Shown here: one piece after another, positions 1-55,191 of the stretch
Layout of the letters: each line of letters opens with the position of its first letter
How positions within the stretch are numbered: the stretch's first letter is position 1
Origin: Candidatus Poribacteria bacterium
GTDB taxonomy: Bacteria > Poribacteria > WGA-4E > WGA-3G
Assembly: GCA_009839745.1 (NCBI GenBank)
Contig: VXPE01000137.1
Coordinates: 1-55,191, forward strand
Direction: 5' to 3'
DNA length: 55,191 nucleotides
Made by a program: the position numbers and the translations under genes
The notes under the pieces: generated by a model
Told to the model about the DNA's origin: nothing
Seen by the model: the letters and a program-made list of their open reading frames with translations, nothing else
The model's database searches: none

Positions 1-164
1 CCGGTGTGTCCGTTACAGACAACGCCTTTTATCCCCGGAACACTTGCGAGTTCCTGCATATATTGACGTAATCCGACTTCGTCAATCGATTCATCTTCAT
101 GAAAGGGACAGAGTGTCGCCGGAAATACACCCGCCCACGGATGATGTTGCCAATCGGTTTTCAT
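1..164 (-). CDS. DapA-family aldolase (dihydrodipicolinate synthase/N-acetylneuraminate lyase superfamily), N-terminal part
   Basis: Only the first 54 or so codons are inside the window; the gene runs off the left edge. The visible N terminus begins MKTDWQHHPWAGVFPATL, continues with a CPFHEDESID stretch and reaches a VVCNGHTG stretch. This is the usual start of the DapA/NanA TIM-barrel fold: a beta-1 strand with a TPF-like turn, then the beta-2 strand with a GTTGE-like motif, here NGHTG. Such enzymes make or cleave pyruvate-containing adducts through a Schiff-base lysine, which lies beyond the edge. The substrate cannot be told from this fragment. Divergent from ccmE, with the shared 165-353 spacer holding promoter signals. 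Confidence 0.7.
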   Translation of the reverse strand, partial: MKTDWQHHPWAGVFPATLCPFHEDESIDEVGLRQYMQELASVPGIKGVVCNGHT

Positions 165-246
165 AAGTTTTCCTGTTCTTTCATCGCATCTGACCGCTTT
201 TTTACACGGAATTCTGCACGCTCTTCCAAATTAAATTCCATTTTAA

Positions 247-276
247 CTTGATTTTGCATGTAAAATCAAGTATTAT
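247..276 (+). promoter_or_regulatory. Promoter of the ccm operon overlapped by a perfect inverted repeat
   Basis: TTGATT (248-253), a 17-base spacer and TATTAT (271-276) form a sigma-70-like promoter ahead of ccmE. The perfect inverted repeat CTTGATTTT (247-255) / AAAATCAAG (262-270), with a 6-base centre, covers the -35 box and the whole spacer. That is the position of a repressor operator. It could also be a weak terminator or hairpin, but no U-tract follows directly. Confidence 0.5.
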
Positions 277-353
277 TTTTAAAGAGGGATTCATCTCGTC
301 ATTACGGCTAAGAAAATCATCTCTACTGATTCTAATTGATGGAGGAAGTCCAA

Positions 354-800
354 GTGCGAAAACAGAGAAGGCTTAAAGTGATTGCCGCAAGCATTGTCTT
401 GCTATGTGGGATGGCACTTTTGGTGTTCGTTGGAATTCAAAGGACAAGTGTTCGGCACTTCACGCCCGCTGCACTCGTCACAGACGGAAACAAAATGAAC
501 AATCAACAGGTCCAAGTTGATGGGCTCATTGCAGAAGGCAGCGCCACATGGGATGCTGCCAATTTTAAGCTCACCTTTGCTGTCTGCGACCGCGAAACTG
601 CAGCAACAGTCAACGTGATTTACAAAGATCGGCTTAAACCCGATAATTTTACGGATGGCGGTAGCGTTTTCGTGGAAGGTAAATACGACGCAACGCAGAA
701 CCTCATTGTCGCATCCAAACTCATGACGAAGTGTGCCTCGAAATACGAGGGAGCAGAAAGTGCTACACCTACGGATGAGACCTCATATATCTCGGAGTAA
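354..800 (+). CDS. ccmE: Cytochrome c maturation haem chaperone CcmE, cysteine (CxxxY) type
   Basis: CcmE holds haem covalently in the periplasm and passes it to the CcmF/H ligase. The product has about 148 residues: a short basic N terminus, one membrane anchor (about residues 8-27) and an OB-fold domain. The haem-binding site is C127-ASK-Y131 instead of the usual HxxxY. This cysteine variant is known from Desulfovibrio and some archaea. The start is taken as GTG at 354 because GGAGG lies 8 bases upstream; an in-frame ATG at 339 would overlap this ribosome site. ccmF follows after 61 bp with its own strong ribosome site. Confidence 0.85.
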   Translation: MRKQRRLKVIAASIVLLCGMALLVFVGIQRTSVRHFTPAALVTDGNKMNNQQVQVDGLIAEGSATWDAANFKLTFAVCDRETAATVNVIYKDRLKPDNFTDGGSVFVEGKYDATQNLIVASKLMTKCASKYEGAESATPTDETSYISE

Positions 801-861
801 AGGACCCCTAACAATTTAACAATATGTTCAAAAACACTTTTTTAAGGAGGCACAGCAACGA

Positions 862-2883
862 ATGACCGCGGAAATTGGACAAGCCGCTATATTTCTCTCT
901 GTGCTTTCTGGCTTGTGGGCGATTGGCTTCCTCTGCTTCGGGCTACGCACACGAAATCAGAACGCCATCCAGAGTGGCAGGAACGCCGTCATTGCCACCT
1001 TCATCCTCATCAGTATTGCAACCGGTGCTTTAATCTACGGTTTTGTAACCGATGATTTCTCAATGCGCTATGTTGTTGAAGTCTCAAGCGCAGCACAACC
1101 GCTACTCTATAAAATCACGGCACTCTGGGGACGCATGTCGGGATCCCTGCTATTCTGGCTTTGGTTACTCACTGTCGCAGGCGCGATTGTCATCTGGCAG
1201 AATCACCGGCACAATAAAGAAACAAATGATACCCTCTCGGATTATGCCCTCATTCCTATCGCAGTCGTCCAACTGTTTTTTATTATCCTCGTCACTGGCT
1301 TAGTCGAAGGCGTTTATAACCCACTCGCACGCTTCCCCAATGGACAGATGGCACCTGATGGTGCCGGTATGAACCCACTCCTCCAGACACCAAGTATGGC
1401 ATTCCATCCCCCGACGTTATATATCGGTTGGATTGCCCTGACGGTCCCCTTCGCGTTTGCCGTTGGAGCACTCGCCTCCGGTAGAGTTGGAAGTGAATGG
1501 ATACTCCGCTCACGTAGATGGACCCTCTTCTCATGGATCGTCTTGACCATCGGCATCACGCTCGGTGGCAATTGGGCATATCGCGAGCTGGGCTGGGGTG
1601 GTTATTGGGCGTGGGATCCCGTTGAAAATGCCTCTTTTATGCCGTGGCTCCTCGGCACTGCTTATTTGCATTCCGTGATGATTCAAGAGAAGCGGAATAT
1701 GCTCAAACTCTGGAATATCCTCCTGATTACCCTCGCGTTCCAGTTCACGCTCCTGGGAACCTTCATCACGCGTAGTGGAATTATCACATCCGTCCATGCC
1801 TTCGCACAATCTGATATCGGCGGATATTTCCTCGGTTTCATTTTAGCCTCGACTGCCGGGGTCATCGGACTCATTATCTATCGTTGGAGACGGTTGAAAA
1901 GTGCCAACCGTTTGGAATCCCTGCTCTCTCGTGAAAGTGCGTTTGTTCTGAATAATTGGCTGTTTGTTGGGTTAACCTTAATTATCCTCTGGGGCACATT
2001 GTGGCCGATTATCTCCGAAGCGATTAACGGTGAAAAGTCCTCTGTCCCCGAAGCGTTTTTTAACCAAGTCGTTATTATTCCGGGGTTATTACTGCTCTTC
2101 CTCACAGGGGCGGGTCCAATTATCTCATGGAAAAAAATTACCGTCAACAACTTCCAGCGGATGTTTCTGTGGCCCCTTGTTACCGGTTTAGTCGCAGGGG
2201 CATTGACGTGGGGATTTCTCGCATTCATAAAAGAAGAGACTTCTCTGCTTTATTCGGTCCTCTGTGTTTCTGCAAGTACCTTCGTGGTTGTCGCAATTTT
2301 TGCTGAATTTTATCGGGGTGCGAAACTCCGCGCGAAACGGCAGGAAACCTCTTTCCTCAACGGTTTGAATCTCCTTATCCAACGGAATAAGAGACGATAT
2401 GGGGGATACATTATCCATATCGGGATCGTTATCCTCTATATAGGCATTATGGGATCGAAAGGCTATTTTCTGCTTGAATCGAAAGGCTTGAGAATCGGGG
2501 AATCGATGGAGGTTGGGCAGTTTCAACTCACAATGAAAGATTCGTTTGAGAAAGAGTTCGCCAACTATCGCAGAACCGGCGTTGTTTTTGAGGTCGCAAA
2601 AAATGGGAAACAGCTAGGAACGATGGAACCCGCACGCCACTTCTATTACAAGACCGGACAGGGAGAACAGGATACTATTGAATCTGCCATCCGACACTTT
2701 GGGGTGAACGACTTCTATATCGCCCTCGGCAGCATCCCCCCGGACGTTAAGACAGGCGGTGTTGTGAACGTCCAAGCGTATTACAATCCACTCATCGGTG
2801 TTGTCTGGATCGGCGTTGCAGTAATGGTGTTGGGCGGGATCGTTGCCATAGCTGAGAAACCTGAACGCAGTAAAGATGCTTGA
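862..2883 (+). CDS. ccmF: Cytochrome c haem lyase subunit CcmF
   Basis: CcmF is the integral membrane part of the System I haem ligase that joins haem to CXXCH cysteines of apocytochromes. The 673-residue protein is full length, with many membrane segments. It carries the tryptophan-rich haem-handling (WWD) motif, visible as WGGYWAWDPVENASF at about residue 250, and a long periplasmic section near the C terminus before the last helix. The start is ATG with AAGGAGG 11 bases upstream. It sits between ccmE and ccmH, the normal operon order. Confidence 0.95.
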   Translation: MTAEIGQAAIFLSVLSGLWAIGFLCFGLRTRNQNAIQSGRNAVIATFILISIATGALIYGFVTDDFSMRYVVEVSSAAQPLLYKITALWGRMSGSLLFWLWLLTVAGAIVIWQNHRHNKETNDTLSDYALIPIAVVQLFFIILVTGLVEGVYNPLARFPNGQMAPDGAGMNPLLQTPSMAFHPPTLYIGWIALTVPFAFAVGALASGRVGSEWILRSRRWTLFSWIVLTIGITLGGNWAYRELGWGGYWAWDPVENASFMPWLLGTAYLHSVMIQEKRNMLKLWNILLITLAFQFTLLGTFITRSGIITSVHAFAQSDIGGYFLGFILASTAGVIGLIIYRWRRLKSANRLESLLSRESAFVLNNWLFVGLTLIILWGTLWPIISEAINGEKSSVPEAFFNQVVIIPGLLLLFLTGAGPIISWKKITVNNFQRMFLWPLVTGLVAGALTWGFLAFIKEETSLLYSVLCVSASTFVVVAIFAEFYRGAKLRAKRQETSFLNGLNLLIQRNKRRYGGYIIHIGIVILYIGIMGSKGYFLLESKGLRIGESMEVGQFQLTMKDSFEKEFANYRRTGVVFEVAKNGKQLGTMEPARHFYYKTGQGEQDTIESAIRHFGVNDFYIALGSIPPDVKTGGVVNVQAYYNPLIGVVWIGVAVMVLGGIVAIAEKPERSKDA

Positions 2884-2901
2884 TGCGTTAGGAATAAGAC
2901 C

Positions 2902-3459
2902 ATGAAAATTGGAAGATTTGAATACATTACAAGGTCCAATAACGCTCCAATTCCTAATTTTATGTGGATTGTTGCACTTTTCATGGCTTGCTGCTATATC
3001 GCCCCCGCGCACGCCCAAACAGAAACACCTCGCACAGCAGACATAGATGCCGCAATTGCGTCTAAATTAGAAGAATTGCTGACCACAGTCTACTGTTACT
3101 GCGGTTGTACGCGAGAGACAATTAAGGTATGTGTATGCGAAACGGCAGCCATGATTGAAAAGGATTTTCGCAACCAGTTGCTGGCAGGTCAAACGGTCGA
3201 GCAGATTCGCACGAATTACCTTGATACGTTCGGACCGCAGTATTACGCAGTCATGCCAGCGGAGGGTATTAATCTACTCGCCTACATTATGCCCGCCGTC
3301 ATTCTTGTTCTCATCGGGGGTGTCGCCTTTTTCGCGCTGCGTAGGTTCAAGCAGCAACCCGTAACAAGTGATGTGTCTGAAGGACCAAATCAGCAGGTCG
3401 CCGATACAACTGTAAAACAGGTTGAAGCCGAATTGGAGCGATATAAACGGCAAAATTAA
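2902..3459 (+). CDS. ccmH: CcmH-like thiol-redox protein with a five-cysteine motif
   Basis: CcmH/CycL reduces the apocytochrome CXXCH thiols before haem attachment. This 185-residue protein has a signal or anchor segment (about residues 18-38), the CcmH helical domain (including the stretch LLAGQTVEQIRTNYLDTFGP), a second membrane helix (about 127-148) and a basic tail. In place of the usual LRCxxCQN motif there are five cysteines, C65, C67, C69, C77 and C79, in a YCYCGC...VCVC pattern. Variant CGC forms exist in distant phyla; their redox chemistry may differ. It begins 18 bp after ccmF, with AGGA upstream. Confidence 0.82.
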   Translation: MKIGRFEYITRSNNAPIPNFMWIVALFMACCYIAPAHAQTETPRTADIDAAIASKLEELLTTVYCYCGCTRETIKVCVCETAAMIEKDFRNQLLAGQTVEQIRTNYLDTFGPQYYAVMPAEGINLLAYIMPAVILVLIGGVAFFALRRFKQQPVTSDVSEGPNQQVADTTVKQVEAELERYKRQN

Positions 3460-3524
3460 GCACGGCGATTTTTGGGTAGAATAAATGCCAGCGTGCACTT
3501 TAGGAAGGTGAAAGCACTTGACCC

Positions 3525-3564
3525 GCAACTCGTGCCTTATGATAACATATCGGAGGCGAGTTGC
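3525..3564. other. Long imperfect hairpin between ccmH and the ccmI-like gene
   Basis: GCAACTCG (3525-3532) pairs perfectly with CGAGTTGC (3557-3564). Inside the loop, GCCT/AGGC and TATG-ATAA-CATA can also pair, giving a multi-part stem. It sits in the 152-bp spacer before the ccmI-like gene, so it may affect mRNA stability or read-through. The CGCAACTCG core also occurs in the element near 55120, so it may be a decayed dispersed repeat. Confidence 0.4.
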
Positions 3565-3611
3565 AGATCAAATCACGATGATGGTGATTGCGTGACTTCC
3601 AAGGGGGTTTC

Positions 3612-3959
3612 ATGTCTTTTCTCGTGCTTTTATGGATAATAATTCTCGGAATCGCACTCCTTGTGTATCTGGGAGTTCCAATTTTTTCAAAGACGGGTTC
3701 GCAATTGACTGCAACGTCCGACGATCTCATTGAGGAACGGCGACGCACCCTCTTCCAGGAGCGTGAACGCAGCTACGCCGCACTCGCCGACCTCGACGAG
3801 GATTACGAAACCGGGAAACTCTCGAATGCCGACTACCAAGAATTGCGTGAGGAACTCCTGCAAGAGACCGCACGCGTCATCATGCAACTCGAAAATGAGT
3901 CGCTGTCAGATGTAGAAGCCGAAATTGAAAGATTCAAACAGCAACAACGTAGAACATAA
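3612..3959 (+). CDS. CcmI-like small membrane protein
   Basis: This protein of about 115 residues has one N-terminal membrane helix (about residues 2-22), then a charged helical region with ERSYAALADLDEDYETGKLS and a DYQELREEL stretch. That matches the N-terminal part of CcmI/CycH, which presents apocytochromes to the haem ligase. The TPR domain of full-length CcmI is absent, so it may only scaffold the ligase. ATG 3612 has AAGGGGG upstream, which favours it over an earlier in-frame GTG at 3588. Its position straight after ccmH supports the assignment. Confidence 0.65.
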   Translation: MSFLVLLWIIILGIALLVYLGVPIFSKTGSQLTATSDDLIEERRRTLFQERERSYAALADLDEDYETGKLSNADYQELREELLQETARVIMQLENESLSDVEAEIERFKQQQRRT

Positions 3960-3960
3960 T

Positions 3961-5289
3961 ATGTACACGAATATATCCGCATATAAAACATCGAGGGGCA
4001 ATCCGCAGATTCACTCTATCACTATAGGGTGGATATGTAGCCTATTAGCCGTTGCCCTGACCCTTCTTTTCTCGTTTCCCACCCTCCACGCACAAACAAC
4101 AGAACTGGGCAGTATTCAAGGCACAGCTATCGATAGAAAGCAGGACACGCCTCTCAGCACACATCCCGTAACCCTCACTATCCATAAGGCGGATGCCACT
4201 GAGACCCAGGAAACAATGACAGATGAAAAAGGGAACTATCGTTTTGGGAATCTACCGCTCGATCCCCTTGTCCACTATACGGTTTCTACCGTTCATGAAG
4301 GGACTGACTACACTGAAAAGGACGTGGTTTTATCCACGTGGGTTCCGAACATCGAAATTGACTTTGAGATCGGGGGATTTACAGATGACAAAACGCAAAT
4401 CCGTGTGCGGTCACATAGCTTCGTCATTGCCCCGCCACCTCCCGACCACGCACCCGATGGTGCCGTCACAGTTATTGAAGCAGTTGGGATTGAGAACCTG
4501 AGCGATCTGCCTTTTAGAACAACGCACGGCACGCAAAGGGTCGGACTGCATTTAACCCTACCGAAAGGGACAGAGGGTTTTCAGCCACATCAGACAACGG
4601 AACTCATGTTAAATCCTGCTACCAATCAAGCCATCCGCACCACGCCATTGCCACCAGGAGAAACCCATTTAGGCTATACTTATATTTTTCACGTCCAAAG
4701 AGATAGATTGGATTTATCGCGCCGCTTGGATTTTGCCACGACGGAATTCCTGTTCTTTGTACCCGAAGGCATCAACTTTGCACCGCGTGCAAAGTTTTTC
4801 GGCGCACCAAAGCGCGAACAGATTCACAATAATATTTATCTTATATATCAAAGCACTGCGCCAGAAGCGTTTGCTGCTGGCACTACAGTTGATTTAGCAC
4901 TTAATGTAAACATGGGAACCGCCCGCGGCGGTGCCTTACCGGGGCAAACATCTTCTAACCTCGGGCAATTGATATTGATTGCTGTCGCAGCGGCATTGAC
5001 CGGCGGATTCTTCGTCGCCGCTCTCTTTAAACTCCGCACAGCAAACAACACTAACACGTCTGACACCGATGATAACACCGCAACACCATCAGACGCAGGC
5101 TGGCTCCGTAAACTGAAGCCAGATGATTACGAGCATGTCCGCGTCGCAAGGCTTGAATTTATTACGCATCTCGATGATAAATACGAGAAACAGGAGATTT
5201 CGGAGCGCGTCTATAAACGATTGCGCCGAGAACAAACCGACCGCCTCACAACACTCCTCGAAGAACAACAAAGGAGAACTGATGCATAG
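3961..5289 (+). CDS. Secreted, membrane-anchored protein with a carboxypeptidase-regulatory-like (CarboxypepD_reg) domain
   Basis: The protein has about 442 residues. It has a signal peptide ending near LHAQ, then a beta-sandwich domain of the carboxypeptidase-regulatory type: GSIQGTAIDR, ETMTDEKGNYRFGNLPLD. A long extracytoplasmic region follows, then a membrane helix (LILIAVAAALTGGFFVAALF) and a basic cytoplasmic helical tail (EISERVYKRLRREQTDRL). The tail resembles the helical end of the preceding ccmI-like protein. ATG 3961 is 1 bp after that gene's stop; an in-frame start at 3925 would overlap it. The function is unknown; position suggests a role in cytochrome assembly. Confidence 0.6.
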   Translation: MYTNISAYKTSRGNPQIHSITIGWICSLLAVALTLLFSFPTLHAQTTELGSIQGTAIDRKQDTPLSTHPVTLTIHKADATETQETMTDEKGNYRFGNLPLDPLVHYTVSTVHEGTDYTEKDVVLSTWVPNIEIDFEIGGFTDDKTQIRVRSHSFVIAPPPPDHAPDGAVTVIEAVGIENLSDLPFRTTHGTQRVGLHLTLPKGTEGFQPHQTTELMLNPATNQAIRTTPLPPGETHLGYTYIFHVQRDRLDLSRRLDFATTEFLFFVPEGINFAPRAKFFGAPKREQIHNNIYLIYQSTAPEAFAAGTTVDLALNVNMGTARGGALPGQTSSNLGQLILIAVAAALTGGFFVAALFKLRTANNTNTSDTDDNTATPSDAGWLRKLKPDDYEHVRVARLEFITHLDDKYEKQEISERVYKRLRREQTDRLTTLLEEQQRRTDA

Positions 5290-5677
5290 CAAACACCACA
5301 TCGCTGATCTGATCGTCATGTTGGGTCATATAGATGAAAACGTTCGAGATACCGCCAAAGCAGAATTGATTGCCATAGGCAAACCCGCGATTCCCCAACT
5401 CATTGATGTCCTGACGCAGGAATGTTGGCATATCTCTGGGTACGGCGCCGAGTTTTACACGCACATTGAGGAATCCGCTATTCCTGTTTATATGGAGCAG
5501 ATGGCGAATCATGCTGCGGAAGTATTGGCAAAAATCGGTGAATCTACCGTTCCCGCACTCACGGCGGAACTCACCAGAGCCGAACGCGAGTTTTCCGAAT
5601 GGTTTTATAAATACTTGCGACCCGAGCAAACTGACCGTCTTATCACAATGTTGGCGTATGTTAAAAAAGGTCAATAG
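5282..5677 (+). CDS. HEAT-repeat protein, short
   Basis: The product has 131 residues and HEAT-like helical repeats: IADLIVMLGHIDENVRDTAK, AELIAIGKPAIPQLIDVL, and AAEVLAKIGESTVPALTAEL. Such repeats form protein-binding scaffolds. The start is ATG 5282, overlapping the previous stop by 8 bases, with AAGGAG just upstream; this implies translational coupling. The next gene begins one base after its stop and has a clearly related sequence, so the two look like a tandem duplication. The C terminus RPEQTDRLITMLAYV echoes REQTDRLTTLLEE at the end of the upstream membrane protein. Confidence 0.65.
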   Translation: MHSKHHIADLIVMLGHIDENVRDTAKAELIAIGKPAIPQLIDVLTQECWHISGYGAEFYTHIEESAIPVYMEQMANHAAEVLAKIGESTVPALTAELTRAEREFSEWFYKYLRPEQTDRLITMLAYVKKGQ

Positions 5678-6289
5678 ATGGATAACGAACACGTCATAGC
5701 CGACCTGATTGATGAGCTGTCGGATATGGAGGACGATGTCCGAGAGGCTGCAGGGAAAGAATTGGTCGCTATCGGCGAACCTGCGATTCCCCAACTCATT
5801 GAGGCACTCTCAGAAAATTTGTGGGATATTCCCGACCAAGTGGCAGATATTTTGGCGGAGATCGGGGCTTCCGCAGTGCCAGCACTTATGGAAGAGTTGG
5901 CAATCGCTGAACGACATCACGCCCTCTGTATAAGCGATACGTTAGGTAGAATTGGGACACCCGCTATTCCCGCTCTGAGCGAAGCCTTACAGGATTTGGA
6001 TGAACAACTCCGCGAATATGCTATCCGTGCGTTCGGGAACATGGGGACGGCAGCAATTGAGGCGATACCTGTTCTGATTGAGGCTTTAAGCGATCCAGAA
6101 GAAGAGGTCCGGACCTATAGTGCGTATGCAATCTCAAACCTTGAGGCGGCTGCCGCAGAGGCTGTCCCTGCGTTAATCAAGGCATTAGCGGACGATTCTG
6201 AACGGGTTCAACATCACGTAGCGTTTGCATTGGATAAAATTGGAACTCCCGAAGCGAAACAAGCGCTCATAGAACTCAGTCAGGCGTAG
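5678..6289 (+). CDS. HEAT-repeat protein
   Basis: The 203-residue protein is made almost wholly of HEAT or PBS-lyase-type repeats. Examples are AAGKELVAIGEPAIPQLIEA, AIRAFGNMGTAAIEAIPVLI and ALDKIGTPEAKQALIELSQA, with a period of about 30 residues. It starts directly after the stop of the preceding HEAT gene and is the last gene of the operon that begins with ccmE. HEAT scaffolds often bind partner proteins; no enzyme motif is visible. Whether it helps cytochrome assembly is unknown. Confidence 0.7.
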   Translation: MDNEHVIADLIDELSDMEDDVREAAGKELVAIGEPAIPQLIEALSENLWDIPDQVADILAEIGASAVPALMEELAIAERHHALCISDTLGRIGTPAIPALSEALQDLDEQLREYAIRAFGNMGTAAIEAIPVLIEALSDPEEEVRTYSAYAISNLEAAAAEAVPALIKALADDSERVQHHVAFALDKIGTPEAKQALIELSQA

Positions 6290-6445
6290 GGCAAAAATTT
6301 CATACACCCTAAAATAATTATGAAGTATATTTTCATCTGTATGCATGCTGGCAGAATTCGCTGAAAACCCGCTTTCAATAAACTGAATTCATGGAAATTA
6401 GTGTCTGATAAACGTTGTGGTAAATTCGCCAACGCTTAAAAAAAC

Positions 6446-6474
6446 TTGAAAAAATGCATCAAATGTAGTATAAT
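6446..6474 (+). promoter_or_regulatory. Strong sigma-70-type promoter for the 2-oxoacid:ferredoxin oxidoreductase operon
   Basis: TTGAAA (6446-6451), exactly 17 bases, then TATAAT (6469-6474). Transcription would start near 6481, leaving a leader of about 190 bases before the ATG at 6669. I found no known riboswitch or open frame with a ribosome site in that leader. The remainder of the 6290-6668 spacer is AT-rich and otherwise featureless. Confidence 0.7.
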
Positions 6475-6668
6475 TAAAAAAAGAAAAATGTTTTATGTGT
6501 TCATGAATATTAAGAATAAAGGCGCGAATATCGCAATGTAACTAACAAACGAATCCATTTGCTTATTTGTCTACTATTCTGGTGTCGTCAGGTTTATCGG
6601 GCTGTGGCGTATCTTCGGTGAATTCGCTACACCGGAATGGAATACAAAAAGTTAGAAAGGGAGCCAAG

Positions 6669-8453
6669 ATGGCAAAATACGATTTTGTAATCGCTGTAGG
6701 AGGGGCACCCGGGCAGGGAATAGACTCCGTCGGTCAAGTTTTGACACGGATCTGTGCTCGACACGGTTTGCATGTCTTTACCTATAGTGCCTACCAATCC
6801 CTCATCCGCGGTGGTCATACCTTCCTTACTGCCAGAATCAGTTCTGAACCGGTCGCCAACCAAGGCGACAAGCTTGATCTGGTTATTGCCTTAGACCGGA
6901 ACAGCTTGGAGACACACCTTCCACATGTCGCTCCCGGTGGCACACTCATCTATAATAGCGATGATGTCAAGCAAGCACCAGAACGCGATGATATACAACT
7001 CGCACCTCTGTCCTATCAAGAATTGTCCAACAACACCGATAGAAAAAAATTGATGCTAAACGTCTGTATGCTCGGTGCAGCTCTGAAACTTGTAGGCGGA
7101 GATTTAAAAGTGTTTGAGGATATGCTCACGATCCAATTCCTCAAACGCAAAGGACAAGCGGTCGTTGATGCGAACATTGGTGTCGCACGCGCCGGCTACA
7201 ATCACGCAGCTGAAAACTTCACAGCATTCGATACCCAATTTGAGAAACAGGAACCAGCCCTCGCCGTCGTTGATGGTAACTCAGCAATGGCAATGGGCGG
7301 GGCAGCCGCAGGCGTCAAATTTTACGCCGCCTATCCGATGAGCCCCTCAACCGGTGTTCTCCACTGGATGGCAAACAACGCTCGCGATCTCAGCATTATG
7401 GTACGCCAGTGCGAAGACGAAATTAGCGTTGTCAACATGGTTATTGGAGCAGCACACGCCGGGTGCCGCGCAATGTGCGCAACATCAGGCGGTGGATTCG
7501 CTCTCATGTCGGAAGCCATCGGTAGCGCAGGCATGATGGAAATTCCTATCGTCGTTATTAACGTCCAACGCGGCGGTCCCTCAACAGGTTTACCGACAAA
7601 GACGGAACAGGGCGATCTGTGGCAGATCCTCGGAGCCAGCCAAGGCGATTTCCCGAAGGTTGTTGTCGCACCGACGAGCATTATGGACGGCTTTGATGTT
7701 ATCCCTGAAGTCTTCAATCTCGCAGACAAGTTCCAGTGTCCCGCCATGGTCCTCTCTGATCTTACATTGTCCATGGGGTTCACGACGTTCGAGCCGGATT
7801 CCGTCAATTGGCAACCCGAAATAGACCGAGGTTCGCTCATTAATGGAATCGAGCAGTCGGAAGGTAAATACCTCCGCTACGAAATTACCGACAGCGGTAT
7901 CTCACCGCGAGCGATTCCCGGCACACCGGGGCACGTTCACGTCGTCGCAACGGATGACCACGATGAAGACGGCACGCTGATTAGCGACGAATTCACGAAC
8001 CCGCACAAACGCCGCGACATTATGGAGAAACGGCAACGGAAGATGGACGGTATCCTCGAACTCCTCCCGCCTCCCACGCTTGAAGGACCGGAAGATGCCG
8101 AAGTCACCCTCGTAGGATGGGGATCCACACATAGTGTGATTGGCGAAGCCGCGCAACTCCTAACCGAAGCCGGCATTTCTACCAACCACATCCATTTCAA
8201 GTGGCTCTATCCCATGGACGAAGATGCGGTGAACGAAGTGCTTGCAAAATCTGCGCATTCCATTGTTGTAGAATGTAACTACACCGGTCAATTCGCACGA
8301 TTCCTGCGTGGTGAAACAGGCTTTAAGGCTGACGGTCAAATCCGAAAATACGACGGTGAGCCATTTATGCCGCACCACATCGTTGATGGAGCCCGTGAGC
8401 TCTTGGCAGGTAAAACCGACTTCTACGTGCCGTATCAAGAAATTGTCGTCTAA
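6669..8453 (+). CDS. 2-oxoacid:ferredoxin oxidoreductase, fused gamma-alpha subunit
   Basis: This family oxidises (or in reverse makes) 2-oxoacids such as 2-oxoglutarate with CoA and ferredoxin. The 594-residue protein has an N-terminal gamma domain (about 1-185; GGAPGQGIDSVGQVLTRI and the RGGHTF motif). It then has the alpha pyrimidine-binding domain (about 200-590; GNSAMAMGGAAAGVKFYAAY, YPMSPSTG). ATG 6669 is chosen because GAAAGGGAG lies upstream; the frame extends to 6567 but those residues are not part of the family. It is followed after 18 bp by the beta subunit. The order and fusion resemble KorA-type enzymes; the substrate cannot be fixed by eye. Confidence 0.88.
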   Translation: MAKYDFVIAVGGAPGQGIDSVGQVLTRICARHGLHVFTYSAYQSLIRGGHTFLTARISSEPVANQGDKLDLVIALDRNSLETHLPHVAPGGTLIYNSDDVKQAPERDDIQLAPLSYQELSNNTDRKKLMLNVCMLGAALKLVGGDLKVFEDMLTIQFLKRKGQAVVDANIGVARAGYNHAAENFTAFDTQFEKQEPALAVVDGNSAMAMGGAAAGVKFYAAYPMSPSTGVLHWMANNARDLSIMVRQCEDEISVVNMVIGAAHAGCRAMCATSGGGFALMSEAIGSAGMMEIPIVVINVQRGGPSTGLPTKTEQGDLWQILGASQGDFPKVVVAPTSIMDGFDVIPEVFNLADKFQCPAMVLSDLTLSMGFTTFEPDSVNWQPEIDRGSLINGIEQSEGKYLRYEITDSGISPRAIPGTPGHVHVVATDDHDEDGTLISDEFTNPHKRRDIMEKRQRKMDGILELLPPPTLEGPEDAEVTLVGWGSTHSVIGEAAQLLTEAGISTNHIHFKWLYPMDEDAVNEVLAKSAHSIVVECNYTGQFARFLRGETGFKADGQIRKYDGEPFMPHHIVDGARELLAGKTDFYVPYQEIVV

Positions 8454-8471
8454 TAAAGGAGAATGAATCAG

Positions 8472-9380
8472 ATGGCGAAACGAGAGCGATCTACTCGACG
8501 AGAAAGACCCGTTAAGGGCGCGCCTACGGCGAAAGACTTTCAAGGGGATGTGCGTCCGGATTGGTGCCCAGGCTGTGGTGATTATGGGGTCCTGAGTTCC
8601 CTACAAAGTGCTTATGCCAAACTCGGCAAAGGGAATCATGAACACCTCACCGTGAGCGGTATTGGATGCTCCTCTAACCTGCCAGGGTACATCGAAACGT
8701 ATGGGATGCACACGCTCCATGGACGTTCTCTGGCTGTAGCTACCGGCGCGAAACTTGCCAATCACGAGATGAATGTGGTTGTTACCGGGGGCGATGGAGA
8801 CGGATACGGTATCGGCGGAAACCATTTTGTTCACACGATGCGGAAAAATATTGATCTCCTCTATATCGTGATGAACAATCAGATTTATGGGCTTACCGTC
8901 GGTCAAACTTCTCCCACCAGCATGCTCGGAATGGCAACCAAAAGCACTCCCTTCGGGAACATAGAAGCACCTCTTAACCCAATTGCTATGGCGATTGTCA
9001 CGGGAGCGACCTATGTTGCCAGAGGATTTAGTGGAAACCCAAGACAGCTGACGGAATTGATGTACAACGGCATGCAACACAGGGGATTTGCTCTTATTGA
9101 TGTGTTTAGTCCCTGTATCACCTTTAATAAGGATAACACGAGTGCCTTTTTCAAACAGCGCGTCTTGGAACTGGAAGGTCATGATCCAAGCGATAAGACC
9201 GCGGCACTTGAACAAGCCGTCAAGTGGGGAGACGAGATCCCGATCGGACTGTTCTATCAAGATACAAGCCGACCCGCTTTGGATGAAATGGAACCCGTTT
9301 TGGAAAACGGTCCCATGGCACGGCAATCGCTCGGTATTACCCAGGAACAGGGCGACGCGATTGTTCAGCGTATGATGTAA
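8472..9380 (+). CDS. 2-oxoacid:ferredoxin oxidoreductase, beta subunit
   Basis: The beta subunit binds thiamine diphosphate and a 4Fe-4S cluster. The 302-residue protein shows RPDWCPGCGDYG with C32 and C35, the SGIGCSSN cysteine, the thiamine motif GGDGDGYGIGGNHF continuing to NNQIYGLTVGQTSPT, and the later SPCITFN cysteine. ATG 8472 is preferred: AAAGGAG at 8455-8461 is almost touching the other candidate at 8463. No separate delta (ferredoxin-domain) gene is present, as is usual for two-subunit enzymes. Confidence 0.9.
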   Translation: MAKRERSTRRERPVKGAPTAKDFQGDVRPDWCPGCGDYGVLSSLQSAYAKLGKGNHEHLTVSGIGCSSNLPGYIETYGMHTLHGRSLAVATGAKLANHEMNVVVTGGDGDGYGIGGNHFVHTMRKNIDLLYIVMNNQIYGLTVGQTSPTSMLGMATKSTPFGNIEAPLNPIAMAIVTGATYVARGFSGNPRQLTELMYNGMQHRGFALIDVFSPCITFNKDNTSAFFKQRVLELEGHDPSDKTAALEQAVKWGDEIPIGLFYQDTSRPALDEMEPVLENGPMARQSLGITQEQGDAIVQRMM

Positions 9381-9381
9381 A

Positions 9382-9500
9382 GACGAAAGAAAGACGGAAG
9401 GATGGAAGTGACCCTCAATCTTCTAACCTTCCGGTCTTCCAAAACGATAGACGGACGGAAAGATGGGAGATGGAAGAACTTCCACTTTTCCAGTCAGCAT
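9382..9500. repeat. Purine/pyrimidine-biased GGAAG/CTTCC imperfect repeat
   Basis: The spacer before ccmA repeats GACGGAAGGATGGAAG-like words, then their complement CTTCTAACCTTCCGGTC, then GGACGGAAAGATGGGAGATG and GGAAGAACTTCC. The strands can fold into imperfect hairpins. This looks like a low-complexity dispersed repeat, and may end transcription of the oxidoreductase operon. It is unlike the surrounding coding sequence. Confidence 0.45.
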
Positions 9501-9515
9501 GGAATCATTGACATC

Positions 9516-10235
9516 ATGCGCCTTCGTGCTTCCCAACTCACAAAGGACTTCGGACATCGCACGATTGTCAAAGACGCTACACTCTCCGTTCAGCCCGGAG
9601 AGGTCGTTACGATTTTCGGTCCCAACGGTGCCGGTAAGACAACGCTCATCAAAATTCTCGCAACTCTCCTGAAACCGACCTCTGGAAAACTTGAGATTGA
9701 AGGTGCGGATGCAATCGCAGATTACTCGGACGTCCGTCGTGCATTGGGGGTCGTTATTCATGAAAATCTCGCCTACCCTGCGTTCAGTCCCTATGAGAAC
9801 CTCAAGTTTTTCGGACAGATGTACGGCATTAAGCAGTTGGAACATCGTGCGACAACACTGCTTACTGAAGTCGGGTTGCAGCGTTTTTTACATGAACCCC
9901 TTCGCATCTTCTCGCGCGGCATGACGCAGCGTTTCATGATCGCTAAAGCCCTTCTCCATGCCCCCTCAGTGTTGCTACTTGATGAACCCTTCTCTGGACT
10001 GGATGCTGCTGCGAGACAGTTTGTCCGTGATCGTATCGCACAAGAACGACAAAAAGGCACGGGCATCGTCATTACAACACACAACACGGAGTTGGGCTAT
10101 CTTGCTGGCACACGGTTCCTCTTCATGATAGATGGGGAATTGGAAGAGATTGCGCAGAAAAATGAAATCCAAGCAGAGACATTACTGCGCATGTATGAGA
10201 AAAGGTTAACACACAACGCTCCGAAAGGACTATAG
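9516..10235 (+). CDS. ccmA: Haem exporter ATP-binding protein CcmA
   Basis: The 239-residue ABC ATPase has Walker A GPNGAGKTT (residues 35-43), Walker B VLLLDEPFSGLD and a modified signature FSRGMTQRF where LSGGQ is usual. CcmA works with CcmB (and CcmC) to release haem-loaded CcmE. ATG 9516 fits the family N terminus; the frame runs upstream to 9402 through repeat-derived sequence. The direct neighbour is ccmB, which supports ccmA over a generic ABC ATPase. ccmC and ccmD are not in the window. Confidence 0.82.
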   Translation: MRLRASQLTKDFGHRTIVKDATLSVQPGEVVTIFGPNGAGKTTLIKILATLLKPTSGKLEIEGADAIADYSDVRRALGVVIHENLAYPAFSPYENLKFFGQMYGIKQLEHRATTLLTEVGLQRFLHEPLRIFSRGMTQRFMIAKALLHAPSVLLLDEPFSGLDAAARQFVRDRIAQERQKGTGIVITTHNTELGYLAGTRFLFMIDGELEEIAQKNEIQAETLLRMYEKRLTHNAPKGL

Positions 10236-10261
10236 AGCGTCTCTTTCAAACCGAGATAAAT

Positions 10262-10954
10262 ATGAAGGCATTCCGTCAAATTGGCGCGTTGATTCGTAAG
10301 GATCTTGGACTGCAATTCCGTTCAAAGGAGACGTTGGTATTAATCTTCGTTTTCAGCGTCCTGGTCGTCCTCATCTTCGCTTTTGCATTCGGTCCGATTT
10401 TTCCTGAAAAGGTAGAACGTGGTAAATTAACCGCCAGTGTCCTCTGGGCAGCGTTCGTTTTCGCAGGAATTATTAGTTTGAACCGTTCATTCACCTTAGA
10501 ACGTTCGCACGGTGCGATAGACGGTATTCGGCTCACCGGCGTTGATGCAAGTAACCTCTACCTTTCTAAAGTCGTTAGCAACCTCGTATTTCTATTTCTA
10601 CTGGAAATTGTCATCACGCCCATCGCACTTCAATTCTTGGATCTGCTCGACGTAGTGACGATGGGCATATTATTGAAACTCTTCGGCGTGCTGAGTGTTG
10701 GCACGCTCGGTTTTTGCGCTGTTGGTGTCCTGTTAGCGGGCATGTCCACAAGCGCAAATGGCGGTGAAAGTCTGCTTTCCGTCATTCTACTTCCGCTCGT
10801 GATTCCAATCATTATGGGCGGTGCGAAATGCACTGTTTCACTGCTGGTAACCGGTGGATTAGAGGGCGGGTTCTGGCTGAAATTGATCGCCGCATATAGT
10901 TTAATCTTTTTAGCCGCTGCGTATCTGCTCGCAGATGCCGTTATTGAAGAATAA
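10262..10954 (+). CDS. ccmB: Haem exporter membrane protein CcmB
   Basis: The 230-residue protein has about six membrane helices and matches the CcmB pattern: a cytoplasmic N terminus with LIRKDLGLQFRSKETL, the LERSHGAIDGIRLTGVDASN loop, and LLPLVIPIIMGGAKC. It forms the membrane part of the CcmAB complex. It starts 26 bp after ccmA. The block ccmA-ccmB lies 7 kb from ccmE-F-H with unrelated genes between, an unusual split arrangement. Confidence 0.88.
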   Translation: MKAFRQIGALIRKDLGLQFRSKETLVLIFVFSVLVVLIFAFAFGPIFPEKVERGKLTASVLWAAFVFAGIISLNRSFTLERSHGAIDGIRLTGVDASNLYLSKVVSNLVFLFLLEIVITPIALQFLDLLDVVTMGILLKLFGVLSVGTLGFCAVGVLLAGMSTSANGGESLLSVILLPLVIPIIMGGAKCTVSLLVTGGLEGGFWLKLIAAYSLIFLAAAYLLADAVIEE

Positions 10955-10987
10955 TGCCTGTCAGTTATTAAAGAAGGCAGTCATTAA

Positions 10988-12304
<1,317 letters not shown>

Positions 12305-12418
12305 ACGCTTGTATTTGCATAAGACGAAAACCGATCGAATCTCTAAAACCAGTCGTGGCTTAACCCCGAACCTGCCTGAAATGTAATGGAAGGCAGTCCA
12401 GGAGCAATTAATTAAAAA

Positions 12419-12700
12419 ATGCGTATTTTTCGCCCAATCTTATTCCTAATCGCGCTTGCTTTACTCCTGGTGAGTGTCAGGCAATTTATGGACGGTTATG
12501 GTGACTGGCAACAGGCCCAGCTTGCGGAAGAAGCCTACCGTGCTGAGCTACGGGAATTGGAAGTGGAACGCGATCGCCTTAAACAACGCGTCGAAATGCT
12601 ACAGGACGACAGGCTAACCAAGGAACGCCTCGCCAGAAAGCGACTTGGCTATATCAAACCGGGTGAACTCAAATTTAAAGTTGTTAAACCCGATTTTTAA
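12419..12700 (+). CDS. FtsB/DivIC-family cell division protein
   Basis: The 93-residue protein has one N-terminal membrane helix (about residues 6-22), then a coiled coil (about 32-65, ELRELEVERDRLKQRVEMLQ). It ends with a conserved segment, ERLARKRLGYIKPGELKFKV. That is the FtsB/DivIC/septum-formation-initiator pattern; these proteins bridge FtsQ and FtsL at the division site. Being next to enolase is typical of ftsB. The leader carries CCAGGAGCAA, two variable bases, then AATTAAAAAATG, shared with the cytochrome at 15515. Confidence 0.85.
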   Translation: MRIFRPILFLIALALLLVSVRQFMDGYGDWQQAQLAEEAYRAELRELEVERDRLKQRVEMLQDDRLTKERLARKRLGYIKPGELKFKVVKPDF

Positions 12701-12755
12701 TGATACCTTCATCCATCAAACCAACCTGACTGAACCGCAAGGAAAATTAAAAAAT

Positions 12756-12783
12756 TTGCTTTTTTTGCACGTTGTGCTATAAT
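12756..12783 (+). promoter_or_regulatory. Promoter of the DUF5069 gene
   Basis: TTGCTT (12756-12761), 16 bases, TATAAT (12778-12783). An AT-rich GGAAAATTAAAAAATT stretch directly upstream could act as an UP element. Transcription would start about 85 bases before the ATG at 12875. Confidence 0.5.
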
Positions 12784-12874
12784 GGCGGGGAATTTCGCAT
12801 GGCAGGCAACAGTGCCTATTGTGCTGATGATGCCCGCCTATTATTCACAACATTCATAAGAAGGAGAAAAGAGA

Positions 12875-13306
12875 ATGGCAGGAATGATTCCGACAATTAG
12901 TTCCGGGGTTGCAGGACCGCTCGGCGTGTTGCACCTCCCGCGATTCTGGTCAAAAGTGCTAATGGATGCCAAGGGGCAGCTCCATGAAGATTATCCAGCA
13001 TGCGGCGCAGGCTTCGATCAAATGGTATTAGACGGCTTGGGGCTCGACAAAGACGCGACACTAGCATATATCAGTGACAATTCCCCCACCTATCCACAGT
13101 TTGAAGCCTGGGTTTCGGAAAACGGAAGTTTTGACGATGCGGCGGTTGCTGAACTGAACGCTGCGATTTCAGGCTATAATCACGACGACGATACCCGTGG
13201 GAGCATCCTCGGTGCAAGCAGCATTGAAGATGACGGCTCCATCTTAGACGCGGTTAATCTCAACAATCTTGATGACTGGTATGAATTGCACGCCAGTTTA
13301 GGTTAG
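12875..13306 (+). CDS. DUF5069-like protein
   Basis: The 143-residue soluble protein starts at ATG with AAGGAG upstream. The segment GVLHLPRFWSKVLMDAKGQL, then HEDYPACGAGFDQMVLDGLG and FEAWVSEN, resembles the DUF5069 pattern (PR-x-KA, G-x-L-x-x-Y, C-x-D, then a helix and a W-V pair). The family function is unknown. It has its own promoter and is followed by a strong hairpin, so it is probably monocistronic. Confidence 0.6.
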   Translation: MAGMIPTISSGVAGPLGVLHLPRFWSKVLMDAKGQLHEDYPACGAGFDQMVLDGLGLDKDATLAYISDNSPTYPQFEAWVSENGSFDDAAVAELNAAISGYNHDDDTRGSILGASSIEDDGSILDAVNLNNLDDWYELHASLG

Positions 13307-13322
13307 ACCTTTAGAGCGTTTT

Positions 13323-13352
13323 ATGTAGGCGCGCGAAAAGGCGTGCCTACAT
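13323..13352. terminator. Bidirectional terminator-like hairpin
   Basis: ATGTAGGCGCGC (13323-13334) pairs with GCGTGCCTACAT (13341-13352), 12 base pairs with one G-U, loop GAAAAG. It lies between convergent genes ending at 13306 and 13400, so it can end both. It also belongs to the GTAGG... hairpin class found elsewhere in the window. Confidence 0.6.
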
Positions 13353-13399
13353 GAAGCACGCCTCCGTTTTCCTTCCTAATTATCTGTCCCTTCTACCGT

Positions 13400-14488
13400 T
13401 TAACAACAGTCCGACGATGAACAATTGCCACAATTTTCTGCTTCTGTTGTCAATTCTATGGCTTTACCCATTTCAGAGGATTTGAGTCCCGCAAGCAGAA
13501 TCTCAGTGACATGCCGTGCCGTGTACGCGTTTGAGAGCGGTGGTTGCGTTGCCTCGCGGATACACTCCGCAAAATGTGTGTGCATGCCGCTCGGGGCTGC
13601 ATCGGAACAGTCGATCGTTTTCACATCGACAGGCGCGTGTTCGCGTGTATAAGAGGTCGGTGTCCACTGGCTGAGCGTCGCGCCGTCTTTGCCGGGCATC
13701 GTGAATTTGCCCGCCGTGCCGTGCACACTCGCTTCACCCGTGCGGGCAGGATCACACCAACTCGTCTCCGCAGTGACAATTCCACCCGATTGCATCTCAA
13801 GCACGAGGGTCGCCACATCTTCTAAGGCTGTCGGTTTGTCGAAGGTAGAAACGAAGCCAGTCACCCGCTTGAAGGTACCAAGCATCGCGACGAGACCCGA
13901 AACGGCATAAACCCCCATATCGAAAAGCGCACCGACGCTTGCCTGTTTCGCATCAAAGAACCACAAATCATCACCGGATTCACCGAAGATGTCACGAATC
14001 TCCGCGTAATAGATTTCGGGACCGCCGTGACTGCTCCGCATCCTCGCACCCGATACCCGACCAATCGCATTCTCCGCGATCAATTGACGAATCTTATAGA
14101 TAGCGGCGTTGAAATGGGGAAGACACATCACCGTTTTGCCACTCGCTTCAGTTGCCGCCACAAATTGATTCGCTTCATCCATATCCCCACAGAGCGGTTT
14201 TTGCATGAGCACATGTTTGCCGGCTTCCAACGCTTTGATACCCCATGAGACGTGTAAAGGATGTGGGGTCCCGACAAGGATCGCATCAAGCGTGTCATCA
14301 GCGATGATCGCGTCGTAATCCTGTGTCCAGCGGGGTATATCGAATTCTTGACATTGATGTTTGAGGCGGTGTTCGCGTCTGCCACCGATGACACTCACTT
14401 CGAAATCGTTGTCTTGCGCGAGATCCGGCAAATGCATCCGGCAGACAATACCCCCTGCCCCAATAACACCAAGTTTCAGTTTTTGCAT
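13400..14488 (-). CDS. Gfo/Idh/MocA-family oxidoreductase with a cysteine-rich C-terminal tail
   Basis: This 362-residue NAD(P)-dependent dehydrogenase belongs to the inositol/glucose-fructose oxidoreductase family. It has the Rossmann motif KLGVIGAGGIVCRMHLPDLA, the motif ILVGTPHPLH, and AGKHVLMQKPL where EKP is more common (lysine kept). The catalytic-region FDMGVYAVSGL comes later. The last residues, ENCGNCSSSDCC, add four cysteines in a possible metal-binding tail that the family normally lacks. ATG 14488 has AAGGAA upstream. It shares direction with the DUF1080 gene, 39 bp away. The substrate is unknown, probably a sugar or cyclitol. Confidence 0.85.
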   Translation of the reverse strand: MQKLKLGVIGAGGIVCRMHLPDLAQDNDFEVSVIGGRREHRLKHQCQEFDIPRWTQDYDAIIADDTLDAILVGTPHPLHVSWGIKALEAGKHVLMQKPLCGDMDEANQFVAATEASGKTVMCLPHFNAAIYKIRQLIAENAIGRVSGARMRSSHGGPEIYYAEIRDIFGESGDDLWFFDAKQASVGALFDMGVYAVSGLVAMLGTFKRVTGFVSTFDKPTALEDVATLVLEMQSGGIVTAETSWCDPARTGEASVHGTAGKFTMPGKDGATLSQWTPTSYTREHAPVDVKTIDCSDAAPSGMHTHFAECIREATQPPLSNAYTARHVTEILLAGLKSSEMGKAIELTTEAENCGNCSSSDCC

Positions 14489-14527
14489 AACAATTCCTTA
14501 CTACGATAGGCTTATCGTCAAAATGGC

Positions 14528-15193
14528 TTAAATGGATTTCAGAACAACGTTACGAAAGGCAACAGGTCCATGGTCGCCTTGCAACATTAACGGACCCGTA
14601 GCGGCTTCATCTTCAATCAGTGCCCCGCGTGTACAACCCACCACTTCAACATCTTCATGAATTACCTGTCCATTCCACACCACTTTGACGAAAGTCGCAT
14701 TGGCAATCTTATTACCGTCGGCATCGAATTTTGGGGCACGGAAGGTGATGTTATAGGTCTGCCACTCACCGGGCGGATTACTGGCGTTGACGCGCGGCGG
14801 CACACCATCTACCGGTTGATTGTCGATCCAACGGCAATATACACCCCCGCAGCTCCCATAGCGAAGGTCCGTTTCACCCCAACTGTCTAATATCTGGATC
14901 TCGTATCTCCCCATGAGGTAGACACCAGAGTTAGAGCCTTGTGGCACTATAAATTCTACGTGGAGTTCACAATCACTGTATTCAGCCCCCGTGTAGATAT
15001 CGACAGTGCGTCCAGTAGCACCGTTATAAAAAATTCCTTCGCCTGCTGTCGTTAGCAGCAGTTTGCTATCGTCAGGATTGAGGGCGACGCTACCAGCAGC
15101 ATCCCATTCATGTTCTGGGGCACCACCGCGCGCAAGCCAGCCCTCCATATTTTTACCATTGAAAAGGTTAATTCCGTTTCCAGATTGAGACAT
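14528..15193 (-). CDS. DUF1080 (3-keto-disaccharide hydrolase-like) protein
   Basis: The 221-residue protein carries the DUF1080 hallmarks: NLFNGKNMEGWLARGG at the N terminus, GEGIFYNGATGRTVDIYTGA, the SGVYLMGRYEIQILDSWG core and QGDHGPVAFRNVVLK at the end. This is the concanavalin-like fold now linked to 3-keto-glycoside hydrolysis. It has no signal peptide. ATG 15193 is chosen because AGGAGG is 7 bases upstream. With the oxidoreductase downstream it could form a two-step route in which oxidation of a sugar hydroxyl precedes bond cleavage; this is inference. Confidence 0.85.
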   Translation of the reverse strand: MSQSGNGINLFNGKNMEGWLARGGAPEHEWDAAGSVALNPDDSKLLLTTAGEGIFYNGATGRTVDIYTGAEYSDCELHVEFIVPQGSNSGVYLMGRYEIQILDSWGETDLRYGSCGGVYCRWIDNQPVDGVPPRVNASNPPGEWQTYNITFRAPKFDADGNKIANATFVKVVWNGQVIHEDVEVVGCTRGALIEDEAATGPLMLQGDHGPVAFRNVVLKSI

Positions 15194-15249
15194 CAAAGTC
15201 CCTCCTATAGTCCGATCCTCAGATCGAGTTTTTTACGCGTTTTTGATCT

Positions 15250-15290
15250 CCCGGCCCAGTAGGTGCGGTTTCCTAACCGCACCCGATCCA
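15250..15290. repeat. GTAGGTGCGGTT/AACCGCACC hairpin repeat, copy A
   Basis: GGTGCGGTT (15262-15270) pairs perfectly with AACCGCACC (15275-15283), loop TCCT. The flank CCCGGCCC matches the copy at 45322-45353, and a reverse-oriented copy is at 28337-28363. A dispersed intergenic element. The 15197-15514 spacer also holds a promoter and otherwise nothing I recognise. Confidence 0.65.
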
Positions 15291-15346
15291 TCTAAAGTCC
15301 CATAATTACTTAAAACTAAATGACCCCGGCAAGGAATAATTAAAAA

Positions 15347-15376
15347 TTGACATATTTCACGAGGTTAAGGTATGAT
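15347..15376 (+). promoter_or_regulatory. Promoter of the multihaem cytochrome gene
   Basis: TTGACA (15347-15352), 18 bases, TATGAT (15371-15376), with AATAATTAAAAA just upstream as a possible UP element. The leader would be about 130 bases long. Confidence 0.55.
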
Positions 15377-15514
15377 ATTTAATCAAGATAAAGTATCGTT
15401 GACTTAGATATGTTTCGTTTTAAAAAATATATCGGATATCCAAAATACGTATAGGATCACCGAAAACCACCGCAAAATGAAATCGAGCGGTGCCCAGGAG
15501 CAAGAAATTAAAAA

Positions 15515-16420
15515 ATGAAACAGGTTTTCTTATTTTTAGGGTTGTCCCTACTGATGGGAACGGTTGCCCTTTTCGCGCTTTGTGGCTATGACAATATTGC
15601 CACACTTCACGCAGCTCCTGTAGAGGCTGCTACATCTAACCCGACAACTCCGTTTGCTGAAGGATGTGTCAAGTGCCACGGCACTGAACCTGCTTATCAA
15701 GAATGGAAGCAAGCCGGGCATTCCCACGCGCTTGTCAATCTCATTGAGGGTCCCTATGAGCTCCAGACTTCCTGCCTAAGCTGCCACTCTTCTGGCTATG
15801 AAGTTTTCAGCGATCGGGTCTATCCAGGGCATACCTATAACATAGAGACAGCGGTAAACGCTGTTGCCTGCTCCTCATGCCATTCACACAACAGCAGATC
15901 GGAACACTTGTTGGTGAAACCCGCGAGGAAATTGTGTGTTGACTGCCATAAGATGGACTGCGGTTGTGCAGGTGCCGGTATCGTCCATCAATCACAGTCG
16001 GAGATGTTCCTTGGACGCGAGGGTGCTGGTGTGAAACGCATGCCCTCACCACACGTACGCGCAATGAAAAAACGATGCGTGCACTGCCACATGGCGAAAG
16101 AGGACCCAGAGACAGTCGCACAACACGGCGGCCACACATTCAAAGCGGATTTCTCGACATGTAGCACCGCGGGCTGTCACGACAGTGCCGACAACAGTAT
16201 GGAGACGAAGTTACCACAATATCGTGCCGAAATAGAGGCAAAAATGCAAGCCGTCAAAACGATGCTGGATGCCGCGCCTAACAAAACGTCGCAAGCCTAT
16301 CTCGACGCAAAGTTGAACTACGACATGGTTAAAGGCGACAGTGGGTACGGGCTTCACAACATACCCTATGCAAATGCATTGCTCGACTACAGCCTTTCAC
16401 TCGAAAGTGAGCTGGAATAG
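15515..16420 (+). CDS. Secreted multihaem cytochrome c (five CXXCH plus one CX4CH)
   Basis: The 301-residue protein has an N-terminal signal or anchor (residues 1-34), then haem sites CVKCH (51), CLSCH (87), CSSCH (119), CVDCH (141), CVHCH (188) and CSTAGCH (216, four residues between cysteines). A further CGCAGAGIVH stretch at 149 has spaced cysteines but is not a standard site. CX4CH sites are known from tetrahaem cytochrome c3. A helical C-terminal region (about 229-301) follows. It probably carries electrons in the periplasm and would be matured by the Ccm proteins upstream. The leader shares a 22-of-24-base motif with the ftsB-like gene. Confidence 0.88.
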   Translation: MKQVFLFLGLSLLMGTVALFALCGYDNIATLHAAPVEAATSNPTTPFAEGCVKCHGTEPAYQEWKQAGHSHALVNLIEGPYELQTSCLSCHSSGYEVFSDRVYPGHTYNIETAVNAVACSSCHSHNSRSEHLLVKPARKLCVDCHKMDCGCAGAGIVHQSQSEMFLGREGAGVKRMPSPHVRAMKKRCVHCHMAKEDPETVAQHGGHTFKADFSTCSTAGCHDSADNSMETKLPQYRAEIEAKMQAVKTMLDAAPNKTSQAYLDAKLNYDMVKGDSGYGLHNIPYANALLDYSLSLESELE

Positions 16421-16460
16421 GGAGAGGGGTGCCGCCGATTTCGCGATATAGGTTCGCTAC

Positions 16461-17297
16461 CTAATCCTGTCCGTCAATTAATGCCCGCAGCGGTACATCT
16501 TGTTCCTGCGGTAGATAGTAACTGAGCGGATCACTGACGACCCCAATCAATTGCTTCTGAATTGGGTTACACTTAGCAACCAGTTCATCAGGCATCGCGA
16601 TATAATCCATCGGTTTGACCCATCGGTAAGCATATCCCATAAAAATGGTTTTCCGTGGCATACCCGACCAGTTGTGTCCAATGCCGTGCCATGTCCGCTG
16701 TTCAAAGAGGAAGGCATCACCGGCGTTGACGTTCATAGAGATAGCACCGCGTGCCCGACCTGTATCTGGGTCAAGTGGGGGTCTGCCTGTCAAGCGGTTG
16801 CTCCCCGGCACCAGCACAGTCGCACCGGAGGCAGGGTCAGATTGGTCGCTGATGGCGTAAGCAATCTTGAGCATGATGCGGGGGTGCGGTTCCTGCATCT
16901 CGGCATGTGACGTGCCACCGTCGCGATGCAAGCCAATGCGGTTCTTGACCTCAGGCGGCGGTTCCTCTTTTGAGGGGAGGACAATCAGATGCGATGTAAT
17001 CATCTGGACGTTCCAATTGAGAACCCCGTAGGCGAGCGGCACTGTTTTTTGCCAGTCAAGGAGTTGGAGAAATGCTTCGTGATGCGTGATGCAGTTACGG
17101 AGGTTTAATTTGCCACCAGCCTCAAGTCTACCTGCGGCTTCCTCTTTCGCATAAACCTCATCAACGGCAGCATCAATTTCCGAGACGACATCAGGAGGTA
17201 GGGCGTTTTGAATCAGCAGATACCCATTGTTTTCAACAAATTCCTGATGCTCCGGTGTAAAGACTGCGGCTTGATTAAGATCTGTTATAGTATCCAT
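16461..17297 (-). CDS. Phytanoyl-CoA dioxygenase (PhyH) family protein
   Basis: The 278-residue protein is an Fe(II)/2-oxoglutarate oxygenase. Residues H124 and D126 (LHRDGG) and H204 (TWHGIGHNW) form the expected facial triad, and R215 probably binds 2-oxoglutarate. The ASGATVLVPGSNRLTGRPP loop is typical of PhyH. The family hydroxylates varied small molecules and this substrate is unknown. ATG 17297 has AAGGA upstream, and a promoter lies at 17363-17392. It converges on the cytochrome gene. Confidence 0.9.
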   Translation of the reverse strand: MDTITDLNQAAVFTPEHQEFVENNGYLLIQNALPPDVVSEIDAAVDEVYAKEEAAGRLEAGGKLNLRNCITHHEAFLQLLDWQKTVPLAYGVLNWNVQMITSHLIVLPSKEEPPPEVKNRIGLHRDGGTSHAEMQEPHPRIMLKIAYAISDQSDPASGATVLVPGSNRLTGRPPLDPDTGRARGAISMNVNAGDAFLFEQRTWHGIGHNWSGMPRKTIFMGYAYRWVKPMDYIAMPDELVAKCNPIQKQLIGVVSDPLSYYLPQEQDVPLRALIDGQD

Positions 17298-17362
17298 AGC
17301 GTTTATCCTTTAACGTGCTGAAGTAGCCTGGATTGTTAATCGAGATTCAAATCGTATTATGC

Positions 17363-17392
17363 ATTATACAGGACACACCGAAAAAATTTCAA
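17363..17392 (-). promoter_or_regulatory. Promoter of the PhyH gene
   Basis: On the minus strand, TTGAAA (17392-17387), 18 bases, TATAAT (17368-17363). It would start transcription near 17356, about 60 bases before the ATG. Confidence 0.55.
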
Positions 17393-17529
17393 AGCAATTT
17401 TATGTTCACGATCGGCAAAAATACACGTGTTGGAAGTAAAAGGGTCCGACGGGATCCGCAACCAAGGCCTCTGTTTAATCTCCATCCAAGCGCGAACAGG
17501 CGTGTCATAGACAGAAAGTATCACGTAAC

Positions 17530-19455
17530 TTGAAGAGTGAATTAACCTCAGAACCTCACAGATTCAGAGAACCCTCCAAATATGGAGCATCATGGCGAGC
17601 AATTCTACTCGGTACAGTCCTTATTATTCCCAACATGTACTGGATTCTGGACTCTGCCGGTCAAGGGTATCCAACCACGATCTCCCTCTACTTTAACGTC
17701 ATTTTTTGCATCTTTGTTATCATAGGTGTTAACCTCTTCTTAGTCCGGATAGCACCAAGGATCGCAATGCAACAAGGCGAATTGCTAACAATTTACGTCA
17801 TGTTAGCGATTGCTTCCTCGCTTGCAGGACACGACGTGCTTCGCGTTTTGATTCCGATGATTCCGTACGCATTCTGGTATGCAACACCAGAGAATGACTG
17901 GGTAGACCTGTTTCATCGGTATATCCCGGACTGGATGGCTGTCAAGGAAAAATCTTTCTTAACGGAGTATTATCGCGGCGAAACAACCCTTTACCAATGG
18001 GAAACTGTCCAAGGGTGGCTGACAACAACTTTTGTCTGGGGCGGCTTCCTCTGTGCAATGGTCTTCCTGATGGTGTGTATTAACAGTCTCGTTCGGAAAC
18101 AGTGGACAGAGCACGAAAAACTGAGTTACCCCATCATCCAATTGCCGCTTGAATTGACAAGTGGCGGTAGAACGAACTTGCTGACCAATAAGATGATGTG
18201 GCTCGGTTTCGGTATCGCCGGTGCAATTGACATCCTCAACGGACTCCACTATCTCTATCCGACTGTGCCGAGTTTGGGCGGCAGACTCTACGATTTACGT
18301 CCGTTCTTTACACAGAAACCGTGGAGTGCCGTCGGATGGAGTCCGATAGCCGTGTTTCCGTTCGCGGTGGGCATCGCTTTCTTTATTCCGCTGGATCTGT
18401 CGTTTTCCTGCTGGTTTTTCTACCTCTTCTGGAAAGTAGAGCGGGTTTTCGGTGATGCCTTGGGAGTCCGCGGTATGCCGAATTTCCCTTTCACCGATGA
18501 ACAGTCTTTCGGGGCATATCTCGGCTTGTTCGTTATCGCAGTTGTGGCGACGCGAAAACACCTCGCACAAGTCGGGCGAAAGTTATTTAAAAACGATCCG
18601 CGTGTTGATGACGCAGCCGAACCGATGCCCTATCGTTTGACACTGTTAGGTCTCATCGCGAGTCTTGTCTTTATCGTCGGTTTCTGTAAAACCGCGGGAA
18701 TGTCTATCTGGGTGGTTCTCGTGTTTTTCGGCATCTATTATGCGATCTCTACAGCGGTGACCCGAATGCGTGCCGAACTCGGATCGCCTGTCCACGATTT
18801 ACACTTCATTGGACCTGATGAGATGATGCCTCGCATTTTCGGGACGCGCCTCCTCGGACCACACAACTTAACCATAATGGCGTATCTCTTCTTCTTCAAC
18901 CGTGCCTATCGTGGGCATCCGATGCCACACATCTTGGAGGGATTTAAATTAGCGGAACGCACCGGAATTTCCAACCGACGGTTGCTCATTGCAATGTGTA
19001 TTGCGATTGTTGTCGGGACATTTGCCTCATTTTGGGCGTTCTATCATATCTCTTATGTTGAAGGTGCCCGAGACTGGTTCGCCGGAAGACCTTTCAATCG
19101 ACTCCAAAGTTGGCTAACCTCGCCGAGAGCACCAGATGTACCCGCAATCGTCGCGATGTGTATCGGCTTCTTCATCACCGGTTTCCTCATGGTCATGCGG
19201 ATGCGGCTTTTCTGGTGGCCCTTTCATCCCGCTGGCTTCGCTATCTCCAGTAGTTGGTCAATGAACGTGTTTTGGTTTTCGATTTTTGTGAGCTCCGTCC
19301 TCAAATGGATTATTCTTCGACACGGGGGTGTGAGTGCACACCAAAAATTGATTCCGCTCTTCCTCGGACTAATTTTAGGCGAATTCATCATCGGCAGTAT
19401 ATGGAGCCTCATCGGAATTACAACAAATCAACCCATGTACCGGTTCCTATTTTAG
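17530..19455 (+). CDS. Large multi-pass membrane protein, DUF6785/DUF6784 type
   Basis: The 641-residue protein has about 14 hydrophobic segments. Features seen: GQGYPTTISLYFNVIFCIFV, the loop EHEKLSYPIIQLPLEL, and MRAELGSPVHDLHFIGPDEM. These match a family of uncharacterised membrane proteins common in Planctomycetes, Armatimonadetes and Poribacteria, often near sugar-modifying genes; some relate to oligopeptide transporters. It starts with TTG 17530, since the next in-frame ATG (in NMYW) lies inside the first helix. The ribosome site is weak. No function can be assigned; transport is plausible. Confidence 0.7.
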   Translation: MKSELTSEPHRFREPSKYGASWRAILLGTVLIIPNMYWILDSAGQGYPTTISLYFNVIFCIFVIIGVNLFLVRIAPRIAMQQGELLTIYVMLAIASSLAGHDVLRVLIPMIPYAFWYATPENDWVDLFHRYIPDWMAVKEKSFLTEYYRGETTLYQWETVQGWLTTTFVWGGFLCAMVFLMVCINSLVRKQWTEHEKLSYPIIQLPLELTSGGRTNLLTNKMMWLGFGIAGAIDILNGLHYLYPTVPSLGGRLYDLRPFFTQKPWSAVGWSPIAVFPFAVGIAFFIPLDLSFSCWFFYLFWKVERVFGDALGVRGMPNFPFTDEQSFGAYLGLFVIAVVATRKHLAQVGRKLFKNDPRVDDAAEPMPYRLTLLGLIASLVFIVGFCKTAGMSIWVVLVFFGIYYAISTAVTRMRAELGSPVHDLHFIGPDEMMPRIFGTRLLGPHNLTIMAYLFFFNRAYRGHPMPHILEGFKLAERTGISNRRLLIAMCIAIVVGTFASFWAFYHISYVEGARDWFAGRPFNRLQSWLTSPRAPDVPAIVAMCIGFFITGFLMVMRMRLFWWPFHPAGFAISSSWSMNVFWFSIFVSSVLKWIILRHGGVSAHQKLIPLFLGLILGEFIIGSIWSLIGITTNQPMYRFLF

Positions 19456-19489
19456 AACTCGTCTCTTTCTGGTTATTAACGTCACTTTC

Positions 19490-19727
19490 GGAAACACCTG
19501 GCACGTTTTTTTCCTTAAGATCCAGACAGGGCTATTTATGGTAAATCCTAAAAATATATGGACAGTTTCGTAGGGGTTGGGTCCGCCAACCCGAAACGCA
19601 TCCCCTATCACGGTAGGCGAGGTTTCTAACCAGAGTTCCCACCCGTTACTCGGAAGGGACACCGATTCTGAATGTCTAATTAATTCTAAGGTCTACCATA
19701 AATGACCCTAAGATCCAGAAGACCAAT
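19490..19727. repeat. Composite of several dispersed repeats between the membrane protein and trpD
   Basis: This stretch holds several modules. The direct repeat AAGATCCAGA is at 19517 and 19710. TATGGTAAATCCTA (19537-19550) recurs exactly at 31096-31109. A GTAGGGG hairpin has GGGTTGG (19574-19580) pairing with CCAACCC (19586-19592). GAGTTCCCACCCGTTACT with CGGAAGGG (19633-19658) matches 24 of 26 bases with the insert inside trpC at 21042-21067. No coding potential is evident. Confidence 0.6.
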
Positions 19728-19728
19728 C

Positions 19729-19757
19729 TTGAAAAATATACCTGTGTCTGCTATAAT
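19729..19757 (+). promoter_or_regulatory. Promoter of trpDC
   Basis: TTGAAA (19729-19734), 17 bases, TATAAT (19752-19757). The leader is only about 25 bases, so there is no room for a trp attenuator or T-box. Confidence 0.7.
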
Positions 19758-19789
19758 TGCGAATAGAATATTCTCAGGAGGAAAATTGC

Positions 19790-20833
19790 GTGATTCGTGA
19801 AGCGATTCAGAAGGTTATAGCAGGGAACGCTCTAACCGAAGCAGAAATGATGGAGACCATGAACGAGATCATGGAAGGTAAGACGACAGATGCCCAGATT
19901 GCTTGTTTTCTTACCGCACTGCGGCTTAAAGGCGAGACAGTAGAGGAAATGACGGGGGCAACGCGTGCCATGCGTGCTAAGTCTACCCCTGTTCCCACAC
20001 TTCATACACCTGACTGGCAAGCGACACCCAAAGTCCCACGACTTGTCGATACGTGTAGCACAGGAGGGACAGGGTTGAACCATTTCAACATCTCGACAAC
20101 TTCCGCCATTGTTACCGCCGGAGCAGGCGTCCCGGTCGCAAAGCACGGTAATCGCGGCGTGACGCGGCAGAGCGGGAGTGCGAACGTGCTGATGGCGTTA
20201 GGCGTGAACATCGAAATCGGTCCCGAACACGTCGGACGGTGCGTTGATGAGGTCGGCATCGGTTTTCTATTCGCACCAACACTCCACGGCGCCATGAAAT
20301 ACGCCATCGGACCCCGACGAGAAATTGGGATTCGAACGATTTTCAATGCCATAGCTCCACTAACCAATCCAGCAGGACCCCAGGCACAAGTCATCGGTGT
20401 CTATGCACCGGAACTGACTGAGGCGCATGCGAATGCCTTGAATAACCTCGGATGCCAGCACGCATTCATCGTGCGTGGGGATGACGGTTTGGACGACATC
20501 ACAACCACAACAACCACACGCGTTTCTGAACTCCGAAACGGCACTGTTGAAACCTATACCCTCGATCCCACGACATTCGGAATTCCGAGAGCCGAACCTG
20601 AAGCACTTCTCGGGGGCGCGCCAGAGGAGAACGCCGAAATCGTAATCAATCTCCTGAACGGTGAAAAGGGACCCAAACGCGATATTGTTGTGCTGAACGC
20701 TGGCACAGCGATTACTGCAAGCGGGAAGGTGGATAGTCTTGATGTGGGTATTCAACTTGCCTCAGAATCCATTGATTCGGGTGCAGCACTCGCGAAATTA
20801 GAAGGACTGAAAGCCGTCTCAAACAATCTTTAA
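19790..20833 (+). CDS. trpD: Anthranilate phosphoribosyltransferase
   Basis: TrpD joins anthranilate to PRPP in tryptophan synthesis. The 347-residue product has the N-terminal helical domain and the PRPP/glycine-rich motif DTCSTGGTGLNHFNISTTSA. Further motifs are AGVPVAKHGNRGVTRQSGSA, FLFAPTLHGAMKYAIGPRRE and RTIFNAIAPLTNPAGPQAQV. The usual STGGD is STGGT here. The start is GTG 19790, with AGGAGG eight bases before it; the frame extends further back through the promoter. trpC follows after 72 bp. Other trp genes are not in the window. Confidence 0.95.
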   Translation: MIREAIQKVIAGNALTEAEMMETMNEIMEGKTTDAQIACFLTALRLKGETVEEMTGATRAMRAKSTPVPTLHTPDWQATPKVPRLVDTCSTGGTGLNHFNISTTSAIVTAGAGVPVAKHGNRGVTRQSGSANVLMALGVNIEIGPEHVGRCVDEVGIGFLFAPTLHGAMKYAIGPRREIGIRTIFNAIAPLTNPAGPQAQVIGVYAPELTEAHANALNNLGCQHAFIVRGDDGLDDITTTTTTRVSELRNGTVETYTLDPTTFGIPRAEPEALLGGAPEENAEIVINLLNGEKGPKRDIVVLNAGTAITASGKVDSLDVGIQLASESIDSGAALAKLEGLKAVSNNL

Positions 20834-20905
20834 TTATTCGCAAGGCTTAACACTCCCGCGTCAAATCCTCATGCTTTAGTTTGTGGGATAGGGAAAATTA
20901 AAAAA

Positions 20906-21730
20906 TTGATATTAGACACTATCATTGCCCATAAGCAGAAGGAACTCGCAGTCGAACAGGCGCAGGTACCATTTACGAGGTTGGAAAAGGAGGTCGATCA
21001 CCTTCCACCGACACGGGATTTTGGCGCAGCTTGCAACGCCGGAGTCCCCACCCGTTACTGGGAAGGGGCTAAACTTGCTGTCAAAGACAGTGGAACCGTC
21101 AAACTTATCGCCGAGGTGAAGAAAAAATCACCCAGCAAAGGCATCATCCGCGAGGATTTCGATCCGGTATCAATCGCCAAAACCTACGTCGAAAACGGTG
21201 CTGCTGCGATTTCTGTGTTAACAGACAAACATTTTTTCGCAGGCGAACTCGACTATCTGCGCGCAATTCGCGACACTGTTGATGTGCCGCTCCTCCGAAA
21301 AGATTTCACAATTGACCCGTATCACATCTACCAAGCCCGCGTCGCCGGAGCCGATGCCATTTTACTGATTGTCGCAGCGTTGACAGCAGCAGAGTTGCGG
21401 ACGTTCATGGATATTGCAGCCTCGTTATCGCTGGCGTGTTTGGTGGAGGTGCACACACAAGAGGAATTGGCTATTGCGTTAGACGTGGATGCCCAGATAA
21501 TCGGTATCAACAACCGCGATTTACGCACATTTCACACCGACATTGCCACAACGTTCCGTTTACGCGAAGCCATCCCAGCGGATAAGGTCGTGGTGAGTGA
21601 AAGTGGTATCTATTCACGTGAAGATGTGATGCGGTTACAAGAAGCCGGTGTGCAGGCAATGCTTGTCGGTGAGTCATTGATGCGGAGCCTCGACATTGGC
21701 GAACAGGTCCGGCATCTTTTGGACTATTAA
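20906..21730 (+). CDS. trpC: Indole-3-glycerol phosphate synthase carrying an in-frame inserted peptide
   Basis: TrpC closes the indole ring in tryptophan synthesis. The 274-residue TIM barrel has MILDTIIAHKQKEL at its start, LIAEVKKKSPSKGIIREDFD, the VLTDKHFFAGELDYL loop, LLRKDFTIDPYHIYQARVAG, IIGINNRDLRTFHTD and VVSESGIYSREDV. Between the N-terminal helix and LIAEVKKKSP there are about 20 extra residues (39-61, FGAACNAGVPTRYWEGAKLA then VKD). These derive from a dispersed repeat and explain the greater than usual length. The start is TTG, preceded by GGGAAAATTAAAAAATTG. A Met at this place fits the family exactly. Confidence 0.95.
   Translation: MILDTIIAHKQKELAVEQAQVPFTRLEKEVDHLPPTRDFGAACNAGVPTRYWEGAKLAVKDSGTVKLIAEVKKKSPSKGIIREDFDPVSIAKTYVENGAAAISVLTDKHFFAGELDYLRAIRDTVDVPLLRKDFTIDPYHIYQARVAGADAILLIVAALTAAELRTFMDIAASLSLACLVEVHTQEELAIALDVDAQIIGINNRDLRTFHTDIATTFRLREAIPADKVVVSESGIYSREDVMRLQEAGVQAMLVGESLMRSLDIGEQVRHLLDY
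21019..21082 (+). repeat. Protein-coding dispersed element inside trpC
   Basis: The ends TTTTGGCGCAGCTTGCAA and AACTTGCTGTC match the tilS element (54535-54574), with an extra middle part GAGTCCCCACCCGTTACT plus GGGAAGGG. That middle part is shared with the intergenic copy at 19633-19658 (24 of 26 bases). It is read in the same frame in trpC and tilS, as FGAAC...KLAVK and FGATC..KLAVK. Confidence 0.75.
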
Positions 21731-21806
21731 CGTAGCAGTCAGCAATCAGTTTTCAGGGGTCCCATGGATTGATGATGGCGATTCTATCCAATATTGTCCA
21801 CTGGAA

Positions 21807-22244
21807 TTAAAGGGAGGTGACGGTAATGCCGTGTCGTTTCAGGAGGGCAGTGGTTACACCATCTCCAGGCGTGAGGGTTCCAGAAAACGTGCCGTCGTAA
21901 ATATCGCCACAACCACAGGATGGACTCCTCGCTTTCAGAACCACGTGCGTCGCTTTGTTTAATTGCACAACCCGCAAAGCGTGGTGAGCACCTTTCAAAT
22001 AGGCTTCCGTTACGTCCGTCCCGTCAGCAGTCATAACCTTTGCCCTGCCATCCAAGACATCACCGCCATCACCGCCGACAATCTCTGCAGGCGGACGCGG
22101 CGTTGGCAACCCACCCGATTCTTCCGGACAGACAGGGATAAGTTCATACGTCTCCCCTTGTTTTATCGCTGTTTCATTTCGGCTGTCACCGCCATCGTAT
22201 CGGCAGCGGACGCCAAGGAGACAAGCACTAATCACGACTTTCAT
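21807..22244 (-). CDS. DUF523-family protein (TudS-like)
   Basis: The 145-residue protein starts MKVVISACLLG and continues VRCRYDGGDSRNE, then has LIPVCPEESGGLPTPRPPAE and VLKARSPSCGCGDIYDGTFS. These are the DUF523 hallmarks, with three conserved cysteines. In TudS, a family member, the cysteines hold an iron-sulfur cluster for desulfuration of thiouracil. Whether this one does so is unknown. ATG 22244 is preferred to a TTG at 22262. It overlaps the end of birA by 17 bases, implying a shared transcript. Confidence 0.85.
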   Translation of the reverse strand: MKVVISACLLGVRCRYDGGDSRNETAIKQGETYELIPVCPEESGGLPTPRPPAEIVGGDGGDVLDGRAKVMTADGTDVTEAYLKGAHHALRVVQLNKATHVVLKARSPSCGCGDIYDGTFSGTLTPGDGVTTALLKRHGITVTSL

Positions 22245-22887
22245 CTTCTCGTAAGACCTCAAACTCGTTCATAATTAAATCCGTCTTACCTGCTTTCAGC
22301 TGCAGGTAGTGCTTTTCCAAGTGGCAGAGAATATCGCATAATAGCGAGGCACGACAGATTTCAAAGTTTCGATTTTCCGAGAACGGATGCGCCATACGCA
22401 CCGAGGTTGCCGTTCCACGCAATTCAGGCGGAAAATCCTCCAAAGCGTTATTGACATTCACACCGAAACCCAAAACAAAAAAAGGGTGATCTTCCGCGTC
22501 GTATGCGAGTTCTGTGAGGACACCCGCGACCTTCTTCTGTTCGATTCGCACATCGTTGGGTACCTTAATCCGAGCGTCAAGCCTATATGTTGTGCGAATT
22601 ACCGCTGCTATTGCCATCGCACCGATGAGATTCGGGAGTGTAACCTGATCGCGAAGAAGCCGATGTTTAAGGACGACGGACACGAGGAGACCCTTTCCCG
22701 ATGGTGCTTCCCAGTGCCTACCGTATCTGCCGCGACCAGCGGTTTGGTGTTCTGCAATGATGAGCGTGCCTTCTGCGGCACCGGTCTTGCCCCGAGCAAG
22801 AGCGATGTCGTTGGTAGAAGTGACCTGTGAATAATGCTCAATCTGGCAACCGATAAGCGAAGTCTGAGTCGGCATCCAAAAAGTCAT
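22228..22887 (-). CDS. birA: Biotin--[acetyl-CoA-carboxylase] ligase, short form
   Basis: BirA attaches biotin to carboxylase carrier proteins. The 219-residue product has only the catalytic domain. It shows STNDIALARG, the biotinyl-AMP loop AGRGRYGRHWEAPSGKGLLV, KVPNDVRIEQKKVAGVLTEL (the common KWPND is KVPND) and VLGFGVNVNN. It lacks the N-terminal DNA-binding helix-turn-helix and seems short at the C-terminal domain, so it is unlikely to repress transcription. The start is ATG 22887; an in-frame ATG at 22875 is also possible. Confidence 0.9.
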   Translation of the reverse strand: MTFWMPTQTSLIGCQIEHYSQVTSTNDIALARGKTGAAEGTLIIAEHQTAGRGRYGRHWEAPSGKGLLVSVVLKHRLLRDQVTLPNLIGAMAIAAVIRTTYRLDARIKVPNDVRIEQKKVAGVLTELAYDAEDHPFFVLGFGVNVNNALEDFPPELRGTATSVRMAHPFSENRNFEICRASLLCDILCHLEKHYLQLKAGKTDLIMNEFEVLREDESRD

Positions 22888-22971
22888 AAGAATTATAAAT
22901 TCTGGTCCATTTGCAATTTGCTTTCCGGCTATTCCCCAACAAGCATATTAGCCAGTAGGACAATCACGTTG

Positions 22972-23901
22972 TTATCTCTGATCCAAGAGAGCGTCTATTC
23001 CTGACAATATCTTTTCCAAGGCATCGATAGGGTAAGGTTCACTCTCTCGATCTGTCCCCCTTACCAATGCTCTTAACCTTTTGAGTTCCGCGTTTATAGA
23101 TTCTGCATCCCTTTCTTCCTGAAAAATCTTAAAAAAGTTCAACCAATGTTCTGCTCTGATTCCACATAACAATTCTCTTTTTGCTATCTCCAAATAACTA
23201 TCCATTATTCCCGTGCGTGCAAATCTCCCGAAGTTATTTCCATGATCGGATACAGGTTTATCAGAGATTTTATCGCTTTTTTGGGGATACGGAGAAACAT
23301 TTTCCGCGATCATGATTTCTACGCTCGACTTTGTTTTCCGAATACATTCCCACCAGTAATTTCGATATTCTGACGCGTACTTCGCTAGTTCCACATAGGG
23401 TGAAAATATTTTGGGATAGCCTGAGATCACATTGCTGAGAGCCCAGGGGATTACTACGATTAAGTCCTGTTTGGCACAAGCGGCAGGGGTTACTTGAAAT
23501 CGAAAACTTGGTTCTCTTTCTTTCGCTAATAAATACCAACTTTTTAGCTCAATTCCCAACAAAATCTCACTCTCATGTCTATCTGTCCCGCTTGTGTCTT
23601 TTCTCAACAGGACATCTGGAAACGTCTGGGGTTGCCTAACAAACCTATAATACATGAACTGCTCATCGGGGTCCCAAACTTCTCGCATCCGATTCAGAGT
23701 TGAAACGACTTGGTCTTCAATAGTTGCTCCGAATGCAGCATTTAAGGTGAAGATATCGGTCGCCAATATTCCTTCTATGGAGGTGTCTGACTGAAAATAG
23801 GTGGGAAGTGCAAAGAGTGCCTCACGGACACGTTCATACACTTTATATACAATCTCGTTGCTCTGTGGTGGATTTCTTTTAGGCTCGACTGAAATCGTCA
23901 T
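22972..23901 (-). CDS. Probable type II restriction endonuclease (PD-(D/E)XK)
   Basis: The roughly 309-residue protein overlaps the end of a DNA methyltransferase gene by 23 bases. It has a PD-(D/E)XK-like core: FPDVLLRKD with D96, then ILLGIELKSWYLLAKE with E118 and K120. After that come VTPAACAKQDLIVVIPWALS and a tyrosine/tryptophan-rich region. A C-terminal helical segment ends in DALEKILSGIDALL. I do not recognise the recognition specificity. ATG 23901 has AGGAG 10 bases upstream; a TTG at 23910 is almost touching that site. The methyltransferase partner strongly supports the call. Confidence 0.72.
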   Translation of the reverse strand: MTISVEPKRNPPQSNEIVYKVYERVREALFALPTYFQSDTSIEGILATDIFTLNAAFGATIEDQVVSTLNRMREVWDPDEQFMYYRFVRQPQTFPDVLLRKDTSGTDRHESEILLGIELKSWYLLAKEREPSFRFQVTPAACAKQDLIVVIPWALSNVISGYPKIFSPYVELAKYASEYRNYWWECIRKTKSSVEIMIAENVSPYPQKSDKISDKPVSDHGNNFGRFARTGIMDSYLEIAKRELLCGIRAEHWLNFFKIFQEERDAESINAELKRLRALVRGTDRESEPYPIDALEKILSGIDALLDQR

Positions 23902-24895
23902 AGCATACAAACTCCTGTTGGATGTCGTAATTTAAGAGTCTCTCAACGGCGATTTTAAAATAGTCGGGATGGATTTCGGCTGCGTAACACTTTCGTTTCA
24001 GTTGATGGGAAGCGATCGCCGCCGAACAGAGACCTCCGAAGGGTTCCCATACGACATCCGCTACGTCACTACTCGATCGGATACATAAATTCATAAGTTT
24101 CAGCGGTTTTTGGTTGTTATGTAAACTCTTGGACCGCTTTTTTAATCGCTCCGTTCCGCGAACAGCAGGTTCCTGCCAGACGTTTGTGATGCCATTCTCA
24201 AAGTAAAACTTGGCTCTCATGTTTGCCCATTCTTTGCCTGTAATGGGGACTATACTATTCACAGAGAAATAAGGTTTTCCACTCTCATTTCCGTGTCTGT
24301 TTGCGTACTCAGCAATCTTTTCAAACGCTTCAGGTGGAGGGTAGTACCAGAGGTGGTCTTTCGTGAAATACTTCCTCGTGGCAGCATTTTTCACACCGCA
24401 GACCTCATTGGTTTTGGAAAATGGAAGCCCTGTCCGTTCCCATTCATACCGAAGCCACCTTTGCATATCCATTTTTGTACCGTTGACGTAGAACAACGCT
24501 TTTTTTATATACTGAACACATACTTCCGTTGTTACAGGAAATTTTCTAAGGGTTTTGCCATTTGAATTACCGGCGATGTGTGCTATTCCTTTATTCCAGA
24601 CGTGACAACTTCGGTATTCCCAACCATGCTGGACTAACAGGGGATGCACGTTTGCCCACCCAAGCTCTGTGTTCCAAAACCAAAGCGTTGTCGTAGGAGT
24701 TGCGCATTCCGACCACTTAATTATATGAGGTTCATAAGATTCGGCTAATTCCTCTGGCGTGGGTGGGTCACCCGGATAACTCCCGATACCATACGGACCA
24801 TCCGAGACAATAACGATTGGAGACTCCCATTTATCATACCACTTGAGGACATCCCCTCTGTATAAAAAGATCCCATCTCTCTTATGATATTCCAC
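23879..24895 (-). CDS. DNA methyltransferase of an apparent type II R-M system (N4/N6 beta-class)
   Basis: The 338-residue protein has the catalytic motif IV as SDGPYGIGSYPG near residue 31, preceding the SAM-binding motif I VVWEPFGGLCSAAIASH near 300. That is the beta-class order. The NNQKPLKLMNLCIR motif precedes the SAM site and is typical of amino-methyltransferases. It would methylate A or C in the sequence cut by the next gene. The start is GTG 24895, with AAGGGA upstream. Motif IV is S-D-G-P-Y where (D/S)PP(Y/F) is common. Confidence 0.82.
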   Translation of the reverse strand: MEYHKRDGIFLYRGDVLKWYDKWESPIVIVSDGPYGIGSYPGDPPTPEELAESYEPHIIKWSECATPTTTLWFWNTELGWANVHPLLVQHGWEYRSCHVWNKGIAHIAGNSNGKTLRKFPVTTEVCVQYIKKALFYVNGTKMDMQRWLRYEWERTGLPFSKTNEVCGVKNAATRKYFTKDHLWYYPPPEAFEKIAEYANRHGNESGKPYFSVNSIVPITGKEWANMRAKFYFENGITNVWQEPAVRGTERLKKRSKSLHNNQKPLKLMNLCIRSSSDVADVVWEPFGGLCSAAIASHQLKRKCYAAEIHPDYFKIAVERLLNYDIQQEFVCYDDFSRA

Positions 24896-24983
24896 GATCA
24901 GTTCCCTTTTTATGTAATCGTTTCATATTTCTAATTGTTATACCATTTCTGAATAACCGTTTCTCATTAGCGAAAACCCGCTC

Positions 24984-25008
24984 GTAGGGGCGAGGTCCCC
25001 TCGCCCGT
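24984..25008. repeat. GTAGGGGCGAGG/CCTCGCCC hairpin
   Basis: GGGCGAGG (24988-24995) pairs perfectly with CCTCGCCC (24999-25006), loop TCC. It lies upstream of the methyltransferase start and beyond the TPR stop, in a spacer (24896-25160) that otherwise shows nothing. It is one of the GTAGG-type hairpins. Confidence 0.55.
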
Positions 25009-25160
25009 CTAATCCGTCCGAATCCTCATAGCATTTCAAAATCTCTGAAATGCGAATTTATTTTTCAGATTTGGTATTACTTGTCAATATTCAACTGCTC
25101 ATGAAGGACAGACGAGCTTCTGACTGATAACCGACAACTGATAGGTGAATACTAATAACG

Positions 25161-28088
25161 CTACTGGTTCAGGTGTCGATCCGCTTCAATCCGCCACTGT
25201 TCGGGTGGATTGAGTTCAAGGAAGCGTTGCCATTGCATTCTCGCCTCTTCGCGCTTCTCCCTATATTCATACATTAACGCGAGGTTGTAATTCGCAGTCA
25301 AGTTACTCGGTTCCAGTTGTATCACCCGTTCAAATTGCTCTGTTGCTGCCCCGAGTAGGTCCATACTGAAAAGGGTATTGGCATAGTTGAGAAGCGTCGG
25401 CACATGTGTGTCGTCCAAAGCGAGTGCCTTTTCCAGCGTCTCTTTCGCAGCGTTGTAATCCAAAGCGTGGGCATAGTAAAGATCGCCAAGGCGTTGATAC
25501 GTTTTGATGGCAATCTCGTCGTCTGCTTCGACAGGTTCTTGAATAAGTGCAGCCTCCGCCTCATAATGTTGAATCGCCGCTTTCCACGCCTGCTCCCATT
25601 CCGCAATCTGACCGAGATGCGCGTGGATACCTCTGTATTCCGGAGCGTGAGAGAGCATATTTTCAAAAACCTCTTGCGCGCGACGGTGCCGATCAATTTC
25701 GAGATAAAGGACCCCGAGTTGGTAGTTCGCCTCACGGTTTTTGGGTTGGAATTCAATTACCTGCTTGAAATCCTCTAAAATTTGGCTATAGCGATACAGT
25801 ATTTTCCCAATACGTCTGTAGCGGAGCGTGAGCATCCCGCGGTAGAAATACGCATCTACATAATCTGAATTCAGAGCGATGGTTGCGGTATACTCTTTGA
25901 CAGCCATTTCAGCATGTTTATGATAGTCATCTCCGAGGGTTTCGGCGTGTTGGTCGAGCAGACGGGCGTAGCTATAGTGCCAGTCAAACTTCTCAGGATT
26001 GTATTGATTCGCCAGTCCATAGTACCGAATCGCACGCTCACGTTCGTCGCGCTTCTCGAAGATGACTGCAAGAAGGTGATGAAGTTCCGGGTGATTCGGT
26101 TCAATTTCTAACGCCGGTGGATAGACCCGAATGATATTCGCTTCATCATTGCGCTCGCGATAGATTGCACCGAGTTGGAAAAAGGGTGTAACTTCTGTTA
26201 CTTCAAAAAAAGGGCTTTCAATCGATGCCGTATCAAGTCCAATCGTTTTCTCATAATGTGTGATGGCGTTGTCTATGTCGCCTTTTTGTTCAAACAAGAC
26301 TGCCGCGTGATAATATGCCGAGACATCATCCGGATTGAGCCGGACAGTTGCAAGAAACGCCGTCAGCGCAGCATCCGACTGTTCCAGGGTCAGGTAGGAC
26401 AGTGCCATTAGAGAGTGTGCCTCGATCGTATCGGGCGCAATCTCGATAATCTTCTCTAAAGTGTCGATTGCCTGTTGGTGTGATTCTCGGTTTCGATAGA
26501 TGTGAACCATCTTGAAAAGCACATCTGTTCGCTGTGAATCTAACACCAAAGTGCGTTGGTAAAGGCTGAGTGCGTTGTCTGTATCGCCATTCGCCTCATA
26601 ACTCTGTCCCAGTAGGTAGGTAGCACTAACGTCTTCCGGAAACAACAGGAGGTGTGTATTCAAAGATTCAATAGCCTCTTGATAACTCCTCTCATCGAAA
26701 GCGCGTTGTCCTTGTTCAATAAATTTATTCGCTAATTCTGGATTTAACGCCAATGCACGTTTAAAATACGCAACAGAAGTCTCTACATCCCCCTGTTGGT
26801 GATAAAGTTCACCGAGTTTCAAGTAAACATCGTTGAAATCGCCTAAGAGGAGTTCCATTTGCATAAGACTGGGATCGACTTCTATAATCTCAATAGTCTT
26901 TTCGTAAGATTCGATGGCTGCCTGGATGTTGCCAGCATCGGCTTCAACCATACCTGTATAAAAATGGGAGCGTGGATCGTCAGGAAGAACTAACATCGCT
27001 TTCTCAAGGATCGGCATCGCTTCATCTGCGGTCATCAACCCTGCGAAGTAAGATTCAAGCGGTTCATAAAAGATATCCTTAAGACTCGGTGTGAGGGATA
27101 ATGCGTGTTGGTAGTATTGCCCCGCTGCCGTGGTATCACCGTTCGTATAGAAGTGTTCTCCAAGCGCGAAAAGTGCGTTCGCGTGCCTCGGCTCAATCTC
27201 AATTGTGCGTTGATATAGCCGAATTGCACCGTCCGTATTGCCTTTTTCATCGAAGATAACCGCCAGTTCGTAAAGGACCTCTGCGGAGTAGTCCTGATGT
27301 TGCGATCCTTTCGCATATTCTTTTAACGCTTCATCAAAGAATCCCTCAGTCGCAAGCACTTGTCCGAGTTTGAAGTAGGCAGGCGCGAACCTCTTATTTT
27401 TCTGAGTAAGATTTTCAAAGGTCTCGCGGGCGCGGTCTATCTCACCCTGCGCGAAATAAACCAGACCGATACCGTATTGTGGATATTCCCACTTTCTGTT
27501 TACCTTCCGTGCAGCGTCAAAGGCTTGGAGGGCTTCTATGTAATTCTGCTGCTTTAAGTGGATTTCACCCATCCGATAGTGAACCGGATAGTAGTTAGAG
27601 TTTAAACGGATGCACACCTCAAATTCAGCGAGTGCCAATTCGTCTTTACCTTGTCCTTGATAGATACCACCGAGGTTGAAGCGCGCCCAAAATAGATTTG
27701 GATCGATCTCAACGGCGTATTGTAAGTAGTTAATGGCAGTATCCGACACTTCACCGGTTTTCGGTGCTTGAAGGGCATGTATATAACCCAAGCCGTAATA
27801 GAACGCCGCCTTAATTATGGGCGTGGCGGGTTGTTGAGCTTGGCGATCGTTTTCCCTTGCGGTATAAAGCGTGAGGAGTTCAGAAAGTCGTCCCTGTTTT
27901 TGCCATTTGAGGATGAGTTCACGATGTTTCTCCGCGGGTTTTCTCTTTTCTTGCAAGACCTTTGCGAAGTCTTTTCTCATGTCCGATTCCCATTTTTCCA
28001 CTGCCGAAGAAACCTGTAAGAAAGACGTATTGAATCCGATGCTTATGATGAGCGCGATAGATAGTGGGTTTAGTATAGTTTTTTTCAT
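25161..28088 (-). CDS. Large secreted TPR-repeat protein
   Basis: The 975-residue protein has an N-terminal signal or anchor (MKKTILNPLSIALIISIGFN, about residues 1-28). The remainder is tetratricopeptide repeats with a 34-residue period. Clear examples are FWARFNLGGIYQGQGKDELA, DVLFKMVHIYRNRESHQQAI and REANYQLGVLYLEIDRHRRA. About 20 or more repeats can be made out. TPR superhelices bind other proteins, for example in outer-membrane, cell-wall or secretion complexes. No enzyme domain is visible. A GGAA ribosome site precedes the ATG. It is alone on its transcript unless ribokinase reads through. Confidence 0.85.
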   Translation of the reverse strand: MKKTILNPLSIALIISIGFNTSFLQVSSAVEKWESDMRKDFAKVLQEKRKPAEKHRELILKWQKQGRLSELLTLYTARENDRQAQQPATPIIKAAFYYGLGYIHALQAPKTGEVSDTAINYLQYAVEIDPNLFWARFNLGGIYQGQGKDELALAEFEVCIRLNSNYYPVHYRMGEIHLKQQNYIEALQAFDAARKVNRKWEYPQYGIGLVYFAQGEIDRARETFENLTQKNKRFAPAYFKLGQVLATEGFFDEALKEYAKGSQHQDYSAEVLYELAVIFDEKGNTDGAIRLYQRTIEIEPRHANALFALGEHFYTNGDTTAAGQYYQHALSLTPSLKDIFYEPLESYFAGLMTADEAMPILEKAMLVLPDDPRSHFYTGMVEADAGNIQAAIESYEKTIEIIEVDPSLMQMELLLGDFNDVYLKLGELYHQQGDVETSVAYFKRALALNPELANKFIEQGQRAFDERSYQEAIESLNTHLLLFPEDVSATYLLGQSYEANGDTDNALSLYQRTLVLDSQRTDVLFKMVHIYRNRESHQQAIDTLEKIIEIAPDTIEAHSLMALSYLTLEQSDAALTAFLATVRLNPDDVSAYYHAAVLFEQKGDIDNAITHYEKTIGLDTASIESPFFEVTEVTPFFQLGAIYRERNDEANIIRVYPPALEIEPNHPELHHLLAVIFEKRDERERAIRYYGLANQYNPEKFDWHYSYARLLDQHAETLGDDYHKHAEMAVKEYTATIALNSDYVDAYFYRGMLTLRYRRIGKILYRYSQILEDFKQVIEFQPKNREANYQLGVLYLEIDRHRRAQEVFENMLSHAPEYRGIHAHLGQIAEWEQAWKAAIQHYEAEAALIQEPVEADDEIAIKTYQRLGDLYYAHALDYNAAKETLEKALALDDTHVPTLLNYANTLFSMDLLGAATEQFERVIQLEPSNLTANYNLALMYEYREKREEARMQWQRFLELNPPEQWRIEADRHLNQ

Positions 28089-28216
28089 TGTGTACTTTCC
28101 TTTTGATAGACTATGGAATACGATTTTTCTACCTTGAAATTTTTATCTACAATTTGGCAGAGTTCTTCACCGGCGCTGGACTTATCTAAAACCTTGGTAT
28201 ACGTCAGAAATTCTGA

Positions 28217-28295
28217 GTCCTGTAAGGACGTTATGTTTATAGCAGCGTTTTTAAGCAAATATCTAAAGCCCTGTAAGGGCGGCATTTCTATATCC
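28217..28295. repeat. Two direct CCTGTAAGG hairpin repeats 51 bp apart with compensatory change
   Basis: GTCC-TGTA-AGGAC (28217-28229) and GCCC-TGTA-AGGGC (28268-28280) have the same loop. The second stem base pair changes from T-A to C-G, so pairing is kept. Each is followed by an ATGTTTATAG or ATTTCTATAT stretch. Intergenic, upstream of the TPR gene. Confidence 0.6.
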
Positions 28296-28336
28296 AATGC
28301 TACCAAATACAGCGAAAAACTCCTAAATTGTAATGT

Positions 28337-28363
28337 ATCATGCGGTTAGAAACCGCACCTACC
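28337..28363. repeat. GTAGGTGCGGTT/AACCGCA hairpin repeat, copy B (reverse orientation)
   Basis: TGCGGTT (28341-28347) pairs with AACCGCA (28351-28357), loop AGA. Read on the minus strand it gives GGTAGGTGCGGTTTCTAACC, the same as copies A and C. It is just downstream of ribokinase and may end its transcript. Confidence 0.6.
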
Positions 28364-28385
28364 GCGGAAGTGCGTCAGTCCTACT

Positions 28386-29339
28386 TCAAGATTCCAATAG
28401 ACGCTCAATTTTCGCCCGTGTCGGCATAGAAGGCGTCGCACCAACCACAGTCACTGCCGCTGCCCCAGCGGCATTCGCAAACGCAACAGCTGCCCGTAAA
28501 GTCTCGCCGCTTGCCAGTGTGGTCGCGAGTGCACCACAGAATGCATCCCCTGCACCCGTTGTATCCACAGCATCGACAGGCAATGCCGAAACATGTGCAG
28601 ATTCGGTGGCTGTTAACATCAAGGCACCTTGCGCACCAAGTGTTAAGACAACAGCCGTGCTTGGAGCATCCACCATGCGCCCGCGTAATACTTCTGCTGC
28701 GCGGCGCGCGTCTTCGTGATTGTCAACTTTTACCCCCGACAACAACTCCGTTTCGGATTCGTTTGGGGTGAGAATATCAACGGACGCTAACAGGCTATCC
28801 GGCAACGGTTGCGCAGGTGCAGGATTTAATATCACAGGCGTCCCGTGTGCCTTAGCGATAGCTGCAGCGTGCTCCGATGCTGCCACGGGTGTTTCTAATT
28901 GTAGCAGTAAGACGTTGGCGTTTGCGATCTCGTCGGCAGCAGCGTCTATATCTGCTCTGGTGAGTGCCATATTCGCGCGCGGCACCACGATGATGCTGTT
29001 GTCGCCATCGGGTTCAATGACAATCGTTGCCACACCCGTCCCGACCTCTCCGCGTTTTGTGACAAACCTGTTATTAATACGTTCGTTCTCCGTTGCTGCG
29101 AGTAACATATCTCCGAAGAGATCGGCACCCACACTTCCGATCAGTGTGACCTCAGCACCTAACCGTGCCGCAGCAGTTGCCTGATTAAATCCTTTTCCAC
29201 CTGTGAAAATATCGAAAGCATCGCCGATAAGCGTTTCGCCCTTGTCGGGTCGCCGCGTTGCTCGGCATACCAGATCGACGTTCAGACTGCCAACAACCGT
29301 AACTTTTGGGCTTGCGGGCGGTGTTGCTTGGTTTACCAC
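28386..29339 (-). CDS. Ribokinase-like PfkB-family carbohydrate kinase
   Basis: The 317-residue protein phosphorylates a sugar, probably ribose or a related pentose. It shows VTVVGSLNVDLVCRATRRPD, the substrate motif FTGGKGFNQATAAARLGAEV, ILNPAPAQPLPDSLL, ILTPNESETELLSG and the catalytic/ATP motif DTTGAGDAFCGALATTLASG. The GTG start at 29339 has AGGA 8 bases upstream. A near-perfect consensus promoter lies just before it. The gene matches the length and all main motifs of RbsK, but the exact sugar is not certain. Confidence 0.9.
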   Translation of the reverse strand: MVNQATPPASPKVTVVGSLNVDLVCRATRRPDKGETLIGDAFDIFTGGKGFNQATAAARLGAEVTLIGSVGADLFGDMLLAATENERINNRFVTKRGEVGTGVATIVIEPDGDNSIIVVPRANMALTRADIDAAADEIANANVLLLQLETPVAASEHAAAIAKAHGTPVILNPAPAQPLPDSLLASVDILTPNESETELLSGVKVDNHEDARRAAEVLRGRMVDAPSTAVVLTLGAQGALMLTATESAHVSALPVDAVDTTGAGDAFCGALATTLASGETLRAAVAFANAAGAAAVTVVGATPSMPTRAKIERLLES

Positions 29340-29373
29340 GACTCATTCCTAATCTTTCTAACGAATTTTGACA

Positions 29374-29403
29374 ATTATAGTTGACATGCAGTGCTGTTGT
29401 CAA
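29374..29403 (-). promoter_or_regulatory. Consensus promoter of the ribokinase gene
   Basis: On the minus strand, TTGACA (29403-29398), 18 bases, TATAAT (29379-29374). Both hexamers match consensus. The spacer also contains TGTCAAC. Confidence 0.7.
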
Positions 29404-29476
29404 GGAGTGTATACATATTTTATCCCTTGTCAGAATCAGGCAATTTCGGATAGCGATCAACCATCAGGTGTGTAGC

Positions 29477-29652
29477 TCACACGAGCCAAGGGATGTCTTC
29501 GTTTTTCAGGTAGGGTGTAAGGAGGTCTCGGAGTTGGTAGTGCGCTTTAGAAAGGTGTGTTTTGACGGTACCTTCGCTCCGATTAATGCGGTAAAGGCTT
29601 CGAGGTCGCCTTGTTGGGTGCTGGGGATACAATCGGCATCATCGAAATTAAA
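29477..29652 (-). pseudogene. Remnant of an ECF sigma factor, internally deleted
   Basis: One minus-strand frame (about 29652-29581) reads FDDADCIPSTQQGDLEAFTA then LI, the usual start of sigma region 2. Directly after, in another frame (29587-29477), is INRSEGTVKTHLSKAHYQLR, then DLLTPYLKNEDIPWLV and a stop: the end of sigma region 4. Everything between (most of regions 2-4) is gone and the two parts are out of frame. The N-terminal part also merges with the end of the truncated ABC gene. It cannot be functional. Confidence 0.75.
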
Positions 29653-30371
29653 CAACGCTGTCCGATATAGTTTGCTAATCGTCGTTCCCGGGTTTGCTTG
29701 AACAACAAACGGAACCAGCGTTTGCCGAAATAACTGGTGGCAACGAGGTGGGGAATTGATAGAACAATGATGCTCAGCATTGCCAGAATATGCAGATTTG
29801 CGACCATAATTAACACGGTTATGAGCATCAAGAGGTTTGACAGTAGACTTGAGACATTGTTAATGAAGTTTGGAATACGTCGAGTGGATTCTTCTCGCGC
29901 ATGCGTCATCAGATTGAAAAAGTTCGGGGATTCAAAAAAAGCCAAATCTAACCGAGAGAGCTTCTGAAAAATGAGCTCTTCGGTATAATGGATAACTTTT
30001 AAGTTTAGAGGGTAGACCAGCATATTTGTAATACTGGTAATAGCGTTACTTGCCAACCATAAGCATATTTGCAATCCGATGAGAAAAGCAATCAGCCGGA
30101 GGTGCGTCGTTGAGGTGCCTTCAGTCAGTTGTAGTGCCGCAGCCACTCCATCAATGATGTACTTTGAGAGCCATATCTGTAAGGGAGTGACTGCAGCCGA
30201 AAGCAAATTGAATAGGGAAAATGCAGCCGTTTCCTTCGGACTAGCCCGCCACATTAGGAGGGTGGCTCTTGGATAGTTGCTAACTGTCTTTCCGATTTCA
30301 GAAACGGATTTTAGCGTGTTCCCGAGAAAATTCCTAAAGTTTCTGCGTAATTTGCGAAGAGGGTATATCAT
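29583..30371 (-). pseudogene. Truncated ABC exporter (transmembrane domain only)
   Basis: The reading frame gives 262 residues. It matches the N-terminal membrane domain of an ABC exporter (AFSLFNLLSAAVTPLQIWLS, FFESPNFFNLMTHAREESTR, YFGKRWFRLLFKQTRERRLA) up to about residue 237. Homologous exporters then continue to an ATP-binding domain of about 300 residues, which is absent. The last residues of the frame are read out of frame through the sigma remnant. No Walker motifs remain in the region, so it is a broken gene. Confidence 0.75.
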
Positions 30372-30441
30372 TTCGTTTATGACGTGAGTTTGATAAATAA
30401 TTGACTGACATTTCTCAAAAGTTGTGCGAAATCAATAGTGA

Positions 30442-30785
30442 TCAACACCCCGGAACGGGCGAAAGAACGATTCGACGACTTAGAACCAATTCACGACCGA
30501 GTTGGGCACTTGAAACGCCTTGACAGACACCATGCAAAAGCAGAACAACCTGCGACGGACGCAACTGTGTACCGGCGAACACTGTCTGACTATAGAGAGT
30601 GTATACACTCGCATAGTGTTTGCAGCGATAGACTTGTAGACCACTTGTTTTGGTCTTACGAAAGGGCATTCCTCCGACACGCTCGCTTGACATTTCGGGC
30701 AACTTAGACCTTCAGGATGGAAATGATTCAACACCCAGGCTTGAGCTTGGTCTTCATCTATGAGAGATTGTATCGGAAAATCCAT
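30442..30785 (-). pseudogene. IS1595-type transposase fragment with a frameshift
   Basis: One frame reads MDFPIQSLIDEDQAQAWVLN, then HFHPEGLSCPKCQAS, the zinc-ribbon N terminus of IS1595-family transposases. Near 30680 the match shifts to another frame with SGLQVYRCKHYASVYTLYSQ, then TVFAGTQLRPSQVVLLLHGV and CQGVSSAQLGRELVLS. The DDE catalytic domain is missing. A roughly 115-residue remnant remains. It neighbours the truncated ABC and sigma genes, so a past insertion or deletion may have caused their loss. Confidence 0.75.
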
Positions 30786-31040
30786 ATTTACATGTTAACA
30801 TAACTTGGAAAAATCGCACATACTTTTTACCTAAAAGTTGACAACAGTGCTTGAAATTGTGAAAACAGCGCAGCCTTCCAGAAAAACAGGTTGACGGTGC
30901 TGGAAATAGCGATAAACCGTCAGAGAACAGTGTATATGGAAAGCTCCAGCCGGGCGGAAGGTGTATTCGTGTTTTGAAGGTGAGGTTGGGAAACTCAACA
31001 GTAGTGCAGTGAAAAAATTGATGCTCAAAACTTTACATAC

Positions 31041-31071
31041 CGAGTTTTGGCTTGCTAGCGACCGCTAAAAA
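31041..31071 (-). repeat. KPKLA-type dispersed element, intergenic copy upstream of nhaC
   Basis: On the minus strand, TTTTTAGCGGTCGCTAGCAA then GCCAAAACTCG. It matches the copy at the end of nhaC (32773-32804) in TTTTTAGCG and in GCAAGCCAAAACTCG. Its opposite strand also supplies TTGCTA (31052-31057), 17 bases before TATTAT (31075-31080), a possible promoter for nhaC. The 30786-31140 spacer otherwise shows only an unrecognised, probably non-coding stretch. Confidence 0.6.
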
Positions 31072-31140
31072 TGCTATTATGCACATCAGCGGAGGTATGG
31101 TAAATCCTACGAACCGAAAGAGAAGGTGCCGAGGACGCTG

Positions 31141-32811
31141 ATGAACGCTAAATTAAAATTTGTAATTGGGTTTTTAGTCTTTCTGGGACTCTGCTTTGTC
31201 TTCAAGTGGCGTGCGGATCAGGTGGATGGCGCGGAGAATCTTGTGTGGTCCAGCGTAATCCCACCGTTACTTGCCGTTACATTAGCGATTCTGACAACGC
31301 GACTGCTTCCAAGTCTCGGCATAGCAGTAGGTGTGGGGATCGTGCTCTCATGGTATCAACAGGGTGCCATCCCCATCGGTTTTTTGACGGAGATTGTTTG
31401 GTTTCTGCGTGCTGTGAGCATCGGAAATGAGGGTGTAGATCTCTTCAATTTCTGGGTCGTTCTGTTTGTATGCCTCATCATGGCAACGATCTCCGTTGTG
31501 GTAGCATCCGGTGGTATTGGAGGCGTTGTTGTATGGCTTTCTCAGTTCGCAAAAGGGCCCCGTTCAGCCCAATTTATCACCGGGTTGATGGGGATTGTCA
31601 TCTTCATCGGGGATTATTCCAACGCCATGCTTGTCGGTCCCACGATGCGTCCACTCACCGATCATCACCGGGTCAGTCGTGAGAAATTGGCGTTTCTTGT
31701 GGATTCCACGAGTGCCCCAATCGCGGGTCTCGCGTTCGTCAGCACGTGGATCGGCTATGAAGTCGGACTCTTTGAGGATATCGCGAAGACGATCGGACTT
31801 GAACGTGATGGGTATTCAATGTTCTTTGACGCACTCGGTTTCCGGTTCTACTGTATCCTGATGATTCTTTTCGTTATTGTCAATGCGATCAGTGGTAGAG
31901 ATTACGGCGCGATGCACAAGGCGGAAAGACGTGCTCGAGAGACAGGGAACATCGCCGCGCCAGATGCGAAAGCACTTGGACATACTTCAGCTTTCACGAG
32001 TCTACCCAATGCTGTGACACAACCTTTTTCGGCAGTTTTACCGCTCCTAACGCTTTTCGGACTGCTATTGGCGGGTTTCTGGATAGACGGGGAGGGGACA
32101 GGCTTTATTTTTTCCCTAACCGCATGGCGCGACGCACTTTCAAAGGCAGACAACGTCAAAATTCTCGCCTGTGCGGCAGCGAGTGGCTTTATTGTTTCAA
32201 TTGGCTGTGCACGCTGGCTCTCAAAACTACGATTCTCAGAGATTGCACCGGTTGTTTGGAGCGGTGTGAAAAGCAGCCTAACCCCGTTGAGTATTTTGCT
32301 CTTGGCGTGGGGGTTAAAAGCGAGTTGCGATAGGCTCATGACGGGGCAATTCCTCACAACCATGCTCAGCGATATTGTGTCGCCGCTCTGGTTTCCAGTC
32401 CTCGTCTTTATATGTGCATCCGTTACCTCTTTTGCGACCGGGACCAGCTGGGGCACGATGGCGATCCTGATTCCGACTGCAATTCCAGTGGCGTTCTCGC
32501 TCGATAATGGGAGTTACGGACTCACAACAATCATCTGCCTCGGGGCAGTATTGGACGGTGCCATTTTCGGAGACCACTGCTCGCCGCTTTCGGATACAAC
32601 GATCCTCAGTTCCATCGCCAGTAGTTGTGACCCGATTCACCATGTGAGGACGCAATTGCCATATAGTCTCACTGTGGCAATCATCGCGCTGTTTTGCGGC
32701 TATCTTCCTGCTGCGCTCGGTATCTCCTCAGCAATAGGAATTCTCGGCGGCACGGGTCTAATTATCTTGCTATTTTTTAGCGTAGCTCGCAAGCCAAAAC
32801 TCGCTATATAG
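31141..32811 (+). CDS. Na+/H+ antiporter, NhaC family
   Basis: The 556-residue protein has about 12 membrane helices. The conserved features are FIGDYSNAMLVGPTMRPLTD then HHRVSREKLAF, TSFATGTSWGTMAILIPTAI and LGAVLDGAIFGDHCSPLSDT then TILSS. These define the NhaC superfamily, which exchanges sodium for protons or organic ions. ATG 31141 is chosen because GAGG lies 6 bases upstream; an in-frame GTG at 31126 lacks good spacing. The last residues VARKPKLAI come from a dispersed repeat. SDR and cupin genes follow closely. Confidence 0.85.
   Translation: MNAKLKFVIGFLVFLGLCFVFKWRADQVDGAENLVWSSVIPPLLAVTLAILTTRLLPSLGIAVGVGIVLSWYQQGAIPIGFLTEIVWFLRAVSIGNEGVDLFNFWVVLFVCLIMATISVVVASGGIGGVVVWLSQFAKGPRSAQFITGLMGIVIFIGDYSNAMLVGPTMRPLTDHHRVSREKLAFLVDSTSAPIAGLAFVSTWIGYEVGLFEDIAKTIGLERDGYSMFFDALGFRFYCILMILFVIVNAISGRDYGAMHKAERRARETGNIAAPDAKALGHTSAFTSLPNAVTQPFSAVLPLLTLFGLLLAGFWIDGEGTGFIFSLTAWRDALSKADNVKILACAAASGFIVSIGCARWLSKLRFSEIAPVVWSGVKSSLTPLSILLLAWGLKASCDRLMTGQFLTTMLSDIVSPLWFPVLVFICASVTSFATGTSWGTMAILIPTAIPVAFSLDNGSYGLTTIICLGAVLDGAIFGDHCSPLSDTTILSSIASSCDPIHHVRTQLPYSLTVAIIALFCGYLPAALGISSAIGILGGTGLIILLFFSVARKPKLAI
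32773..32804 (+). repeat. KPKLA-type dispersed element forming the C terminus of nhaC
   Basis: TTTTTTAGCGTAGCTCGC then AAGCCAAAACTCGC, read as FFSVARKPKLA. It corresponds to FFGATCKPKLA in tilS, in the same frame and orientation. It appears to have replaced or extended the native end of the protein. Confidence 0.65.
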
Positions 32812-32823
32812 AGGAAAAATCAC

Positions 32824-33642
32824 ATGAAAGTTGAACTTGAGGGAAAGGTCGCAATTGTTACAGGGGGCGCGAATGGCATTGGTCGTTCTACCGTAGACGC
32901 ACTGGTTACCAATGGCGCACAAGTGGCAATCGTTGACATCGACACGCAAGCTGGCATAAAAGTCGTTGAAGAGGTTAAAGAAAGCGGTGGAACCTGTCTG
33001 TTTGTAGAAGGCAACGTCTCAGATGCAACGCAAATGGAGGATGTTGCTGCTCGGATTGCAGCGCATTTCGGAAAAATTGAGATTTTGATAAACAATGCCG
33101 GAATTAACACAAGAAGTGATAGGGTACCGATTCATCAGTACACCTTAGAGGACTGGCAACGGATCTTGGAAATAGACCTCACGGGTGTTTTTGCGACGAG
33201 TCGTGCTGTCATTCCATATATCTTGGAGACGCACAACAGGTCTGGCTCCGAAAACGCAACTGGACGTATCGTCAACATCAGTTCTATTGCTGGATTGGTG
33301 CCCCTCCGCTTGCAGAGTGCTTATGTTGCCGCGAAGGCAGGTGTGGCGAATCTAACGCGTTCAATGGCGTTGGAACTCGGGCCGGAAGGGATCCTCGTGA
33401 ATGCTGTTGCCCCCGGTTCCACCTTGACGCGTGGCACGAAGGCACTCTTTTACGGAGACGATGGGGCGTACACCGAAAACGCCGCGAGCCTGCTATCGCA
33501 TATTCCGATTGGCAGACCCGGGCAAACCACTGAAATCGCAGCAGCCGTGCTCTTCCTCGTCTCACCGGATGCAAGCTATATCAATGGGACTGTCCTCCCG
33601 GTGGACGGTGGTTGGATCGCTGGTTATACGCGAGACTGGTAA
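32824..33642 (+). CDS. Short-chain dehydrogenase/reductase
   Basis: The 272-residue classical SDR has the cofactor motif TGGANGIG (residues 13-20), with D38 (VDIDT) favouring NAD(H). It also has NNAG (90-93), catalytic S153 or S154, Y167 and K171 (YVAAK). The C-terminal YINGTVLPVDGGWIAGYTR is typical. The family oxidises or reduces alcohols, often sugars. It begins 12 bp after nhaC, with GAGG upstream, so is probably co-transcribed. The substrate cannot be told. Confidence 0.9.
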   Translation: MKVELEGKVAIVTGGANGIGRSTVDALVTNGAQVAIVDIDTQAGIKVVEEVKESGGTCLFVEGNVSDATQMEDVAARIAAHFGKIEILINNAGINTRSDRVPIHQYTLEDWQRILEIDLTGVFATSRAVIPYILETHNRSGSENATGRIVNISSIAGLVPLRLQSAYVAAKAGVANLTRSMALELGPEGILVNAVAPGSTLTRGTKALFYGDDGAYTENAASLLSHIPIGRPGQTTEIAAAVLFLVSPDASYINGTVLPVDGGWIAGYTRDW

Positions 33643-33702
33643 GTAAATAACCATAGTTGTGGCATATGAAGTGTGCCGACGACTTTAATAAAGGAGAAAA
33701 AA

Positions 33703-34119
33703 ATGGCAAAAATTACGATGTTTAAAGGGTATCAAGGGGAACCTCCTATTCCGAAACCCGCACATCAGGTGCAAGCGAATGTTGTCACCGTTCAGGACGG
33801 GGTGCCTGTAAAGTATTCCGGCTGCGATGGGATCGGTGTCCGGGTCGTTCATCCTGCTAATCCGAACGCACCCGCACAAAACTTGGGATTAGTCGTGTTT
33901 TTTGTGCCGCCGCACGTCGTTCTGGAACCCGGAAGCCACCATACCGAGGAATGCTACGTGATTCTAAAAGGAAAAGGTGTGATGACGCTCGCTGGTGAAA
34001 AGGTCCCCGTTGAAGCAGGAACATTCATTCATCTCCCACCGTGGTGTGAGCACGGCATCGAAAATACAGGCGATGAGTCTATGGAGGTCCTGATATGTAC
34101 ATCCCCACCGAACCCATAA
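33703..34119 (+). CDS. Cupin-domain protein
   Basis: The 138-residue single-domain cupin has motif 1 as EPGSHHTEECYVILKGKGVM (H-H-E ligands), and motif 2 as GTFIHLPPWCEHGIENTG (H ligand). A metal is probably bound, for use as a dioxygenase, isomerase or regulator. ATG 33703 is chosen because AAGGAG is just upstream; the frame extends to 33673. It follows the SDR by 60 bp and is likely in the same operon. Confidence 0.85.
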   Translation: MAKITMFKGYQGEPPIPKPAHQVQANVVTVQDGVPVKYSGCDGIGVRVVHPANPNAPAQNLGLVVFFVPPHVVLEPGSHHTEECYVILKGKGVMTLAGEKVPVEAGTFIHLPPWCEHGIENTGDESMEVLICTSPPNP

Positions 34120-34290
34120 ATTGAGATGATTGGGGCTGAAATTCGCCAATTCCACGTATATTCACACTTTTCGGCAGTTTTTTGCATTTTAATTTAACCC
34201 TTTTCCTATATTTTACGTTAAATAAAGTATCTTAACTGTTTAATATAGGCTGCTAAAACACGCCTTTAATTATTCTGTGGGGGTTAATTT

Positions 34291-36747
34291 ATGCGCGGGA
34301 TAATCCCGAAGTCGTCCAGTGTGAGGAAGGAATTTCTACGGAAACGTCCTTCCTGTGGACCACCTGCATCTGATGAACAAGCCAACGACGAGTTAACAAC
34401 GATAGAAGAGATGCCCGAGGAAGTAGAGGATCGGGCGCAGGCACTACTCGCAAACGGAGAAGAAATCAAAGTCGCTGTCTCAACCGATCTACGGTTCGAT
34501 GGCAACTACGGCAAAGATTGGGTAATTGCTACTAATAAACGACTCATCGCCTTTAACCAGAACGGTGCGCCGGAACATCAACTTCGTGAGATTCCACTGG
34601 CATCTGTTGAGGCTGTTGAGATCGTCGAGATGTATGGTAACAATATCCTCAAGATCAGAACATCCGAGGATGCCGCGGAAGTTGCACGCTACTCACGCAA
34701 GGTCTCACCAAAGTTTGAGTTGGCAACGCCTGAATTAGAGACCTTGGTTCAGGAAGCGAACCCGGATGTAGAACATGAAAAACAACACCGTCCGCAAGGC
34801 TGGGGCAAAAATAAAAACAAATGTGAAACATGCGGACAGCCGCTGCCACGTTGGTCCGGTGTTTGTGTTCATTGCGTTGAAAAGCGAAAACTCATCTTCC
34901 GACTGATCAAGTATTCGTCCCCGTTCTGGCATGTCGCGGTGCCAGCACTTGCCTTGATGATGATCATCCGCCTCGTTTCGCTTTTCCCGGCAGTGCTGAG
35001 CCGGGAGATGGTCGATAATATCCTTGTTCCCGCCAGTGCGGCTATAAACGGTGCGACTTTAACGGAGACCGGTGAGCCAGTCGCCGCACCGACCTGGGGA
35101 CACCTCAGCGGCATCGTCGAAAGTATCTCAGGGTGGTTAACGCTGCCTGTTGCGGGAAGTTGGGGACACCTCCTCACCATTGTCCTCTTAATGGTAAGTT
35201 TCAACGTCTTCACGATGGGGGCTTCCGCTGTGCGAGGCTACATGATGGCGTGGGTAGGTCAAAATATTACACGCCGACTTCGGAACGAAACTTATGAACA
35301 TCTCAACGCACTCTCGTTAGATTTTTACAATCAGCGGGATACCGGTAACCTCATGTCGAGAATCACACAGGATGTGGGGAGGCTCCGGGATTTCATCGCA
35401 AACGGGTTACAGGACTTAATCGGCGATTCCCTGACACTGATCTACATTTGCATCATTATGTTTCTCACCAACTGGAAGTTGGCGGCTTGGACACTGATTC
35501 CGGTTCCCTGCCTCATTTTCTTCACCATCTTCTTTGGAAAAAAGATGGGTAAAGTTTTTTCCGTGTTGTGGAAACGGTATGCCGATATTAGCACGATACT
35601 GGCAAGCACCATCCCGGGGGTTCGGGTTGTCAAAGCCTTCGCACGCGAACGCTATGAAGTAAACCGATTCAGTGAAAAGACCTATCAGGTGTTCGATGGT
35701 GAAATGCATGCGGCGAAGTTGTGGACACTCTATCGCCCGATCATGGAATTCATCATTTTCTCCGGCTCTATCCTGATATGGTTGGTTGGCGGTTCGCAGA
35801 TTTTTCAAGGCGAATTATCCCTCGGTGATCTCTTTATGTTCCAGGCGTTGATGGGACGGTTTTTCAGACCCGTTTACACGCTCTGCCAGATGAATGAACG
35901 CTTCATCCGGGCCGCAACTTCTGCGGATCGAGTGTTTGAAATCATAGACACCCCCCCAAGTGTCGCGGAAAAAGAAGATGCCGTTACGATTGACAACATC
36001 AAAGGCGAGGTCGAATTCAAGGATGTCTATTTCTCTTACGATGCGGAAAAAAATGCTATCAATGGTGTCAGTTTCCGCGCAGAAGCCGGTGAAATGATTG
36101 GGCTTGTCGGACATAGTGGGGCGGGAAAAAGCACGGTTATTAACTTGATTACCCGTTTCTACGATCCGAGCGAGGGTTCAATAGAGATTGATGGACACGA
36201 CACCCGTGATATTAAACTCAAAGCATTACGGCAACAGGTAGGTGTGGTGTTGCAGGATCCCTTCCTGTTCCAAGGCACAATCGCCGAAAATATTGGGTAT
36301 TCAAAACCGGGTGCGTCTCGGCATGAAATTATCGCTGCAGCGAAAGCCGCAAACGCCCACGAGTTTATCATCAAATTCCCCGATGGTTACGATACAATGG
36401 TCGGTGAACGGGGGGCTCGCGTGTCCGGCGGTGAACGGCAACGGATTTCTATCGCTCGCGCAATCCTGAAAAATCCGAGAATTCTCATCTTAGACGAAGC
36501 GACATCCTCTGTGGATACAGAGACTGAATCGAATATTCAGGAAGCATTGGAACGGCTTGTCCGCGGTCGGACGGTGTTCGCTATTGCACACCGACTCTCT
36601 ACGCTCAAATATGCCGACCGATTGGTTGTGCTGAAAGACGGGAAAGTCGATGAAATCGGCACGCATGAAGAACTTCTTGCCAAAGACGGGACTTATGCAG
36701 GTTTGTGTGAAAAGCAGACAGAATTGTCAAAGATTCGTGCCTTATAG
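34291..36747 (+). CDS. ABC exporter (membrane plus ATPase) with an N-terminal PH-like domain and zinc ribbon
   Basis: The 818-residue protein begins with about 160 residues resembling a bacterial PH-like fold (DWVIATNKRLIAFNQNG, ILKIRTSEDA). A C4 zinc ribbon follows (C178, C181, C192, C195; CETCGQPLPRWSGVCVHC). Then come a type IV exporter membrane domain and an ATPase domain with GLVGHSGAGKSTV, VSGGERQR and ILILDEATSSVD. Such transporters with a DUF1854 partner are catalogued as cyanophycin-metabolism associated, though no cphA is here. The neighbour at 36829 is that DUF1854 partner. The start is ATG with GGGGG upstream; the substrate is unknown. Confidence 0.85.
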   Translation: MRGIIPKSSSVRKEFLRKRPSCGPPASDEQANDELTTIEEMPEEVEDRAQALLANGEEIKVAVSTDLRFDGNYGKDWVIATNKRLIAFNQNGAPEHQLREIPLASVEAVEIVEMYGNNILKIRTSEDAAEVARYSRKVSPKFELATPELETLVQEANPDVEHEKQHRPQGWGKNKNKCETCGQPLPRWSGVCVHCVEKRKLIFRLIKYSSPFWHVAVPALALMMIIRLVSLFPAVLSREMVDNILVPASAAINGATLTETGEPVAAPTWGHLSGIVESISGWLTLPVAGSWGHLLTIVLLMVSFNVFTMGASAVRGYMMAWVGQNITRRLRNETYEHLNALSLDFYNQRDTGNLMSRITQDVGRLRDFIANGLQDLIGDSLTLIYICIIMFLTNWKLAAWTLIPVPCLIFFTIFFGKKMGKVFSVLWKRYADISTILASTIPGVRVVKAFARERYEVNRFSEKTYQVFDGEMHAAKLWTLYRPIMEFIIFSGSILIWLVGGSQIFQGELSLGDLFMFQALMGRFFRPVYTLCQMNERFIRAATSADRVFEIIDTPPSVAEKEDAVTIDNIKGEVEFKDVYFSYDAEKNAINGVSFRAEAGEMIGLVGHSGAGKSTVINLITRFYDPSEGSIEIDGHDTRDIKLKALRQQVGVVLQDPFLFQGTIAENIGYSKPGASRHEIIAAAKAANAHEFIIKFPDGYDTMVGERGARVSGGERQRISIARAILKNPRILILDEATSSVDTETESNIQEALERLVRGRTVFAIAHRLSTLKYADRLVVLKDGKVDEIGTHEELLAKDGTYAGLCEKQTELSKIRAL

Positions 36748-36760
36748 GTAACCATATTGT

Positions 36761-36791
36761 TCTGGTGCGCGCCTTGAAAGCACGCACCAGA
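36761..36791. terminator. Terminator-like hairpin
   Basis: TCTGGTGCG (36761-36769) pairs perfectly with CGCACCAGA (36783-36791). It lies between the exporter and the DUF1854 gene, so it may only weaken read-through. There is no clear T-run after it. Confidence 0.5.
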
Positions 36792-36828
36792 GCCTCTTCC
36801 TTGATACGGAAGAAGGAGACGTTACATA

Positions 36829-37338
36829 ATGCAGGAAGCCGTGAAGATTACCGATGAGGTAGAATTCCTTGATGCCTCTAATGTTAGACTTACGCGAAAT
36901 TCGTTTGAAGAACTCACAGTTGAACTGCCAGACGGCACCAGTCACACAAACGTTGAAGCCATCCGATCCTTTCCGCTTACCGATTCTAACAAATATATCA
37001 CACTCCTCGATAGCGAAGGAGCGGAAATCGGTATCATTCAGGACATCAAACAGCTGCCTCGCGAATCAGTGGAAATCCTCGTGTCCGAGTTGCAAAAACG
37101 GTATTTTATGCCGAAGATTACCAAGATCCACGAACTCGATGGTCAGTTCGGTGTTACACGGTGGGTCGTAGAAACCAACCGCGGTCCCGTCACGTTCGGC
37201 ATGCGCACCCGATATGATGTCGTCAGTCTTGAAAATGGACGGGTGCTTATTAAAGATGCCGACGGCAATCGTTACGAGATTGAGAATTACCACCATTTGG
37301 ATCCCGCAAGTCTCGCCCTCCTTGAAACGCAATTGTAG
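36829..37338 (+). CDS. DUF1854-family protein, exporter partner
   Basis: The 169-residue protein is soluble, mostly beta. It has YITLLDSEGAEIGIIQDIKQ near the middle and YFMPKITKIHELDGQFGVTR followed by WVVETNRGPVTF, which are DUF1854 hallmarks. In other genomes DUF1854 genes follow this type of exporter and may regulate or gate it. ATG 36829 has AAGGAG (GAAGGAGACG) 8-13 bases upstream. It is separated from the exporter by 81 bp and a hairpin. Confidence 0.75.
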   Translation: MQEAVKITDEVEFLDASNVRLTRNSFEELTVELPDGTSHTNVEAIRSFPLTDSNKYITLLDSEGAEIGIIQDIKQLPRESVEILVSELQKRYFMPKITKIHELDGQFGVTRWVVETNRGPVTFGMRTRYDVVSLENGRVLIKDADGNRYEIENYHHLDPASLALLETQL

Positions 37339-37361
37339 GGGCTGGGTTACCCAAACCCTAC
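37335..37361. repeat. GTAGGG/CCCTAC hairpin after the DUF1854 gene
   Basis: GTAGGG (37335-37340) pairs with CCCTAC (37356-37361), with inner GGGTTACCC. It overlaps the stop of the DUF1854 gene, and is probably both a dispersed repeat and a transcription end. Confidence 0.5.
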
Positions 37362-37474
37362 CAGCGAGACATTCAATCTTTAAAGGCGCAGCGTCCTAAA
37401 TTCGACTATAAGTCAACAGGATCGCGCCTCTCTTTTTATTTAAATGGAATCTACATCTACGGAGGTGGCTAAGA

Positions 37475-38599
37475 GTGGAGAACGTAAGAATCGAACGGAT
37501 TGAATGGGCACGCTTGACAGGCGAACGTCCTCGTAAAGCAGGTTGCAATTCACGTCTGGATGAACACGGGTTGCATGTCCGCCCCCCTATCGCGCGTCTA
37601 ACGACAACAGAGGGTGCCAGCGGCTTCGGATGGTCCCGAATTTCCCGTGAAAAAGCGCAAACTATCGTCGGATTTCAGCTCAGCGACGCATTCGACGCAG
37701 AAAACGGGGTCACCGAAGAATTCAGGATGTTGGAGTATCCGCTCTGGGATCTCGTGGGACAATTGGCGCAAAAACCCGTCTACGCCATGCTTTCTGGAGA
37801 AAACGGGGAGTTTCGCTCCCCATGTTACGATACCTCGCTTTATATTGATGATTTGCACCTTGACGATAATGCCGAAGCCGCGGCACTCATTGCCTCTGAG
37901 GCGTTAGAAGGGAAGGCGCGCGGGCATAACGCTTACAAAATCAAAGTAGGGCGCGGGGCGATGCACATGCCACTCGACAAAGGGACGCAACGCGATATTG
38001 ATGTCATCCGCGCCGTCCGAGAGGCTGTCGGACCCGATGCTTCGATTTTGATAGATGCAAACAACGGCTACAATCTTAATCTCACCAAACAGGTGCTCGG
38101 CGGCGCGGCGGATGCAAACGTCTATTGGATGGAGGAGGCATTCCACGAGGATGCCCGTGTCTATAGCCTCTTGAGAGAATGGCTAAACGCCGAAGGTTTA
38201 GAAACCCGTATTGCTGACGGCGAAGGTAGTGCCTCACCGAATTTGGTAGACTGGGCAAAAGACGGACTCATCGATATTGTCCAATACGATATCTTCTCTC
38301 CCGGCTTCTCACGCTGGCTTGAGTTGGGACCCGAATTGGATGCAGCTGGCGTTGGCACGGCACCCCATCACTACGGCGGGCACTACGGTAATTATGTCAC
38401 CGGTCATCTATCAGCAAAGGTGGAACGATTTGAATTCGTCGAATGGGACCATGCGACTACCCCGGGTTTAGATGACGCCGGGTATTCCATATCAAACGGC
38501 TATGTGAACATCCCACAAAGTCCCGGTTTCGGGTTGAATCTGGAGGAAGCACCCTACCAAAAAGCGAAGGAAGAAAACGGGTTCCAGGTTCGTGTGTAG
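37475..38599 (+). CDS. Enolase-superfamily enzyme (mandelate racemase/muconate lactonising type), sugar-acid dehydratase-like
   Basis: The 374-residue protein has the superfamily C-terminal barrel. It shows YKIKVGRG (the KxK catalytic lysine), LIDANNGY (first metal ligand), WMEEAFHEDARVY (second), DGEGSAS (third) and TAPHHYGGHYGNYV (histidines). Metal-assisted proton abstraction from a carboxylic acid is the family chemistry. GTG 37475 has GGAGGT 8 bases upstream. It is followed by a PhyH gene. The specific substrate is unknown; a sugar acid is plausible. Confidence 0.82.
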   Translation: MENVRIERIEWARLTGERPRKAGCNSRLDEHGLHVRPPIARLTTTEGASGFGWSRISREKAQTIVGFQLSDAFDAENGVTEEFRMLEYPLWDLVGQLAQKPVYAMLSGENGEFRSPCYDTSLYIDDLHLDDNAEAAALIASEALEGKARGHNAYKIKVGRGAMHMPLDKGTQRDIDVIRAVREAVGPDASILIDANNGYNLNLTKQVLGGAADANVYWMEEAFHEDARVYSLLREWLNAEGLETRIADGEGSASPNLVDWAKDGLIDIVQYDIFSPGFSRWLELGPELDAAGVGTAPHHYGGHYGNYVTGHLSAKVERFEFVEWDHATTPGLDDAGYSISNGYVNIPQSPGFGLNLEEAPYQKAKEENGFQVRV

Positions 38600-38670
38600 T
38601 TAAGTCGGCCGCTCACCAGTGCCAAGCCGTTGTGAATAATGCCGAGCGGAAAACTATAGGAGATAGAACC

Positions 38671-39408
38671 ATGGCATATCTAACTGCAGCAGACAAGGAA
38701 TTCTTTAAGGAAAACGGTTATCTAATTGTGCGTGGTGCCTTGGAGCAGGAAGGGATTGATGCCGCGCTTGATCGACTCTGGGAAGCGATGGACGAAGACA
38801 GAAACGATCCCGAATCCTGGATACGCCAGGGATATCGCACGGTTCCTGTTGGCAGTGAAGAGGTCATCAGCGGCACAACATACGGCAACCGAGTCTTCGC
38901 TATGGCAGAGGAGCTCGTCGGCAAGGACAAATTGAATACGAGCGGTGGCGCGGGACCGCATATCAATTTTCCAGATCCAGATAGAAAATGGAGTGAACCC
39001 TTGGGACACCTTGACGGTTATCACACGCCTACCAACGGTGTGCCGAAAGGGGTCGTGAGTGCGTTCACGCTGGGGGCTACCGTTTATCTGGGCACAGTTG
39101 AAAAACAGGGCGGCGGATTTACCGTCTGGCCCGGAAGCCATCTAATTTGGGCGGAATACTTCAGATACCATGACTTGGATAGCCTCCCAGGCGGTATCGC
39201 ACCGTTTGACTTAGGACCGAGTTACGAATTCACCGGCGCGGCAGGCGATGTCTGTTTTTGGCATCATCAGATGAGCCACGCTGCAGGTCTGAACTGTGGT
39301 CGCAATCTCCGAATCGCATGCATTAGTCGGTACCGCCGAAAAGACCTCGACCAGATTAAGTTTGAGACGCCTGATGATATGTGGAAATATTGGGACGGGA
39401 TTTCATAG
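38671..39408 (+). CDS. Phytanoyl-CoA dioxygenase (PhyH) family protein
   Basis: The 245-residue Fe(II)/2-oxoglutarate oxygenase starts MAYLTAADKEFFKENGYLIV, a PhyH N terminus. The metal ligands are in LGHLDGYHT (H and D) and WHHQMSHAAGLN (distal H), with the 2-oxoglutarate arginine in GRNLRIAC. ATG 38671 has AGGAG (38658-38662) upstream; the frame extends further. It differs from the PhyH protein at 16461. The role is unknown; near the enolase-superfamily gene it may work on the same compound. Confidence 0.85.
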   Translation: MAYLTAADKEFFKENGYLIVRGALEQEGIDAALDRLWEAMDEDRNDPESWIRQGYRTVPVGSEEVISGTTYGNRVFAMAEELVGKDKLNTSGGAGPHINFPDPDRKWSEPLGHLDGYHTPTNGVPKGVVSAFTLGATVYLGTVEKQGGGFTVWPGSHLIWAEYFRYHDLDSLPGGIAPFDLGPSYEFTGAAGDVCFWHHQMSHAAGLNCGRNLRIACISRYRRKDLDQIKFETPDDMWKYWDGIS

Positions 39409-39451
39409 CGTCTGCGTTTTTTAACCGTATTTTGCTATCTGCCGGGACCGC

Positions 39452-39481
39452 GAAGCACACCTCGCGCCGACAATGTGCTTC
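39452..39481. terminator. Terminator-like hairpin after the PhyH gene
   Basis: GAAGCACA (39452-39459) pairs perfectly with TGTGCTTC (39474-39481), loop of 14 bases. It falls in the spacer between the PhyH gene and the next gene. Confidence 0.45.
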
Positions 39482-39515
39482 AAAGCTCCCCCTATAGATA
39501 CACCCAAATTTTAAT

Positions 39516-40085
39516 TTGCCAGATGTTTCAATATATGTTATGCTTTTCTCAATCTCACTTGATAGAAAGCAACAGTATTACCCTTTAGTTCGTAGAAGAG
39601 ATGTGTTAGGAAATTTCGGAATGGACCTCTATCTGACCCCTTCCAAAATCACTGAGATAATAGGTGTGGAAGAAGGAATAATTAACCGAACATTAAAACG
39701 AAGAGATGGGGACATTGAACCGTATCTGCGCGTCGTCTCTGCTCCCCCTGAAACGCCTGGCGGTAGTCCCAGACCCCAGATTCAGTTAAGGATTGATGGG
39801 CTCGCACTCCTGATAAAAAAACTCACCTATAATATCCCAACCGATGATATTATTGAGAACCTCAGTTGTCAGGTTTTTCATATCACGCATCTGAAGGAAA
39901 CGTGTGAAAAATTGGAAAGGGAGAATAAAACCCTTATCGCTACAAATAAACAACTCCAGGAAAAGGTGGAAGACTTCCGAACCCAAAAAGAGCGGTTGTC
40001 CACAGAAGTGGACAAACTGCAAAGTCAACTCATTGCGGAACAATCCAAAACCTGGGTAGACCGTTTACTGAAACGGGGAGAGTGA
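39516..40085 (+). CDS. Unrecognised protein with a C-terminal coiled coil
   Basis: Up to 189 residues. The N-terminal half (LYLTPSKITEIIGVEEGIIN) looks like a small alpha-helical, possibly DNA-binding domain. The second half (about 115-185) is a long charged coiled coil (KLERENKTLIATNKQLQEKV). I do not recognise the family. The start is uncertain: TTG 39516, or ATG at 39540 or 39621. The coding character (regular heptads, no stop in 190 codons) supports a real gene. Confidence 0.6.
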   Translation: MPDVSIYVMLFSISLDRKQQYYPLVRRRDVLGNFGMDLYLTPSKITEIIGVEEGIINRTLKRRDGDIEPYLRVVSAPPETPGGSPRPQIQLRIDGLALLIKKLTYNIPTDDIIENLSCQVFHITHLKETCEKLERENKTLIATNKQLQEKVEDFRTQKERLSTEVDKLQSQLIAEQSKTWVDRLLKRGE

Positions 40086-40143
40086 TAGGGCTGGATACGC
40101 AAGGCTACAGGAGACCTGACTTTCACAGGGATCGAAAATCGTT

Positions 40144-40767
40144 ATGGAAACCAAAGAAAAACGGAACCAACTGTTTGCGGTCGGGTTCTTCGTTCTCGGT
40201 ATGTTCTTCCTCTATGTAGAGGGTATCTCATTCCTGCCATCCTTCATCGTTCAGAATGCCGTTTTGCTCAAAGGCATCGCACTCGTGTTGCTGAGCATCG
40301 CTGCGATCCTCGCGGGTACCGCCTTTGAGAATAAACCGCGAATCGCCATCATTTCCGGTGTATGTTTAGTGATGGGACTCGGATTTCTCTATCTGCCTGT
40401 CCCTTCAATCTTGCAGGGTTCAACGTTCCATATCCTTTTCGCCACTGCGATTGCATTTGGCATGACAACCCCAACGAAACACGCAGCGACTATCGGTTCA
40501 GCCGCTTTCGCGGGCATCGGCATCCTTTTTCTCTACCAGCCTTTCTTTCCCGTGCTTAATAGCACTGCCCTACACCTACTGCTACCCGGCGTAATCGTCT
40601 TCTCGATCGTCTTTTCGCAGAAAACCGTGTGTGAACAAATTTCTATCGGCTTCATCGCACTGGGTTTAATTGCGCTCTGTCAACCGTTTCTAATGCTATT
40701 CTATCAAACCGGTTTCCAATTGCTGCTTACCGGATTAACAGGATTTATTGTCGCAGCGCATCGATAG
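40144..40767 (+). CDS. Small multi-pass membrane protein
   Basis: The 207-residue protein is nearly all hydrophobic, with about six to seven membrane helices (such as ALVLLSIAAILAGTAF and IAIISGVCLVMGLGFLY). Three tandem stretches share the theme gain-of-loop then helix (GMFFLYVEGI, GLGFLYLPVP, GILFLYQPFF, LIALCQPFL), so it may be an internal repeat. I know no family for it. It begins at ATG 40144 with a weak ribosome site. Confidence 0.55.
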   Translation: METKEKRNQLFAVGFFVLGMFFLYVEGISFLPSFIVQNAVLLKGIALVLLSIAAILAGTAFENKPRIAIISGVCLVMGLGFLYLPVPSILQGSTFHILFATAIAFGMTTPTKHAATIGSAAFAGIGILFLYQPFFPVLNSTALHLLLPGVIVFSIVFSQKTVCEQISIGFIALGLIALCQPFLMLFYQTGFQLLLTGLTGFIVAAHR

Positions 40768-40819
40768 AATTCTTTCAACTATAGTAGCATCCGAAGATAT
40801 GTAGCCCTCAAATAAAAAA

Positions 40820-41968
40820 TTGTCAAACAGAAAATCCAGTCCTTCCCCCAGTCCCAAAAGAAAAAAAATTGTGATAGTCGGTGCGGGTGTCATCGGAGCC
40901 GCCATCGCGTATCATCTGTCCCGCCGCAATAGTATCGCTGTAACGGTTCTGGAGCGCGAGGTTCCTGGTGCCGGGGCATCCGGACACTCTTTCGCGTGGG
41001 CAAACGCCTTCGGGAAAGAGCCGCGGGATTACCATACCCTCAACCGGCGTTCCTTGGATATGTGGTACCGCCTCGCACATCAACTGGATGCGGATATAGG
41101 TATCCACTATGGCGGCGAAATGCGGTGGGAAAACACGCCACAACGTGCGACACAACTCCGTCAACGCATCCAACAAATTCAGAAATGGGGTTACCCGTGT
41201 CGGCTCATCACGCGTGACGAGATGTTGGCATTTGAACCACACTTACACCCTGGCACTGTAGCAGCCGCATCCTTCTCAGAAGCCGATATACATGTTGAGA
41301 CAGACAGATTCATCGAGGTGTGTCTCCAACGGGCATGCGAAAGTGGGGCGGTTGTGCATCCACAAACCAGCGTTACAGGGTTTGTGGTTCGTGAGGGGAG
41401 TATTGTTGCTGTCAAAACCGCTGATGCCGAATTTCCGTGCGAGGGTGTCGTTTTAGCGAGCGGTGTTCAGACGACTGAACTCGCCGCCTTCGCGCATGCA
41501 CATATTCCGCAACAACGGAGTCCGGGGATCGTTATTGAGACAACCCCGTGTGCTAAAGTCCTAAACAACGTTGCAATCATCCACGCGCCTCCGACAGATG
41601 AGAACCATCAGCACCTCCACCTCCGGCAAATGGGTGACGGGAGTCTTAGAATCGGACAGGGGACCCAAGAAGGGATAAACCGTGATGATTCACAGCAGCA
41701 CGCCGATGCCCTCCTCGCGCGTGCCAAGGCGTATTTGCCAACTATAGGGGACGCTGAAGCGATTCCAACACCGGTTGGCTATCGTCCAATGCCGCTTGAT
41801 GGGTTTCCGGTCCTGGGGTTTACCGAGGCGGTGCAGAATCTGTATATCGCTTTAATGCACAGCGGTGTAACATTAGCACCTTTGGTGGGTGAAATGGCAA
41901 GCTTGGAAATTGCCGACAATGCAAGGGTGGATTGGTTCGCACCCTACCGACCCGAACGGTTTGGGTAG
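40820..41968 (+). CDS. FAD-dependent oxidoreductase (DAO family)
   Basis: The 382-residue protein has the Rossmann FAD-binding motif KIVIVGAGVIGAAIAYHLSR, the ERE...GAGASGHSFAWAN segment and the motif VVLASGVQTTELA. The C-terminal VGYRPMPLDGFPVLGFTEAV then QNLYIALMHSGVTLAPLVGE is typical of DAO/glycine-oxidase types. It would oxidise an amine or amino acid with FAD. It starts at TTG 40820, preceded by AATAAAAAATTG as in trpC. The substrate is unknown. Confidence 0.85.
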   Translation: MSNRKSSPSPSPKRKKIVIVGAGVIGAAIAYHLSRRNSIAVTVLEREVPGAGASGHSFAWANAFGKEPRDYHTLNRRSLDMWYRLAHQLDADIGIHYGGEMRWENTPQRATQLRQRIQQIQKWGYPCRLITRDEMLAFEPHLHPGTVAAASFSEADIHVETDRFIEVCLQRACESGAVVHPQTSVTGFVVREGSIVAVKTADAEFPCEGVVLASGVQTTELAAFAHAHIPQQRSPGIVIETTPCAKVLNNVAIIHAPPTDENHQHLHLRQMGDGSLRIGQGTQEGINRDDSQQHADALLARAKAYLPTIGDAEAIPTPVGYRPMPLDGFPVLGFTEAVQNLYIALMHSGVTLAPLVGEMASLEIADNARVDWFAPYRPERFG

Positions 41969-42005
41969 AGTGTCCCGTCCATCTCATACGCTTATAAATA
42001 ACAGT

Positions 42006-42863
42006 TCAGACTTCATAGTGATCCCTGTACACCTTCACCAAATCCCCCTTCCGAAAACCCGGGACAGCCGTAGCACATTCCTGTGCCAAGCGTTCGTAAT
42101 CAATCCCCATCAGCCGCGCCAAGACAGTCGGATTTTGTGCTTTTAAAAGCATCCACTGTTTATGCCGTTCGCACTGCTTTTCATCTATCTCTCTCCGAGA
42201 ATAATCCTGCCATCCCTGACACGGCACAGCGAAATCAAACGGATTTTGGAAGACTTTCAAGGCGTCAGGTGTGTTGTTATACTGCCACATCTGAAAATCA
42301 CGGTGTCGGGTTGGTAAGCGTTTATGTTGTCGCATGTCCAGATGGGCGCTTCTCAAACGGGTCCATATCTGGAACTCCGTATTTACCGCATAGGATTTAC
42401 CGGTTGCGAGGTGGAACGCATCTCTTGGGAGTGGGAATTGACTAATAAACCGCATGCCCTCATCAAGCCGCTTGTGCGTGTCAAACTTTCGGAAATTGAC
42501 GGGGACAATAAACGCCACGATATCCGCCAGATGGGCAGCATGGTTAAAGAAGTCTATCGCTAATTTTCCGCGCTTGCCGAAAGGTGGATTACCGATAACC
42601 GCGGTATCTCTGCGTGTAAACGGGAAATCGGTGACCTCAAAAAAGTCTTGGGATTTCACATCGCTACATTTCGGCACGAGATCTATGCCTAATCGTTTTT
42701 CCGGCGGTAAGAGTTTATAAAACGCACCAGTACCAGCGGCAGGCTCTACGAAAAAGAGGTCGCTGAGACTTCGGTTTAAGGTTGAAAGCGTCTCCGTGAA
42801 ATGCTCCCAACATGCCCGCGCGACCTCTGATTTCGTATAAAATTGGTCTAATGAATGTTGCAC
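42006..42863 (-). CDS. Solitary N6-adenine-type DNA methyltransferase
   Basis: The 285-residue protein has QFYTKSEVARACW (motif X), the SAM site FVEPAAGTGAFYKLL (motif I) and the catalytic NPPFGKRGKLAIDFF (motif IV). This gives the gamma order typical of adenine methyltransferases. No restriction endonuclease lies beside it, so it is an orphan that could be regulatory or a phage defence/counter-defence remnant. The start is GTG 42863 with no clear ribosome site. It converges on the FAD oxidoreductase. Confidence 0.78.
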   Translation of the reverse strand: MQHSLDQFYTKSEVARACWEHFTETLSTLNRSLSDLFFVEPAAGTGAFYKLLPPEKRLGIDLVPKCSDVKSQDFFEVTDFPFTRRDTAVIGNPPFGKRGKLAIDFFNHAAHLADIVAFIVPVNFRKFDTHKRLDEGMRFISQFPLPRDAFHLATGKSYAVNTEFQIWTRLRSAHLDMRQHKRLPTRHRDFQMWQYNNTPDALKVFQNPFDFAVPCQGWQDYSRREIDEKQCERHKQWMLLKAQNPTVLARLMGIDYERLAQECATAVPGFRKGDLVKVYRDHYEV

Positions 42864-42906
42864 GATTTTTGTAAATTATCGCAAAGTCAAGTCTCTCGAG
42901 GATGGA

Positions 42907-44073
42907 TTACTCAAAGAGCACCAACTCGCCATCCTTGACAACCAGGATTTTCGGGTCGTAAACCGCATCCCCGTTAGCATCAAAAGAGAATTTGCCTAAA
43001 ATTGTGTCAAAATCCCTGATACTTGCCAGCGCGTCTCGAATCGCAGCGGCATCGGTGGAGTGTGCCCTCTCGATCGCCTCCGCGAGAATATAAAATGCCG
43101 CATACGCGCGCGCCGCGTAATTGTTCGGTGCCATGCCGAATTGGGTGGTATAATTCTCTACGAACGCTTGATTTCCCGGTGTATTGACAGCAGCACCCCA
43201 TCCGATAAAAGTCATCGCGCCCTCGGCGGCTACGCCTGCAACTCGCACATTGTCTGCTGTCAATGTCCGCACGATAAAGGGGGCGGATATACCGAGTGTG
43301 TGCCCTTGGATGAGGATGCCAGGCTTTTCTGGAGGTTGAGATGAAACAAAGATAACATCGGGATCCAGAGCCTGTATTCGGGTTAACTGTTCAGAAAAGT
43401 CGGTATCCCCACCTTGGAAGGTTTCAGTGGCGACCACTTCAATACCCCGTGCCTTGAGCACCTCCCGCACTGCCGCATCTCCATCTGTAGAGAAAAGATC
43501 GGTGTCATCATAGAGTGTCGCCACGCGTTGATAACCGAGGTGTGTCTGTGTTACTTCAATACCCCTGGGGATAAGTATATCTGTAGTCAGCGCGACGCGG
43601 AACACAAAATCTCCAATCGCGCTGAGACCCCGGGCAGCGGAGGTCGGACTGATTGCCACTACCTGATTCTCTTGTGCAATCGGAAAAACTTCCTTCGTGT
43701 GCGTTGAAGTAGTAGGTCCAAGGATAACAGATACCCTATCTTGATGAATCAGTTTATTGAAAGCAGCGACTGTGCCTTCTGTCGTGCCCTGACCGTCTTC
43801 GACGATAAGCTTGAGCTTGGCACCATTAGGGTGGGCAGCGTTAATCTCATCGAGTGCCAATTCAAAGCCTTGCAATATTGGGATGCCAAACGTGTCAGTG
43901 AGCCGACCCGTCAAGGGTAAGGCAACCCCTATGGCGATTTCTGCACTCCCTTCCGTCATCTGTGGTGTGGGAGGTTGAACAATCTGTGAAACCCGATCAC
44001 ACGCCGAAAGTCCCAGCATTAGCACGGGAACCGTGAATAGGTACGCGAATAATGTAAATCTTTTCGTATTCAT
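42907..44073 (-). CDS. Periplasmic leucine/branched-chain-type binding lipoprotein
   Basis: The 388-residue protein has a lipoprotein signal with lipobox LSAC and Cys25. The Peripla_BP_6 fold then shows IGVALPLTGRLTDTFGIPIL, LILG-like VSVILGPTTSTHTKEVFPIA and VVAISPTSAARGLSA. It would deliver an amino acid or amide to an ABC importer whose membrane and ATPase genes are not in the window. ATG 44073 has AAAGGAG 4 bases before it, and a good promoter lies at 44120-44147. The ligand is unknown. Confidence 0.85.
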   Translation of the reverse strand: MNTKRFTLFAYLFTVPVLMLGLSACDRVSQIVQPPTPQMTEGSAEIAIGVALPLTGRLTDTFGIPILQGFELALDEINAAHPNGAKLKLIVEDGQGTTEGTVAAFNKLIHQDRVSVILGPTTSTHTKEVFPIAQENQVVAISPTSAARGLSAIGDFVFRVALTTDILIPRGIEVTQTHLGYQRVATLYDDTDLFSTDGDAAVREVLKARGIEVVATETFQGGDTDFSEQLTRIQALDPDVIFVSSQPPEKPGILIQGHTLGISAPFIVRTLTADNVRVAGVAAEGAMTFIGWGAAVNTPGNQAFVENYTTQFGMAPNNYAARAYAAFYILAEAIERAHSTDAAAIRDALASIRDFDTILGKFSFDANGDAVYDPKILVVKDGELVLFE

Positions 44074-44119
44074 GAAACTCCTTTACGAGCGCGAAGTGTT
44101 TATTGCTCTCGACTTTCTT

Positions 44120-44147
44120 AGTATATCACTTTTACTCTCAAAATCAA
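44120..44147 (-). promoter_or_regulatory. Promoter of the binding-protein gene
   Basis: On the minus strand, TTGATT (44147-44142), 16 bases, TATACT (44125-44120). It divides the spacer with a promoter for the rightward gene. Confidence 0.55.
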
Positions 44148-44179
44148 GTTGAAACCAATTCAACTCTATTCCTATATGC

Positions 44180-44208
44180 TTGATCAATTTCCTATTTCGT
44201 GGTATATT
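44180..44208 (+). promoter_or_regulatory. Promoter of the Gfo gene at 44259
   Basis: TTGATC (44180-44185), 17 bases, TATATT (44203-44208), about 44 bases of leader to the ATG. Confidence 0.5.
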
Positions 44209-44258
44209 GTAGTGAATCCAAGCGTCAGAATGAGTAACTTCACATCAGACGGAGTAAT

Positions 44259-45260
44259 ATGACAACTGAAGCAAAATCACCCGTCCGCTGGGGGATCCTC
44301 AGCACAGCAAACATCGCAACAAAAGTCGCCCGTGCAATCCATTTCGCCGAAAACGCAGATTTAGTTGCAGTTGCGAGTCGAACAGAGGAACGCGCTGCAA
44401 CATGGGCGCAGGAACACAATATTCCCACGGCTTACGGCACTTATGACGCGCTTCTCGCCGACGAATCGCTTGATGCCATCTACATCCCCTTACCCCCCTC
44501 ACTTCACGCCGAATGGACAATCAAAGCCGCCGAACACGGCAAACACGTCCTCTGTGAGAAACCGCTCGCTGCAAACACCGATGAGGCGATCGCAATGGCA
44601 GATGCCTGTCGCCAAAACGGGGTACAACTCATGGACGGTGTGATGTGGGTTCACCATGAACGCACCACGGCGATGAAGAAGAAATTAGGGGACGGCACCC
44701 TCGGACGGCTCCGACGCGTGACAGCAGCGTTTACTTTCAATTGGGACACAATTCCTGTCGGGAATATCCGCGCAATGAAGGAGTTCGCAGGGGGCAGTCT
44801 CGGAGATTTAGGCTACTACTGTGTCCGCGCCATTCTCTGGGCATTCGAGGAGCTGCCGACACAGGTGTTCGCGACGGCGCGTTACAAAGTCGGCGTGGAT
44901 TTTAATCTTGCGGGGATCCTCTGGTTCAGCGATGAACGCATCGCTACCTTAGATTGTGGGTTTGATACAGGACTTCGGAAGTGGTTTGAGGTCGCCGGCA
45001 CACGGGCATCAATCGTTTGTGATGATTTCACCGTCCCGACTTCTGAAGACACTGCTCGGTTTTGGGTGCATGGACCAGATGGAAATGAACAAAACACGGT
45101 TGACGGGGGCATTCAGGAGGTCAAGATGATTGAAACATTCTCTCAGATTGTGCAATCCGGGAACCTTGAGACGCAGTGGTCCGAAGTGGCAGTAGACACA
45201 ATGCGTGTTTGTGATGCCTTACTTGAATCAGATCGACGTAAAGAAATTGTTAAACTGTAA
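44259..45260 (+). CDS. Gfo/Idh/MocA-family oxidoreductase
   Basis: The 333-residue NAD(P)-dependent dehydrogenase has WGILSTANIATKVARAIHFA (Rossmann motif, GILSTA variant), IYIPLPPSLHAEW, HVLCEKPLAANTDEAIAMAD (EKP motif) and MDGVMWVHHERT. The SLGDLGYYCVRAILWAF segment is near the substrate site. The family includes dehydrogenases of disaccharides, trans-dihydrodiols and glucose-fructose types. It has its own promoter and GGAG before the ATG. Substrate unknown. Confidence 0.88.
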   Translation: MTTEAKSPVRWGILSTANIATKVARAIHFAENADLVAVASRTEERAATWAQEHNIPTAYGTYDALLADESLDAIYIPLPPSLHAEWTIKAAEHGKHVLCEKPLAANTDEAIAMADACRQNGVQLMDGVMWVHHERTTAMKKKLGDGTLGRLRRVTAAFTFNWDTIPVGNIRAMKEFAGGSLGDLGYYCVRAILWAFEELPTQVFATARYKVGVDFNLAGILWFSDERIATLDCGFDTGLRKWFEVAGTRASIVCDDFTVPTSEDTARFWVHGPDGNEQNTVDGGIQEVKMIETFSQIVQSGNLETQWSEVAVDTMRVCDALLESDRRKEIVKL

Positions 45261-45301
45261 CCTCAGTTGTAGCGCAAACTGTATGAAGTTTCAGAAAATA
45301 T

Positions 45302-45378
45302 TTCGGTAATTCTGTATGTCCCCCGGCCCGGTAGGTGTGGTTTCCAACCGCACTGGATTCGTTTTAAAAATTACCGAA
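45302..45378. mobile_element. MITE-like element with 10-bp terminal inverted repeats and hairpin copy C
   Basis: TTCGGTAATT (45302-45311) and AATTACCGAA (45369-45378) are perfect inverted repeats enclosing the GTAGGTGTGGTT/AACCGCAC hairpin (45335-45350, one G-U pair). The hairpin and CCCGGCCC flank match copy A at 15250. It lies in the 45261-45484 spacer, which is otherwise featureless. Confidence 0.55.
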
Positions 45379-45484
45379 TTAATAAATTAATCTTCATTTA
45401 GTTTGCGTAGCGATTGGCACAAACTAACAGTTTGTTCTACGAAACCCTTCATCGAATTTACATTGAACTGTAGGAAGAATTTCT

Positions 45485-46672
45485 ATGAAAATTACAAATA
45501 TTGAAACGTTTATTGTGGACGCTGGATGGCGTCCATGGACTTTTGTGAAGGTCGAAACCGACGAAGGTGTCACCGGCTACGGTGAATGTAGCGACGGCAG
45601 GAACCCTAACGGCGTGGTAGGGACTATCAAAGACTTTACACCACTGATGGTTGGACGAGATCCACGCGCTTACGAGATGCGATTTTGGGACATGATTCGC
45701 GGCTCTCGACAAAGCCCCGGCGGTATTGCGGCGAAAGCGATTGCCGGCATTGAGTGTGCCTTAGTGGATATTAAGGCGAAGGCGTTAGGAATCTCGGTTG
45801 TTGAGTTGTTCGGTGGTCCCACACGTGATGATGTCCGGGTCTATTGGTCGCACTGCGGTTCTTCCCGGGCACGCAACTATGAACTCATCGGGGTCCCACC
45901 CTTAAAAAGCATGGATTCCATCGCCGCCTTAGGGCGTGAAGTCGTCGAAAGGGGTTTCACTGCGCTCAAAACCAACGTCATTTTCCCCGGCGACACCGCA
46001 TCTGTTCATTTCGGAGGCTTCGGGGGTGGACCCGGCACGACCGACGGAAACGTAACGTCTCAAGTGCTACGCCACATTGAAACCTTAATCGGCACTTTCA
46101 GGGAAGCCGTAGGTCCTGATGTCAGTATCAACCTCGATCTGAACTTTAACTTCAAGCCGGAAGCCTGCATGCGTATCGCCAAAGTCCTTGAGCAATTCGA
46201 CATGTTATGGTTAGAAATTGATATGTACGACCACGAGGCTATCCGCCAAATCAAGGATTCCACGACCACGAAGATATGCACCGGCGAAAACCTCTATTAC
46301 ATGCGCGAGTACCTTCCCTACTTTGAGTGCCGTGCCGCCGATGTATTCATGATAGACGTGCCCTGGAACGGATTCGCACCCTCAAAGAAAATCGGGGACT
46401 TAGCAAACGTGTTCCAACTCAACGTCGCGCCCCACAACTACTACAGCCACCTTGCAACCCACATGAGTGCGAGCCTCTGTGCCGTGCTGCCCAACGTGCG
46501 AATCATGGAGATAGACATTGATGATGTCCCATGGAAAGACGATTTGACGACGCACGTTCCGGACATTACGGATGGCTACATGAAAATCCCGACACGTCCC
46601 GGATGGGGAACGGATCTCAACGAAGAGGTCGCCAAAGCACACCCCTGGCCCGATCGAAGAGGAGAATGGTAG
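45485..46672 (+). CDS. Enolase-superfamily enzyme (mandelate racemase/galactonate dehydratase-like)
   Basis: The 395-residue protein has FVKVETDEGVTGYGECSDG in the N-terminal capping domain, ALKTNVIFPG (catalytic lysine), SINLDLNFNFKPEA (metal ligand), LWLEIDMYDHEA, KICTGENLYY and LNVAPHNYYSHLATHM (catalytic histidine). This fits sugar-acid dehydratases of the D-galactonate type. ATG 45485 has AGGAAG upstream. It is between Gfo genes, and such clusters often process unusual sugars. Substrate unknown. Confidence 0.85.
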   Translation: MKITNIETFIVDAGWRPWTFVKVETDEGVTGYGECSDGRNPNGVVGTIKDFTPLMVGRDPRAYEMRFWDMIRGSRQSPGGIAAKAIAGIECALVDIKAKALGISVVELFGGPTRDDVRVYWSHCGSSRARNYELIGVPPLKSMDSIAALGREVVERGFTALKTNVIFPGDTASVHFGGFGGGPGTTDGNVTSQVLRHIETLIGTFREAVGPDVSINLDLNFNFKPEACMRIAKVLEQFDMLWLEIDMYDHEAIRQIKDSTTTKICTGENLYYMREYLPYFECRAADVFMIDVPWNGFAPSKKIGDLANVFQLNVAPHNYYSHLATHMSASLCAVLPNVRIMEIDIDDVPWKDDLTTHVPDITDGYMKIPTRPGWGTDLNEEVAKAHPWPDRRGEW

Positions 46673-46688
46673 AAAATGGCGGGTGGTA

Positions 46689-47753
46689 TCACTGCAGGAT
46701 AATTGTATCATCCGCGCTGTGAACAGGATGCGGACTCAGGTCGTAGTCGCCATCCAAGGAAATATCGTCAAGCAGGACGATCTCCCCAGACCTCGCCGAC
46801 TGGTGAAGTCCGAACACCGTTTGGACAACGTGCAAGTTACCACGTCCATGTGTGATAGGCGTTTCTCCCGTACGTAGACACTCCTGAAAGTGAGTCATCA
46901 CGTTTCCGAAGGCATCTGGAAACCACGTTCCCTCAATCGACGGTTTAATCTCACGCACTTCCGGTTCCGTGAGTTGAACCGTCATATCCTCGCTGTTTCC
47001 GTAGATTGCCCCTTTCGTCCCTTGGATGCGGATTTCCTCGTGTGGATGCTGTAAATTGCGTCCAGAATCGGCGAGAAACGCCCAGTTACACGAAAGCAAG
47101 CCTTGGACACCGCTCCGACTCTTGAAAAGCGCGACGGAAACGGCTTCTCCGTCCTCAATAGTGCGGTTATGTCCGTGTGCTTGGCAATAAACGCTCTCAT
47201 ATTCCCCGAACCATTTATGAATAAGTCCAATGTGATGCACCTGCATCGCTGGAATCAGATGGCGTTCAGGGAACTCCGTGTAGAACCCGTTGCAGGTTAT
47301 TGAGGCATGGTAAATTTCGCCGAGATGCTCAGCAGTGATGTAGGGTTCAATCGCGAGGAAACCGGGAACAAAGCAGGAGTTCTGGTTCACCATCAGCTGC
47401 ACGTTATGTCGCTCACAGATCTCCACCATTTCAACCGCTTGTTGCATCGACATTGAAAACGGTTTTTGACAGAGAATATGCTTACCAGCCGCAGCAGCGG
47501 CTTTGACGATAGGGGAACGGATCCACGGCTGCACTGCCATATCAACCACATCAACATCAGCATCCGCAATCAGATCAGCGATACGAGTATACCGCTGATC
47601 GATGTGAAATTGGTCTCCAACCTCGTTAAGCCGTCCAGCATCTTTATCACAGATTGCAGCAACGCGTAAACCTTGACGTTGATAACCCAGCAAATGCTGC
47701 TGTCCGATACCCAACCCAATCAAACCGATCCCGAATTCCTGCTTGCTTGTCAT
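46689..47753 (-). CDS. Gfo/Idh/MocA-family oxidoreductase
   Basis: The 354-residue protein has FGIGLIGLGIGQQHLLGYQR (Rossmann motif), VDVVDMAVQPWIRSPIV, GKHILCQKPFSMSMQQAVEM (QKP in place of EKP, lysine kept) and VQLMVNQNSCFVPG. ATG 47753 is favoured because GGAGG lies upstream of it but inside the longer frame starting at 47777. It converges on the enolase-superfamily gene and follows another Gfo gene by 37 bp, so the two are likely one operon. Substrate unknown. Confidence 0.87.
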   Translation of the reverse strand: MTSKQEFGIGLIGLGIGQQHLLGYQRQGLRVAAICDKDAGRLNEVGDQFHIDQRYTRIADLIADADVDVVDMAVQPWIRSPIVKAAAAAGKHILCQKPFSMSMQQAVEMVEICERHNVQLMVNQNSCFVPGFLAIEPYITAEHLGEIYHASITCNGFYTEFPERHLIPAMQVHHIGLIHKWFGEYESVYCQAHGHNRTIEDGEAVSVALFKSRSGVQGLLSCNWAFLADSGRNLQHPHEEIRIQGTKGAIYGNSEDMTVQLTEPEVREIKPSIEGTWFPDAFGNVMTHFQECLRTGETPITHGRGNLHVVQTVFGLHQSARSGEIVLLDDISLDGDYDLSPHPVHSADDTIILQ

Positions 47754-47790
47754 TGTATCGATTGTCCTCCAACGCACAACTGCGAGACGG

Positions 47791-49053
47791 TTAGATACCT
47801 AATCCTTCGTCAATTTCGCGTTGGTATGTATTAATGGATTCATCCAACATCTGATCTATTTGAACGATCTGTCCCGTTGCCCCCGACTCAAGCATCGCGT
47901 ATGAAAGGGCAACAGACCGAGTCCCCTGATCGGCATCGACCTCAACCTCACTGTTTCCAGCGATGGCTTCAGCAAAGTCTCCATATTCAATGGCGATAAT
48001 CTTCGGGTCAATTTGCGTAAACGGCAATTCATATTTCCACAACCGGTCTCCGCCAAAGAGATCTGTTGTGACGGCATCTAAACGAAAATCTGGAACGAGA
48101 TCCAAGAGTCGCTCGTCATTAATCGTTTCCTGGCCGTTAATATTGAGGGTGATAATTCCGCCGCTCCGGTCGCCGGGGAGCGTCATAGAGCCTTGGGATC
48201 CGTGAATTTTCCGAAGCCAACCGCCTTCTCCCCATGCCCCGTGGTCCTCAATATATTGCCCCACAACCCCGCTTTTGAAAGTCAAGGTCGCATACGCCGC
48301 ATCCTCTGCAGTCGCCTCGAATTCAGCAGGCATCTTACGTTGCCATTTCGTATACACCCCAGCAGGATTAGAGCCGGATTCACCCGTCACTGCCGCGGCG
48401 TTATACCGGATCGGTTCATGGAGTCGCGTCTGCGCATAGATTGTATCAATATCGCCAAGCAGATACTCGATCATGTCCGCATAGTGAACACCGACATCAA
48501 GTAATACACCACTTTGATCTTTCTGGTGTCGCCAGACGGAGATAGTCATACGGTTTGTGCCACCGATCGCCTGGTGAATGAGGAAACGAGGTTTGCCGAT
48601 AACCTCTGCATCTATCAGCGCTTTTGCGAGCCGATTGATCGGGTCGCGCCGATAGTTTTCCGCAACGCTAAGAATCGCATCCGACGCATCGGCAGCACGA
48701 CGAATCAGGTTACAGGCTCGAACGGTCAACCCCATCGGCTTTTCGACCATCGTGTGCCACCCACGCTCAAGCGTCTCAATAGCCACGGTGTGATGATACG
48801 GTGGCGTAGTCGTCACATCCACAGCATCTACGCCGACTGCAGCGAGCTCTTCTAGACTCCCAACAACAGCAGGTTTCTCTCCGAAACGTTCTTCTGCTTG
48901 CGAAGCGAGCGACTCGGCATTCGCGAGGACAGGATCACAAGCACCGACAAGGTTAAACCGCGTCCATCCTGCCCGATGCAGTTCCGCTAACCCGTACATG
49001 TGTCGGTGTCCCATACCGCCACATCCAACGATTGCTAATCTAATTTTATCCAT
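47791..49053 (-). CDS. Gfo/Idh/MocA-family oxidoreductase
   Basis: The 420-residue protein has IRLAIVGCGGMGHRHMYGLA (Rossmann motif), VDAVDVTTTPPYHHTVAIET, GWHTMVEKPMGLTVRACNLI (EKP motif) and the ILSVAENYRRDPINR catalytic-loop segment. It is longer than the other two Gfo proteins here, with inserts after residue 200. GGGGAG precedes ATG 49053. It shares direction with the Gfo gene downstream. The substrate is unknown. Confidence 0.88.
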   Translation of the reverse strand: MDKIRLAIVGCGGMGHRHMYGLAELHRAGWTRFNLVGACDPVLANAESLASQAEERFGEKPAVVGSLEELAAVGVDAVDVTTTPPYHHTVAIETLERGWHTMVEKPMGLTVRACNLIRRAADASDAILSVAENYRRDPINRLAKALIDAEVIGKPRFLIHQAIGGTNRMTISVWRHQKDQSGVLLDVGVHYADMIEYLLGDIDTIYAQTRLHEPIRYNAAAVTGESGSNPAGVYTKWQRKMPAEFEATAEDAAYATLTFKSGVVGQYIEDHGAWGEGGWLRKIHGSQGSMTLPGDRSGGIITLNINGQETINDERLLDLVPDFRLDAVTTDLFGGDRLWKYELPFTQIDPKIIAIEYGDFAEAIAGNSEVEVDADQGTRSVALSYAMLESGATGQIVQIDQMLDESINTYQREIDEGLGI

Positions 49054-49070
49054 GCTATCTCCCCGCAGCT

Positions 49071-49085
49071 GGCGCGCTTCGCGCC
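49071..49085. terminator. GGCGCG/CGCGCC hairpin
   Basis: GGCGCG (49071-49076) pairs perfectly with CGCGCC (49080-49085), loop CTT. It sits just after the stop of the transglycosylase fusion and before the Gfo gene on the minus strand. There is no T-run, so it may be only a partial terminator. Confidence 0.4.
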
Positions 49086-49089
49086 TTCT

Positions 49090-50532
49090 TTATTGATTAA
49101 GGATTCTTTCTAAACGCTTGAGATCCGTTTCCATTTGTGCCGCCTTATCACGATAATATTGGGCGCGGTTCATCACCTTCTTCGCATATCTTTTACCTCT
49201 GCTAATAAGGGGACCACGTATTTTCACTTTGGCGGGACCAACGTTGTATGCGCCGAGTGCCAAAGTCAAATTGTTCAAATGTTTTTTATAAAGCATCTTG
49301 AAATAAGTTAAACCCGCGTGCAAGTTTATGTTCGGATCAAATCGTTCATCTATCTTCGGATCACGGTTCGGTTTCCTTCTATTTTTGTACTGCGGCACCT
49401 TGAGTCCAAGGTCTCGTGCAGCACCAGGCATGAGCTGCATTAAGCCTGCTGCGCCGTTTTCCGACACGGCAAGCGGATTAAAGTTGGATTCCGTATGAAT
49501 AATAGCAAGCATGAGTGCTACATCAATGTCGTATTCCCTCGCGATTTGGGCAGCTTTATAGGGACGAGCAGCCATCGGGCGCCCGCTTTCAGGCACTTCT
49601 TTGTTGACTGCTGACCGTGAAACAGGTTGGGGAAGACCGAAAGACATGCCTATCGAAGCGAGATGTCTATGCTCGAAATCGTGGTGATTCAAATATGTAT
49701 AATGGAACTGCTTCCCCAATTGGTTCAGTGAAAACCCGACACTCCAAGATTGAGAAGGGGTTCCAGTGCCAAAGGTGAACATTGACCCGATGTGAGCCGC
49801 GATCGTTCTATTTCCGATTTCTACGCTTGTCCCAAAACATGGATGGATAATATCGAGTCGATTATGCCATCGGATAATCGGGTGAGGCGTTAGGACTGCA
49901 CCGAGGGCAAGTTGCTGATCGAAAGTTTGCAATACCTGACCATCTCTATGTCGAATGGTTACGCCAGCAATGTCGCGTAATCGCATCCCCACAGCAAGGT
50001 AAGGGGTAAGTTCTGTGAGAACGCCAACATCATAATTTTGTGCCCAGAGACTGCCATAATAAGGTGCCCGGCTATACCCTGTGCTGGCACCCAGTTGAAA
50101 ACTGCCGAACCGCCTCGCATAGGAGAACAGCGCTTGATTATTGCCGAGTTTGAAACTGCCAATCGGGTTCGCCGTATGTTCTACGAGAAATCGATCGTTG
50201 CGATTTAAATCAAGGAAATTTATACCAAATGTGCCAATATATTTGATAGGATAAGCGATGGAGATGGCACCTTGGGAGAGGTCGTAAATTAGGTTTCCAC
50301 GCTCCAACGTGGCAAGTCCGGCGGGATTCCAGAGGGGACTTGTGGCATCGTCTGCACTGCTGATGAATGCGCCGCTCAACCCAAGTCCACGCGTGCCAAC
50401 TTCGGGTCTCAGGTTAAAAGAATCTGATGATGTGTTTTCTTGACCCAGAAAATACGCTAATGAGAGAAAAACAATCGCTACGAGTAGCAAACCCCGTTTA
50501 TGGTATAGTAATGTGATTCGTTGGATTTTCAC
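49090..50532 (-). CDS. Outer-membrane beta-barrel (PorV/UPF0164-like) fused to a lytic transglycosylase
   Basis: The roughly 480-residue protein has a signal or anchor (RGLLLVAIVFLSLAYFLG), then a 260-residue beta-barrel region. That region has PorV features (VGTRGLGLSGAFISSADDAT, SPLWNPAGLATLERG, FGINFLDLNRND). A lytic transglycosylase (SLT) domain follows: ALMLAIIHTESNFNPLAVSE with catalytic E348, then NGAAGLMQLMPGAARDLGLK and LALGAYNVGPAKVK. It would cleave peptidoglycan from the outer-membrane side. The start is taken as GTG 50532; a longer frame to 50604 overlaps the M23 gene by 107 bases. It overlaps that gene in any case. The domain pairing is unusual. Confidence 0.8.
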   Translation of the reverse strand: MKIQRITLLYHKRGLLLVAIVFLSLAYFLGQENTSSDSFNLRPEVGTRGLGLSGAFISSADDATSPLWNPAGLATLERGNLIYDLSQGAISIAYPIKYIGTFGINFLDLNRNDRFLVEHTANPIGSFKLGNNQALFSYARRFGSFQLGASTGYSRAPYYGSLWAQNYDVGVLTELTPYLAVGMRLRDIAGVTIRHRDGQVLQTFDQQLALGAVLTPHPIIRWHNRLDIIHPCFGTSVEIGNRTIAAHIGSMFTFGTGTPSQSWSVGFSLNQLGKQFHYTYLNHHDFEHRHLASIGMSFGLPQPVSRSAVNKEVPESGRPMAARPYKAAQIAREYDIDVALMLAIIHTESNFNPLAVSENGAAGLMQLMPGAARDLGLKVPQYKNRRKPNRDPKIDERFDPNINLHAGLTYFKMLYKKHLNNLTLALGAYNVGPAKVKIRGPLISRGKRYAKKVMNRAQYYRDKAAQMETDLKRLERILNQ

Positions 50533-51280
50533 TTCTGTCTTTGTACCTAATTTCAAAATGTAAATGGGGTCCTGTCGAAACACCCGTGTTCCCGGAAAGC
50601 CCAATTACCTTTCCCTTTGTGACAGTTTGCCCAACTCTTACTCTAATACCTGACAAATGCCCATACCATGTCGTAAAATCGCCCTCGTGTTCAATACCAA
50701 TAACTTTACCATAGCCGTTTCTGCGACCAGCAAAAATCACCTTACCCGCCCTGGAGGCATATACGCGTGTGCCTGTAGCAGCACGAAAATCTATACCCTC
50801 ATGAAGTTGGTAACGTCTCGTCACAGGATGATGACGGTAACCATACTTTGAGGTTACGACTAAAGGGACCCGAAGCGGATTTCCAAAACTTAGACTGTTA
50901 TCTCGTTGAATACGGATTCTTGTGCCAATCTGGAGGCGACGCGGTGAAGTTATACCATTAATGCGCTGAAGGTCTTGCCAGTCAACGTTATGACGACTCG
51001 CAATACCAGACAACGTATCCCCGGCTTTAACCCGATACCAGATCCCTTCAACGGGTGCTCCAGGAATTAAAAGCTTTTTCCCAATCTGCAATGGATTCGT
51101 TGGTTGAATACTGTTAGCCTGAATAATCTTTTTCAGAGGTACTTTATATTTCCGAGAAATCCCCCACAATGTATCGCCTTTTTGCACCAAATGCTGTTGT
51201 CCGCTAGCACGCAATTCCATTCCAGAGATTACCACCATAGACATAACTACAATAAACGTACGAATCAATTTTCTCTTCAT
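50498..51280 (-). CDS. LysM-M23 peptidoglycan peptidase
   Basis: The 260-residue protein has a signal segment (residues 1-26), LysM domains at about 29-73 (LVQKGDTLWGISRKYKVPLK) and 81-125 (YRVKAGDTLSGIASRHNVDW), and an M23 domain. The zinc ligands are seen as LHEGIDF (H160, D164) and GPHLHFEIR (H239, H241), so the enzyme should be active. It would cut peptide cross-links in the cell wall. ATG 51280 is chosen because AGGG precedes it. The following gene overlaps its 3' end, so the two cell-wall enzymes are translated together. Confidence 0.92.
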   Translation of the reverse strand: MKRKLIRTFIVVMSMVVISGMELRASGQQHLVQKGDTLWGISRKYKVPLKKIIQANSIQPTNPLQIGKKLLIPGAPVEGIWYRVKAGDTLSGIASRHNVDWQDLQRINGITSPRRLQIGTRIRIQRDNSLSFGNPLRVPLVVTSKYGYRHHPVTRRYQLHEGIDFRAATGTRVYASRAGKVIFAGRRNGYGKVIGIEHEGDFTTWYGHLSGIRVRVGQTVTKGKVIGLSGNTGVSTGPHLHFEIRYKDRSENPTNHITIP

Positions 51281-51381
51281 TTGATACCCTAAGACAAGGC
51301 AAAGCAGAGGCAAACTCTGTCAGCATGTCAAGCGTATCGGATACAACTATCGCTTGTTAGGACAGATTTTGTTTCTGCGAA

Positions 51382-51912
51382 CTAATCTCTAACGGTTAGT
51401 AAAACCGTTTTTGTTTCCGAAATAATTTGGGTATCAGTATCAATTCCAGAGGCACCGACTGAAACAACTTCGCTAATCACAGTCACAATAAGTTGGATGA
51501 CTTCAACTTGAGCGTTCGCCCCATTTAATGTTTGCGGAGCAGTCCAAGTAATTGGATTTTCGCTGGAGGCGGAAAGCTTCCCATACTTTGTAATATTCAG
51601 CCAGTTCAATGTGACACTGCTACCTCTAACTCCTTTGACGGAAGCAGCCAACTCCACCTCTTCACCGGGGTCCACCGTTTTCTTCGTAACGGTGACTTTT
51701 ACGTCAAGATTGGCAATCTGCTCCGTCGTCTCCTCAGCGTTTAGGTTTCCTGTAAGTTCAACGACACCGTCGGTACTCCCACTACCCTCAGCGACCGCAT
51801 CCCCTTCCGAAACAGGGTTGTTGAGGTTGCTCCCACCACAACTCGCGAAACTTAATACGAAACCCGTAAGGAGAATGTAAAAAGATATTGTAAGGAATCG
51901 AGATCCTTTCAT
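51382..51912 (-). CDS. Lipoprotein with an immunoglobulin-like region
   Basis: The 176-residue protein has a signal ending in the lipobox FASCGGS. Beyond a short linker it is beta-rich: LDVKVTVTKKTVDPGEEVEL, LAASVKGVRGSSVTLNWLNI, VVSVGASGIDTDTQIISETK. This resembles a Big-type surface domain. ATG 51912 has AGAGGTGG upstream; the frame extends to 51930. Function unknown; the cell-wall genes nearby suggest an envelope role. Confidence 0.7.
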   Translation of the reverse strand: MKGSRFLTISFYILLTGFVLSFASCGGSNLNNPVSEGDAVAEGSGSTDGVVELTGNLNAEETTEQIANLDVKVTVTKKTVDPGEEVELAASVKGVRGSSVTLNWLNITKYGKLSASSENPITWTAPQTLNGANAQVEVIQLIVTVISEVVSVGASGIDTDTQIISETKTVLLTVRD

Positions 51913-52086
51913 GACACCACCTCTCTTCATATTTTAATCAATCGAAACGCTTATACGTTTTGAGACGAATACGACTACTGTTTCGTTTCCAAAAAACGAG
52001 TAGCAAAGAGAGTTGGTTACAAAAAATCAAACAGATTCAAAGATAGAATATGAGGCTGGAAGAATGATTCCAGCCGAATCGGTTCT

Positions 52087-52872
52087 TTACTGCTTTATGC
52101 TCTCTATTTCCTGACGCAGAAATGCAAGAATATCAGCGATCTCCTGGTCACTAAGGATGTCAGCGGCATAGAACGGCATAAGAGATCCGCCACCGCGAAT
52201 TTTAGTAGCCCACCGCACCATTGTTTTATCAATATCGCGAGGGGCCCTGGAACGAACAAGTTGCGGACCAACCCCGGCTTTATTCGCCGCTGGATGGCAA
52301 ACAATGCAGGCGCGTCCGAAAAGTTCCCAGCCCTTACTTGAATCCCCGCTCATAGCACCGATTTTCTCACCCGCTGCTTTTTTCGCATCGGCATCCAGCA
52401 TTGCGATCTCAAATTCGGGACCTTTGTTGTCCCCAGAGATCACCTCAAAATAAGCCATGAGTGCTTCGGCATATTCTGCCGGGATAGCAGTGGGATTCAC
52501 TTTATCGTGTGGGACTCGCTGTAAGAAGTGCTCATAACAGAAACCACCGCCACCAGCCGCACGTGCGAAATCCGCGCCTTTAATCATTCCACCTTTCGCT
52601 TCGCCGCGATGCGGCACACCCACGACACTGTGACCTGCTCGAATCAGACCGTCTGGATTTGCGATCTCATCGAAATCCGCGTGGCAGTTTGCACAGGAAA
52701 GCCCGGTCGCATAACCTGACCTATTACCTGGTTTAAGTGTTCCTTTAAAAGTTGGATCGTGGAAAAGTTCGCGCCCCAATTGCGCTTTGTCTGACATTTG
52801 GGCTTGGGTGAGAAGGATAAATCCTGCAATCAAAGCACCACAGAGACCAAATAAAACCAATTTACGCATCAT
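52087..52872 (-). CDS. Dihaem cytochrome c
   Basis: The 261-residue protein has a signal segment (residues 1-24), haem sites CANCH (60-64) and CIVCH (189-193), and a SLMPFYAADILSDQEIADIL C-terminal helix. The methionine there may be an axial ligand. It resembles periplasmic dihaem electron carriers. The start is ATG 52872 or the adjacent ATG 52869; AAAGGAG is just before. A promoter lies at 52902-52930. Matured by the Ccm system. Confidence 0.88.
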   Translation of the reverse strand: MMRKLVLFGLCGALIAGFILLTQAQMSDKAQLGRELFHDPTFKGTLKPGNRSGYATGLSCANCHADFDEIANPDGLIRAGHSVVGVPHRGEAKGGMIKGADFARAAGGGGFCYEHFLQRVPHDKVNPTAIPAEYAEALMAYFEVISGDNKGPEFEIAMLDADAKKAAGEKIGAMSGDSSKGWELFGRACIVCHPAANKAGVGPQLVRSRAPRDIDKTMVRWATKIRGGGSLMPFYAADILSDQEIADILAFLRQEIESIKQ

Positions 52873-52901
52873 GAATCTCCTTTCAAGATATGATGTCAAG
52901 T

Positions 52902-52930
52902 ATCTTACTAAATATATAATTTATTGTCAA
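52902..52930 (-). promoter_or_regulatory. Promoter of the dihaem cytochrome gene
   Basis: On the minus strand, TTGACA (52930-52925), 17 bases, TAAGAT (52907-52902). The -35 is consensus. Confidence 0.55.
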
Positions 52931-53001
52931 CAGAAAAATGAGAAAACATAGTTTGCCCCGGATTGTGGGTTTATACACCCGCGATTTTCGGCGAAAAACA
53001 C

Positions 53002-53565
53002 TTAAATTGGCTCTAAAACCGCAATATAGGGTAAATTTCGATACTGTTGTGCATAATCAAGACCATATCCAACCACGAAAGTATCTGGAATTTCAAAACC
53101 GATGTAATCAACAGCAATAGGCACCTGGCGTTGAGAAGGTTTATCAAGTAATGTACAAACCTTAACGGTTTTCGGATTCAGTGTCTGAAGATGTTCACAG
53201 AGAAACGTTAAAGTCCGACCAGTATCAACAATATCTTCTACAATGAGGACATGTCGCTCTGTGAGATAATTGCTACCACCACCAATGAGCTTTACTGTTG
53301 AAGGTCGTGTACTATCGTGGTAACTCATGAGTTGCACAAACTCAAAACGAAGTGCGACTTCTCTTGTTTGACTTTCATCCTGTGCCTTAAAGATAGCACG
53401 CGCAAGATCCGCAAAAAAGAGAACGCTGCCCCTAAGGACACCTAGCAGGACCAATTCCTTGTTCTCATAATCAGTTAATATCTGCGTACCGAGTTCACGA
53501 ATGCGGTACTGAAGGCAGGATTCAGAAATGAGGACGGATTCAGGAGAAGGTTTAGTCGCTGACAT
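53002..53565 (-). CDS. hpt: Hypoxanthine phosphoribosyltransferase
   Basis: This enzyme salvages hypoxanthine and guanine as IMP and GMP with PRPP. The 187-residue protein shows LGVLRGSVLFFADLARAI, FEFVQLMSYHDSTRPSTVKL, the PRPP motif VLIVEDIVDTGRTLTFL (106 onward) and DKPSQRQVPIAVDYIGFEIP. ATG 53565 overlaps the end of tilS by 14 bases; the frame extends far back into tilS. tilS-hpt is a common gene pair. Confidence 0.95.
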   Translation of the reverse strand: MSATKPSPESVLISESCLQYRIRELGTQILTDYENKELVLLGVLRGSVLFFADLARAIFKAQDESQTREVALRFEFVQLMSYHDSTRPSTVKLIGGGSNYLTERHVLIVEDIVDTGRTLTFLCEHLQTLNPKTVKVCTLLDKPSQRQVPIAVDYIGFEIPDTFVVGYGLDYAQQYRNLPYIAVLEPI

Positions 53566-55060
53566 AACGTAGGTGAAGATATTGCCGTGTGCCCGGATGA
53601 ATCTTGAACGGTTCACTGGTGGTATAACCAACAATCCAGAGAACCTCATCGCCACAAACAAGCATTGGAATGCGCCCGCGTGCATCGCGAGGCACCTTGG
53701 CATCTATCATGAAATCCTTAATCTTTTTCCTTCCTTGCATACCATAAGGCTGAAATCGGTCGCCTTGCCGTCGATTGCGTATCGTAAGCGGAAAGGCTTC
53801 TGAAGGGAAATCTACGAACGCTCCCCTTACCTTTTCATAATCAAAAATTGCTTCAAATCTTCCATCTGGGAACGTCCGAACCTCACGGGACCGGATATCA
53901 CCCAACTCAGCGGTAATTTCCGTATTTAAAGCAGCGATAAACGTTTTACCGGGAACAGTCAACGGATAAGCAAAACTCTCAATCGGAAGCCGTGATATGG
54001 AACTTGTGTTTACCTCAAAAATAAGATACTGATATACACGTCGGAATCGCACGTCGTTTGGAAGTGCCAATATAGCACTAGGGGCATCCCCTTCAATAAG
54101 ATCCAGCATCGCTTCACAATGCGTAAAATAGAGATCACCCATATCCGCTAACATTTCAAAGAAACTCTGCCGAAGTACCCGTCTCTGGACTGCGATGTGA
54201 AACTGTTGAAACTTCGCTCTGTCCAACACGACACTTTTCGATGTTGCGAGTGCCTTAACCTGATCTGGGTCTCGAACACGGCAGGTCTCAAACGCCTCCT
54301 GCGCGACTGTGTCGAGGTATTCCGATTCGGCACCTAATACATCAGCAGTCCGGCTTAATCCGACTCTGATATTCGGATTATAGTCGCTTTCAAGCCTCGG
54401 TATTAACGCATGACGAATACGATTGCGGAGATAGCGGATATCCGTGTTCGTTGAATCATGCCGTGGCACTAACCCTTTGGAGGTCAGGAATGCTTCAATC
54501 TGTTGCCGTGTGAACCCCATGAGGGGTCGAATACTTTTGACGGCAAGTTTTGGCTTGCAAGTTGCGCCAAAAAATCTAAAATTCCTGACAGGGGTAATCC
54601 CTTTCAGTCCAGTAGAGCCGCTTCCGCGAATGAGGTTCATCAGAACCGTCTCGGCGGTGTCGTCCTGATGGTGTCCCAGAGCCACCTTGGTCGCACCGAT
54701 GTGCGTGGAGACCTCCTCAAAAAATTGATACCGCGCTCTCCGAGCGGCTGTCTCCACAGAGACTTTCCATTGCTTTGCCAAACGAGCCACTTCAACACGC
54801 TCAAGGGTGCAAGGCAATTCTAAATGTGCTGCGTGCTGCTGGACAAAGTCTGCATCTGCATCAGCGTCCGGACGGAGGCAGTGATTTAAATGGGCGAGAT
54901 GAAGTTGGCAGTCGAGTTGCGAGTGTAGGGCGTGCAAACCGTATAGGAGTGCAAGGGAATCCGCACCACCTGAGACTGCAACAAGCACTGTTTCGCCGTT
55001 CTTAATCATTGCGTGCCGCAAAATAAAGCGGTGCATCTGTCGCACAAAGTCGGCTGTCAT
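53552..55060 (-). CDS. tilS: tRNA(Ile)-lysidine synthase with an in-frame inserted peptide
   Basis: TilS puts lysidine at C34 of the tRNA-Ile with CAT anticodon so it reads AUA. The 502-residue protein has the PP-loop VAVSGGADSLALLYGL (SGGADS at 30-35), VALGHHQDDTAETVLMNLIR, RNRIRHALIPRLESDYNPNI and a C-terminal TilS_C domain (TIRNRRQGDRFQPYGMQGRK). Between the ATPase core and SIRPLMGFTRQQI it has extra residues FFGATCKPKLAV (163-174), derived from a dispersed element. It overlaps hpt. A CAT tRNA gene is next to it, 79 bases upstream of its start. Confidence 0.95.
   Translation of the reverse strand: MTADFVRQMHRFILRHAMIKNGETVLVAVSGGADSLALLYGLHALHSQLDCQLHLAHLNHCLRPDADADADFVQQHAAHLELPCTLERVEVARLAKQWKVSVETAARRARYQFFEEVSTHIGATKVALGHHQDDTAETVLMNLIRGSGSTGLKGITPVRNFRFFGATCKPKLAVKSIRPLMGFTRQQIEAFLTSKGLVPRHDSTNTDIRYLRNRIRHALIPRLESDYNPNIRVGLSRTADVLGAESEYLDTVAQEAFETCRVRDPDQVKALATSKSVVLDRAKFQQFHIAVQRRVLRQSFFEMLADMGDLYFTHCEAMLDLIEGDAPSAILALPNDVRFRRVYQYLIFEVNTSSISRLPIESFAYPLTVPGKTFIAALNTEITAELGDIRSREVRTFPDGRFEAIFDYEKVRGAFVDFPSEAFPLTIRNRRQGDRFQPYGMQGRKKIKDFMIDAKVPRDARGRIPMLVCGDEVLWIVGYTTSEPFKIHPGTRQYLHLRYVSD
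54535..54574 (-). repeat. Protein-coding dispersed element inside tilS
   Basis: On the minus strand, TTTTTTGGCGCAACTTGCAA then GCCAAAACTTGCCGTCAAAA. TTTTGGC (54548-54554) and GCCAAAA (54566-54572) form a 7-bp stem. The ends match the trpC element (21019-21082) and the whole resembles the nhaC element. Read in frame as FFGATCKPKLAVK. Confidence 0.75.
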
Positions 55061-55080
55061 GAGATATGCCTATTTTTGAC

Positions 55081-55106
55081 GGTAGGGGTAGGTCTTGTGC
55101 CTACCC
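55081..55106. repeat. GTAGGGGTAGG/CCTACCC hairpin
   Basis: GGGTAGG (55086-55092) pairs perfectly with CCTACCC (55100-55106), loop TCTTGTG. It lies between tilS and the tRNA; another GTAGGGG-class element. Confidence 0.5.
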
Positions 55107-55114
55107 GCATATTA

Positions 55115-55134
55115 CTTGCGAGTTGCGCCAAAAA
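55115..55134 (-). repeat. Half copy of the KPKLA-type element
   Basis: On the minus strand, TTTTTGGCGCAACTCGCAAG; it matches the left half of the tilS element in 19 of 20 bases. It starts five bases downstream of the tRNA 3' end, so may act in ending the tRNA transcript. Confidence 0.55.
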
Positions 55135-55139
55135 GGCAA

Positions 55140-55191
55140 TGCCGGTGCGGAGAGTCGAACTCCGGACAGCACGATTATGAGTCGTGTGCTC
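55140..55191 (-). tRNA. tRNA with CAT anticodon (Met elongator or Ile2), 3' part
   Basis: Read on the minus strand: the 3' end of the D arm (GAGC), A, anticodon stem CACGA/TCGTG with loop CTCATAA (anticodon CAT), variable CTGTC, T arm CGGAG-TTCGACT-CTCCG, acceptor 3' strand CACCGGC and discriminator A. CCA is not encoded. The 5' part is past the edge. The CGACTCATAATCG stretch equals the E. coli Ile2 sequence as I recall it, but Met elongator tRNAs have the same loop. Confidence 0.85.

Follow-up and report, generated by a model that had tools for sequence, protein, structure and literature searches.

The known lytic transglycosylases of the outer membrane are mostly lipoproteins, the Mlt enzymes being held there by a lipid anchor. 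Outer-membrane barrels with an even number of strands leave both of their ends, and with them a C-terminal domain, in the periplasm. Barrels of the FadL family are described, in the available parts of the sources, as docking on larger assemblies: PorV docks on SprA (PMC10994853), and BamG docks on BamA together with a lipoprotein partner, BamH (PMC12578637, PMC12611786).

The stretch of DNA analysed here (the window) comprises 55,191 nucleotides from a Candidatus Poribacteria bacterium (contig VXPE01000137.1 of assembly GCA_009839745.1). Poribacteria are bacteria that mostly live in sponges. A sequence-only reading of the window had placed at 49090-50532 a PorV/UPF0164-like barrel fused to a lytic transglycosylase, and these coordinates are correct: the gene lies on the reverse strand, starts with GTG, encodes 480 amino acids and ends with a stop codon at 49090-49092. 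The open reading frame as called mechanically is longer (49090-50604, 504 aa, TTG start). Given that the GTG at 50532 is kept at the same position in every genus member compared, we take the protein to have 480 residues, and the TTG at 50604 was dropped in its favour. Following the conserved start, residues 1-41 (50410-50532, reverse strand) form a signal-type N-terminal segment with a hydrophobic stretch.

A profile built from 26 members was run against 84 Poribacteria genomes, 82 of which belong to the window's class. Both halves lie in one frame in 79 of these 82 genomes, single-contig ones included. A single match runs across both halves in 78 of the 82, while G037 gives two matches within one 444-aa frame; in G063 a stop is flagged inside the match, yet one 607-aa frame contains both halves. 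The halves are separate or incomplete only in G015, where the gene meets a contig edge, in G058, which has a frameshift, and in G059, where they lie at two contig ends. These three genomes are what could be cited for the view that the join is an assembly or frame artefact, a possibility that the sequence-only reading had itself raised. With one-frame fusions in 79 genomes, this view is refuted and retains a negligible probability; a frame error or chimera is ruled out. Chance is no concern at the domain scores obtained, and the fusion is confirmed as one intact gene.

Residues 42-299 (49636-50409, reverse strand) are predicted to form a FadL/PorV-type barrel with an N-terminal plug, its 14 strands falling within residues 79-298. 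The NCBIfam model PorV_fam (NF033709) matches this part with 46.2 bits (E 4.6e-12), under its curated cut-off of 90; of 26 diverse members, 25 are matched with E no higher than 0.001, although only over the first half of the barrel and of the profile. Pfam Toluene_X (FadL/OMPP1, PF03349) gives 14.2 bits against a cut-off of 29.7 (E 0.015). Outright membership of the PorV family, as proposed earlier, is thus not borne out by the profile score, and the proposed membership of UPF0164 is not supported either, this family being absent from the Pfam matches down to E 1. When the barrel profile was searched against PDB sequences with the same limit of E 1, nothing matched.

The structure models of the barrel rest on only 22 related rows and are of modest confidence. 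The full-protein model (mean pLDDT 66.2) contains the 14 strands (79-298) and a well-predicted SLT domain. The barrel-only model has a pTM of 0.63 and a mean pLDDT of 58.9, with the plug and one long early loop below 50, and the details of the plug are unreliable. Among solved structures, this model matches FadL 3pgr with a Z of 23.0 (239 residues, 2.5 A), PorV 8gl6_F and 6h3i_F with Z of 21.4 and 20.6, and 9n2d_B, a chain of a Bacteroidota BAM complex that we take to be the FadL-type subunit BamG, with Z 20.5. Since other barrels, for example OmpG, follow only at Z 16.6 and lower, the FadL group stands out. Hence, what holds of the earlier proposal is an N-terminus of FadL/PorV type, fused in frame, with 14 predicted strands and Z of 20.6-23.0 to FadL and PorV. 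As to whether the barrel is complete, the strand count and the Z scores to the FadL group speak in favour, while the modest pLDDT, lowest in the plug, speaks against; the models suggest a complete 14-stranded barrel. Judging by dN/dS (0.04-0.12 in the 18 computable of 21 comparisons with the window), the barrel is under strong selection.

The likeness to FadL also bears on a different explanation, in which the barrel serves as a channel: wall fragments would be freed, or the wall cleared, by the transglycosylase, and the FadL-like pore would move the fragments or hydrophobic molecules across the outer membrane. The closest solved folds are indeed FadL-type transporters (Z up to 23.0). However, a shared fold is no proof of transport, as BamG and PorV have it in other roles according to the available part of the source (PMC12578637), and no transporter gene was found among the conserved neighbours. 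We consider a channel quite improbable.

PorV-like barrels with long C-terminal extensions are also encoded at L129:3078-5558 (827 aa) and L128:2737-4860 (708 aa), and a 697-aa frame at G000:C41:24039-24860 is perhaps another. The extensions of the first two contain no Pfam domain; our guess is that such extensions are transglutaminase-like.

In the fusion protein, the barrel is followed by a flexible linker of low conservation (residues 300-326; 49555-49635, reverse strand), which spans 27-75 aa in 22 aligned rows of close relatives and, as judged by eye, some 20 aa in L060 and L063. Its composition is variable and rich in Pro, Ser, Thr and Gln, and its dN/dS (0.43-0.98 where computable in the 21 comparisons with the window) is looser than that of the barrel. 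Residues 327-437 (49222-49554, reverse strand) then form a family-1 lytic transglycosylase (SLT) domain, which scores 95.3 bits with Pfam SLT (PF01464; cut-off 21.3, E 2.4e-27); SLT-type NCBIfam models match all 26 of the diverse members within the same E limit of 0.001. Every one of 26 diverse rows keeps E348-S349, G363-L364-Q366 and Y429-G432, and the E-S, G-L-x-Q and A-Y-N-x-G-type motifs are present. E348, encoded at 49489-49491 on the reverse strand, is presumably the catalytic glutamate, by the role known for the SLT family. When 55 fusion rows were checked for the SLT pattern, 50 conformed; ES and GLxQ are visible in the displayed stretch of three others (L053, L075, L076), and the remaining two are the broken pieces of G058 and G059. 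The SLT part of the model matches Slt 5mpq with Z 15.2 and MltC 4c5f with Z 13.7. Its dN/dS is 0.08-0.21 in 16 of 18 computable comparisons; the two closest pairs give 0.32 and 0.69. The claim that a lytic transglycosylase with intact motifs is joined to the barrel stands. A second kind of SLT protein (701 aa), in which the SLT domain comes after TPR repeats, is encoded at L127:1806-3908 in G042.

Along the reverse strand, the gene order is a small lipoprotein (51382-51912, likely ATG at 51912), a LysM-LysM-M23 peptidase (50498-51280, likely ATG at 51280, stop at 50498) and the fusion. Pfam M23 (119.6 bits) and LysM (112.6 bits) are both well above their cut-offs for the peptidase, whose sequence contains the metal-ligand motifs HEGID, YGHL and HLHFE. 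That the fusion gene overlaps the M23 gene at the latter's 3' end, as noticed before, is confirmed: the shared segment covers 35 bp (50498-50532) and is conserved in the genus.

The neighbours were then counted at 54 loci from 53 genomes, the window's own locus being excluded and three duplicate loci dropped. M23 adjoins the fusion in 36 of the 54 (L156 and L160, with M23 beside the fusion, are counted here), and the lipoprotein is near it in 41. Both partners are found in 32 loci, the lipoprotein only in nine, M23 only in four and neither in nine. Three of the four M23-only loci have less than 1 kb of upstream sequence, and the fourth, L074, is without the lipoprotein in 4.1 kb. Four of the loci with neither partner are limited by contig ends (L078, L082, L083, L157); the other five (L073, L077, L079, L080, L081), with 3.4 kb or more upstream, belong to family f5. 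As neither partner was found upstream in these five genomes, the partners are not required there.

The strict M23 motif pattern is present in 33 of the 36 M23 rows, two more have HxGTD, and the row of L075 stops short of the last motif. In a genome-wide search of 16 genomes, no close M23 relative was found in eight, namely the clean lipoprotein-only ones, where the best M23 E-values are 2.3e-16 to 1.1e-21, versus 2e-78 and 6e-69 in two M23-keeping genomes. In the ninth lipoprotein-only locus, L072, a frame of 88 aa whose end resembles M23 (L072:1343-1606) lies between the lipoprotein and fusion genes and looks like a decaying M23 gene, as if being lost. M23 as an obligatory partner was rejected on three counts: its lack in the eight genomes, the remnant in L072, and family f5 with neither partner. 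Thus, of the proposal that two wall enzymes are made together, the overlap remains, but M23 is no fixed partner.

The steadier partner is the upstream lipoprotein, which the sequence-only reading had overlooked. It carries a CGGS-type lipobox behind a signal segment; Cys-Gly is invariant in 15 of 15 rows, and [GAS]CG[GES] occurs in 41 of 41 ORFs. It possibly has one Ig-like domain: Ig-like matches are weak and scattered among 15 lipoproteins (for instance Big_12 at 0.0031 and PKD at 0.0098), with none for the window's protein, and a PDB sequence search with the lipoprotein profile gives weak matches only.

In family f1 only, two further genes lie downstream of the fusion in the same orientation (window 46689-49053). 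The one at 47791-49053 is a Gfo/Idh/MocA-type dehydrogenase by Pfam, and by our reading 46689-47777 may be a similar one. These dehydrogenases were rejected as part of the system, being elsewhere not found or on the opposite strand. A scan for promoters and terminators was uninformative, with counts near shuffle level.

The single frame, domain content, conserved motifs and gene order are observed directly, whereas the location, activity, lipoprotein partnership and cellular role of the fusion protein are inferred. It is probably a lytic transglycosylase that a barrel, rather than a lipid, anchors in the outer membrane. The N-terminal half would fold in the outer membrane as a 14-stranded FadL/PorV-type barrel; 14 being an even number, both ends would face the periplasm, and it is a natural inference that the enzyme is held at the outer membrane by the barrel. 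The flexible tether would keep the complete family-1 transglycosylase domain just beneath the membrane, where it is predicted to act on the outermost layer of peptidoglycan and to cleave its glycan strands. As for the upstream lipoprotein, it probably assists from the periplasm or bound to the barrel. The LysM-M23 endopeptidase that most lineages encode next door may cut cross-links at the same place. The likely task would be to thin or turn over peptidoglycan locally from the outer-membrane side, which might serve growth, cell separation (proposed in the sequence-only reading) or a machine.

SprA-like matches were found in 83 of the 84 genomes of the phylum, one of them over the curated cut-off. 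In the window's genome, the SprA-like protein at G000:C42:96390-100313 (L146:4504-11283) is matched in four stretches with E 1.3e-40, its 138.7 bits falling short of the cut-off of 200. Along with matches to the type IX C-terminal signal in that genome, this suggests that Poribacteria have a type IX-like system of a divergent kind.

An alternative to a free-standing anchored enzyme is that the barrel docks on a SprA-like type IX translocon or a complex of the BamA/BamG type, with the transglycosylase opening the wall for the machine or its cargo. The docking of PorV and of BamG provides the precedent, the window's own genome has a 2259-aa SprA-like protein together with 32 matches to type IX C-terminal signals, and the barrel model matches the BAM-complex chain at Z 20.5. 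On the other hand, the Z scores to plain FadL transporters are similar, and no secretion or BAM gene was found among the conserved neighbours. The SprA-like matches in 83 of 84 genomes include two genomes without a shown fusion and so amount to no specific co-occurrence; being that widespread, they cannot decide a type IX link, neither for nor against. We regard this alternative as reasonable but unlikely. It is similarly doubtful in its class-wide form, where a machine of SprA-like or BamA type would receive the barrel, the lipoprotein would fix the barrel there, and the transglycosylase, with M23 where present, would make the gap needed by the machine or its cargo. If true, wall opening would be wired directly to the site of outer-membrane assembly or secretion across the Poribacteria class.

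Returning to the proposed barrel-anchored lytic transglycosylase, it is class-wide in Poribacteria. Outside the window's class but within the phylum, G060 shows no fusion; the SLT frame of G061 is cut short by the end of its contig. For the 302 genomes from outside the phylum (386 minus 84), with up to three candidates scored per genome, none of the matches listed runs across both halves, and none of nine long-frame or high-scoring SLT proteins from there has a barrel by profile. In a literature search over titles and abstract openings, in which subscription journals were scarcely covered, we found no paper on such a barrel-SLT fusion.

Taken together, the fusion would be another way of placing a wall-cutting enzyme, and one strongly conserved across the class. 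It offers a defined and testable gene set (barrel-enzyme, lipoprotein and often M23) for the coupling of outer membrane and wall in an uncultured phylum. With a barrel of the PorV/BamG kind, the fusion further makes it possible to ask in concrete experiments if machines of the outer membrane and the opening of the wall are linked.

With the family-1 enzymes MltC, MltD and EmtA, the fusion shares the SLT fold and motifs, with NCBIfam and PDB matches to MltC, and presumably also the site, the inner face of the outer membrane; unlike them, it has a predicted 14-stranded barrel in place of the lipid anchor. Its barrel has the same predicted fold as PorV (Z 20.6-21.4; PorV_fam matching 25 of 26 members), from which it differs in a score below the curated cut-off, a match over the first half only, a shorter barrel and an added C-terminal enzyme domain. 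BamG of the Bacteroidota BAM is likewise a FadL-type barrel with a lipoprotein partner; however, the available parts of the reports describe no enzyme domain for it (PMC12578637, PMC12611786), and no BAM gene was found beside the fusion. Finally, porin-PapS of Rhodospirillum rubrum resembles the Poribacteria locus in pairing an outer-membrane barrel with a lipoprotein for work on peptidoglycan (PMC11369160). There, as far as the available part of that report describes, the two are separate proteins and the lipoprotein binds peptidoglycan, whereas in Poribacteria the barrel protein itself carries the predicted cutting enzyme.
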